Positions 1 to 40,402 of a stretch of 40,402 nucleotides of DNA are shown piece after piece. The first letter of the stretch is position 1. Each line of letters opens with the position of its first letter. Position numbers and translations under genes: made by a program. Below the pieces are notes generated by a model, which had not been told where the DNA came from, ran no database searches, and worked only from the letters and a program-made list of their open reading frames with translations. The DNA comes from a virus. The stretch covers positions 1 to 40,402 of the IMG/VR virus record IMGVR_UViG_3300048589_001641. The stretch is one strand, 5' to 3'.

Positions 1-867
1 GGAGATGATCCGGTTGGAGGTGATTTGCTGCTTGCCCTGGATGTAGTCGTTCAAGTTGAGTCCAGCGCGCTGCAAGGCGGCAAGCCCGCCCTTCGGCATT
101 CGGACCATGCGCACGATCGCTGAGCGGAGCGCAACGCCTGCTTCCGAGCCCACGACCTTGTTCTGCGCGAAGGCCATGGCGATGGCCGTCACGTCGTCGA
201 TGGTGCTTCCGGTCGCACCCGCCGCGCCCGCCACATATTTGAACATTTCGCCCATGTCGCGCAGCGAGGCCGTGGTCCTGACCGCGGCGTATGAAATCCG
301 GTCGGCTACGGTTGTGGTCGAGCGGGTAGCCTGCTCGACGGTTTCCTTCGGCATCTGGAAGGCATTCAGCGAGGCTGCGATGATCGTTGCCACGTCCGAC
401 GGCTTCATGTCCCCCAGGATCGCGGTCGCGAGCGTCGAATCCATGGCGCCGAGCATCTGCTTCCAGTCGAGACCGGCTTTCAGAAGCTCGGTGCCGGTGC
501 GGATAATCTCTGTGGCGCTCTGCGGATATTTCGCATTCAGGACGTTCGCGATCTTCTCGAATTCGTGGCGTTGCGCGGCGGTCGCTTCGCCCAGCGCCTC
601 CAGCATGTTGCCAGCCTTCTCGAACTCGAAGGCGGTTTTTGCCCCGATCGCACCGATGATCGCCATCGGCGCCGAAACAGCGGTTGCCATCGCTTGGGTA
701 TGACGTTGGAGCGCCGTTGCGTTTGCCGCGATCTGCTTGGCGGTGCCGAGCGCGACAGTGGCCCGGCCGGCTGCCTGCAAAGCGGCGAGAGACCGCGCCG
801 CCGTCCGCGCCGGTCCGGACACGCCGTCGATAAGGCGCACGACCAAGCGCGAGGTGAGATCAGGCAT
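1..867 (-). CDS. Phage tail tape measure protein, TP901 family (3' end outside window)
   Basis: The minus-strand frame is open from ATG at 867 to the window edge (289 codons seen). The protein starts MPDLTSRLVVRLIDGVSG and continues with helical, alanine-rich sequence typical of TP901-type tape measure N-termini, including the segment SLRDMGEMFKYV and the motif GSEAGVALRSAIVRM. Tape measure proteins span the tail tube lumen, set tail length and help DNA ejection. It follows the E/E'-like chaperone gene by 6 bases, the usual P2/TP901 order (tube, chaperone, tape measure). The C-terminal part, normally hundreds of residues with hydrophobic segments, is not in the window. This call is confident because both sequence and position agree. 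Confidence 0.9.
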   Translation of the reverse strand, partial: MPDLTSRLVVRLIDGVSGPARTAARSLAALQAAGRATVALGTAKQIAANATALQRHTQAMATAVSAPMAIIGAIGAKTAFEFEKAGNMLEALGEATAAQRHEFEKIANVLNAKYPQSATEIIRTGTELLKAGLDWKQMLGAMDSTLATAILGDMKPSDVATIIAASLNAFQMPKETVEQATRSTTTVADRISYAAVRTTASLRDMGEMFKYVAGAAGATGSTIDDVTAIAMAFAQNKVVGSEAGVALRSAIVRMVRMPKGGLAALQRAGLNLNDYIQGKQQITSNRIIS

Positions 868-873
868 TGCGGG

Positions 874-1328
874 TTATCGTCCGATATTGGCCTTTGCGAT
901 CCGTGCGGCTTCCTCGTGCCAGGCGCAGACCTCGGCCCAGTCCATGTCGAGCAGGTTTGTGATCGGGGTTGCGAGGATATGCGCCGTTTCGGCTATGACG
1001 CTTCGCCATCCTTGCGGCGAAGCTTCTCCGGCAAAAAACCGAGCAGCACTCCCGAAAGCTCCAAGACGTCCTCGGCGTCGAGCTCGTCGATGGCGGCCTC
1101 GGGCAGACCGTTGATCGCAGCAAGGAGGGCGAGTGAAGCGGCAATATCGCCGCCGCCCTCATTCTGGACCCGCTCCAAAAGCCGCATGTCTTTCGCTTTA
1201 GGCCGGCGGAGCTTCAATTCCGCGACCGTGACCTCGCTGCCGGCGGCGTCCCGGTAGGTGACGGGGAACAGGAGCGTGTAGGTTGCGGCCTGCGATACGG
1301 CCTGAGGACCTTGCGTTTTCGCAGTCAT
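874..1328 (-). CDS. Tail assembly chaperone frameshift fusion (E+E'-like, -1 programmed frameshift)
   Basis: The -1 frame is open from the slippery site (1032-1038) to TAA at 874-876. A ribosome slipping back one base on T TTT TTG keeps the first 99 residues of the chaperone and adds 52 new ones. The extension contains ETAHILATPITNLLDMDWAEV and CAWHEEAARIAKANIGR, which resembles the P2 gpE' family (short, with tryptophans and a helical, charged C-terminus). The extension ends 6 bases before the tape measure ATG. Lambda G/GT and P2 E/E' use the same arrangement; the long form recruits the tape measure protein. Frame, open length and slippery heptamer are seen directly; use of the frameshift is inferred. 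Confidence 0.78.
993..1328 (-). CDS. Phage tail assembly chaperone (P2 gpE / Mu gp41-like), zero-frame product
   Basis: A 111-residue protein beginning MTAKTQGPQAVSQAATYTLL and ending LRRKDGEAS. It resembles the short tail assembly proteins encoded between tube and tape measure in contractile-tailed phages; these coat the tape measure while the tube polymerises and are absent from the mature virion. The ATG at 1328 has an AAGGGGGA ribosome site about 10 bases upstream. The gene contains a T6 run at 1033-1038 read as T TTT TTG, where a -1 slip gives a longer fusion (separate entry). The family call rests on composition, size and strict gene order. Confidence 0.82.
   Translation of the reverse strand: MTAKTQGPQAVSQAATYTLLFPVTYRDAAGSEVTVAELKLRRPKAKDMRLLERVQNEGGGDIAASLALLAAINGLPEAAIDELDAEDVLELSGVLLGFLPEKLRRKDGEAS
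1032..1038 (-). promoter_or_regulatory. Slippery heptamer T TTT TTG (-1 ribosomal frameshift site)
   Basis: On the minus strand the zero frame reads GGT TTT TTG CCG, so the heptamer T TTT TTG matches the X XXY YYZ rule for -1 slippage. After slipping, both tRNAs re-pair with TTT. The following bases (CCGGAGAAGCTTCG and onward) could form downstream structure, but no clear stem was worked out by eye. Confidence 0.75.
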
Positions 1329-1343
1329 GAAAAATGTTCCCCC

Positions 1344-1892
1344 TTAGCGCTCGGCGGTCGCGGCGCGCGGAATGCGAAGGATGGTGTTCGTAGTCTGGCC
1401 TTCATCCGCGCCGTTGATGCGCAGCGTGTTTGACCAGAAATCCCAGAACCATTTTTCTTCGGTGTTGAAATAGACCTCGTAATGGGTGACCTCGTGCAGG
1501 GCATAATCGGTCGCCATCAGGTCGCCCCGCTTGAAAGCATCGCTTTCGATCTTGCCGAGGCGGGCCTCCATGACCGCGCGAAGCTCGATCGAGGCGCCGG
1601 TGCGGCGATCGCGGATTTCGCCATAGGCCGTGTAGATGTGTTTGATCCGCGAGCCGAGCCCGAACTGGGTCAGCAATTCCGGGTCGAAGCCGACCAGCTT
1701 GAAGGTCGGCTCCAGCTTCTTGATGCCGACCTCGATTTCGATGCCGACCTTGGAGCCGCCCGGCATGTGGTCCTGATAGTCCGCTTCGAGGGCAGGGAGC
1801 TTCAGCTCCTGCAGGGTCAGGTGCTTGGAATTCTTCGGATCGTGATCACCGCAGAACAGATTGGCGGCTTCGAGAACGTATAGCGTGCTCAC
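1344..1892 (-). CDS. Phage major tail tube protein (P2 gpFII-like)
   Basis: A 182-residue protein starting at GTG 1892, with TAGGAG 6-7 bases upstream. Features typical of the P2 FII tube family include the N-terminal LYVLEAANLFCGDHDP, the central KVGIEIEVGIKKLEPTFKL and the C-terminal RINGADEGQTTNTILRI. The protein polymerises as rings into the inner tube of a contractile tail. It is followed by the assembly chaperone and preceded by the sheath gene, the canonical FI-FII-E order. Length is close to P2 FII (about 170 residues). Confidence 0.93.
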   Translation of the reverse strand: MSTLYVLEAANLFCGDHDPKNSKHLTLQELKLPALEADYQDHMPGGSKVGIEIEVGIKKLEPTFKLVGFDPELLTQFGLGSRIKHIYTAYGEIRDRRTGASIELRAVMEARLGKIESDAFKRGDLMATDYALHEVTHYEVYFNTEEKWFWDFWSNTLRINGADEGQTTNTILRIPRAATAER

Positions 1893-1936
1893 GTGGCGCT
1901 CCTATACCGGCAAATGTTGACGAAATGCCGCTGTCG

Positions 1937-3442
1937 TCACGCGGCGAGATCGATCTGTGAGAGCAAGTCGTCGAGGAGGACGTCCAGGGCAGCGCGGTAT
2001 CGCGCCGAGCGAATGCCGAGATGGCGCAGCACCGGCGGCTCTTCCGCGGCAAAGTCCACGGTGAACTTGCCGAGCCGCAATTGCTCGGGCGAATTCTGAT
2101 CGCGGGTGAAGCCGACCTTGTAGTCGATGATGTCGCCGTCCGCTTTGAGGTCGCGCAGGGCAAACCGCATGGTATCGAGCACGTCCTGCACCGTGCCGTA
2201 GTCGATGTTACGCCGGCCGAGAAAACCGCGGAGCGTGCGCAGGAACATCAAGTGGATGAAATCGCGGCCGCGCACGATATGGTAGAATTGCCAAAGCGGA
2301 TCTTCGGAGCAGTTGTCGGTACCGATATAGACGAAGCCGCCGGATGCGATGGCCGTTTCGACGCCCATTTCGCCACGCACCACGATGCCGGCATTTTGCG
2401 AGAGCAGGACCTGGCCTTCGGTCGCTCCGTCAGTGAGCGAGAACTCGATCGGACGGTTCGGGCCGATGATGCCCTGCACCGGCTGGTTCGCCCAGGAATG
2501 AAAGGGCCGGCCGCCGAATTCGTGATCGCGGCGCACCGCAATGCCGATCACCCGGGGCGAGGCCGGTTTTACGATCGGATTGACCCCGACCTTCACCGCG
2601 GTTTCGACCGGGATCAGGCGATGGCTCTGCATCGTCTCTCGCCAGTCTGTATAGGCCTGCTGCGTCGTGGCCGGGCCGTCGAGCGCGGCCACCGCAAGCA
2701 GCTTTTCAAGCACCGGCGTGAGTGCGGCGCAGACCGGGTTGGCAAGGATTTCGATGGCCGCGGTTGCGGTCGGAAGCTCCTTGTCCGGATCGTCGCCGCC
2801 GCCCGAAAACGACACCGTGAGCAATCCGGAGAGATGGGCGCCTGGATTATCGACGATGAGTGAAACTACCTTGCCGTCGTTATCGCCTTCGCCGAGCACG
2901 GCATGGGCTTCTGGCAGGATCTTGCCCGGATCGTTGCCCCCGCCTGAAAATTCGACGGCCGGGGCCTGCGTCAGGTTTGTCCCTTGCGTGCCGAGCACCA
3001 GCGACCCGAGTCCCTGATATTGCTGCGAGGTCAGGCCCGGCACCGCGATCAGGCGCGGGATCACGCCAAGCACGGGACCCGCGAGCGTGAAGGCCCAGAT
3101 GCCGGTTTTTTGAGCGGACGATCCAATCGCATTGGCGATCGTGGCCCAGATATCGGCCCCCTGTTCGATCCGCACGATCACGACCAGTGCCGCGACCTGG
3201 AATTCGCCGAGCTGTGCGTTGATGCCCTCGATGGCGTCGGGGAGCGTTCCGATCACACCGAGCGCGGTGAGCTTTGATTTATCGTCGCTGTAGAGGACGA
3301 CCGGTGTGTTGATCGGAAAGGTGTCCGCGTTGGCCTGCGGGGCGGTGCCGACCAAACCGACCACGGACATGTCGCTGACGATCGCGGGCCGCGGCTGGTT
3401 ATCGACCCGCGTGATCGAAATGCCGAACGTGGGAGAGGACAT
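1937..3442 (-). CDS. Phage tail sheath protein (P2 gpFI-like) with an inserted beta-rich segment
   Basis: Start ATG 3442 (MSSPTFGISITRVDN) was preferred over in-frame 3538 because GGAGA lies about 8 bases upstream and the extra 32 residues look like noise. The 501-residue product has the N-terminal GLVGTAP and NTPVVLYS, and the C-terminal half with VIGIAVRRDHEFGG, RRNIDYGTVQDVLDTM and EPPVLRHLGIRSARY of contractile sheath proteins. Residues about 142-232 look like an insert: two copies of an FSGGG(N/D)DPxK-LP motif (about 165-175 and 212-223) separated by VVSLIVDNPGAHLSGLLTV. P2 FI is about 100 residues shorter, which fits an added surface domain. Confidence 0.93.
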   Translation of the reverse strand: MSSPTFGISITRVDNQPRPAIVSDMSVVGLVGTAPQANADTFPINTPVVLYSDDKSKLTALGVIGTLPDAIEGINAQLGEFQVAALVVIVRIEQGADIWATIANAIGSSAQKTGIWAFTLAGPVLGVIPRLIAVPGLTSQQYQGLGSLVLGTQGTNLTQAPAVEFSGGGNDPGKILPEAHAVLGEGDNDGKVVSLIVDNPGAHLSGLLTVSFSGGGDDPDKELPTATAAIEILANPVCAALTPVLEKLLAVAALDGPATTQQAYTDWRETMQSHRLIPVETAVKVGVNPIVKPASPRVIGIAVRRDHEFGGRPFHSWANQPVQGIIGPNRPIEFSLTDGATEGQVLLSQNAGIVVRGEMGVETAIASGGFVYIGTDNCSEDPLWQFYHIVRGRDFIHLMFLRTLRGFLGRRNIDYGTVQDVLDTMRFALRDLKADGDIIDYKVGFTRDQNSPEQLRLGKFTVDFAAEEPPVLRHLGIRSARYRAALDVLLDDLLSQIDLAA

Positions 3443-3599
3443 CGAACTGTCTCCGCTGCAAAGTCTGGAAAAGAAAAGGGCCGCGCTTGGCGGCCCTTGC
3501 TGATGCATGCTTGCGCGCGAATTTTGCGCTGTGTTCACAAGAACGTGTGGGTATTGTCTACAGAATTGGGCTTAGCATTCCTGCTAGACGGAAGGCTCT

Positions 3600-3809
3600 A
3601 TGCTTCACCGGATTGAGTACCTGACGAAATTGAGGGCTTTCCTTCAAGCTTCATCGGCGAAGCTTGATGTGGAGGCGTCAAAGAGCGTGGGTTGTGCAGC
3701 CGCGCTTGAACAGTCCCGCCTTGCGGCCGAGTGTAGAAACCTTGACCGCGAAATCGCGAGTCTAGCGACCCGGATTTGGAAGCCGACAAATACGATCCCT
3801 TTCCATTAA
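3600..3809 (+). CDS. Small hypothetical protein on the opposite strand (candidate moron gene)
   Basis: A 69-residue plus-strand ORF starting MLHRIEYLTKLRAFLQASS with GGAAGG 6 bases before the ATG. The sequence is predicted mostly helical, with one cysteine pair region (GCAAALEQSRLAAECRNL) and no membrane segment. It sits between the sheath and fibre genes and runs against the structural operon, the position and orientation typical of phage accessory genes with their own promoter. The surrounding DNA looks less GC-rich than its neighbours. A weak TTCACA-17 bp-TCTACA promoter-like pair lies at 3534-3562. I do not recognise the protein. A competing minus-strand ORF (3598-3951) looks like a shadow. 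Confidence 0.42.
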   Translation: MLHRIEYLTKLRAFLQASSAKLDVEASKSVGCAAALEQSRLAAECRNLDREIASLATRIWKPTNTIPFH

Positions 3810-3951
3810 ACGGCGCGGCAATCGTATCGTCTGACCTGCGTGCTTCAGGAGCGCGTGACGCAACCCAGCCAAAAAGGGCGTCTAGATCGCTTGCCGCCGG
3901 TCCTGACGGTCGGCAATCGACTTTAGCGACAGTGCCAGCTCCGCCGCACAC

Positions 3952-4488
3952 TTAGGTTAGCGCGTCGAAGGCGGCATTGATCTGCGCAAAGCTATCGATG
4001 ACGTGATTGTCGATATCCTGGGCGACCTGGGCTTCCTTGGCGAAACACGCCTGAATATGCGCTGAGACGGCGAGCGCTACGGCTTCGATTTCGGTAGCGC
4101 CTATGGTCACGAAGCTGCCCGAGGCGGTTTTCCATTGTGCGGTAAAGGCCGGATCGCGTTGCGCCTGCAGATAGGCGCCCTGGATCAGCGCCTTCGAGCG
4201 GTCGTCGGTCGCGACAGTAAGGCCGCCGATCGTCATGCCGCCATTCTCCTTGCGCCAGCGTGCCGTCGCGGCATAGGCGCGCAAGGCCGCGACATCCGGC
4301 ATGGGCTCCGCGTAGGCATCGACCACAAAGGTGCTGCCTTGCAGCAGCGCGCGGACCTCGTTCGAAAGCGGCGCGTCGTCGTCTGGCGCATAGGTGAAGG
4401 GGAAGGTTTCGCCGTCGTGGGTGACATCCATATCGATCAGCATGCCATGCGGATCGGCATAGCGAAGATTGCCGATGACGATGCTCAT
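3952..4488 (-). CDS. DUF4376-type tail fibre assembly-like protein
   Basis: A 178-residue protein whose C-terminal 110 residues carry the DUF4376 pattern: RAYAATARWRKENGGMTI, then a conserved TDDRSKALIQGAYLQAQ segment and a helical tail. DUF4376 proteins are often encoded directly after tail fibre genes in prophages, and a role in fibre assembly or attachment is suspected but not established. The start ATG overlaps the fibre stop as ATGA (4485-4488), so the two are probably translationally coupled. Confidence 0.72.
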   Translation of the reverse strand: MSIVIGNLRYADPHGMLIDMDVTHDGETFPFTYAPDDDAPLSNEVRALLQGSTFVVDAYAEPMPDVAALRAYAATARWRKENGGMTIGGLTVATDDRSKALIQGAYLQAQRDPAFTAQWKTASGSFVTIGATEIEAVALAVSAHIQACFAKEAQVAQDIDNHVIDSFAQINAAFDALT

Positions 4489-5408
4489 GCCGTCCTCACG
4501 AAATAGCCGACGCCTCGGGTCGTGCTGGTCGTCATCTGGCTGATCTGATGCCCCGACACGTTCACCCAGGTTCCCGATAAGCTGCCGGCGTTAGTGTCGA
4601 TCGTGAAATAGCCGCTGGCGTCAAGCCCGAACAAGACGCGCCGCAAATTCGACCCGGCGATAGATGCGCCGTCGTTGACGCCGCCGGAATTGTTCTTCAA
4701 AGCGAGGATCAGGCTGCCGACGGGATAACTCGAGGACGACGGAATCGGTTGAAACTTGGCATTTCCCTGCGACGTGATGGCTTGCGCGGTGCGCAACGGC
4801 GTCATCGCCTTGGTATTGTCGGTGCCCGCCTCGGCCTCGGCCTGGGCCGCCGCGGGCACGTTGATCGTACGATCGGCCGAAAGATCGCCGCCGCCCGTTG
4901 CAAGGCCCGAGGTTTGAATCTGCCGTGCCGGCGAAACGCCGGCCGGCACCCGGGCACTGATCGCTTGCGCGGTGCGCAGCGCCGTCATCGCCTTGGTATT
5001 GTCAGCGCCTGCCTCGGCCTCGGCTTGGGAGGCCGCTGGCACGCTGATGGTGCGGTCATCGGAAAGACTGCCGCCGCCAGTTACAAGACCAGATGCCGTG
5101 ATGGTTCGCGTTGCCGGCACCTTGCCGGCCAGTGCATTGGCGATGGTGGTTGCGAAATTCGAATCGTTGCCGAGCGCCGCCGACAATTCCTGCAAGGTAT
5201 CGAGCGCGGCGGGCGCGCTGTTCACCAGATCTGCGATCGCCTGGTCGATCTGCGCCTCGATATTGAGGTCGGCAGTACCGACCGTATCGTCGGCCCGCCG
5301 CCAGAACAGCTTGCCGTCGGCTTCGTTGATCGCGATCTGGCCGCTCTCAAGGTATGAGGGGACAGCGCCCGGCGTGGACGAGCGCAAAAGCTTGATCCGT
5401 GCCGGCAT
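4485..5408 (-). CDS. Tail fibre protein with two 61-residue tandem repeats
   Basis: A 307-residue protein. The N-terminus (KLLRSSTPGAVPSYLESGQ, then IAINEADGKLFWRR) is the common attachment motif of phage fibres that read 'ESGQIAINEADGKLF'. The middle holds two tandem copies of a 61-residue unit (183 bp period; 4780-4962 and 4963-5145) containing TGGG(S/D)LS.DRTI.VPAA and DNTKAMT.LRTAQAI. The C-terminus is glycine- and serine-rich and probably host-facing. The start abuts the stop of the upstream gene (TAAATG). Fibre identity is well supported; the receptor is unknown. Confidence 0.85.
   Translation of the reverse strand: MPARIKLLRSSTPGAVPSYLESGQIAINEADGKLFWRRADDTVGTADLNIEAQIDQAIADLVNSAPAALDTLQELSAALGNDSNFATTIANALAGKVPATRTITASGLVTGGGSLSDDRTISVPAASQAEAEAGADNTKAMTALRTAQAISARVPAGVSPARQIQTSGLATGGGDLSADRTINVPAAAQAEAEAGTDNTKAMTPLRTAQAITSQGNAKFQPIPSSSSYPVGSLILALKNNSGGVNDGASIAGSNLRRVLFGLDASGYFTIDTNAGSLSGTWVNVSGHQISQMTTSTTRGVGYFVRTA
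4780..5145 (-). repeat. Two 183-bp tandem repeats inside the tail fibre gene
   Basis: The sequence from GCTTGCGCGGTGCGCA recurs 183 bp later at high identity, giving two in-frame copies. Such repeats in fibre shafts can expand or contract by recombination and change fibre length. Confidence 0.8.
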
Positions 5409-5753
5409 TTAGAATGTTCCGTCGTCGATGATGCCCTGCACGAGATCGTCGATTTGATCCGCAAGCGCCTGAACGGCCTGCACGGACGAGGCGATTTCCG
5501 TCTGCATCGTGTCGAACTGCGCCTCGATCTCGCTCATGCGGTTTGTGGTGTCGGCCAGAAAATTGAGGAACGTCGTGTTGATACGCTCCAGCGCTACTGT
5601 GGTGATCTGATCGACCGCTGTGTCGATCTTCTGGCCGTCGAGTTCACGCGCGTGCAGGCGCAAATCGAGTTCCTGGAACCGCACGTTCCAGAATTCCGGA
5701 TCGCCCAGATTGTCGCCGCGCTTGATCCGGTAAACGTCGTATCGGATCGACAT
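5409..5753 (-). CDS. Hypothetical phage tail-region protein, coiled-coil
   Basis: Start ATG 5753 (MSIRYDVYRIKRGDNLGDPEF) is chosen over 5792 because GGCGGAAG lies upstream and the preceding gene ends 1 base before it. The 114-residue product has an N-terminal NLGDPEFWNVRFQELDLRLH segment and a C-terminal helical heptad-like stretch (RMSEIEAQFDTMQTEI, VQALADQIDDLVQGI). Proteins of this type are common between the large baseplate/fibre protein and the fibre in rhizobial prophages. The coiled coil suggests a trimeric connector for the fibre; this is an inference. Confidence 0.75.
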   Translation of the reverse strand: MSIRYDVYRIKRGDNLGDPEFWNVRFQELDLRLHARELDGQKIDTAVDQITTVALERINTTFLNFLADTTNRMSEIEAQFDTMQTEIASSVQAVQALADQIDDLVQGIIDDGTF

Positions 5754-5754
5754 G

Positions 5755-5940
5755 TCAATCGATCGCTTCCGCCTGCGTGATGGCGTCCTCAATGGCTTGG
5801 GCGATCTTGCCCTTGACCAAATGGGTGTCGAATGGCCGAAGGCGCACGCCGTTGAACTCCACCGTCCGTCTGAGACGAATACGATAGAGCTTTTCGGGCT
5901 CGAACGAAGGTGGCTGCTGCTTCTTTACGGCCTTGCTCAT
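5755..5940 (-). CDS. Small hypothetical tail-region protein
   Basis: A 61-residue protein starting MSKAVKKQQPPSFEPEKLYR at ATG 5940, with AAGGGG about 7 bases upstream; the 14 extra upstream codons overlap the preceding gene and are unlikely. The core (YRIRLRRTVEFNGVRLRPFD, HLVKGKIAQAIEDAI) resembles small conserved prophage proteins that accompany contractile tails. No domain is recognised. It lies tightly between the DUF4815-like gene and the coiled-coil gene. Confidence 0.75.
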   Translation of the reverse strand: MSKAVKKQQPPSFEPEKLYRIRLRRTVEFNGVRLRPFDTHLVKGKIAQAIEDAITQAEAID

Positions 5941-5950
5941 GGCTATCCCC

Positions 5951-8200
5951 TTAGAGCGCCCAATGGATGCGCTCGGCGGCATGGAACATCGATGCCGGTG
6001 AATTGGTCGCGCCGTCGATCACGACGGTGAAGCCGGAAACCGCAGTGCCGAGCTGGAAGTTGAAGGTGCGCTCGATCCGCCCGTCGGCTTCACTGACCAC
6101 CCGATCTGTCACCACATCCGGCGTTTCGTCAGCGCCGCCGATGCGGAGCCGGCAGGTGCAATCATGCGGCGTATCGTCGAAATATTCGAGCAGCAGCCGC
6201 ACGAAGATGTTGTTGGATGCCGCGGCAAGCGTAATGGGCGTGGACACGTGCCGGAACGAGGTCTTGGGTCGCGAAACCGAAAGGCGCGATCCGCCGAGCA
6301 TGAGGCCGGGTTGCATATCGCGCGTGCCGATGAAGCGAGCCCGGAACTGCACCAAAGGCGGCGCGCCGTTGAGCGCCGGCGAACCGCCGGGCGCAAGCGG
6401 CGTCCAATCGCCACCCGGCGCCTTGATCTCATAGATGAGCTCGGTCGATTCCGGAGCGATGGTGCCGGCAAGAATATCGATCGCCCGCATGCCGCCGTCG
6501 AGGTTGATGGGTTTCAGCTCGATTGCGACCTGCGGCGCATTGAACCGCGCGCCCCAAAGCTCGATCATCAGGTCCTTGGTGAGATCGCCATAATAATAGG
6601 CGCCGTCGGTCGAGTAGAAGAAGGTGCCGTCGGTGTAGCTCTGTCCATAGGCCATGCCGACGCGGTGCGCGGCGTTCGAGGTGAGGACCAGCGCATAGCG
6701 CCCGCCCGCGCGCAAGAAAGTAGGCGTCACCTGCACGCGGTTCCAGGCATTCTGCAACAGCGCCATATGCGGGACCGAGACCTGCAGGATCGCCTTCGAC
6801 AGATCGGGTACGCCGTTCGTGGTTTCACACAGGGTCAGATGAACCGCTTCATCGGCGCCCTTCGCGGTCAGGTAGAAGCCGACTTTCGTCAGCCACATGT
6901 CGTTTGAGACCAGGAAGCTCTGCGCCACCTGCGCGCCAACGATCTGATGCTCGATGACGATATGGTCCCAATAGCTCTCGTCCCAGGCGTCGATGAACAT
7001 CTCGACCAGGCGGGTTTTCTTGTGCTTGCGCACCTTGTCGGGGTCGAGCACCAGGAAGCTTTCGCCATCCTTCTTGAAGATCCGGGTCGCCGGATCGTAT
7101 TCGCCCGAAAGCCACCATTGCTTGCCGCTCGAGACCTTGAATTGCGCGCCATAGCGGATGCGCTGGCGGGAAATCGTGCGCTGCACAATATCGTGGGTCT
7201 GGAAACCGTATTGGGCGATGCCGAGATCCGAATGCATCGGTCCGACTTGCAACTTGAGCACGTCGATATAGGCCGGGAGGAGGAGCCCGTTGCTCAACCG
7301 CGCGTTCGGGTCGTTTGACGAGAACACGTCCATCTCGGCCGCGCTTTCGTTCGCGGGGGCAAAGCGCAGGCCTTCCTCGATCTTGGCGTCGTAGCCGAGA
7401 CTTTGCGCATTCTGCGCGTCGCTCTCCTCGTCGTCGAGAAATCGGTCAGCGCCATAGGCAGAGGCATCGTCCGGAAGCTCCAGCCGCTCCTTCATGCGGG
7501 CGATATCGACATAGAGGCTCGCGATCTCGGTCATCTCGCCCTTCTGGCGGATCTGATTGGCGAGAGCGGCAAGATCGGACGCGAGCGAGGCAACCCGCGG
7601 CTCAATCTGGCGGCGGAATTCCTCCAGTGTATCAGTGCGCTGGTCGAGGGCTTCGGTCGAGGCGACCGCGTTGTCGGTCAGCATGGTCACCGAGAGAACT
7701 TGCGTCGGATCGAGCAGGACATGCGCCACGGCGACATGTGCGACGGGGATCGCGGGAGGCTGCGGGTCGGGGCTTTCGCTGCCAGCGGTGAAGGCCAGCA
7801 CCGCATCGCGCGCGCGGGTCAGCGCCACGCTGTCCGGTTCGGTCTGATTGGTTTCGACGTTGACGAGGAAATCGCGCTCGGTGACGTCGGTATCGTTTTC
7901 CTGACCGAATACCGACACCGCAACAATGCGCTTCGAGGCTGCCGCAAGATACGGGACCATGCTTTGGGTAAGACTCGAACTGCGTGCGAATACCGCGCCT
8001 CCGGCCTGATAGAATCGGCCCGGAGCGACCGCAATCTCGGCCTGTGCGCTCTTGGTCACGTTGAAGCCAGCATAGCGATGGCTTTTGGTGACCGCGTCAT
8101 CGACGATATGCTCGAACGACGCGCGCGCGAAGGATTGCAGATTGTTGTGATCGGACGCGGTCTGTTCCTGATAATCACGAAAGATGACCTGCTTTTCCAC
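5951..8200 (-). CDS. Large DUF4815-like tail fibre/baseplate protein
   Basis: A 749-residue protein from GTG 8200 (read as MEKQVIFRDYQEQTASDHNN). The N-terminal third (ASFEHIVDDAVTKSHRYAGF, then AEIAVAPGRFYQAGGAVFAR and the VSVFGQENDTDVTERDFLV region) matches the DUF4815 pattern found in baseplate-attached fibre proteins. A predicted coiled stretch (about 190-260) precedes beta-rich C-terminal sequence with carbohydrate-binding-like segments (AWNRVQVTPTFLRAGGRYAL). It follows gpI, where P2-like phages place the fibre gene gpH. Probable role: bridging baseplate and fibres, or receptor contact. The exact function is inferred. Confidence 0.75.
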   Translation of the reverse strand: MEKQVIFRDYQEQTASDHNNLQSFARASFEHIVDDAVTKSHRYAGFNVTKSAQAEIAVAPGRFYQAGGAVFARSSSLTQSMVPYLAAASKRIVAVSVFGQENDTDVTERDFLVNVETNQTEPDSVALTRARDAVLAFTAGSESPDPQPPAIPVAHVAVAHVLLDPTQVLSVTMLTDNAVASTEALDQRTDTLEEFRRQIEPRVASLASDLAALANQIRQKGEMTEIASLYVDIARMKERLELPDDASAYGADRFLDDEESDAQNAQSLGYDAKIEEGLRFAPANESAAEMDVFSSNDPNARLSNGLLLPAYIDVLKLQVGPMHSDLGIAQYGFQTHDIVQRTISRQRIRYGAQFKVSSGKQWWLSGEYDPATRIFKKDGESFLVLDPDKVRKHKKTRLVEMFIDAWDESYWDHIVIEHQIVGAQVAQSFLVSNDMWLTKVGFYLTAKGADEAVHLTLCETTNGVPDLSKAILQVSVPHMALLQNAWNRVQVTPTFLRAGGRYALVLTSNAAHRVGMAYGQSYTDGTFFYSTDGAYYYGDLTKDLMIELWGARFNAPQVAIELKPINLDGGMRAIDILAGTIAPESTELIYEIKAPGGDWTPLAPGGSPALNGAPPLVQFRARFIGTRDMQPGLMLGGSRLSVSRPKTSFRHVSTPITLAAASNNIFVRLLLEYFDDTPHDCTCRLRIGGADETPDVVTDRVVSEADGRIERTFNFQLGTAVSGFTVVIDGATNSPASMFHAAERIHWAL

Positions 8201-8208
8201 GGCCTGTC

Positions 8209-9417
8209 TTACCTTTGGCTGGGGCGGCCGACGACGAACTGATCGATACCGGCCAGGAAAATCGTTCCCGCAATGATCTGCGCCCGTGGCGCGTAGCGGA
8301 TCATGAGGCGGTCGGAAGCGCGCTTGGCTGCGATCAGCGCGCGTCGCGCATTGAGGGTTCGGTTTGGATCGTGCGGCAGCCAGAATTTTGAGCGCCGCGC
8401 CAGAATGCCTTCACCGGCCGTAAAGGCTTTGCGGGTTGCGGGCATCGACACCTGGACATGAGCGGTGTGCGCCGGAAAGCCATAGCGCCCGATGCCCATG
8501 AACTGGATGGCGGGGCGTCTGAAGATGCGGCTGCCGTCGGCAATGGCAAAGCGCCAATAGATGCGCAGTGGCGCAGACGATGGCCGGAAGTATCCTCCAC
8601 CAACATAATGGCCGCAGAACACGCCGGCATCGCGGTGCCCCCCAATCTTGATCCGCTCTGGCTCCGACGTGACCGCCTCGAGATGAGGGCCAACCGGCGC
8701 CCGCCAATGGTCGCGGGTCTTTGGCGCAATCGTCGCGATCCGCTGCCAGGCCTCCGACGGCTGAAAGTAGTGAGCATTGAGAGCGCAGCGCACGAAAACC
8801 CGACGGCCGCCCTGCGCTTTGATATGAAGACGGAACCAGTTGCCGTAATCGCTCACCCGGGTGTCGGTCTCAGTACTGCCCTCCACCCAACGGGCGCGGC
8901 GTTGGAGGCGCTTGAACGCGGTCGAGGGCACCGGGAAGGCCGCCGGAAAAAAGCTTGCGAAATGATAGCCGCCGGCATGTAGTGCGAGCCCGCGATGGCC
9001 GCTCTCGCGCATTCGCCAGGTGCGCACCTGCGGCAGCCCGGACAGCCAAGCTTCGCGCTGCTCGCGCGTGAGACGCGGCCCGGAATAGACGACCTGCGGG
9101 GGTGCGATCACCGCAAGTGGTCGCGCATCCACATAGGGCAGGTAGGAATGGATCGCGGCGAGTGTGCCCTTCTCGCGGTGCATGCGCACCGCATTGGCAA
9201 TGATGCTGCGCTTGCGCGCCACACTCCAGCCCTCCGACCAGAGATCGACCGAAAAGGCGTGTGCCAGCATCGGCAAGAATTGCGGCGGACAGGTCCATGG
9301 GTCCCAGACCTCGCGCGTTGGTGCGTCGATCGCCTCAAGACGCGTCGACAGCGCGGCGAGCGTTTTGTTGAACGGCGTCTCCGAAACTGGAAGGATATGA
9401 TCGTGATAGGGGATCAC
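8209..9417 (-). CDS. Phage tail protein I (P2 gpI-like baseplate protein) with long C-terminal extension
   Basis: Start GTG 9417 overlaps the gpJ stop as GTGA and is preferred to ATG 9453. The first 130 residues match gpI: TPFNKTLAALSTRLEAIDAP, WDPWTCPPQFLPMLAHAFSV, DLWSEGWSVARKRSIIANA and HREKGTLAAIHSYL. The remaining 270 residues extend far beyond P2 gpI (about 176 residues) and carry basic, aromatic-rich sequence. gpI forms part of the baseplate wedge with gpJ and gpW. The extension may replace part of a fibre connector; this is an inference. Confidence 0.88.
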   Translation of the reverse strand: MIPYHDHILPVSETPFNKTLAALSTRLEAIDAPTREVWDPWTCPPQFLPMLAHAFSVDLWSEGWSVARKRSIIANAVRMHREKGTLAAIHSYLPYVDARPLAVIAPPQVVYSGPRLTREQREAWLSGLPQVRTWRMRESGHRGLALHAGGYHFASFFPAAFPVPSTAFKRLQRRARWVEGSTETDTRVSDYGNWFRLHIKAQGGRRVFVRCALNAHYFQPSEAWQRIATIAPKTRDHWRAPVGPHLEAVTSEPERIKIGGHRDAGVFCGHYVGGGYFRPSSAPLRIYWRFAIADGSRIFRRPAIQFMGIGRYGFPAHTAHVQVSMPATRKAFTAGEGILARRSKFWLPHDPNRTLNARRALIAAKRASDRLMIRYAPRAQIIAGTIFLAGIDQFVVGRPSQR

Positions 9418-10340
9418 GGTTCGACCTCGACCGCGATCATGATGTTGGTACAAAACGCGGCCTGAGACGGCCCTATGGCGATGTCATCGGCGGGTACCGT
9501 GCGCCGTACCCGCAGCACATTGCCGACATAGGCGGCGCCTTCGATCGCGTTGGCATAGACGGTCGCGCCGATGGCATAGCGCGCCTCAGTGACCTTGCGC
9601 ACCATCTCCTGCGCCGCCGCTGCGATTACGGCCGGCGCCGGCCCGCGCGGCAGCGTGATCGTCAGCGCAACCTCGTAAGTGACGATGTCCGCCGGCGCTA
9701 CGGTGACGATATCGGTGAGCGGCTTCACATTCGGCGCATGCAGCGCCTCCCGCACGCGATCGCAGATCTCGTCCGCCGCAGGTGCCCCGTCAGGCCCGAG
9801 CAAATAAACAGCAGCGCGCCCGGGAACGCCATGCACGCCCGGCCCGAGCACCGCAATGTCCCGCGCCTGCGGCCAGGCTTTGGCCGCATGATAGACATAG
9901 GCGTCCGGCGATCCGGCCGCGGGGACCGCGAAGGAGGTCAGGTAACGCAGCAGCAGCGCGGCGTCGCTTTCCATCACGGCCGGCGCGTCCGGCGTTGCTG
10001 GTGCGATCACAAGGCGCTGGACGTTCGCCCGGGCGGCGATGGCGTCGAGATCGCTGCCTTGTGAATAGGCCGGAAGCACCGCGCGCACAGCGGAATTCAC
10101 CCGCGCGCGCATTAGGGTTTCGCGATGGGCATGCGCCTCCTGATCGATCTTGATCGGATCGAATTCCAGACCGCCCACGTCATAGGGAAAGCCCGCCTGA
10201 TCGGCGCGAAGCTGGAAGTCCGCCATCCGCGCATCAAGGATCGCTTCCTGATCCAATTCTTCGATGGCGTTGGGCAACGGCAAATGCGCCGGATTGATCG
10301 TCGGCGCAATGAAGCGGTTGACGTTGACAACCACGGTCAT
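9414..10340 (-). CDS. Baseplate J-like protein (P2 gpJ)
   Basis: A 308-residue protein. Diagnostic parts are LDQEAILDARMADFQLR near residue 30, HAHRETLMRARVNSAVRAV, the acid-rich GSDLDAIAARANVQRL and the C-terminal NVKPLTDIVTVAPADIVTYE, typical of gpJ wedge proteins. Together with gpW and gpI it builds the baseplate wedge. ATGA overlap with gpW (10337-10340) indicates coupling. Length matches P2 gpJ (302). Confidence 0.95.
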   Translation of the reverse strand: MTVVVNVNRFIAPTINPAHLPLPNAIEELDQEAILDARMADFQLRADQAGFPYDVGGLEFDPIKIDQEAHAHRETLMRARVNSAVRAVLPAYSQGSDLDAIAARANVQRLVIAPATPDAPAVMESDAALLLRYLTSFAVPAAGSPDAYVYHAAKAWPQARDIAVLGPGVHGVPGRAAVYLLGPDGAPAADEICDRVREALHAPNVKPLTDIVTVAPADIVTYEVALTITLPRGPAPAVIAAAAQEMVRKVTEARYAIGATVYANAIEGAAYVGNVLRVRRTVPADDIAIGPSQAAFCTNIMIAVEVEP

Positions 10341-10756
10341 AGCGGATTCTCGGCGGTCACAAGACCGTCCTCGTTGGCAAACAGAATGATGCGCCGCGGC
10401 CCATCGACGGTGAAATCGCCGAGATGCGCCCGCGGGCGATAGACGCCCTGCAGTTCCAGGCGAAGCCGCCCGGTGCGTAACTCGTCGGCTTCCGAAAGCA
10501 CGGCAATCCTGGTCAAAGCGAAGCGTGGCTCGAAGGCAATCGCGGCAAACAGCGCGGTGAAGAAATTCAGCAGCGTCTCCGGAACGAGATTTTCGCCGAG
10601 CAAGTTCGGAATGAGCGAACCGATCCAGCGGCGCATGACACGCGAGCCGAATGGGGTCGAGAAGATCGCTTCGAGACTTAAGATCACATGTCCCCAGCCG
10701 GCGATCGGACGACCGGTCCAGCGATCGAGGCCGGTGCCGACCGGCTTGGCGGCCAT
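10337..10756 (-). CDS. Baseplate assembly protein W (GPW/gp25 family)
   Basis: A 139-residue protein with the gp25 hallmarks: DRWTGRPIAGWGHVILSLEA, IFSTPFGSRVMRRWIGSLIP, the FFTALFAAIAFEPRFALTRI segment and a terminal GRLRLELQGVYRPR strand. It is a lysozyme-fold-related structural protein that nucleates the sheath at the baseplate. It starts 3 bases after the stop of the upstream 64-residue gene. Confidence 0.94.
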   Translation of the reverse strand: MAAKPVGTGLDRWTGRPIAGWGHVILSLEAIFSTPFGSRVMRRWIGSLIPNLLGENLVPETLLNFFTALFAAIAFEPRFALTRIAVLSEADELRTGRLRLELQGVYRPRAHLGDFTVDGPRRIILFANEDGLVTAENPL

Positions 10757-10759
10757 GGT

Positions 10760-10954
10760 CTATGTCCGCCGGATCGACCGGCGCGGTGCGGCAGCTTCGG
10801 CACGCTTCTGCGCGCCGGCCTCGCGGATCAAACCGCGCGCAAGCTCGTACTCGGCCTCATCTTGCGTCAGGACCAGGATCTCGCCCGCGCGCACTTTGCG
10901 GCCGGCCACCCATTCACACAAACCAGTTGCCTCGTAAGCCTTGGTGGTCACCAT
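10760..10954 (-). CDS. Hypothetical 64-residue baseplate-region protein
   Basis: Start ATG 10954 (MVTTKAYEATGLCEWVAGRK) has AAGGCGGAA just upstream; the in-frame ATG 10972 lacks a good site. The sequence has a short beta-rich core (VRAGEILVLTQDEAEYELARG) and a basic C-terminus. Small proteins of this kind lie between gpV and gpW in many rhizobial prophages. I cannot assign a function; position suggests baseplate assembly. Confidence 0.7.
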   Translation of the reverse strand: MVTTKAYEATGLCEWVAGRKVRAGEILVLTQDEAEYELARGLIREAGAQKRAEAAAPRRSIRRT

Positions 10955-11020
10955 ATCGTTCCGCCTTCGCATGCGGCATCGATGCGCGATGCGCCTGGAT
11001 GGTTTTCATTCCGCTGATCG

Positions 11021-11611
11021 TTACGCCACCTTGGCCTCGGTCTGCTTGGCTTCGCCACCGGCGGTCAGGACTTTCGGCTTGATGCTGTCGGCCTCGCCTT
11101 CATCGTCGAGGCCAAGACGGGTGGTCTTGACCGAGTAGACCGCGGAACTCTTGACGCCGAGCTTGGTTTGGCCGACCTCGGCCACGATCTTGTCCGCGGT
11201 CATCAACAGACGCGCTTCATTGCCGACCTTGAATTCGAGCTCGCTCTCCTTGAGCGTGACCCGCACCGAGCCGAAGGTGAGCACGTGCTCGTCAGGCTTT
11301 TCAGACGGCGATTGGTTGCGATCGCTCCATGTGAGCGGTATCGCCACCGCCTGCCGAAAATCTCCGGTCGGGTTCAGCATGGTCATCTGCTGGCCCCTGC
11401 TCGGCGGCGCATGCAGCTTCAAATCGCCCGCGATTTGCGCATACGGAACCCAAGGCCCAATGAACGGCGCACCGTCATCGCCTTCGCCAAGGCGTATTCG
11501 CAGGCGTTGCTTCTTAGCATCGACCTGCTCGACGGTGCCGTGGCGCATCATGTTGGCAAGCCGGCGCTCCAATTCGGCAATGCGCACCACGAGTTCGGCA
11601 AGCTCGCGCAT
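11021..11611 (-). CDS. Baseplate assembly protein V (P2 gpV-like spike)
   Basis: A 196-residue protein. After an N-terminal helix (RELAELVVRIAELERRLANM) comes the OB-fold motif of gpV (HGTVEQVDAKKQRLRIRLGE, then FIGPWVPYAQIAGDLKLHAP with PPSRGQQMTMLNPTGDFRQA), followed by a beta-helix-like tail. gpV trimerises into the membrane-piercing spike of contractile tails. RBS-like TAAGG precedes ATG 11611. The apex PAAR or metal-binding His motif is not obvious at the C-terminus, which ends in charged residues. Confidence 0.92.
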   Translation of the reverse strand: MRELAELVVRIAELERRLANMMRHGTVEQVDAKKQRLRIRLGEGDDGAPFIGPWVPYAQIAGDLKLHAPPSRGQQMTMLNPTGDFRQAVAIPLTWSDRNQSPSEKPDEHVLTFGSVRVTLKESELEFKVGNEARLLMTADKIVAEVGQTKLGVKSSAVYSVKTTRLGLDDEGEADSIKPKVLTAGGEAKQTEAKVA

Positions 11612-11620
11612 CGCTTAGCC

Positions 11621-12430
11621 TTAAGGCTCCTGCGGTCCGAGCGCGTCGTTCGCGCTGTCCTCGTTCGCCACGAACGCCCCGCCCGGAAACGCGAGCGTTG
11701 CGCTTCCGACTGGAGCCGCGTTTTCGTCCGTCGTCGGGTCGTCGAGCATCGGGCCAAGCCCGATGCCCCGAATACCCGTCAGGCCCAGCGCGACCCGAGC
11801 CTGCTGCCAGTCTGGAATGACCGTGCCGGCAATGAGCTGTCGCCAATATCGCGCGATATCGGCGAGTTCGACGTCGGCCTCCATATTGGTGAGGAGATCG
11901 GCCCACACCCCCGTCGGTTCGGCGCCGGGGATCGGCTCGGCAATCGGCTCCACTTTATATACGGCACGCAGCAGCGCCTGGCGGCGGCCCTTGTCGGCGA
12001 TGGCGCCACGGTCCCATTCGCAGAAATCCTGGGGCCCAGTCCGAAACCAGAGCCGGCGAAACAGCTCGGGCCAGATCGATGTTTCGGCCAGGAAGACCTT
12101 CTCGACCTCGTAAGCCAGGCTCCGGAGATAGACCTCGTTACCTTCGTCCGAGGCCGGGATCCGGATCTCGGTCTCGCCGGCATCGACGGTGACCGCCTGC
12201 GCCACGAACATGTCGATCGACAGATCGATGACCTGCGGCGCGCTTAACAGCTCACGTCCCGCGACCTGCCGCTTGCCGCTATCGCAATAAATCACGATCA
12301 CGGGCGCACTCTGGTCGCGCAGCGCATCGAACGGCTCGACCGCGCTGTCGAACACCGCATCCCCAGCCGATGTCCGGCCCTTGAGCGACCGCAGCGCCGC
12401 GATCTTGATGGCCGCAACCGCAAGGCTCAT
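11621..12430 (-). CDS. Hypothetical phage protein, possible tail completion/terminator protein
   Basis: Start ATG 12430 (MSLAVAAIKIAALRSLKGRT) overlaps the upstream stop as ATGA; the frame stays open to 12883 but the extra sequence only shadows the neighbouring gene. The 269-residue product has an N-terminal part with APVIVIYCDSGKRQV and LLSAPQVIDLSIDMFVAQAV, which resembles phage proteins that handle variable-length tail components, and a helical middle. It lies between the head-tail connector candidate and gpV, where tail terminators are usually encoded. The functional call is an inference from position. Confidence 0.7.
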   Translation of the reverse strand: MSLAVAAIKIAALRSLKGRTSAGDAVFDSAVEPFDALRDQSAPVIVIYCDSGKRQVAGRELLSAPQVIDLSIDMFVAQAVTVDAGETEIRIPASDEGNEVYLRSLAYEVEKVFLAETSIWPELFRRLWFRTGPQDFCEWDRGAIADKGRRQALLRAVYKVEPIAEPIPGAEPTGVWADLLTNMEADVELADIARYWRQLIAGTVIPDWQQARVALGLTGIRGIGLGPMLDDPTTDENAAPVGSATLAFPGGAFVANEDSANDALGPQEP

Positions 12431-12837
12431 GTCATGATCCGCACAAGCGACAGAAGGACGCGAGCGAGGCCATCGCTTTCGATCGCGGTGATCTCGAAGA
12501 CCGGCGTCTGCGGCCGCTCCAGCGCCACAACCCGGTCGCCGACCTTCGGCCACTCGTCGCCAAGCCTGGCCGCATCGATGCTGGCAACCGTGCCGGCCAT
12601 GACAAACATTCGATCGAAGTCCCGGCCCACGGCGTTGTCGACAGTGCGCGTACGCTCTGGCCTCTCGGTGATGATCGCGAGCACTTGCCGCTCGGCGCGA
12701 TCCGGATCGGGCACAGCTTCGGCATAACCGCCCGGCCGCATCGGCATGAGGCGGATTGTTTCTGCGAAAGCCCGATCGAGCGCCGGCTGGCGGCCGGCCC
12801 AGGTTTCGGAAAACTGCGACATTGGCGCTGGGCTCAT
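12427..12837 (-). CDS. Hypothetical phage protein, candidate head-tail connector
   Basis: A 136-residue protein (possible start ATG 12822). It contains SETWAGRQPALDRAFAETIR, then GRDFDRMFVMAGTVASIDAA, EWPKVGDRVVALERPQTPVF and EITAIESDGLARVLLSLVRI, a beta-rich pattern reminiscent of lambda FII-like joining proteins. It lies directly after the toxin-antitoxin insertion and before the tail completion candidate. No strong ribosome site is visible at either start. The family assignment is tentative. Confidence 0.68.
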   Translation of the reverse strand: MSPAPMSQFSETWAGRQPALDRAFAETIRLMPMRPGGYAEAVPDPDRAERQVLAIITERPERTRTVDNAVGRDFDRMFVMAGTVASIDAARLGDEWPKVGDRVVALERPQTPVFEITAIESDGLARVLLSLVRIMT

Positions 12838-12840
12838 CTA

Positions 12841-12868
12841 TTGAAATGTATCCCAATTGTGCTACATA
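12841..12868 (+). promoter_or_regulatory. Promoter and 20-bp operator dyad of the toxin-antitoxin pair
   Basis: TTGAAA (12841-12846) and TACATA (12863-12868) are 16 bp apart, a plausible sigma-70 promoter. Between them lies the imperfect palindrome TGTATCCCAATTGTGCTACA (12847-12866), 8 of 10 positions symmetric around AATT. DinJ/RelB antitoxins autoregulate by binding such dyads, so this is the likely operator. Function is inferred from sequence and position. Confidence 0.6.
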
Positions 12869-12888
12869 GGGTCGGAGGAGCAAAATCG

Positions 12889-13149
12889 ATGGCTAAGACC
12901 GCAATGATCCGCGCCCGGATGGAGCCGGGCTTAAAAGAAGAGGCTGAGCAGGTTCTGGCCGAGGTTGGGCTGTCGCCCACGGAGGCAATCAGCCTATTTT
13001 ACCGGCAGATCTCGCTGCGGGGCGGCCTACCGTTTGAGGTCCGGTTGCCCAACGCCATGACCCGTGCCGCCATTGCCCAGGCGCGCTCCGGCAAGAAGCT
13101 CAAGAGCTTCAAGACGGCTGCTGACGTCATGCGCACGGCGCGTGCGTGA
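12889..13149 (+). CDS. RelB/DinJ family antitoxin
   Basis: An 86-residue plus-strand protein. GGAGGAG lies 8 bases before ATG 12889, so this start is preferred to the longer upstream frame. The N-terminal ribbon-helix-helix motif (KTAMIRARMEPGLKEEAEQV, then LSPTEAISLFYRQISLRGGL) is typical of DinJ, as is the PFEVRLPN segment after it. It binds DNA as a repressor and, through its C-terminus (AIAQARSGKKLKSFKTAADV), would cover the toxin. The stop overlaps the toxin start as GTGA. The pair runs opposite to the structural operon and lies between connector and capsid genes, as an independent cargo unit. Confidence 0.93.
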   Translation: MAKTAMIRARMEPGLKEEAEQVLAEVGLSPTEAISLFYRQISLRGGLPFEVRLPNAMTRAAIAQARSGKKLKSFKTAADVMRTARA

Positions 13150-13415
13150 AGGAGATAAAGACTACAAACCGTTTTTTGCGCGACCTGAAGCTGGCGCGCA
13201 GGCGTGGCCAGGACCTCGACAAACTTGAAGCGGTGATTGCTGCACTTGCCCGTGGCGAAAAGCTTTCATCAAGGTATCGTCCGCATCGTCTCCAGGGAGA
13301 GATGAAGGGACTCTGGGAATGCCATGTCGAGCCGGACTGGTTGTTGATCTGGGATGAAATGCCCGACGCAATCATCTTGATCCGTAGCGGCACGCATTCC
13401 GATCTGTTCGACTGA
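13146..13415 (+). CDS. YafQ family mRNA interferase toxin
   Basis: An 89-residue protein (GTG 13146, MKEIKTTNRFLRDLKLARRR) of the RelE/YafQ superfamily. Residues known as catalytic or supporting in E. coli YafQ are all present: H47, H60, D64, W65, H84 and F88 (in RPHRLQGEMKGLWECHVEP and SGTHSDLF). These ribosome-dependent endonucleases cut mRNA in the A site. An intact active site suggests a functional toxin kept in check by the upstream antitoxin. In a prophage such a pair could stabilise the element or act against other phages; that role is inferred. Confidence 0.94.
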   Translation: MKEIKTTNRFLRDLKLARRRGQDLDKLEAVIAALARGEKLSSRYRPHRLQGEMKGLWECHVEPDWLLIWDEMPDAIILIRSGTHSDLFD

Positions 13416-13424
13416 AACCGTATC

Positions 13425-14450
13425 CTAGTGATGAAGCCCTTTGATCAGCGCGCGCGGACGCAGGCAAAGTGACAGCGGATTGCTCTGCATCTCGAGCCGC
13501 ACGGACTTGTTGTTGTCGGACGGGATCGCCTTGGCATAACGCGGCAGACCTAGCGTATTGACGGTTTCGATATAGTCCGCCGGCGCAAAGAACGTCTTGA
13601 ACAAGTTCGGTGTGCCAAGCGGGAAGAAGTGCGCCTCATTGGGATCGATAAACGGGGTCACGGTATCGCCCGTGTCGGTGCCGCCACCGATCCAACCGCG
13701 GTAGTTCTCGAAGGTGACGCCGCCGTATTTAAGCGTGGAGAACACCACGCCCTCGCGCAACCGCACGCCCTCCTGGTAGCGATAGGTATCACGCACCTCG
13801 GCGTGCTCGATCAGGTCGTCCCAGAAGGTGTCACCGCAAAGCGCATATACGCTGGTGAAGGCGACCCCTCCCAGCGTCTGCGACATGGTGCGTACCAGCT
13901 GACTGCACTTCTTGCGGACGGCGGTATTGGCGCTGCCGAGGGCGAAGTTGATCGGCGTGATTGCCGTGACGCCGAACTCTGAGAAGAGATCGTAAATCGT
14001 ATTGCCATCGCGGTCGACGATCAGGCCCTTGATGGCGCCCACCCGCTGGAATTCGGTCGTCGCATCGAGCTGAGCGGTAAACATTTCCATTCGCCCCGAG
14101 AGATAGGTCTCGACCGAGCGCGCCTGCATCTGCGGCCCGAATTCGCGCACGTTCTGCACTTCCTCGGCCAGCACATTGTCGTCAAGTTGATAATGCGGGA
14201 CTTTGAGAACCCGCGCCCGGCGCAGCGGCTTGGGGCGGGTTTCGCCCGGACCGCCGCGCGGCGTCGGGTTGACCAGCGTCAAGATGCCGGACTGCTCTTC
14301 GAGCGCGATCGAGGTCGTCGGTACCGGCGCCTCCGTAAACAGTCCGAGCGCGCCCAGGCGCCCCGGCACGAAGGGAAGCTTGTTAATGTTGTCGGTCAGC
14401 GTGACGAAGTTAAAAGCGTCATTGCTGAACACGTCGAGAATAGGTTCCAT
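13425..14450 (-). CDS. Major capsid protein, lambda gpE family
   Basis: A 341-residue protein starting MEPILDVFSNDAFNFVTLTD. Lambda-type features include LTDNINKLPFVPGRLGALGLF, the loop PTTSIALEEQSGILTLV, LKVPHYQLDDNVLAEEVQNV and the C-terminal FFPLGTPNLFKTFFAPADY. Typical length is 340 residues. It assembles the icosahedral shell, together with the gpD-like decoration protein encoded upstream. CCAGGA precedes the ATG at 14450. Confidence 0.96.
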   Translation of the reverse strand: MEPILDVFSNDAFNFVTLTDNINKLPFVPGRLGALGLFTEAPVPTTSIALEEQSGILTLVNPTPRGGPGETRPKPLRRARVLKVPHYQLDDNVLAEEVQNVREFGPQMQARSVETYLSGRMEMFTAQLDATTEFQRVGAIKGLIVDRDGNTIYDLFSEFGVTAITPINFALGSANTAVRKKCSQLVRTMSQTLGGVAFTSVYALCGDTFWDDLIEHAEVRDTYRYQEGVRLREGVVFSTLKYGGVTFENYRGWIGGGTDTGDTVTPFIDPNEAHFFPLGTPNLFKTFFAPADYIETVNTLGLPRYAKAIPSDNNKSVRLEMQSNPLSLCLRPRALIKGLHH

Positions 14451-14496
14451 CGTTTAATCCTGGGGTTTGGATATTGCGGGGGCGCGCGTTTTGAAA

Positions 14497-14871
14497 TCAG
14501 CGGACGACGATTCCGACTGCGCGCAGCTGATCCTGCTTGGCGGATTTCTTGAGGTCGTCATCGACACTGGCGTCGTAGATGAGGCCATGGCGATTGACTT
14601 CGGCGTGGCGCATGAGCCCGACCGCGACCACATCGGAACTGGTGGCATCAACACGGCCGACCAGAATGGCGACGGCAGCCTCCGAACCATCCGCTGCTGT
14701 CTCGGGCGAGGGAGCGAACTTGCTGCTTGCCGTCAGTTTCCCGAGCACCGTTCCTGGCAGCAGCGCTCCGGCGCCGGAGGCGATCACGATATTGTCCCGC
14801 GACAGCCGGCCCTCTTCGTCCTCCGAGAGAATGAAGTTTCCATCATGCGGATTCTCAAGCAGCACGGTCAT
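14497..14871 (-). CDS. Head decoration protein D (lambda gpD family)
   Basis: A 124-residue protein with GGGAGAG about 4 bases before ATG 14871. The FILSEDEEGRLSRDNIVIAS start, the GALLPGTVLGKLT motif and AVAILVGRVDATSSDVVAV are diagnostic of gpD-like decoration proteins, which trimerise on the expanded capsid to stabilise it. It precedes the major capsid gene, as D precedes E in lambda. Confidence 0.94.
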   Translation of the reverse strand: MTVLLENPHDGNFILSEDEEGRLSRDNIVIASGAGALLPGTVLGKLTASSKFAPSPETAADGSEAAVAILVGRVDATSSDVVAVGLMRHAEVNRHGLIYDASVDDDLKKSAKQDQLRAVGIVVR

Positions 14872-14937
14872 AAAGCTCTCCCGTTCGCCGGAACGACGGC
14901 GCGGACGTTGGCCATTTCAAAGTGAAGACGCTAAGGG

Positions 14938-15390
14938 TCAGCGCGCAGACGCACCCGAGGCAGCCGCACGGCGGCGGGCATAGATTTCTTCGGTGTTGAT
15001 CACGCGCTGCGGCTCCGCAGAGGATCGATCGCCACCGGCACCCAGTTTAGGCTGCACCTCTCGCGCCATGGCACTGTCGAGATTACTCTTGGCTGCTGGT
15101 GACTTCGCTAGCGCCACAAGCACAAACTCCGCTGCAAGCTCGGTGTCGAAGGCGAAGTAATGCGCAAGCTCTTCGCGACCCTTGGCTGCATCAGCGGTGA
15201 TGATCGCCCTGATGCGAGTGCGTTCAGATGCGCTACCTTGCTTAAGGCCTTCCGCCTCGCCGGCCATGCGTGCTTGTGTCACCCGCGTCGCAATGTCTTC
15301 GCTGGTCTCCACGGAACCCGTATTCTCGTGCGAAGCCAAAGTGGTCACGTCGGCCGCCGCGCCGGCGGCTGCCAGGATTACGTCTCGCAT
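14938..15390 (-). CDS. Scaffold-like protein (Ser/Ala-rich, resembles C-terminal scaffold part of phage S49 proteases)
   Basis: A 150-residue protein with AGGAGA 6 bases before ATG 15390. The core SERTRIRAIITADAAKGREE, LAHYFAFDTELAAEFVLVAL is the pattern usually fused behind phage S49 protease domains or encoded as an overlapping scaffold (lambda C/Nu3 style). Here the protease gene ends about 1 kb away, and an intruding segment (transposase remnant and PilZ genes) separates them. The gene has its own ribosome site, so it may still be made. Role: internal scaffold for prohead assembly, an inference. Confidence 0.75.
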   Translation of the reverse strand: MRDVILAAAGAAADVTTLASHENTGSVETSEDIATRVTQARMAGEAEGLKQGSASERTRIRAIITADAAKGREELAHYFAFDTELAAEFVLVALAKSPAAKSNLDSAMAREVQPKLGAGGDRSSAEPQRVINTEEIYARRRAAASGASAR

Positions 15391-15399
15391 TGTTGTCTC

Positions 15400-15575
15400 C
15401 TAGGGCTGGACTCAGTAGCGCCTGGTCAAATTCGGATTGATGCGAGTTTGACGAACGCTAGATAGTTGGCTGCAAGCTTGTCGTATCGCATCGCGACACG
15501 CCGGCACTGCTTGATCTTCTGGAAGAACCCTTCGATCAGGTTGCGCGTGCGATAGAGATAAAGGCTAAGGCCATC
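15400..15575 (-). pseudogene. Remnant of IS5/IS427-type transposase (C-terminal fragment)
   Basis: Minus-strand translation of 15426-15563 gives LYLYRTRNLIEGFFQKIKQC, RRVAMRYDKLAANYLAFVKL and ASIRI, the classic C-terminus of IS427-group transposases (usual reading RNLVERFFNKIKQCRRVATRYDKLA). The frame ends at a TGA where these proteins usually have a tryptophan; traces of the remaining tail (ATESSP) run to about 15400. No N-terminal catalytic region or terminal inverted repeats were seen nearby, so this is an inactive remnant marking an old insertion. Confidence 0.8.
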
Positions 15576-15755
15576 CAGCGCACTTGAACTAATGCGTCCC
15601 GTTAAGGTTTAGAATGGTTTGTATTGGCGTTCGATTGTTCAGAGGTATAATCTGTGAATGTCTGCTGTTTGTAGGCCGCGACCTGCTCACTGTCGCGAAT
15701 TGCGAAGCCTCCAGCGCCAATGTCGCCCCCGGCGCTGGAGGCTCTCAACCAATCT

Positions 15756-16007
15756 TCAACGGTCAAGCTTAAAATAAACGCCGACTTTGGACCCCGACTG
15801 CCACGCAATATGGCAGGAGCGCCGTATATATTCCGGCTTGATCACGACGGAAAAGCTCTTCGGCAACACCGGCCGAAATGGGAATTCCAGGCAAGCACCC
15901 GCCATCGACATATTGAGTATCGAACAGTCTACAATCGCCGCGACTCCGAAGCTGACCGAGCCCTGCTTCATCAGGTTCTCTCTCGGAGTCTTGCGTCGCT
16001 CGATCAT
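15756..16007 (-). CDS. PilZ domain protein (copy 2 of tandem pair)
   Basis: An 83-residue single-domain PilZ protein: RKTPR (RxxxR motif, residues 5-9) and NMSMAGACLEF (NxSxxG motif), then a beta barrel ending KVGVYFKLDR. PilZ domains bind cyclic di-GMP through these two motifs, and both are intact. It lies 3 bases downstream of the other copy in the same direction and shares roughly half of its residues with it, so the pair is a tandem duplication. The DNA is visibly less GC-rich than the flanking phage genes. Such small PilZ proteins are abundant in Bradyrhizobium-like chromosomes. A host origin is inferred. Confidence 0.85.
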   Translation of the reverse strand: MIERRKTPRENLMKQGSVSFGVAAIVDCSILNMSMAGACLEFPFRPVLPKSFSVVIKPEYIRRSCHIAWQSGSKVGVYFKLDR

Positions 16008-16010
16008 TTG

Positions 16011-16262
16011 TCAGCAGCCGCTCACAAACCGCACGCCAACGCGATATTCAGATTGCCAAACGATCTGACAGGAGCGGCGTATGCTTTCCGGTCCAATCGC
16101 AAAGGAGAATTCGCTGGGCAATGCGGTCCGTCGATGCGGAAAAACAAGACAGGCGCCGCCGTTGGACATGTTGCGCACCGCGCATTCAATACCACGACCG
16201 TAGCCAATCAATACAGCACCCGCTTTGGGGGTTGTCGTTCGTTCAGTCCGGCGTCGTTCCAT
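16011..16262 (-). CDS. PilZ domain protein (copy 1 of tandem pair)
   Basis: ATG 16262 (MERRRTERTTTPKAGAVLIG) is preferred over the upstream TTG 16277 because GAGGTC lies about 9 bases before it and the product then has the same 83-residue length as copy 2. RxxxR (RRTER) and NxSxxG (NMSNGGACLVF) are present, as is the ending YRVGVRF, which lines up with copy 2. A c-di-GMP-responsive adaptor role is known for the family; any role in the phage is not. It sits between the protease gene and the transposase remnant, and shares the orientation of the packaging operon. Confidence 0.85.
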   Translation of the reverse strand: MERRRTERTTTPKAGAVLIGYGRGIECAVRNMSNGGACLVFPHRRTALPSEFSFAIGPESIRRSCQIVWQSEYRVGVRFVSGC

Positions 16263-16455
16263 CGGGTCCGACCTCAAGTGCTCACAAAGCTAGGTATTGC
16301 ATGCCGACTAAGTTAACCTGAACCAACAACCCGTTAAAATGGAAGTTCGGGCAACGCCGCGTTAACGCTAAGGACACGCTGTCCAAGCTGCGCAGGCCTA
16401 TTGTCATATTGGTTTCTACGCGGGCTGCATCCTTAAGGGCCTGAGATCTTCCGAT

Positions 16456-17391
16456 CTATCGGTCACTCAATCTACTTCTGGCGTTGATCGCCCTGACGAA
16501 GCCATCGAAAGCGTCGAGCGCATGGCCAGTGGCATCGGCAAGACCCAACGCGACCGCATCCCGGCCGCGATAGTCCTGCGCCTCGGTTGCCAAGGCGGCT
16601 TGTGCCGTTAAACGCGAGCCACGGTAACGCCCGACGCTCTGAGCGAAGGTCTGCCGTGCCGCTTCGAGATCGCCGACGATCCGCTGTGCGACGTCGTCGG
16701 CCAGGGCCTCGAACGGATTGCCAGCCATTTTTTGTGTGCCCGCCCGCAGCACCGTGACCTTTACGCCCTGCTGCTCAAGCGCTTTCGACCAGTCGGCATG
16801 CAACGTCACCACGCCGATCGAGCCGGCGCGCCCGTGTTCGGGCATGACAATCTGCCGCGCCGCCGACGCCAGCAGGTAGCCGGCCGACAGTGCGTGATCG
16901 GTCAGAATGGCCAGGGTCGGCTTTTCGGCCGACAGCCGGGCGATCAGGTCCGCGGTCTCGAAAGCGCCGGCAAGCTCGCCGCCAAAACTGTCGATCTCGA
17001 ACACCGCGGCCTTGATGGCGGGATTGCGCATGGCGCGCAGCACCTGCGCCTGCAGTCCCTCATAGGAAGTCCGCCCGGACATGGCGCCGACATAAGCACC
17101 TTTGTGCACCAGCGTGCCCTCGATCGGGATCAGTGCGATCCCATCGATCGTGTCGAACATGGCTGACCCGTTGGCGTCATATCGCCGACCCGTACGATCG
17201 CCGATGCGACCAGCCAATGGCCGGCCATTCGCGAACGTCACATGATCGACGCGTTCGCCGACGCCCTCCAGCACCACACCGCCCTCGACGATCCGTCCGC
17301 CGATGCCGGCGAGCGCCGCATCGAGCTTGCCCGGATGCATCAACAGCGGGGTGTTGAACACCCGCGCGGCCAATTCAGGACGCAGGATCAT
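16456..17391 (-). CDS. S49 family phage prohead protease (lambda gpC-like)
   Basis: A 311-residue serine peptidase. The fold starts around IDGIALIPIEGTLVHKGAY; the nucleophile Ser169 lies in DHALSAGYLLASAA and the general base Lys221 in GTQKMAGNPFEAL, the Ser/Lys dyad of the SppA/S49 family. EIDSFGGELAG corresponds to the family's DSPGG segment. It would mature the prohead by cutting scaffold and portal. ATGA overlap with the portal stop (17388-17391) couples the two. It lacks the usual C-terminal scaffold extension, which is found separately at 14938-15390. Confidence 0.93.
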   Translation of the reverse strand: MILRPELAARVFNTPLLMHPGKLDAALAGIGGRIVEGGVVLEGVGERVDHVTFANGRPLAGRIGDRTGRRYDANGSAMFDTIDGIALIPIEGTLVHKGAYVGAMSGRTSYEGLQAQVLRAMRNPAIKAAVFEIDSFGGELAGAFETADLIARLSAEKPTLAILTDHALSAGYLLASAARQIVMPEHGRAGSIGVVTLHADWSKALEQQGVKVTVLRAGTQKMAGNPFEALADDVAQRIVGDLEAARQTFAQSVGRYRGSRLTAQAALATEAQDYRGRDAVALGLADATGHALDAFDGFVRAINARSRLSDR

Positions 17392-18995
17392 GCCAGCGCC
17401 TTTTGCTGCTTGGCCGGCGATTGATCGTCAGTGTCACCGGATGGCGCGGCCTTACGATCGAACATGGCGTCGGGATCAAGCCCGAGCGCCAGCATCTCCT
17501 TGCGCTCGCGCGCCCGCTGCTGGATGGTCTCGAGATAATCCTCGCCCTGTTCGGCGCATTCACGCTCAAGCGTCGACAAACCCGCCGCCAGGCGCTCGGT
17601 CGCAGCCGTCGCCTCCTTGTGCGGATCGACCCAACCGCGGCCGGGACCAATCCATTTCGCCGCGCAATAGGCGGCCTTGGCCTGTGCAAATTCAGGCGCC
17701 CCCTTCGGTAGCTTGATGATCCCGCGGTCAATCGCCTCCTCCAGCCAGCCGGCATAGATCGGCGCCATGAAGGCTTGCGCGAAGTGCTCCTTGCGGGCGG
17801 TGAAGCCGCGCCAGACCTCGAGCAAAGCCGCGCGGGCCGAGGAATAGTTGACCTGACCCCAGTCCATCGACAGCTGTTCATAGGTCATGCCCATTGCGGC
17901 TGCGACATTGCGCAGGCTTGCGCGCTCGAAGGCTTCGAACACGCTGTTGGGATGGTTCGGTTTGGTCAGCATCACCTTCTCGCCCGGGAACGTAAACGCG
18001 ATCTTGGCGCCGCCAACGTTGATGGGAGCTGCTTGGTAATAGTCGAGCCGCTGCTGCTGGTAGGCCGACAGCTCCTCGCCACCTCCCAGTGCCGATGCGA
18101 ACTGATCATGATCGAACGGGCTTTCGACAAAAGCCGCCATCACGGCGTTGAGGACGGCAGCCTGTAGTTCGGCCTCGTCGTAGCGACCAAGCATTCGCAA
18201 CCGTTTGACGATCGGCGCCAGCACGGAGACGCCACGATACTGGCCGGCGCGCCCCGGCTCGAAGGCGTGCACCACCACCCGGCGGCCGAAGCTGGTTTCC
18301 CGCGGAATGCGCTCCCAGGTCCAGAACATCGGATGAAACACGTTCTGGTCGCCGGGGTGCGACCGACGAATCTGATAGGCGAGGGGCTCGCCGTGCTCGC
18401 CGAGTTCGATGCCCTGCCGACGCCAGTAGGTATCGACCGCATTGTATGGATTCGATAGCCGGTCCGGATCGATGACTTGAACCGCAGTCGCATAGCGTCC
18501 GCCGCGGGGCAGCCAGAGAATGGCGGCGAGCGCCTCGCCATCCATCAGTCGATGCCGGAACGCCAGCGCCAGCAGCCCGCCCATGGTCATGCGCCGGCCG
18601 GCGTCGCACCAGCAATCCGGGTCCTCGGCAAAATCCTTCCAGGCTGCCTCGATGTCGGAGGCCAGATCCGATGCCACGTCCGGATCGATCTTCAGCGAGC
18701 GCGCATTGGGCTTTGACGACAACCGCCAGCCGGCGCCGATCACGGCATCGACTTGCCGGGTGACACCACCCGATGCCCAGCCGTCGTTGCGGGCGAGATC
18801 ATGGATCCGCGCCGCCAGCACCGGACGATCCGGCGACAGCGCCGTCTGCGCCGACCACAAGGGCGGGCGCCAGTGCGCCAGATCCGGATCGGTGACTGAA
18901 GCGCCGGCATAGCCAGCCGCCAGCATGCGCGCCGTGGAACGCGGCCCGGCCGGAATTCTGACCGGACTTCCATCAGGTCCAAGCAGATTGACCAT
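17388..18995 (-). CDS. Phage portal protein, lambda gpB family
   Basis: A 535-residue protein with lambda-portal features: RIHDLARNDGWASGGVTRQV, DAVIGAGWRLSSKPN, DGEALAAILWLP, QVIDPDRLSNPYN, HAFEPGRAGQYRGVSVLAPI and the helical C-terminal half (AAMGMTYEQLSMDWGQVNYS, SSARAALLEVWRGF). The dodecameric portal sits at one vertex and lets DNA in and out. The start ATG overlaps the gpW-like stop by one base (TGATG). The length equals lambda gpB (533). Confidence 0.96.
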   Translation of the reverse strand: MVNLLGPDGSPVRIPAGPRSTARMLAAGYAGASVTDPDLAHWRPPLWSAQTALSPDRPVLAARIHDLARNDGWASGGVTRQVDAVIGAGWRLSSKPNARSLKIDPDVASDLASDIEAAWKDFAEDPDCWCDAGRRMTMGGLLALAFRHRLMDGEALAAILWLPRGGRYATAVQVIDPDRLSNPYNAVDTYWRRQGIELGEHGEPLAYQIRRSHPGDQNVFHPMFWTWERIPRETSFGRRVVVHAFEPGRAGQYRGVSVLAPIVKRLRMLGRYDEAELQAAVLNAVMAAFVESPFDHDQFASALGGGEELSAYQQQRLDYYQAAPINVGGAKIAFTFPGEKVMLTKPNHPNSVFEAFERASLRNVAAAMGMTYEQLSMDWGQVNYSSARAALLEVWRGFTARKEHFAQAFMAPIYAGWLEEAIDRGIIKLPKGAPEFAQAKAAYCAAKWIGPGRGWVDPHKEATAATERLAAGLSTLERECAEQGEDYLETIQQRARERKEMLALGLDPDAMFDRKAAPSGDTDDQSPAKQQKALA

Positions 18996-19225
18996 CAGAA
19001 ACTCACCCGGCGCGCAAAGCCGCGAGCGTTCAGTCCGAGCTTGCCACGCAGCTCAGCGATATAGCCGCGCAGCGTACCGACATTCTGCGCGTTCCATTCC
19101 ATGCTCTTGTCACCATGGCGCATCCGCGCGACGCTTCCCTGCACCACGACCGCATGCAGTGCGGCCTCGGCCTCGGTGAGTTGTGCTCGCCAGAGGGTGA
19201 CCTCCGCCGCCGTCGCCATATTCAT
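18995..19225 (-). CDS. gpW-like head-tail joining protein
   Basis: A 76-residue protein with the lambda gpW pattern: a helix (EVTLWRAQLTEAEAALHAVV), a short hairpin (GSVARMRHGDKSMEWN) and a second helix (LRGYIAELRGKLGL). gpW occupies the lower portal ring and is needed before tail attachment. ATGA overlap with the terminase stop (19222-19225) and TGATG overlap with the portal start show tight coupling, and the order terminase-W-portal is that of lambda. Confidence 0.9.
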   Translation of the reverse strand: MNMATAAEVTLWRAQLTEAEAALHAVVVQGSVARMRHGDKSMEWNAQNVGTLRGYIAELRGKLGLNARGFARRVSF

Positions 19226-21258
19226 CGGCCCATGTTCAGCCGCGCCAAGGCGGCGACGCTGGTCACAGGCTTCACTTGGCGCACAGCGTCGGTTTGCTCT
19301 GATCTAGCTTTCGGCTTTGGCTGTCGCGGCTGCGCCGTGTCGGCGATGCGTTGCACACCCAGCATGTAAGCCGCCGCATAAGCCATCGCCTCGCAGTCGA
19401 GAAAGTGATTGTCACGCGAGCGGTGGACCCAGGTGTAGCCGCCGGAAGGCTTCTTGACGCGGCCCTCCGACACGATCTGCCGGCAATAGGCCTCCGTGGT
19501 GTCGCCTGGCAGATGCCAGCCGCCGGGCTGATCGTCCGGCCAGCGCACCCGTTCGTGCACCCAGGATTTGAAGAAGTCGCTATCGAGACGAACCAGATCA
19601 AGACCGTACTTGGCAGCCTTGCCCTTGGGCGTCACGTCAATGCGCTTGACCGACAGCGGCTGGTCGCGATGGTCGAACCCCTTCACTGCATAGACAACGC
19701 GCGCGTGCCGCCGGCAGAACTCGTAGACTCGGTGCTCTGGCACCTCGTCTTTCTTGCCGGGGCGGAAGCCTGAATCGATGAAGGCACGGCGGATCAGCAG
19801 ATCGCCGAACGGGCGTGCCAGCATCTCGGCCAGATCGACCCAGACATCGCCGTGCTCGGTCTCGCCCCAGATCTCGTTCTGCTCGATCAACCAGCTTTCC
19901 TGGCGCACGCCCCAGCCGCGGACCACGGTGACAAGCCGGTTCTTCTGCACGTCGATGCCGGCGGTGAGCAGCAGCACACCTGCCGGGATATCGCGCGACC
20001 GATAGGGCAGCTTGAGCCGCGCCACGTCGGCCCATTCCGGTGCATCACCGCCGGCCGGAGCCCAAAGCTCTCCGAACCCCCCATTAATGACGGTCTGGAC
20101 TTCTTCCTGATCGCCCGAGTTCAAGGCCTCGACGTAGCGGCCGGCACGCTCGCCGAACGATACGAAGGGCGACGCCAACCCCGAGACCCAGAAGCTCACG
20201 GTCGTACCATCCGGCGGATCGCCGATCACACGGCCATCCGGTTCGATCCGCTGCCCTGGCGCGACATAGACGCCGTGGGCGTTCATCTCGAACTTGTGCT
20301 TCTCCTCGACGACGCCGTCACAATTGGGGCATTGCAGGAAAGCGAGCCGACGCGCCTCGATCGCGGTCGCGTCGCGTTTGATAGTCTCTTTGCCGCCCTT
20401 CGGTGTGATGTCGATCTTAGGGATCACCAGGCAGTCGAACCGCGGGATGAAATAGTCCTCGCAGTGCGGACACGGCCAGGCCCAGTGATATCGGGTGCCG
20501 CGCTGCCAGAGCTTCCAGATCGGACTGTCGAGGCTCCCGATGTCGTCGTGCTCGATGACAGTCCAGAATTCGAGCCCGGTTGCATCGTCCTTCTCGATCT
20601 CGACCGATCCCTCGGTCGGCGTCGACGTCACCCCAAGCGTAAAGTCGGCATGGGTGTCACCGCGGACCTCGAGGAGGCGCACGGGGTCGCCTTCGCCCTT
20701 GATGTTTTTGGCCATGCCGTCACGTTCGTCGACGATGGCCAGGCCCGCTGGATCCGACTTGAGCTGGTTCGCAGAGCCTGCCCAGGCAAGACGCACCGGC
20801 ACGCCGGAGACGATCTTGCGGGTCTTCTTGTTCTTCTTGCCGCGCGCCAGCTTCACCGACAAGCTTGGCGATCGGTTGAGCGCATCGTCGAACCGCGGCT
20901 CGAACTGGTCGGTGACGAAGTTGCGGTCGGGGCCAGCGTAGATGATCGGCACCGGACGCTGATCAAGCCGCGACAGGATCACGTCGATGACACTATCGGT
21001 TTTGCCCATCTGGCCCCCACAGACGAACACCACGGTATTGTAGCGCGCGTCCTCGAAGGCCCGCATGAACGGGATCATGTAAGGGGTGAGCGCCGGATCC
21101 TTCGGCCCCGGCCGGCCCGAGGAGAGCGGATAGACCCGGTTCTCCCGCGACCAACGATCAGTCGATACCTTCTTCCTCGGCCGCAGGATCCTCGTCACCC
21201 GATCGATAAGAACGGCCGAGTTTTGCGATGCGGTCGGCCACTTCGGAGAGCGCATCAT
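19222..21258 (-). CDS. Terminase large subunit, lambda GpA family
   Basis: A 678-residue packaging motor. Walker A GGQMGKT is at residues 81-87, Walker B IVDERD at 175-180, and a zinc ribbon is formed by CPHC (263-266) and CPNC (310-313). The nuclease half begins near GIDVQKNRLVTVVRGWG, with acidic D436 and D495 (FIDSGFRPGKKDE). Lambda gpA cuts cos sites and drives packaging. The chosen ATG overlaps the small-subunit gene by about 100 bp; GTG 21198 is a possible later start that would reduce this to about 40 bp. Length is close to lambda gpA (641). Confidence 0.96.
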   Translation of the reverse strand: MMRSPKWPTASQNSAVLIDRVTRILRPRKKVSTDRWSRENRVYPLSSGRPGPKDPALTPYMIPFMRAFEDARYNTVVFVCGGQMGKTDSVIDVILSRLDQRPVPIIYAGPDRNFVTDQFEPRFDDALNRSPSLSVKLARGKKNKKTRKIVSGVPVRLAWAGSANQLKSDPAGLAIVDERDGMAKNIKGEGDPVRLLEVRGDTHADFTLGVTSTPTEGSVEIEKDDATGLEFWTVIEHDDIGSLDSPIWKLWQRGTRYHWAWPCPHCEDYFIPRFDCLVIPKIDITPKGGKETIKRDATAIEARRLAFLQCPNCDGVVEEKHKFEMNAHGVYVAPGQRIEPDGRVIGDPPDGTTVSFWVSGLASPFVSFGERAGRYVEALNSGDQEEVQTVINGGFGELWAPAGGDAPEWADVARLKLPYRSRDIPAGVLLLTAGIDVQKNRLVTVVRGWGVRQESWLIEQNEIWGETEHGDVWVDLAEMLARPFGDLLIRRAFIDSGFRPGKKDEVPEHRVYEFCRRHARVVYAVKGFDHRDQPLSVKRIDVTPKGKAAKYGLDLVRLDSDFFKSWVHERVRWPDDQPGGWHLPGDTTEAYCRQIVSEGRVKKPSGGYTWVHRSRDNHFLDCEAMAYAAAYMLGVQRIADTAQPRQPKPKARSEQTDAVRQVKPVTSVAALARLNMGR

Positions 21259-21679
21259 CCACTTCTCGTTGCAGCTGTTCCCGCTGCTCGATGTTGCGGG
21301 TCAAGCGCGCGGGAATCGCATTGATCCGCGCGACCACGGCGCCCGCCACCTCGTCCACCAGCGTCATGGCTTCCACCAGTGGCACGAGCTCGCGCTCGGT
21401 CTGCGCGACCGCCAACTCCTCCTTGCGGGTGCGAATGTCCTGCAGCCGACTGAGCGAAGCCGTCTTGCTCGATCGACGCGCTTCGTCCTTGAGGAAGCGA
21501 ATATAGCCCTGCACCACATCGACGACGCGGTAGCTGCCACGATCGGTCTTCGCGACCCAGCCGTCCTTGGTCAGTCGCCGGACCCATTCCGGCGTGACCA
21601 TCAACAGCTTGGCAGCCACATCCACCGGAATCGTCCCGGAGGCGTCATGGTCGCCGGTCTTTGCTGCGGTTCGCGCCAT
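21158..21679 (-). CDS. Terminase small subunit (Nu1-like)
   Basis: Start ATG 21679 (MARTAAKTGDHDASG) is preferred to the upstream TTG 21688. An N-terminal winged-helix-like region (IPVDVAAKLLMVTPEWVRRL, TKDGWVAKTDRGSYRVVDV) resembles the lambda Nu1 DNA-binding domain, which recognises cosB. A long helix follows (LQDIRTRKEELAVAQTEREL). The gene precedes and overlaps the large-subunit gene. Nu1-type small subunits go with cos packaging, so this phage probably has cohesive ends. Confidence 0.85.
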   Translation of the reverse strand: MARTAAKTGDHDASGTIPVDVAAKLLMVTPEWVRRLTKDGWVAKTDRGSYRVVDVVQGYIRFLKDEARRSSKTASLSRLQDIRTRKEELAVAQTERELVPLVEAMTLVDEVAGAVVARINAIPARLTRNIEQREQLQREVDDALSEVADRIAKLGRSYRSGDEDPAAEEEGID

Positions 21680-21763
21680 AACCACCAAGCTCGATGATTG
21701 GCTAAGCCTTAGGGGCGATCATTTTGCGATCGTTGTACCGGCGAATGAGCAATCAATGATCCG

Positions 21764-21769
21764 ATTATA
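21764..21769 (-). promoter_or_regulatory. Possible -10 element upstream of the terminase genes
   Basis: The minus strand carries a perfect TATAAT at 21764-21769, about 85 bases before the terminase small-subunit start, in the roughly 110-bp gap after the HTH gene. No convincing -35 hexamer is seen 16-18 bases upstream, so it would need an activator or be fortuitous. The gap also contains GATCATTTTGCGATC-like dyads that could be part of a packaging (cos) site. Confidence 0.25.
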
Positions 21770-21791
21770 AACCCAAGGCACTGCGTCAGCG

Positions 21792-22235
21792 TCAGGGACC
21801 ACGATCTGGTCCACGAGCAAGGGCCTTCCGGACATCGGACTGCGAAATTCCAAACTGCCGAGCAATTGCCGATGGCTTTACACCAGCTTTGAAAGCGGCA
21901 CGCACGGCGTTCAGCTTACCCTTCGTCAACCCACTCGCAACCTCTCCAACCGCTGTACGCTGAGCGGCCGGCTTCGCTTCGAGCTGTGGCTGCGGTTTTG
22001 GCAGGCGGCCACGGTGCTCAGCTTCGGTAGTGACTGCCGAAAGAAGTGTATCAATCTCGCTGTTGTCCAGCCGCTTGAGCGCACCGGCCAAATCCTTCGG
22101 CAGCACGTGCCGGGGCTGCGATGCCGGGTCGCCCTCTGCGCCAGCGGCCTGTACAACGGACGGCCCGGGTGCCTTCGGCGAAAGCAGAACCGAAAACATG
22201 TCTGGCGCTGTGTCTGCAGACCGGCGGATTGGCAT
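21792..22235 (-). CDS. Hypothetical phage protein with C-terminal helix-turn-helix
   Basis: Start ATG 22235 (MPIRRSADTAPDMFSVLLSP) is chosen; the longer frame to 22286 adds unlikely sequence. The first two-thirds are proline- and alanine-rich and probably unstructured. The last 45 residues (KGKLNAVRAAFKAGVKPSAI, then ARQFGISQSDVRKALA) are a resolvase-type helix-turn-helix. It precedes the terminase genes, so a role in late or packaging gene regulation, or in DNA recognition during packaging, is possible. The function is not established. Confidence 0.75.
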   Translation of the reverse strand: MPIRRSADTAPDMFSVLLSPKAPGPSVVQAAGAEGDPASQPRHVLPKDLAGALKRLDNSEIDTLLSAVTTEAEHRGRLPKPQPQLEAKPAAQRTAVGEVASGLTKGKLNAVRAAFKAGVKPSAIARQFGISQSDVRKALARGPDRGP

Positions 22236-22341
22236 GGTGCCAATTATGCCGCCGGTCCATGTTTGCGGCAACCAGCCTGTGGCCATGCGGGATGGTACCC
22301 GGCGCCTACGGCGTATCGGCGTGGTCGCGATTGGCCGGGCG

Positions 22342-23631
22342 TTATTGGCTGATCTTGCGGTTGGCGGATTGTGCTATTTGGCTTGAGGCACCGAACGGTT
22401 GATCTGTTTCCCCATGCCGGCCTTCTCCCCCCGTCGTTTTCTGCCAGCGCTGAACGATGACGTCGACGTATTTGGGATCGAGCTCGATGAGCCGCGCCCG
22501 CCGTCCAGCCCGCTCCGCCGCAATCAGCGTCGTGCCTGAGCCGCCGAACGGATCGAGCACGATGTCGCGGCTCTTGGACGAATTGCGGATCGCGCGCTCG
22601 ACCAGAGCCACTGGCTTCATCGTCGGGTGTAAATCGTTCTTGTGCGGCTTGTCGAAGAACCAGACATCGCCCTGGTCGCGCGCGCCGCACCAATAGTGAT
22701 CGGTTCCGCTTTTCCAGCCGTAGAGAATTGGTTCGTATTGGCGCTGATAGTCGGAGCGACCAAGTGTGAAGCTGTTCTTGGCCCAGATCACGAACGTCGA
22801 CCACTTTCCGCCGGCCTCGCGGAACGCCTTCTGCAGCCGGTCGAGCTCAGACGAGGACATGCAGATGTAGACGGCACCCTTGGTGAGGGCGAGGATATTG
22901 ACGCAGGCGTCGTAGAGAAGGGCGCCGAAGTCCTTGCCAATTTTGTCGTTCAGGATCGGGCGATTCTTGCCGCCTAGCTTGTCCTTTGGGGTGTTGGCGT
23001 AGTCCACATTGTACGGTGGATCAGTGAACGTCATATCGGCGAGTTCACCTCCGAGGACCTTCTCGACATCGGACAGTATAGCGGCGTCGCCACACAGCAC
23101 GCGATGCTCGCCGCAGATCCACAGATCGCCGGGACGGCTGATCGGCTCCACTGGCGGCTCGGGTGCCTCGTCGAGGTCGCCGTCGGTGTCGGCATCGCCC
23201 AGCAGTAGCTTGTCGAGCTCATCCCGATCAAAGCCAGTCAGCGTCAGATCGAAACCGGACTGGCGCAGATCACCGAGCTCAAGCCGGAGGAGTTCATCAC
23301 TCCACTCGCTCGATTCCGTCAATTTATTGTCGGCGATCGCATAAGCCTGACACTGCGCCTCGGTCCAGCCGTGGGCGACAATCGTCGGCACTTCGGCGAT
23401 GCCCTCGAGCTTAGCCGCCTCGAGCCGGCCGTGACCGGCGATCAGCATGCCGTTTTCTCGCACCAGCACCGGCATGGTCCAGCCGAACTCGCGAAGCGAA
23501 GCCCGGATCTGCTCGATCTGCTCGGGCCCATGAAGGCGGGCATTGCGCGGGTTCACGGTGAGCCGCCCGATGGGCCAGAATTCGATTTTCGCGGCCGGCC
23601 AGGCGGCTGAGGGTTTTTGAGCTTCGAGCAT
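22342..23631 (-). CDS. ParB-domain DNA methyltransferase (N4/N6, beta class), orphan
   Basis: Start ATG 23631 (MLEAQKPSAAWPAAKIEFWP) is preferred; the frame extends to 23721 without a credible site. Residues about 15-105 form a ParB/sulfiredoxin-like domain (NPRNARLH, GMLIAGHGRLEAAK). The methyltransferase follows, with catalytic DPPY at 204-207 before the SAM-binding DPFGGSGTT at 360-368, the order of beta-class amino-methyltransferases; HPTMKP lies at 335-340. It methylates adenine N6 or cytosine N4 at an unknown site. No restriction enzyme lies nearby, so it probably protects phage DNA from host restriction or regulates packaging or replication. Confidence 0.92.
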   Translation of the reverse strand: MLEAQKPSAAWPAAKIEFWPIGRLTVNPRNARLHGPEQIEQIRASLREFGWTMPVLVRENGMLIAGHGRLEAAKLEGIAEVPTIVAHGWTEAQCQAYAIADNKLTESSEWSDELLRLELGDLRQSGFDLTLTGFDRDELDKLLLGDADTDGDLDEAPEPPVEPISRPGDLWICGEHRVLCGDAAILSDVEKVLGGELADMTFTDPPYNVDYANTPKDKLGGKNRPILNDKIGKDFGALLYDACVNILALTKGAVYICMSSSELDRLQKAFREAGGKWSTFVIWAKNSFTLGRSDYQRQYEPILYGWKSGTDHYWCGARDQGDVWFFDKPHKNDLHPTMKPVALVERAIRNSSKSRDIVLDPFGGSGTTLIAAERAGRRARLIELDPKYVDVIVQRWQKTTGGEGRHGETDQPFGASSQIAQSANRKISQ

Positions 23632-23771
23632 TGATATCGTTGGGTTATTTGGCCGCGGGACCAAACCAAACTGAGGTTTTTCGATTTGGAAAAACGCGCG
23701 TTTTCCGGGCGGCGGCGCCACCGCTTGTGAGGCCCCCGAAGGAAGGACCCGTGACTTGATCCGAGCGTTCG

Positions 23772-24302
23772 TCAGCGCGGCAGCATGCGTCCGATCTCAT
23801 GGCCAACGCGGGCAATGATGCTACTGACTCCGCTGTGCCAGGCGGCAGCGCTGTAGTCTTTCACAAGCTCGCGTCCGAGATTGGGGCCATAGAGCCAGCG
23901 GATCGGCAGTCGCTGCTTCGACGTGCGAATGAAGGCGCGGCCAAACCGCGGTACGATGAACGTATGCCGGAAGATCCGGCGCTTGTTCCATGGTGCGGCC
24001 GACACGCCCTTACCGCGCTGTTTCCCACCGAACCAGGCGATGTTGGTTTCCTGTCCGCGCGCCTTGAGCTGATAGGTTAAGGTCGCCGGTGTCGATCGGA
24101 TGGTCGCCATGGCTTTGTCGACCGCGCCATATTTGATCCCGGTCTGCTTGACGAGTGCGCGTTTGACCTGCGTGCGACCCTTGTCGCCCTCGTGGTTCAA
24201 CGCCCGCGACATGGCGGTGCGGGCTTGGCCCTCGCCCAGAGCGGCAAGCTGATTGCCGTATCGGGCCAGGACTTGGTCGCTGGCATTGATGACGAGTTGC
24301 AT
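23772..24302 (-). CDS. Minor tail protein Z-like protein (lambda gpZ family), displaced from the tail module
   Basis: A 176-residue protein. The N-terminal VLARYGNQLAALGEGQARTA, MSRALNHEGDKGRTQVKRAL and VKQTGIKYGAVDKAM segments and the C-terminal basic region (RIFRHTFIVPRFGRAFIRTS, PIRWLYGPNL) are typical of prophage GPZ proteins. In lambda gpZ is needed to finish the tail. Here it lies between the methyltransferase and DUF6362 genes, upstream of the terminase and far from the tail genes. The start (ATG 24302) lacks a clear ribosome site. Position is unusual but sequence support is good. Confidence 0.82.
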   Translation of the reverse strand: MQLVINASDQVLARYGNQLAALGEGQARTAMSRALNHEGDKGRTQVKRALVKQTGIKYGAVDKAMATIRSTPATLTYQLKARGQETNIAWFGGKQRGKGVSAAPWNKRRIFRHTFIVPRFGRAFIRTSKQRLPIRWLYGPNLGRELVKDYSAAAWHSGVSSIIARVGHEIGRMLPR

Positions 24303-24444
24303 GATGATGGATGGCTTTGCGCGCGACTCTCGCGATCTTGCCGTCCTTGCTACCGGAATTCCCCGATTTTGTCTGGTCGAAAAATGTCTGCACAGAATTT
24401 ATTGCCAACGACAACCCCACGGGTGATTGGAGGCCGACAAGAGC

Positions 24445-24891
24445 TCAGTGCCTGGCCGATCCAACGGCTCGAGCCGCCGCGATGAACGAGCGCCGTGATC
24501 CCGCACCTGTCTTGCGCCGACCATTGAGCCGCCAGGCGATGACGTACAGCGCATACCGATAGTGCTCATCGGCTGCCGCGCGCTCCAATCCGACCTTCCA
24601 GCAAATCGGCTTCCACCGCAGGCCTGAAGCCCGAAGCCAAACGATCTTCGCATCGATCGGCTCGAGCCAGTGCAGCCAACCAAGCGTCTCCTCCATCCGG
24701 CTGATTGCGGCGGGCGATGGTGGTGGCAGTCGCATCGGCTCAGGCTCTTGCCCAACCCGATCGGCAAACTCAACGAACATCGTGGGCCATGTGTTGAAGT
24801 ACCCTGGCACGCGTACAGGCGGCAGGCGCCGGATCACCGATGCGGCTTCAACCAGCCGATCCTCGACCTCTTGCACAGTCCACTTATCCAC
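24445..24891 (-). CDS. DUF6362 protein, sigma-region-4/HTH-like
   Basis: A 148-residue protein from GTG 24891 (MDKWTVQEVEDRLVEAASVI). It shows the DUF6362 core: RLPPPSPAAISRMEETLGWL, HWLEPIDAKIVWLRASGLRW, KPICWKVGLERAAADEHYRY. The last half looks like the region-4 helix-turn-helix of sigma-70 factors. Such proteins are common in prophages of alphaproteobacteria just upstream of the terminase, where a late-gene transcription role is suspected. The start overlaps the end of the upstream gene. The family call is reasonable; the regulatory role is inferred. Confidence 0.8.
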   Translation of the reverse strand: MDKWTVQEVEDRLVEAASVIRRLPPVRVPGYFNTWPTMFVEFADRVGQEPEPMRLPPPSPAAISRMEETLGWLHWLEPIDAKIVWLRASGLRWKPICWKVGLERAAADEHYRYALYVIAWRLNGRRKTGAGSRRSFIAAARAVGSARH

Positions 24892-25084
24892 GCTCAGCCT
24901 CCTGGCGTTTCTGTTTGTTGCCGTAGAGCTTTTCGCCGATCTGGCGAATGAACTCCCGCTCGGGCCAGCTCAGCCGCTGATCGTCGACTGACACCGCGAG
25001 CAAACCCTGTTCGCGCCAGCCATCCTGTTTCACCTTCTCGGGCGGCCGCCGCTCGCCGCCGTATCCGGGAAGAGACCACCTCAT
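24884..25084 (-). CDS. Hypothetical 66-residue protein
   Basis: Starts MRWSLPGYGGERRPPEKVKQ at ATG 25084, overlapping the upstream stop (ATGA, 25081-25084), and ends inside the GTG start region of the DUF6362 gene. The second half (RLSWPEREFIRQIGEKLYGN) is helical and charged; the N-terminus is basic. It belongs to the chain of overlapping genes 24445-26245. No domain is recognised. Confidence 0.72.
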   Translation of the reverse strand: MRWSLPGYGGERRPPEKVKQDGWREQGLLAVSVDDQRLSWPEREFIRQIGEKLYGNKQKRQEAERG

Positions 25085-25377
25085 CGCGTCACCTCCGGCA
25101 GCAGCGCGGCGTAGCCAATGACGTCCGTGGCGCTGTCGCGGTGCGCCGGGTCATACGCGAGCCGCACCAGCTTGAGATCGAGCATGCAGAGCACGACCTG
25201 CGCCGGCGTGACGCAGCAGCCAAGGGTGAGCGACCAGCGTGCGGCCACCGCCGCCATGGAGGCCGCCGGATTGCCGTAGGCCGCATCGCGCTCGGCCATG
25301 ACGATGGCGGCGTGCCGAAGCATTCGTGCGGATCCAATGCGATTGCGCGGCGTTTGCCGCTCAGGAGGCCGTCGCAT
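25081..25377 (-). CDS. DUF6378 domain protein
   Basis: ATG 25377 overlaps the upstream stop as TGATG and is preferred to GTG 25380. The 98-residue product has the DUF6378 pattern: AERDAAYGNPAASMAAVAAR, WSLTLG, TPAQVVLCMLDLKLVRLAYD and a C-terminal HRDSATDVIGYAALL. These proteins belong to the MazG-like all-alpha NTP hydrolase-like group; catalytic activity has not been shown, and here the role in nucleotide metabolism is only suspected. Confidence 0.8.
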   Translation of the reverse strand: MRRPPERQTPRNRIGSARMLRHAAIVMAERDAAYGNPAASMAAVAARWSLTLGCCVTPAQVVLCMLDLKLVRLAYDPAHRDSATDVIGYAALLPEVTR

Positions 25378-25709
25378 CACGAGACCTCCTGTTGCATCGG
25401 GATCGGCATTGCCTGGGCGACGAGATCGATCACGGCACCGATCACGGATGCGGGTTCAGCGTTGCCAAGACGGCCCATGCTGGCGGCGAGATCAGTCGGC
25501 TCGACACCGTGCTGCAGTAGCAGCGAGACGACGACACAGGCGTCGGACAACAGTCCGTCCAGCGTCGATCCGGTCCGCGTGCCATGGGTGAACACTTCGC
25601 CCGGCCGGCCGTCGGGATAGAACCCGACGGTGACAGTGAAGCGGCTGCCGCCATGCTCAATGTCTGAAGTCGCAGCGAAGCGGCGATGCGGGAGTCGTGC
25701 CCGGGTCAT
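25377..25709 (-). CDS. TSCPD domain protein (ribonucleotide reductase-like domain, stand-alone)
   Basis: A 110-residue protein matching the TSCPD domain found at the C-terminus of B12-dependent ribonucleotide reductases: FTVTVGFYPDGRPGEVFTHG, TRTGSTLDGLLSDACVVVSL, LLQHGVEPTDLAASMGR and PASVIGAVIDLV. The domain stands alone here; no reductase is in the window. The Cys of the TSCPD name motif is not visible in this copy. The ATG overlaps the upstream stop (ATGA 25706-25709). It may bind nucleotide or modulate a host reductase; this is an inference. Confidence 0.82.
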   Translation of the reverse strand: MTRARLPHRRFAATSDIEHGGSRFTVTVGFYPDGRPGEVFTHGTRTGSTLDGLLSDACVVVSLLLQHGVEPTDLAASMGRLGNAEPASVIGAVIDLVAQAMPIPMQQEVS

Positions 25710-26245
25710 CGCACACCTCCCTCAGTCTCGACCGCCCACAGCAGGATAGCGATGGCGTCCGCCTCATTGTCGTCGGCCGGAGTAAATCCACGCGTTCGCA
25801 CGGCAGCGATCACTGCTTCCTTGTGGGCGTTGCCCTTGCCGGCGATGAAGCGCTTGATGGTGCCGACCGGCACGCCCTGGTAGGCGACGCCGCGCTGCTC
25901 GCACCATGCCGAGAGCGTCGCCAGCAGACCGCCGAACACATGCGCCGCATCTGTGCCGACGTGCCTGCGCACCTCCTCGAAGTGCACCGCCTCCAAGGGT
26001 CCCGCATGGGCGGCAAAGCCATCGAGCCAGCTGCGGAAGCGCAGGTAGCGGATCCCGCCGCCGTCATAGCGGCTGGGGCGAAACGATACCGTGCCGCTGG
26101 TGATGAGGCCTGTGCCGTCCCGCATTGCCCAGCCGGTGGTGGTGCCGAAATCGAGCGCGAGGATCGAAGCTTGTGTGCGATCGATCATCTCTGCCGCGGG
26201 TGGGATTGCATTGCCAGCAGGCAGAGTCAGAGTCGTCGAAGCCAT
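25706..26245 (-). CDS. RuvC-like Holliday junction resolvase/nuclease
   Basis: Start ATG 26245 (MASTTLTLPAGNAIPPAAEM) with CGGAGACC upstream; the frame to 26380 is not needed. The RNase H-like fold is shown by LALDFGTTTGWAM (first acidic strand), AVHFEEVRRHVGTDAAHVFG (E in second position), GVPVGTIKRFIAGKGNAHKE and the terminal ADDNEADAIAILLWAVE, whose DNEADA carries the final acidic pair. This catalytic pattern matches RuvC-type phage resolvases that cut branched DNA before packaging. It follows the primase gene in the replication operon. Confidence 0.88.
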   Translation of the reverse strand: MASTTLTLPAGNAIPPAAEMIDRTQASILALDFGTTTGWAMRDGTGLITSGTVSFRPSRYDGGGIRYLRFRSWLDGFAAHAGPLEAVHFEEVRRHVGTDAAHVFGGLLATLSAWCEQRGVAYQGVPVGTIKRFIAGKGNAHKEAVIAAVRTRGFTPADDNEADAIAILLWAVETEGGVR

Positions 26246-26381
26246 GGATGGTCTCCGTTCGGGAAATCGTTCGTGGTCGAGGACGACGGCGGTCTGGTGC
26301 TTGGCTGCGCGGGCCGCCGTCGTCTGGCTTTGCGGAATTGGAGGTGCCGGGGTGGGCCGGTGGCGTACGGGAGGCGGCACA

Positions 26382-29324
26382 TCACAGCACCTCCTTCAAC
26401 CAATCGGGCGGATTGGGAATTGGGGAATGTCGTTGCGGACATTCACCGGCACATTCACTGCCAGAAGCCATTGATTTTGTTGGCTCAGGTGAATGTGGTG
26501 AATGTGGTGAATGTTTTTCCGGGTCCTCTATCGCGCGCGCATGCGCGCGCGCGCACGTGTAGGGTCTGGAAAAACATTCACAACATTCACCGACCTCATC
26601 CATCCCATTGGGACGATTGCGAAATTCCCGGTGAATGTTGGAATTCGAACATTCACAGACATTCACAACATTCACCGCAACATTCACGGCCGGTGAATGT
26701 TGTGAATGTTTATCCGCGCCTGTTTTTTCATCAATCACCAGTCGCCAGCGTTGCGCGCCGTGGAGCGTGCCGCATTTTTCAGCGCGCACCGACACGCTGT
26801 TGAGCTGGAACACCCGATCACGTAGGCGGCCCAGCGCCTTGCCCAAACGGATGCGCTGCGAGCGGTCGTTGCCCGATCCAAGCGGCAACGGCGGTTCGCA
26901 AGTGAGCGCCGTCTCGTAGAGATCGTTGCTGCCGACCTCCGCGGTGCCGAATCGGTCCCACCAGGTCGACACGAAGCTGCGCCATACCGACCCCTCGGCA
27001 TCGGAGGCCTGCATCATCTCTTCGAGGTTGCCGAGGAAGCCATCGATGCCGGCGGTCTCGAGCACGCCACCGAGCACCTGCGCCCAGTTCTCATAGCTGC
27101 CGATGGTGCCGGTGCCGCGTGGGCGTCCCGCGGCGATCCAGCCTTGACAGAGCGTGAGGCAGGCAGTCACCAGTCGCGCGCGGTTGGCGCGTACCCAGGT
27201 CATCAGATCGGGATGGCGAAAGCCCGCGCGCTGCCAAGGCCGCTCGACATGCGCATCGAGCCGGATCCGCACAATGCGCCGCGCCATCTCGTTGGAGAAT
27301 TCCGGATTGTTGCCGGTCGCGATCCAGGCGCAGCGGATTGGGAGCCGGGCCATCTCGGAAGCGCCAAGGATCCGGTCTTCCCAGAACGGCGCGGTGAGCG
27401 CGGCGGCGACTGCGGCGCTGTCGAGCTTGTTGCGCAGATTGTCGATCAGGACGATCGATGGAATCTGCCGGAGCTTTGCGGTCACGCGCTTTCGCCATTC
27501 CTCGTCATCGCGCCCCTCGGTCATGACGGATGCGCCAGAGCCGGTGAGGATCGTGGCAATGGCGTCCACCATCAGGGTCGCGCCAGTGCCGGGTGTCGGC
27601 TTTTCGATCAGATGCAGCGGGGTGGGCCCATCGATCATGGAGCGTAGGAAGCCGAGCAGCAGCAGCGCTACGGCGTGGGCGTTCTCGGACCGTGATACGA
27701 ACGGGAAGTCGCCAAGCAGATCATCGCAGATGAGCGCCCGGGCGTTGGCGATATCGTCGGCCGATGGACGCTCCGCAATCGCCGGCACCTCGAAGCCGGG
27801 CGCTGGGGAATAGAGCAGCCGCGCATCCGGATGATAGCCGGGGGTAGTCAAAAGCCGGCCCTGGCGGCCGAACACCGGGGTGTTGACGATGCCAACCAGC
27901 ACCGGCAGTCCAGGATCGGGCGTTGCCAACACCGACTTGACCAGCAGCGTCGGTGGATGGGCTGGAACGAGTTCGCCCTTGGCATTGAGGCGGCGCCAAT
28001 TGCCGAGTCTCGCCAGCATGTGACGCAGCCGTTCATCGGTGAGTGCAATGGCGACCGGGCGGCCTTCGTCATCCGGTACCACCCAAGTCAGGCCGCTGGC
28101 ATAGCGAAATAGCCAGGGTGTGCGGTTGGAGGCGAGCAGTAGGCTCCAAGCCTTCTCCACCGCCAGAGCAAGGTCCCCCTCGTCGGCGCGCATCAAAGGC
28201 GATGTGTCGGGCGCGCTGTAGTTGAGCGGCCGGTGCTGACCGATCGGCAACGGCTCTTCATTGGATTGTGGCTGCGCACGTTCAAGCACGGCACGCACCG
28301 CGTCCGCTCCGTCGCGCATCAGCATGTCATTGAAGTCGTCGCCGCACTGCGGCGGCAGTGCGATTGCGGTTTCGCGACCCTCGGCCCGCAGGCGCCGCGC
28401 GGCGGTCTCGGCGGCGCGCAGACCTGCGCCCGATGCATCGTGATCGGCGAGTATGATAATGCGCTTGGCTTGTGCTGGAAGTTGTACTTGCTCCAGTCCC
28501 GAGGTCGACAGCGCGGCCCAGACGGCGAGTCTCGGGAAAGCCTTCATGATGGCGAGCCCAGTCTCGATCCCCTCGCAGAGCGCAAGCACGCCGTTGTTGC
28601 CGAGGGGAGCAAGCCGCACCGCCCCGGTGCCGTTCTTGCCCAGCACCATGCGCGGTTTGCTGACCGGCGCCTTCGTCACGCGGTCCGGCTGCGCCGGATC
28701 GACCTGCAGATAGGTCCGGTGCAGCGCGATGACTTCGCCGTCACAACTGCGCACGATGCCGATCAGAGCCGGACAGCCTTGCCGCGTCTCCCAATGGGTG
28801 AGATCGGCATGCGCCAACAAATCGGCGCCCTCAGGTGCATCAAGATCTCGGCTCGCGAGATAGGCTTCTGCGGCCGTGCCCTTGAGCGGACCCGCGTGCT
28901 GGAGGATGAAAGCGATCTCGCGCGCGGTGTCGTGCTGTTGTTTCGCGCTTGCTGCGGGCGGCTCCTGGCGCGCTGGCGACCTGAGAGACCAGCCTGTCAG
29001 CTCGGCGGCATGGGCATAGAGGTTTCGCCCCTTGAATCCCGTCGCCTCCTCAATCGTGCTGAACGGTCCGCCGCCCTGGCTACCGTCAAACTCGTGCCAG
29101 TCGCCAGCATGTTCGCCCTTGAGCGCGATGACGCAGCTGCCCTGCTTGCGCGGCGGAGCGCCCTTGATGTTAGCGAGCCGCCATTCGTCGCCGACACGGC
29201 GGCCGTTCGGGAACAGACGCGGCACCCAGGTCTGCGCGCTTGCCCGCAACTCTGCGGCGATGGCGTCGAGATCGTAGCGGACCTGATGGTTCGGCGGATA
29301 AGCGACGTTGTTCAGGTCAATCAC
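26382..29324 (-). CDS. Primase-helicase-like replication protein (toprim + degenerate P-loop ATPase)
   Basis: A 980-residue protein from GTG 29324. Residues about 20-345 are a primase-like part (DUF7146-type) with a toprim catalytic core: E251 in CEGIETGLA and D294xD296 in ILADHDASGAG. Residues about 365-790 resemble phage replicative helicase-like ATPases: PTPGTGATL (576-584) stands where PxPGTGKxL is expected, so the Walker A lysine is replaced by alanine; IVLIDN (624-629) replaces the usual acidic Walker B; a sensor-like IATGNNPEFS with arginines follows. Residues 868-980 are a low-complexity His/Ser/Pro/Asn/Val tail encoded by the ACATTCAC repeats. It probably primes and initiates phage replication. 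Confidence 0.88.
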   Translation of the reverse strand: MIDLNNVAYPPNHQVRYDLDAIAAELRASAQTWVPRLFPNGRRVGDEWRLANIKGAPPRKQGSCVIALKGEHAGDWHEFDGSQGGGPFSTIEEATGFKGRNLYAHAAELTGWSLRSPARQEPPAASAKQQHDTAREIAFILQHAGPLKGTAAEAYLASRDLDAPEGADLLAHADLTHWETRQGCPALIGIVRSCDGEVIALHRTYLQVDPAQPDRVTKAPVSKPRMVLGKNGTGAVRLAPLGNNGVLALCEGIETGLAIMKAFPRLAVWAALSTSGLEQVQLPAQAKRIIILADHDASGAGLRAAETAARRLRAEGRETAIALPPQCGDDFNDMLMRDGADAVRAVLERAQPQSNEEPLPIGQHRPLNYSAPDTSPLMRADEGDLALAVEKAWSLLLASNRTPWLFRYASGLTWVVPDDEGRPVAIALTDERLRHMLARLGNWRRLNAKGELVPAHPPTLLVKSVLATPDPGLPVLVGIVNTPVFGRQGRLLTTPGYHPDARLLYSPAPGFEVPAIAERPSADDIANARALICDDLLGDFPFVSRSENAHAVALLLLGFLRSMIDGPTPLHLIEKPTPGTGATLMVDAIATILTGSGASVMTEGRDDEEWRKRVTAKLRQIPSIVLIDNLRNKLDSAAVAAALTAPFWEDRILGASEMARLPIRCAWIATGNNPEFSNEMARRIVRIRLDAHVERPWQRAGFRHPDLMTWVRANRARLVTACLTLCQGWIAAGRPRGTGTIGSYENWAQVLGGVLETAGIDGFLGNLEEMMQASDAEGSVWRSFVSTWWDRFGTAEVGSNDLYETALTCEPPLPLGSGNDRSQRIRLGKALGRLRDRVFQLNSVSVRAEKCGTLHGAQRWRLVIDEKTGADKHSQHSPAVNVAVNVVNVCECSNSNIHREFRNRPNGMDEVGECCECFSRPYTCARAHARAIEDPEKHSPHSPHSPEPTKSMASGSECAGECPQRHSPIPNPPDWLKEVL
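26439..26709. repeat. ACATTCAC iteron-like array (candidate replication origin) inside the primase gene
   Basis: Fourteen perfect 8-mers in 271 bp. ACATTCAC starts at 26439, 26451, 26574, 26583, 26649, 26659, 26668 and 26680; the reverse GTGAATGT starts at 26489, 26498, 26507, 26631, 26693 and 26702. Many are 9-10 bp apart, about one helical turn. The array is symmetric: a perfect 14-bp inverted repeat (26507-26520 and 26568-26581) flanks a GC palindrome. A DnaA-box-like TTATCCGCG adjoins at 26710-26718. Iteron arrays in initiator genes mark lambda- and plasmid-type origins; this identity is inferred. Confidence 0.6.
26532..26551. repeat. 20-bp GC palindrome at the centre of the iteron array
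   Basis: A perfect palindrome of alternating C and G around a central AT, the middle of a 30-nt purine-pyrimidine alternation (26532-26561). Such tracts can adopt Z-form or cruciform structure under negative supercoiling. It lies in the 47-bp loop between the 14-bp inverted arms that end in the iterons. Confidence 0.7.
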
Positions 29325-30054
29325 AGTGCACCTGCCCGTCGCCGCCGTTTGCTGGATCTATTCGTCCGACGTCGTTGAAATCGACTCCCCATGAAGCAGG
29401 CAAGCGAACGGAAGTCATCCGCGCGCCGACTATGTGCCACGCAGGCAGCCTGCCTCGCTTTTCGAGGGAGCGCGCTTGATCCCGTGTAATCCCAAGACGC
29501 GCAGCCACGTCGGCAAGGAGCAGCCGTTCACCCCCGAAGGCAAACCATCGAATGTTTCGCTTGTTGCGGGTTTGTATGTCTGAGGTTGCCCAGCGGCAAT
29601 TACCTGGTTCGTAGTCTCCATCGGGATCAATACGATCCAAACTGTGCTTGGAGCTCGGTCGCGGCCCCATGTCTTGAAAAAAGGCTTCAAAGCTGTCAGT
29701 CCAAGCCACACACATGCGGATCCCGCGTCCTCCATAGTTGCGGTAGGACGCATTCCGTGGGTTGTTGCATCGCTTCTTGGCATGGACCCATGCAAGGTAT
29801 TCAGCAGAAGGACGCCCGTTGGAGGCACTTCCGTGCCGCGTTGACACTTCAATCGCGAGGCAGCCGCAACTACGACTCCCACCAACGGATGCGCGCAAAG
29901 CAAGGCGCAAGCTCTGGCCAAGAACTAATTTTTCCGTGCCGCAGTCACATCGGCACACCCAACGCGGCCGACGCGACGCGGGCGTTGCGGAATTTGGCGC
30001 TACACTGAGAAGCGTCCATCGACCGACTCTTCGTCCTGGATAAAGCGATTGCAT
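29317..30054 (-). CDS. HNH homing endonuclease-like protein
   Basis: Start ATG 30054 (MQSLYPGRRVGRWTLLSVAP) with GAGGAA upstream; the longer frame to 30261 shadows the RecD gene. A 245-residue protein. C34, C36, C38 and C63, C65 (WVCRCDCG, SCGCL) form a zinc-binding region as in phage HNH proteins of the AP2/HNH type; GPRPSSKHSLDRIDPDGDYE and PGNCRWATSDIQTRNKRN (137-167) are the HNH core. A C-terminal HTH follows (LLLADVAARLGITRDQARSL). It starts 17 bases after the RecD stop and its end overlaps the primase start by 8 bp. Its DNA is less GC-rich than neighbours. It is probably a selfish, free-standing endonuclease. Confidence 0.87.
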   Translation of the reverse strand: MQSLYPGRRVGRWTLLSVAPNSATPASRRPRWVCRCDCGTEKLVLGQSLRLALRASVGGSRSCGCLAIEVSTRHGSASNGRPSAEYLAWVHAKKRCNNPRNASYRNYGGRGIRMCVAWTDSFEAFFQDMGPRPSSKHSLDRIDPDGDYEPGNCRWATSDIQTRNKRNIRWFAFGGERLLLADVAARLGITRDQARSLEKRGRLPAWHIVGARMTSVRLPASWGVDFNDVGRIDPANGGDGQVHCD

Positions 30055-30071
30055 GACTTGTTCCTCACGGC

Positions 30072-31355
30072 TCAATCGACAATCACCAGGCCCCACTCGG
30101 CCCGTGTGATGGCGGTGTAGAGCCAGCGAGACCGATCCTCCGCCGTGCGGCCGAGACCGTCGTCGAATACGACAACCGACCCGTAGGCGCTGCCTTGCGC
30201 CTTGTGACAGGTGATGGCGTAGCCCCAGACCGTCTCGATCAGTCCCCGCATCTCCTTCCAATCGCGACGGGCCCGCTCGCTGTCGAAGACAACATGATCG
30301 TCGTAGTGCCCCTTGTAGAAGCGATGCCGGCCGGCAATGGACGTACCGTCTTCGGTGGTCACGGTGGCGCTGAACGATAGGTGCCCCTCGTGCTGGATAT
30401 CGGCGAGCGACACAAACATGCCGTTGATCAGGCCGAGGTCGTGACGGTTCTTGAGGCAGATAATCTTCTCGCTACGACCTTCCGGATGCGCGCTGAGAAA
30501 GCCCGCGGCATGCTTCATGGCGGCGTTAAGATGGAGCCGCGTTGCGTTGCGGCCGCAGATCACCTGGCCGCCGCGCAACAGCTGCTCTGCCAAAACGTCG
30601 GTCCGGCGCATTTTCCAGACATGATCGTCATGACCGCCATAGGGGATCGGTTCACCCTGCCGCGCCATTGTGGCAAGCCGGATGATGGCGCTCTCGCCCG
30701 CCTGTCGGTGGATCTCGGTCAGCATGACGTCGGGCGGTGCATCGGTGAAGGCGCCAGAGCCCTTGATCGGCGGCAACTGGCCAGGATCGCCCAGCACCAG
30801 GATCGGCTTGCCGAACGCGAGCAGGTCGGCGGCCATCTCGGATCCCACCATGGAGACCTCGTCGAGCACAATAAGCTCGGCGTCGCGAACCAGCGATTGT
30901 TCGTTGAGGACAAACCGGGGCTGGTGAATGTCGGCAAGCCGCAGCTCGAGGCGCTTGAGCCGCTCCATCGCAAACAAATGCTCGGCTGGCGGCAGGCTGC
31001 CGAGCCCGGTGCGCAAATCAGCCGCCTCCTTTTCGACTCGCGCGATCTCCTCGGGCGTTGCCTCCGAGACCCGATAGATCAGGCTATGAATGGTCGAGGC
31101 TGGCGTGCCCTTGCGCGTCATCACCAGCGCGGCCTTGCCGGTGTAGGCCGCAAACAGCACGCCGCCGGGGGCGATGCTGTCGCGGTTCTTGGGTGTGAGC
31201 CCGAGTGCGTCGATGGCATGCGCGGTGATGGTGCTCTTGCCCGAGCCGGCATAGCCGAATAGCCGAAACACCGGAGACTTGCGGCCCGGGTCGCGGTACC
31301 AACCGACAATCGCGTTGATGGCGGCGGCTTGCTGAGGTGATGGCGTGAAGGTCAT
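30072..31355 (-). CDS. RecD-like ATP-dependent DNA helicase (SF1)
   Basis: Start ATG 31355 overlaps the upstream stop as ATGA. The 427-residue protein has Walker A GYAGSGKST (34-42), motif II DEVS (165-168), motif III GDPGQLPPI (189-197) and the C-terminal UvrD-C2-like VWGYAITCHKAQGSAYGSVV with YTAITRAEWGLVIV. These are SF1B/RecD-type helicase motifs. It sits next to a RecB/Cas4-like nuclease, so the two may form a phage end-processing or recombination unit. Confidence 0.94.
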   Translation of the reverse strand: MTFTPSPQQAAAINAIVGWYRDPGRKSPVFRLFGYAGSGKSTITAHAIDALGLTPKNRDSIAPGGVLFAAYTGKAALVMTRKGTPASTIHSLIYRVSEATPEEIARVEKEAADLRTGLGSLPPAEHLFAMERLKRLELRLADIHQPRFVLNEQSLVRDAELIVLDEVSMVGSEMAADLLAFGKPILVLGDPGQLPPIKGSGAFTDAPPDVMLTEIHRQAGESAIIRLATMARQGEPIPYGGHDDHVWKMRRTDVLAEQLLRGGQVICGRNATRLHLNAAMKHAAGFLSAHPEGRSEKIICLKNRHDLGLINGMFVSLADIQHEGHLSFSATVTTEDGTSIAGRHRFYKGHYDDHVVFDSERARRDWKEMRGLIETVWGYAITCHKAQGSAYGSVVVFDDGLGRTAEDRSRWLYTAITRAEWGLVIVD

Positions 31356-32122
31356 ACCGCGCCCTCCCAGCAGTGCTTCGCATAGAAGCACCAACGACAG
31401 AGATGGAAGTCGGAGTTTTGGGCGATGCGCGGTGGCAACTCACCTGCTTCCGCGGCGCGAATGATGTCGACGGCCTTGTCGGAGAGCGCCTGAGCCGTCT
31501 TCGGATCAAAACCGACGATCTCGTGATGGAGCGTCTGGGTGTCCTTGTTCAGGGCGGTGAATAGAGCCGTTGGGAGATCCATGTAGGCCATGTAGATCTG
31601 CAGCTGAGCGTAATAGATTGGCTTCGACAGCTCGACCCCGCGCTTGACGAGATCGGCCCAGGACTTGGCGTTGAGCGATTTATGTTCGAACAGCGCTGGC
31701 CAACTGATCCCTACATCCGGCCCGGCAACGATCACGCCGTCGATATGACCGCGAATGCGTCCGCCCGCGATCGAGAAGCCGAACTGCCGTCCGTCCTGTC
31801 CTTTATCGCGCAGGTCAAAACCGGCGTTACGCAACCAGCGAATGGAGAGATCCTCGAACTGGTGTCCGGCATCAAAGATGCGCAGCATCCGACCGTCGAA
31901 GCCCTTGCCATCATCAATCGGCACATGTGTGAGCTCGTAGACGAGCTTGCGCGCGCAGGGTTCGCCAATGCGGCTGCCGCCGAGATAGTCGCGGGGGCGC
32001 TGCATTCGATTGCGATCGATCAGCGCGCTGTCGATCAGCGCGTTGATGTGGTGAGCCGGACTGCTCGCGACCAGGCGAGCGCAGCCATAGACGAAGCCCG
32101 ATCCGCAATTGAGGTCGATCAT
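31352..32122 (-). CDS. PD-(D/E)XK nuclease with Fe-S cluster (Cas4/AddB-like)
   Basis: Start ATG 32122 (MIDLNCGSGFVYGCARLVAS) has GAGG 7 bases upstream and is preferred to TTG 32134. The 256-residue protein carries H87xxE90, GHIDG (D128), FEHK (E146, K148) and Q173xxxY177 of the RecB-type nuclease core, plus C56 and C242xxC245xxxxxC251, the four cysteines that bind a 4Fe-4S cluster in Cas4, AddB and Dna2. It likely resects DNA ends in phage recombination or replication. It is followed by the RecD-like helicase, with coupled translation. Confidence 0.9.
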   Translation of the reverse strand: MIDLNCGSGFVYGCARLVASSPAHHINALIDSALIDRNRMQRPRDYLGGSRIGEPCARKLVYELTHVPIDDGKGFDGRMLRIFDAGHQFEDLSIRWLRNAGFDLRDKGQDGRQFGFSIAGGRIRGHIDGVIVAGPDVGISWPALFEHKSLNAKSWADLVKRGVELSKPIYYAQLQIYMAYMDLPTALFTALNKDTQTLHHEIVGFDPKTAQALSDKAVDIIRAAEAGELPPRIAQNSDFHLCRWCFYAKHCWEGAV

Positions 32123-32130
32123 CGGCGGCC

Positions 32131-32475
32131 TCAAAATGGAATGTCGCCGTTGAGCGACTGACGCTGCATCGAGTCCTGGAAGCCATCGACACAGGCCTCA
32201 ATGATGCGGTCGATGTCATCGGCGGTCCGGTCGTGGAATGGCGCCATTAAACCGAGTTCGGTCAGAACCTCGGCGAGGAACCGTCGCGCGTCCTTGATGG
32301 CGCGCTGCTCCATGTCGGTCTTGTCGATCATGCCTTTGTTCCTTTTGGCGATGGCCGCGCCTGCGCGCAGACAGCGGTGCGAGCAGAAAGCGAAGGTCGG
32401 ATATCGATCGGGCCGTAGTTCGTGCGTGTAGTAGAAGCCGATGGCAGCTCGGCTGCAGACGGCGCAGACCCTCAC
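32131..32475 (-). CDS. DUF6511-like zinc-finger protein
   Basis: GTG 32475 overlaps the upstream stop as GTGA, so it is preferred to in-frame 32505 or 32646, which would overlap the preceding gene. The 114-residue product begins RVCAVCSRAAIGFYY and continues with FAFCSHRCL, a probable four-Cys/His zinc site, then MIDKTDMEQRAIKDARRFLA and IDRIIEACVDGFQDSM, as in DUF6511 proteins. Function unknown. It precedes the nuclease gene in the operon. Confidence 0.78.
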   Translation of the reverse strand: MRVCAVCSRAAIGFYYTHELRPDRYPTFAFCSHRCLRAGAAIAKRNKGMIDKTDMEQRAIKDARRFLAEVLTELGLMAPFHDRTADDIDRIIEACVDGFQDSMQRQSLNGDIPF

Positions 32476-32705
32476 CCCAGCAGCAGTGTCGAGAACCTCC
32501 GCGACACGGAGTCGCCGGGTTGCTGCGCGATCCTCTGAGAGGTCAGCACGATGAAGCGGCTGATGGCGTTCTGCGCCATGGCCTCGAGTTCGGGCATGGT
32601 CAAAGAGCGGATTGGCTGATGAAGCCTTCCTCTTCCTGCGAGCCATTCGCCGATCGCTATCGCTGCTTCATGCGTAGTGTGAGCCTGCCACTCGTCGTCG
32701 GTCAT
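32472..32705 (-). CDS. Hypothetical 77-residue protein in replication operon
   Basis: ATG 32705 (MTDDEWQAHTTHEAAIAIGE) lies 4 bases after the stop of the DNA-binding protein gene. The sequence is mostly helical (WLAGRGRLHQPIRSLTMPEL, EAMAQNAISRFIVLTSQRIA) and shows no recognised domain. The stop overlaps the GTG start of the next gene. Small proteins of this kind occur in the same place in related prophage operons. Confidence 0.78.
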   Translation of the reverse strand: MTDDEWQAHTTHEAAIAIGEWLAGRGRLHQPIRSLTMPELEAMAQNAISRFIVLTSQRIAQQPGDSVSRRFSTLLLG

Positions 32706-32709
32706 GCCC

Positions 32710-33450
32710 TCACCCGTTGAGCCAGGCGGGCCCGGGCGGTTTGGCCGCGGGCGCGACGTTACTGGCTGGCGGCTGCGACCAAACGGCTACATTTGCCTGT
32801 GGCGTTGGCGATTGCGACTGCTGTCCGGTTTGCGGCTTGTTCTGCGACCAAGCCGGCTGCTGCGAATTGGTCTTGACGGCGGTCGCACGCGCGCGGCTCG
32901 GGCTCGCCGGCACGTCCTTGCCATCCATCACCAACTTCCACTCCTGCTCGGTCGGCAGCACCACGCGATCGAGACGATTCTGGTCGCCATAGCGGGGGTC
33001 TTCACTCGTTTCGACCTTGATCTTGGCGATGAAACTGATGCCGGACAGATCGGCGAGGCCGCGCAGAATGCGCTTCTGCTTTGCGGCTTCGCTCATGTCC
33101 TGTGGATCGAGGCCGAGCGCGCTGTCGATCATCGCGCGGAAGCTGCTCTTGGATATCTTCCAGGCGATCGAGACCCCGTTCTCGTCGACCTTGCCGCCTT
33201 GTACTGTAAAAATCTGCCAGAACTTGCGCCGGGCATGCGGCCCCTCCAGCACGGTGAATTCGCAATCGAGCATCCGCACGTCGCTGGTGGGATCCTTGGC
33301 GGGCCGCAGCAAGCCCCGATCGACCTCGACCTCACCGTCAATCCCGCCGGGGCGGATGGTCATGGTGACTTTGGCAAAGCTGCCATCCGGGATCAGTTCG
33401 CTTGTCTTCTGTTGCTCGGCATCGTTCATGTCGAAAGCCATGTTGGTCAT
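32710..33450 (-). CDS. ssDNA-binding-like phage protein (DUF669 type)
   Basis: Start ATG 33450 overlaps the ATPase stop as ATGA. The 246-residue protein starts MTNMAFDMNDAEQQKTSELI; the core (DGSFAKVTMTIRPGGID, MLDCEFTVLEGPHARRKFWQ) and ISKSSFRAMIDSALGLDPQD resemble DUF669/Gp2.5-like single-strand-binding proteins, and the C-terminal 70 residues are Gln/Pro/Ala-rich and disordered, ending in the short PAWLNG. It lies directly after a RecA-like ATPase, a typical phage recombination pair. An OB-fold role is inferred. Confidence 0.78.
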   Translation of the reverse strand: MTNMAFDMNDAEQQKTSELIPDGSFAKVTMTIRPGGIDGEVEVDRGLLRPAKDPTSDVRMLDCEFTVLEGPHARRKFWQIFTVQGGKVDENGVSIAWKISKSSFRAMIDSALGLDPQDMSEAAKQKRILRGLADLSGISFIAKIKVETSEDPRYGDQNRLDRVVLPTEQEWKLVMDGKDVPASPSRARATAVKTNSQQPAWSQNKPQTGQQSQSPTPQANVAVWSQPPASNVAPAAKPPGPAWLNG

Positions 33451-34280
33451 CCCTTCGTGATTGCGTTGATCTTGGTGAGCAGCGCGCCGAGGTCCGGCGG
33501 CTCGGTGATGTCGAGGCGTCCGCTGCGGTCCTTGGCAGGGAGCCCAAAGGTGTTGCCGGAGCGGCAAACGAGGCGGCGGATGTCGCCGCGCTCAGGGTCA
33601 TGGCGCCAACTCTCGCCATCACGGGCAAACAGGCTCATGGTGATGACTTGATCGACGATGCCGGGCAGTTCGCGGGCGGCTTTGCCTCCTTCCATCTGCG
33701 GCTGCCAGGTGACGCGGTTGAACTCGTCGGTGACGCGCTCAAGGATCCCAACGAAGATCACCGTTCGCGCCGGTGCGTGCTGCAGATGCTTGAGCAGAGC
33801 GATAACTTCGCGGGCGAGCAGGCCGTAGGCGCCGCGGGTGTCGGGCTTGCCAGTCTTTTCCGAGAAAGCTTCGGGCCGAGTCTTCGCCCAGGCCATGGCT
33901 TGGCGGGTCAGATCGGTGATGCTGTCGACGAAGATGACCCGCTTGCCCGCGATCATGCGGACGAGGTCGGGGTAGGTTTCGGCGAGGTGCCGGTAGTGAC
34001 CTTCCGAGAAGAAGCTAGATGCGTCCGCCGCAGGGTTGATGCCGCCAACCAGGCACCCGATGTCAAGTGCGTCCGTAAAAGTGCGGACCGGAATGCTGTC
34101 GCCCGGCCAATCCTGTACCGATTTCATGCCGGCTTCGAGGTCGATGCAAAGCGAATCCTGCGGCGGCAGCGATTTCAGCAACGATGTCTTACCCACTCCG
34201 CTTGGACCGAAGATTGCCATGGTGGTCTTCGCGCCGGCCGAGGACAGCCGTTCGTCGGCGCTGACGATGCGCAGCGCCAT
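33447..34280 (-). CDS. RecA-like AAA ATPase (phage nucleotide-binding protein)
   Basis: A 277-residue P-loop protein with Walker A GPSGVGKT (25-32) and Walker B VIFVDS (115-120) followed by ITDLTRQAMAW. The family (AAA_24 type) includes phage Sak4-like single-strand annealing ATPases that work with an SSB. The next gene encodes an SSB-like protein. ATG 34280 overlaps the preceding stop by one base (TGATG). The expected partners and tight coupling support a recombination/annealing role. Confidence 0.92.
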   Translation of the reverse strand: MALRIVSADERLSSAGAKTTMAIFGPSGVGKTSLLKSLPPQDSLCIDLEAGMKSVQDWPGDSIPVRTFTDALDIGCLVGGINPAADASSFFSEGHYRHLAETYPDLVRMIAGKRVIFVDSITDLTRQAMAWAKTRPEAFSEKTGKPDTRGAYGLLAREVIALLKHLQHAPARTVIFVGILERVTDEFNRVTWQPQMEGGKAARELPGIVDQVITMSLFARDGESWRHDPERGDIRRLVCRSGNTFGLPAKDRSGRLDITEPPDLGALLTKINAITKG

Positions 34281-34573
34281 CAGCGGCCTCCCTCGGAGAT
34301 GGCATCGACCGCGCGGTCGGCGCCGAGTGCCCCAGCTTGGCGAGCGAGGTTGTAGAGCTTGCGCAACGCATGCAGCCGGTCGCCGACGGCGTTGAATTCC
34401 GCCTCCGTCACCAGCATCGCGAACGCGACGTCGTCGAGCGTGGCATCCTCGACCGCCTTGTCGGTGGCCGGCCGGTGTGGTGCTTCGAGCGTCGGAATGG
34501 CAATAGTGTCCGGCAGTGCTTCGAGCCAGCTATGGCGCTTGCGTAGCGCGGTCACTGCAGCAGATTCGGTCAT
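34280..34573 (-). CDS. Hypothetical 97-residue protein
   Basis: Start ATG 34573 (MTESAAVTALRKRHSWLEAL) has GAGGTC upstream; longer frames to 34903 are shadows. The protein is helical with a short proline-rich stretch (LEAPHRPATDKAVEDATLDD) and an end FNAVGDRLHALRKLYNLARQ. It is translated just before the RecA-like ATPase. No domain is recognised. Confidence 0.72.
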   Translation of the reverse strand: MTESAAVTALRKRHSWLEALPDTIAIPTLEAPHRPATDKAVEDATLDDVAFAMLVTEAEFNAVGDRLHALRKLYNLARQAGALGADRAVDAISEGGR

Positions 34574-34631
34574 CGGGAGACCTCTTCGTTGATGCTGAGG
34601 GGAAATATTGGTTCGGCGAGGTGCGGGCCCA

Positions 34632-34973
34632 TCACGTGACCCCAGCCAACAGCAGCGATGACAGCGATGCCGGAACCGTCTTCGGCTTCGAGCGCGCGAT
34701 GGCGAGATAGCTGTAGTCGTCGGGACCGTGGCGGCGCTGAACGAGGTGGACCAGCTTCTGCTCGCCGGCCCACCAGGAGCGGCGCGCGAGGCGCACGAGT
34801 TCGGCGCGGTCGCGGTCGGGAAGGCGCGTCCCATGCGAAAGCGTGTCCAGTGGCAGAAAGCCGCGGTAATACTCCAGGACATCGCCGGGAACCGCCTGCC
34901 CAATCCAGCCGCACAGTTCGGTTTCGTTGATCCGCAGACGGACGCTCGGTAGCTTGGTGATGGTGCTGATCAT
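34632..34973 (-). CDS. Hypothetical phage protein (conserved in rhizobial prophages)
   Basis: ATG 34973 (MISTITKLPSVRLRINETEL) has AGGAG 8 bases upstream. The segment CGWIGQAVPGDVLEYYRGFL and the ending LVHLVQRRHGPDDYSYLAIA are familiar from proteins in replication operons of rhizobial prophages, but no function is known to me. It is the first gene of the operon after the sigma-like factor. Confidence 0.78.
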   Translation of the reverse strand: MISTITKLPSVRLRINETELCGWIGQAVPGDVLEYYRGFLPLDTLSHGTRLPDRDRAELVRLARRSWWAGEQKLVHLVQRRHGPDDYSYLAIARSKPKTVPASLSSLLLAGVT

Positions 34974-35007
34974 AATTGGCTCCTACTCGCCACGCGGCTG
35001 AACCGTC

Positions 35008-35583
35008 TCACGCGGCCCTCAGGCCGACGGCGAGCAAAGCGAGACGGATGTCTTTCACGCGGCGGTAGAGGCTGCTCCTTGCCCCACGGCCGCCGCCCGC
35101 AAGCCGATCGACGGTCGTCCGGGAAAGCGCGGCGCAGAGGGCGCCGTCGTTCGGATCGAGGGTGCCGAGGCCACGCGCGACATCGAGTCGGCGCTCGACC
35201 TCGGCAAAGGCATCGACCGGCTGACCGAGGTAGGCGGCGAGACCGTCCTCTTCGGCGAAGAGGTCGCCTCGGGTGGCGCTTTCGCTATCGGGGAAGGGCT
35301 CGTCGAGAGAGGCCGGCACGGCGCCATAAAGCCGGCGCTCGCGCTTTACCTTGTTCGCGATACGGGTGGCTTTGTTCGCCATGACGATGCCGGCGAAGGC
35401 GCCGAGGGAACCACGCTCCGGATCGAAGGCCGGCAGACGGGCGACCATGTCGAGAAAGAATTCCTGACGGAGGTCGGCGAGATCGTCGTAGGGAAGACGC
35501 AGCTGGCGGCCCAGGCGGCGAGCCGCAATGTCGGCTTCATGCTGGATGATCTGGAGGGAGGTAGAGGTGAGTTGGGTCGTCAT
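35008..35583 (-). CDS. Sigma-70-like RNA polymerase sigma factor
   Basis: ATG 35583 (MTTQLTSTSLQIIQHEADIA) with GACGAGG about 10 bases upstream is preferred to ATG 35601. A 191-residue protein. Residues about 11-87 are sigma region 2: LPYDDLADLRQEFFLDMVAR, LPAFDPERGSLGAFAGIVMA and NKATRIANKVKRERR, which would bind core polymerase and the -10 element. The C-terminal part (LCAALSRTTVDRLAGGGRGA, RSSLYRRVKDIRLALLAVGL) looks like an HTH and could be region 4. It heads the operon and has repeat operators in front (35643-35698). It may redirect host polymerase to phage promoters. Confidence 0.85.
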   Translation of the reverse strand: MTTQLTSTSLQIIQHEADIAARRLGRQLRLPYDDLADLRQEFFLDMVARLPAFDPERGSLGAFAGIVMANKATRIANKVKRERRLYGAVPASLDEPFPDSESATRGDLFAEEDGLAAYLGQPVDAFAEVERRLDVARGLGTLDPNDGALCAALSRTTVDRLAGGGRGARSSLYRRVKDIRLALLAVGLRAA

Positions 35584-35642
35584 CGGACAGTGCCTCGTCA
35601 TCGCGTTTTGATGACGGGAAGATGCCCATGCTCCGGCCTAGA

Positions 35643-35698
35643 AACCTGTCCCGAGCCTCTCCTGAACCTCTCTCGAAAATGCCACTGCCCGAGAGGTT
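35643..35698 (-). promoter_or_regulatory. Tandem 11-bp repeats in front of the sigma-like gene (candidate operator)
   Basis: Three direct copies of an 11-bp unit start at 35643 (AACCTGTCCCG), 35654 (AGCCTCTCCTG) and 35665 (AACCTCTCTCG) with no gap; an inverted copy (GAGAGGTT) lies at 35691-35698. Consensus is A(A/G)CCT(C/G)TC. PhoB/OmpR-type winged helices bind direct repeats at this spacing, and the upstream gene encodes such a domain. The region lies 60-115 bases before the sigma-like ATG. Confidence 0.6.
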
Positions 35699-35706
35699 TT
35701 GCAGAA

Positions 35707-36696
35707 TCAGATGACTCGTGCCGCGTCCGGCGCAAGCATGAGCTGATAGCCGACGCGACGCGTCATTTTGATGAGGGCTTTTGCTGCGTTCGGCGAGAGA
35801 CGGCCGGCCTTGCACAACGCTGACCTTAATCGGCTGATCGTCTTTTCAATCTGTTCTTCGTTAGTGTTCTTGTTCCCAGTAATTTCGCGAATCGTCTCGG
35901 AGATTGAATTCCGCGGCACGATGCCGTTCTGGTCTGTAAGCTCATTTGCAAGGAGGACAAGCACGGCAAAGTCGCGACGCGTCAATTTGACCTCGCTTCC
36001 GTCGAACCGAGCCCGATGCCCTTGAGTATCGACAGTGAGCCGTTCTGTCTCGGACGGAGCGGTTGCAACCCGGCCGGCCGGAATCGATATTGCAAAAGGG
36101 TGCTGATTGTCGCCCGTCAGAATGTGTTCTATCGCGACCACAGCGATCTGATCCGCCGACAGGCGCTTGAGAATGTCGCTCGTCAGGTTGCGTTCGGTGG
36201 GCGTCAGAATGGTCGCCGGGGCGCCAGATGCACGCCCCTTGAGCGCAAGCGCGGTTTCGCCAGCGTTGCGCGCGTTGAGGCCTCGGACGACATAGAATTC
36301 ACGCCGGCGACTGCCGCGCCCCAGCGCGCCAAGCCACAGGGTTCTCGATGAGATACTTTCGACTCGCGGCCCCTCGAAGCGGTTGGCGCCACGGAATTGA
36401 TGGCACAGCGCAGCAAAATCGATGTCGTACTGCTGAGTCGTGCGTGCCGAAACCAGAACCGTCTCGTCCTCGCCATCGAGACTAACGGCTGCAACGTGCT
36501 CGCCGACACGCGCTAGTACGATGGTGCCCAGGTCGGACGACAATGCACGCTCGATCAAAATCCCAAGCCGCTCGAATTGACGAACCAACGCCGGAGAAAA
36601 TCCAGCAAGGTCGTCGCCATCGACGCAGGTGATCGGATGCCGATCACTCCGCCGCAACAGCAGTCGGCATAACGCCGCGTGAGAGCCGGATGCCAT
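35707..36696 (-). CDS. Putative regulator with C-terminal OmpR/PhoB-like winged helix
   Basis: ATG 36696 (MASGSHAALCRLLLRRSDRH) overlaps the preceding gene by about 50 bp; no better start was found. The 329-residue protein has an N-terminal region of unknown fold (about 1-210) and a C-terminal winged helix (222-321): RARFDGSEVKLTRRDFAVLV, EEQIEKTISRLRSALCKAG and TRRVGYQLML, aligned with the OmpR/PhoB DNA-binding pattern (LT..EF, ISRLR.KL, GY.L). No receiver domain is recognisable. Its likely targets are the 11-bp repeats just downstream. It may be the phage switch regulator. Confidence 0.82.
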   Translation of the reverse strand: MASGSHAALCRLLLRRSDRHPITCVDGDDLAGFSPALVRQFERLGILIERALSSDLGTIVLARVGEHVAAVSLDGEDETVLVSARTTQQYDIDFAALCHQFRGANRFEGPRVESISSRTLWLGALGRGSRRREFYVVRGLNARNAGETALALKGRASGAPATILTPTERNLTSDILKRLSADQIAVVAIEHILTGDNQHPFAISIPAGRVATAPSETERLTVDTQGHRARFDGSEVKLTRRDFAVLVLLANELTDQNGIVPRNSISETIREITGNKNTNEEQIEKTISRLRSALCKAGRLSPNAAKALIKMTRRVGYQLMLAPDAARVI

Positions 36697-37906
36697 TGCG
36701 TTCCAGATGCTCCATGATCTGCTTCTCAAAAGAATGATCGCGGAAGCTGGCCACGTTAGGCGGCTTGACCTTGACGATGACCTTTACTTCCTTGCCATCG
36801 ACATTGAGACGGAACTCAAGCTTCACGTAACCTATCCGCAGATCCTCCAAATCGACGTCGGGTGCGAGATCGATCAAGCGCCCGATCGCATCCCGGCTGT
36901 CCCGAACAGTCATGGCCCAGGGGGAATATCGGGTCTTACCCTCGACCTCGTGCTCGCCCTCGTCGACCTGAATTTCCTTCACGAGCACGCACAGAACCTG
37001 AGAATCCCAGGCATGATGGAACCGAAATGCTGCACCCTGCTTGCGGATGGGATCGAGGGTGTAAAGCCGTTGGCTGTCGTCGCCTGGGAAGAACTCGCGA
37101 TCCCCAAGCATGTGTTCGGCAAATAGATCCCGCAGCTTTTTACGCTCCACCGCGGCACTCGCGCTAATCCAAACCCGGCCAGAAGCCGCGTGATAGCGGA
37201 TCGTGTCCTGTGCAATCTCGCGATAGGCCAGCGTTCGCTCGGCGCCATTGTCCTCGATATTGGCGGTCATGGCATTTTTGCCGTGCAGCACCAGGATCTG
37301 CACCTCGTCGCGTTCGGGATACCATCTCACGTCGCAGTAGCGTCCGAGGTAACGATTGGCAAAATATGCCGATGCCGCCGCTTTCAAGGCGGTGCGCGCC
37401 GTTTCATCATCATGCCGAGACTCGACATTTTCTTGCACTCCAACCCATTCGCTGGGCGAGCGAACCGACCAGAACGCATGAATGTCGAGCGTTTTATCGA
37501 AAACCGCCCTGTGGTCGAGGTAGGCTCGCAGCGCAAGGTGGCGCGGCGTCAGGTGACGGCCGTCGCTTTCCTCGATCTCTTCCTTCGGTACCAGGTTCAC
37601 GTCGGCAAGATCGGCCTGCTCTTGCAGCAGGCGAGCGCCGTTGGTGTCCGAAAGCACCATGATCTTGTGGAGCGCGTCCAAGAGCTCCGCCGGGAATCGC
37701 TCATCGGTTCTGCGAAAAAACTCGAAAATGGCTTCGCGCTTATCATTTTCGTCTGCCGGCAGAGCGTCCCAGTCGAACGCGATCATTGACGCGTATGGCG
37801 CCAGGAGGCGTTTGAGTAGGTCGAGATCGACCGTCCTGGCGAACTCGCGATTGACGAATTTCTTGACGTTCTTGGCCATGCTAGCCTTCCATGAATCGTC
37901 ATTCAT
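36644..37906 (-). CDS. Unrecognised 420-residue protein, partner of the winged-helix regulator
   Basis: ATG 37906 (MNDDSWKASMAKNVKKFVNR) has GGAGAA just upstream; ATG 37879 (with GGAAGG) is a possible internal start. It is acidic in the first third (DWDALPADENDKREAIFEFF), has a mid region (YRSLGRYCDVRWYPERDEV-like, strictly NRYLGRYCDVRWYPERDEVQ) and a beta-rich C-terminus (IGYVKLEFRLNVDGKEVKVI). I do not recognise a known family. It overlaps the following regulator gene, so both are likely made together. A sensor or co-regulator role is possible; a defence role cannot be excluded. Confidence 0.8.
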   Translation of the reverse strand: MNDDSWKASMAKNVKKFVNREFARTVDLDLLKRLLAPYASMIAFDWDALPADENDKREAIFEFFRRTDERFPAELLDALHKIMVLSDTNGARLLQEQADLADVNLVPKEEIEESDGRHLTPRHLALRAYLDHRAVFDKTLDIHAFWSVRSPSEWVGVQENVESRHDDETARTALKAAASAYFANRYLGRYCDVRWYPERDEVQILVLHGKNAMTANIEDNGAERTLAYREIAQDTIRYHAASGRVWISASAAVERKKLRDLFAEHMLGDREFFPGDDSQRLYTLDPIRKQGAAFRFHHAWDSQVLCVLVKEIQVDEGEHEVEGKTRYSPWAMTVRDSRDAIGRLIDLAPDVDLEDLRIGYVKLEFRLNVDGKEVKVIVKVKPPNVASFRDHSFEKQIMEHLERNGIRLSRGVMPTAVAAE

Positions 37907-37948
37907 GTTCTCCGTGGTCCTTAAGTGTGATTCGGCGGGGAGTCGATT

Positions 37949-37964
37949 CAAAATCATCATTTTG
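37949..37964. promoter_or_regulatory. 16-bp palindrome in the divergent control region
   Basis: CAAAATCATCATTTTG has 6-bp perfect arms and a CATC spacer, in the 120-bp gap between the divergent minus-strand module (start 37906) and the plus-strand recombinase cassette (start 38027). Placement suggests an operator that could control both sides. No clear -35/-10 pairs were found. Confidence 0.4.
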
Positions 37965-38026
37965 GGACGGATTATGCGCCCCGTGAGTAGAGGCCTTGGG
38001 AGATTGCCCCTCATCCACGGCTGGCG

Positions 38027-38233
38027 ATGCAGCTCCCGAATCCCATTGATCCAGAACGCCTCTCCGCCGCCGAGCGGCTCGCCGAAGTCGCCGAAATCCT
38101 GGCCGCTGCCCTGATCCGTCTGCGGGCCCGACAGTCAACGCCTTTATCTGCCGCCTGTGGAGAGAGTTCACTCGACTGTATCGCCAACCAGAGCGGTCAT
38201 ACCGACATTCTCACGCATGGAGGCTCGGATTGA
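38027..38233 (+). CDS. Small hypothetical protein of the DUF2924/recombinase cassette
   Basis: A 68-residue plus-strand protein (MQLPNPIDPERLSAAERLAE, VAEILAAALIRLRARQST, then CGESSLDCIANQSGHTD). Proteins starting with 'PERLSxAERLAE' are regularly encoded just before DUF2924 and serine recombinase genes in alphaproteobacteria; function unknown. The stop overlaps the next start (TTGA at 38230-38233). Confidence 0.82.
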   Translation: MQLPNPIDPERLSAAERLAEVAEILAAALIRLRARQSTPLSAACGESSLDCIANQSGHTDILTHGGSD

Positions 38234-38679
38234 CCGACACTGTTCTGGCCCAACTGGCTGCCCTGAAAGTCGCGCCGATCGGCGCGCTCAAGCAGAAATG
38301 GCGCGATCTCTTCGAGAGCGAGCCGCCGCCCTATAACAGGCGCTTCCTTGAGCATCGGCTGGCCTACCGGATTCAGGAACTGGCCTATGGCGGCCTCAAG
38401 CCCGAGACCTTGAAACGTCTGCGCGAGCTGGCCGAGACGCTCGATGGCGGCAAGGTGGATGTGCGGCGGCGCCGCGCAGACCACGATCGCCCCATCGCTG
38501 GCACCCGGCTTATTCGCGAATACCAAAGCGTTGAGCATTGCGTGACGGTGCGCGACGACGGATACGAGTACCAGGGTCGTCCCTACAAATCGCTGTCAGC
38601 CATTGCGCGCGCCATTACCGGCACGCAATGGAACGGGCGCGTCTTTTTCGGACTCAAAAACCAGCGGGTGGCCCGATGA
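38230..38679 (+). CDS. DUF2924 domain protein
   Basis: A 149-residue protein from TTG 38230. DUF2924 motifs: LKQKWRDLFESEPPPYNRRF, LEHRLAYRIQELAYGGL, GTRLIREYQSVEHCVTVRDD, YEYQGRPYKSLSAIARAITG and TQWNGRVFFGL. The family almost always precedes a large serine recombinase, and a role in recombination is suspected. Stop and recombinase start overlap as ATGA. Confidence 0.93.
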   Translation: MTDTVLAQLAALKVAPIGALKQKWRDLFESEPPPYNRRFLEHRLAYRIQELAYGGLKPETLKRLRELAETLDGGKVDVRRRRADHDRPIAGTRLIREYQSVEHCVTVRDDGYEYQGRPYKSLSAIARAITGTQWNGRVFFGLKNQRVAR

Positions 38680-39989
38680 AGAAGCCGATCGTGCGAAAGC
38701 TTCGCTGCGCGGTCTATACCCGCAAGTCGAGCGAGGAGGGGCTCGAACAGGAGTTCAATTCACTCGACGCCCAGCGCGAGGCTTGCGAGGCTTACATCGC
38801 CAGTCAGAAGCCAGAGGGCTGGGTGCTGGTGCCGGACCGCTACGACGACGGCGGGATCTCTGGCGCGACCCTGGAGCGGCCGGCGCTGAAACGTCTGCTG
38901 GTCGATATCGAGGACCGGCGCGTCGATGTCATTGTTGTCTACAAGATCGACCGGCTCAGCCGTGCGCTGATGGATTTCGCCAAGCTGGTCGAGGTGTTTG
39001 ATCGCAATAGCGTCACCTTCGTCAGCGTGACGCAATCTTTCAATACGACGACGTCGATGGGGCGGCTGACACTCAACATCCTTCTCAGCTTTGCCCAGTT
39101 CGAGCGCGAGGTCATCGGCGAGCGCATTCGCGACAAGTTTGCCGCTTCCCGCAGGAAGGGGATGTGGATGGGTGGTTTCGTCCCGCTCGGCTATGACGTT
39201 AGGGATCGCAAGCTGGTCGTCAATGAGGCCGAGGCGGCAGCAGTCCGGACGATCTTCGAGCGCTTCATCAAGATCGGATCCGCGACCGAACTTGTGCGCA
39301 AGCTCCGGGCCGAAAATGTCCGGGGCAAGCAGGGCAAGCTCGTCGACAAGGGCTATGTCTACAAGCTACTTAACAACCGGGTCTATGTCGGCGAAGCAGT
39401 GCACAAGGGCGTGGCGTATCCCGGCGAACACCAGGCCATCATCGACCGGGTCCTCTGGGATCGCGTCCACACCGTCCTGCGCGAGAGCCCGCGTAAGCGC
39501 GCTGCAAACACACGGGCCCAGACGCCCGCGTTGCTCAAAGGTCTAATCTTCGGGCCGACCGGTCGGGCGATGACCCCGGCGCATACGCGCAAGGGCGGCA
39601 AGCTCTACCGCTATTATGTCTCAACCGACGTGCTCAAACGTGATGCCGACGCGTGTTCGGTTCGGCGAGTCCCCGCGGCCGAGATCGAGAGCGCCGTCGT
39701 CGACCAGTTGCGCGGCCTCCTGCGCACGCCTGAGATCATTGTCGGCACGTGGCGCGCGGCCAAATCGATGGGCTATATCTCGGAGGCCGAGGTGCGCGAG
39801 GCGCTGCACCGGCTCGACCCGCTCTGGGACGAACTCTTTCCCGCCGAGCAGGCACGCATCGTCCAGCTACTCGTCGAGCGCGTTGATGTCAGCCCGGATG
39901 GTGCCGATATCCGGCTGCGGACCGAGGGACTGACAAATCTGATCGCCGACCTGCGTGCGGTCAGACCGGAATCTCGGAGGGCGGCGTAA
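38676..39989 (+). CDS. Large serine recombinase (site-specific integrase)
   Basis: ATG 38676 (MKKPIVRKLRCAVYTRKSSE) overlaps the DUF2924 stop and is preferred over upstream starts. The 437-residue protein has the resolvase catalytic domain: YTRKSSEEG (R16, nucleophile candidate S18), SLDAQREAC, YKIDRLSRALMDFA and the SMGRLTLNILLSFAQFEREV and GERIRDK segments. A recombinase domain (GYDVRDRKLVVNEAEAAAVR) and a zinc-ribbon-like region follow. It would integrate or excise the element. The recombinase lies at the right end of the window; the attachment site is not located. Confidence 0.94.
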   Translation: MKKPIVRKLRCAVYTRKSSEEGLEQEFNSLDAQREACEAYIASQKPEGWVLVPDRYDDGGISGATLERPALKRLLVDIEDRRVDVIVVYKIDRLSRALMDFAKLVEVFDRNSVTFVSVTQSFNTTTSMGRLTLNILLSFAQFEREVIGERIRDKFAASRRKGMWMGGFVPLGYDVRDRKLVVNEAEAAAVRTIFERFIKIGSATELVRKLRAENVRGKQGKLVDKGYVYKLLNNRVYVGEAVHKGVAYPGEHQAIIDRVLWDRVHTVLRESPRKRAANTRAQTPALLKGLIFGPTGRAMTPAHTRKGGKLYRYYVSTDVLKRDADACSVRRVPAAEIESAVVDQLRGLLRTPEIIVGTWRAAKSMGYISEAEVREALHRLDPLWDELFPAEQARIVQLLVERVDVSPDGADIRLRTEGLTNLIADLRAVRPESRRAA

Positions 39990-40402
39990 TGGGCGAGCAC
40001 CATTCCAACGGCGACGGTCGTAGCGTGACTGTGAGGGTGCCGATTTCGATTCGTAGGCGAGGCGGGCGAAAGCTCGTGCTTGCGCCTGACGGAGCTGAAA
40101 TCACCGCCGCGCCTGTGACTCGGCATGTCGACAACGCCATGGTCAAGGCGATCGCCCGGGCGTTCCGCTGGCGCGATATGCTGGAGAGCGGCGAGCACGC
40201 GACAATCAGGGAGATCGCCGCTGCCGAGAGGATCAGCGAGACCTACGTCGGTCGCGTGCTCAGGCTGACGCTGCTGGCGCCGGACATCGTCGAGGCGGTC
40301 CTCAATGGACGACAGCCGACGGGATTGCAATTGGACGGGCTGATGCGGCGATGGCCGGTGGGGTGGCGGGAACAGAGAATGACCTTCGGGGCAATGACCT
40401 GA
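39989..40402 (+). CDS. HTH protein of the recombinase cassette
   Basis: A 137-residue protein (MGEHHSNGDGRSVTVRVPIS), whose ATG overlaps the recombinase stop (TAATG). After a basic N-terminus comes a ParB/KorB-like helix-turn-helix: HATIREIAAAERISETYVGR, VLRLTLLAPDIVEAVLNGRQ. Such proteins commonly follow the recombinase in this cassette, possibly as a directionality factor or repressor. The stop codon is the last triplet of the window. Confidence 0.85.
   Translation: MGEHHSNGDGRSVTVRVPISIRRRGGRKLVLAPDGAEITAAPVTRHVDNAMVKAIARAFRWRDMLESGEHATIREIAAAERISETYVGRVLRLTLLAPDIVEAVLNGRQPTGLQLDGLMRRWPVGWREQRMTFGAMT

Follow-up and report, generated by a model that had tools for sequence, protein, structure and literature searches.

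A P2-type tail assembly chaperone gene probably expressed by −1 ribosomal frameshifting in an environmental phage

Introduction

According to the genome record of phage P2 (accession number NC_001895), in which E, E+E' and a −1 shift site are annotated, the shift site has the codons GGT TTT TTG. P2 gpE and gpE' match the families PF10109 and PF06528, respectively. For P2-like phages that infect other bacteria, an E/E+E' frameshift has been predicted in print, namely for KS5, KS14 and KL3 (PMC3091744) and for Smp131, with T7G in place of T6G (PMC3931495); the extracts of PMC3091744 that deal with the site report that a hairpin was not found for the Burkholderia phages KS5, KS14 and KL3. For phage lambda, extracts from PMC5009743 document the ratio of short to long form in tail assembly, give about 30:1 for the two products, and put the frameshift efficiency in P2 and its relatives 2- to 3-fold higher. 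Frameshifts in tail chaperone genes are treated as common, and as often missing from annotations, in the relevant part of PMC10885494.

The DNA analyzed in the present study was the whole of a 40,402-base virus record (IMGVR_UViG_3300048589_001641; 62% G+C), hereafter called the window. A P2-type frameshift site in its tail region had been proposed from the letters of the sequence, and the site was compared here with close and distant relatives, with codon-preserving null models and with the described systems.

Materials and methods

Viral contigs were scanned with the E protein, and 21 loci were obtained, consisting of 13 close relatives (84-100% identity) and 8 distant ones. A further scan, for which an alignment of seven sequences was used, yielded 38 viral contigs (the earlier 21 and 17 new ones), and a scan of genome contigs added 3 more, from an Erythrobacter sp. 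MAG, Billgrantia gudaonensis and a Rhodospirillales MAG. Among the 41 contigs, 10 supplied rows of the extension profile, 11 more were close to the window, and 20 were neither. Variation was scored on an alignment of the window with 12 close relatives (13 sequences, 8 haplotypes), from which L003, whose contig ends inside the extension, was excluded. The null distribution for the slip site was generated from 20,000 shuffles in which the E protein was kept and its codons were redrawn.

Results

The first 3.5 kb of the window encode, in minus-strand order, the sheath, the tube, E and the beginning of the tape measure gene (Table 1), and E is placed between an upstream PF04985 gene and a downstream gene matching PF10145 and tape-measure PHROGs. 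The original prediction had given the order tube, E, E', tape measure, and this order agrees with that annotated in P2. Head genes were located at 13425-21258 (portal, phrog_21; head protease, phrog_53; large terminase, phrog_15; and also phrog_29), and a serine recombinase gene was located at 38538-39989. As judged from these matches, the phage appears to be a mosaic of a P2-type tail module, other head genes and a serine recombinase, and to be P2-like only in the tail module. A 749-aa protein encoded in the tail region (5951-8200) had no Pfam match at E 0.001, and a 459-aa protein encoded at 22342-23721 matched ParB-like partition and DNA methyltransferase families. No tRNA genes were found in the 40,402-base window.

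Table 1. Features of the tail region, with positions in the window
Feature	Position	Strand	Remarks
Tape measure protein	1..867	-	Start only, gene runs past the window end; PF10145, E=1.4e-27; several tape-measure PHROGs
E' extension, -1 frame	874..1032	-	52 codons (877-1032), TAA at 874-876
E, zero-frame tail assembly chaperone, 111 aa	993..1328	-	Open frame from the ATG at 1328 to a stop whose last base is 993
Possible stimulatory hairpin	1000..1023	-	9-bp stem, 6-nt loop; starts 8 nt downstream of the heptamer
Slippery heptamer T TTT TTG	1032..1038	-	In the zero frame of E, codons GGT TTT TTG, near the end of E
Tail tube protein (FII-like)	1344..1892	-	PF04985, E=1.4e-17
Tail sheath protein	1937..3538, exact start unsettled	-	phrog_23 tail sheath, E=8.6e-47 (1937-3436 scanned)

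The E protein matched PF10109 Phage_TAC_7 (E=2.2e-13, 50.5 bits, cut-off 25) and also phrog_166 (tail), and its ATG is preceded by a strong SD sequence, TAAGGGGG (duplex −10.4 kcal/mol). The heptamer, the 52-codon −1 frame and the spacing of 6 bases (873-868) between the −1 stop and the tape measure ATG (867-865) were all found on the minus strand as originally described, and the interval 874-1328 spans exactly the E+E' unit, from the ATG of E to the −1 stop. The fusion would be 151 aa long, and it does not lie in one single open frame, which bears out the expectation that automated gene calling misses it. The E protein of the window (tblastn) and the DNA (blastn) gave no match at E 1e-5 in 50,697 phage records.

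By bare count, TTTTTTG was not enriched in the window, with 4 copies against 2.6 expected. When the codons of E were redrawn, TTTTTTG fell in frame within the overlap of E and the −1 frame in 0.29% of the shuffles, and any X XXY YYZ motif did so in 11.8%; by these figures, one sequence alone would be suggestive only. It is conservation that lifts the heptamer above chance. TTTTTTG was found at the same place in 13/13 close relatives (L002-L014), which came from several metagenomes, and the extension was present as a whole in 12 of the 13, with one contig ending within it. Codons 98-99 were TTT TTG in all 8 haplotypes. Beyond the stop of E, the variable columns at −1 codon positions 1, 2 and 3 numbered 4, 5 and 22 of 39, respectively, an excess at third positions of the −1 frame that is characteristic of a sequence under translation. 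Upstream of the site, 42/58 amino-acid-invariant codons varied synonymously, vs 1/12 from the site to the stop of E, the stretch that is read in both frames (Fisher p 5e-5, with the relatedness of the sequences uncorrected). These patterns of variation indicate that purifying selection acts on both E and the extension.

In 6 of the 8 distant loci, another in-frame heptamer (AAATTTT, GGGTTTT, GGGAAAC and, in three loci, CCCTTTG) preceded a −1-frame stretch of 47-56 residues; in the remaining two (L018 and L022) no such heptamer was found, yet a like extension was present in the −1 frame. With the 11-extension profile, the extension was detected in the −1 frame in 41/41 contigs and in P2 (E-values 2e-27 to 9e-4). 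The overlap had one or more in-frame X XXY YYZ motifs in 33 of the 41 contigs, and the extension was kept in the −1 frame without such a motif in the other 8 (L046, L049, L050, L055, L056, L063, L064 and L065), in some of which partial sites (for example TTC TTG, ATT TTG and TCT TTC) stand. The canonical heptamer is therefore not universal in the family, in which the slip sequence changes and the −1 relation is retained.

The original prediction had likened the extension to P2 E'. At the profile level this likeness held, the 11-extension profile, from which P2 was absent, matching P2 gpE' with 97% probability (E 8e-11); for the extension of the window alone it did not, with no Pfam match and a weak match to phrog_20977 only. 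Taken singly, 6 of the 11 family extensions matched PF06528, and that of the window was not among them. A profile of E made without P2 matched P2 gpE in hhalign (91%, E 1e-6).

Downstream of the heptamer, the predicted hairpin of the window gave z=−2.84 over 48 nt and −3.07 over 50 nt. When the −1-frame codons were redrawn, 824/2000 shuffles folded as well and 30/2000 held a stem as long; with the zero-frame codons redrawn, the corresponding numbers were 150/2000 and 165/2000. A stem of this kind occurred at about 1.7% of the positions scanned across the window (191/11,530). By eye, the stem was invariant in the 8 haplotypes save for one loop-closing G-U changed to A-U, and among the 17 sites folded, those of the window, L012, L058 and L060 gave z values of −2 or below. 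The hairpin, only mildly unusual under the codon-preserving nulls, was kept solely as a possible stimulator, for which these values are suggestive only. A pseudoknot of the hairpin loop with the downstream ATCCTCGC, proposed by eye, was dropped because this stretch, viewed in the alignment, changes in relatives. In 8/8 haplotypes the SD-like GGGAG matched the anti-SD better than any other stretch of the 40 nt upstream of the site; as evidence for a dnaX-like upstream element it was rejected, being no stronger than in codon-preserving shuffles (p 0.14).

The ribosome-binding site of the tape measure gene was weak, −1.3 to −4.1 kcal/mol in 8 distinct close sequences vs −10.4 kcal/mol for E of the window. 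The zero-frame stop of E lies about 126 nt upstream of the tape measure ATG; in the clade the distance from the −1 stop to that ATG is 3-6 nt, and in L012 the extension overlaps the ATG.

Discussion

Very probably, the locus is a P2-type E/E+E' gene for a tail assembly chaperone whose long form is produced by programmed −1 ribosomal frameshifting. The site itself, selection on the −1 frame, homology to gpE and gpE' and the arrangement of the genes are what the analysis shows directly. According to the model that we infer, most ribosomes would translate E to its zero-frame stop, and a minority would move back by one base at T TTT TTG, where the Phe and Leu tRNAs would pair anew with TTT TTT, possibly with stimulation by the hairpin. 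The slipped ribosomes would make the fusion and terminate immediately upstream of the tape measure gene. If lambda gpG/gpGT is a guide, E may coat the tape measure protein, the E' part may recruit tail tube subunits, and the short and long forms may be needed in a set ratio.

Three other origins of the split frame were considered. Transcriptional slippage, by which RNA polymerase rather than the ribosome would yield the fusion, is invited by the six consecutive T at the site, and such slippage is known, according to extracts from PMC5009743, in bacteria at stretches of roughly nine A or T. Against it, homologous loci have the same −1 joint at CCCTTTG, GGGTTTT, AAATTTT or GGGAAAC; the family is independent of a homopolymer because any run of a single base at these sites is shorter than five, and we consider polymerase slippage very unlikely. 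E' might instead be an independent gene, read from a start codon within E, and a possible GUG start of P2 E' is noted in the part of PMC3931495 concerned. The −1 open frame of the window, in which such a start was looked for, has no ATG, GTG or TTG giving full-length E': the only start candidates in the whole frame are ATA at 996, CTG at 954 and ATG at 945, the ATG yielding 23 residues, and the ORF listing has no ORF of at least 40 aa ending at 874. A separate start is ruled out as far as the sequence allows, and we give it a slighter chance than slippage of the polymerase.

The last of these origins, faulty sequencing or decay of the gene, draws on the tendency of homopolymer runs to attract errors. 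It is already contradicted by conservation, since the frame relation is the same in every one of the 41 contigs and in P2, the heptamer recurs in all the close relatives across several metagenomes, and both parts are under purifying selection; we give it hardly any credence. Programmed slippage of the ribosome thus stays the preferred explanation of the long form.

Given such frameshifting, it is conceivable, although we think it rather unlikely, that in this clade it sets the dose not of E+E' alone but also of the tape measure protein. It would be mainly the slipped ribosomes that restart on the tape measure gene, only shifted ribosomes reaching the −1 stop of the extension, and the chaperone, the fusion and the ruler would then be locked in fixed proportions. 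Against this coupling, 6 of 10 other starts examined in the window were about as weak as the tape measure start, and in several distant relatives the site at that start is strong. No statement of a coupling between the tape measure gene and the E frameshift was found in the extracts of the literature searched, which is no proof of novelty.

The device is a known one, and the present locus is an ordinary example that leaves the understanding of the mechanism unchanged. With it, an environmental phage family well removed from P2 would join the known tail chaperone frameshifts, and gene models can be corrected for a long form that ordinary gene calling would not yield.

In lambda, as described in the extracts consulted for gpG/gpGT, a short and a −1-extended chaperone are likewise encoded between the tail tube and tape measure genes, a likeness seen in gene order and logic. 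The FETUD operon of P2 is closer, sharing with the window the order tube, E, E', tape measure and the codons GGT TTT TTG, with E in PF10109 and an extension that is kin to PF06528. The two E proteins have 22% identity. E' of P2 overlaps the start of T, whereas the E' stop of the window sits 6 nt before the tape measure ATG. P2 has no unusual structure downstream of the site (z −0.31), an absence stated too in the extracts of PMC3091744, in contrast to the 9-bp hairpin of uncertain meaning in the clade of the window. Finally, the P2-type tail is joined here to head genes of another type.
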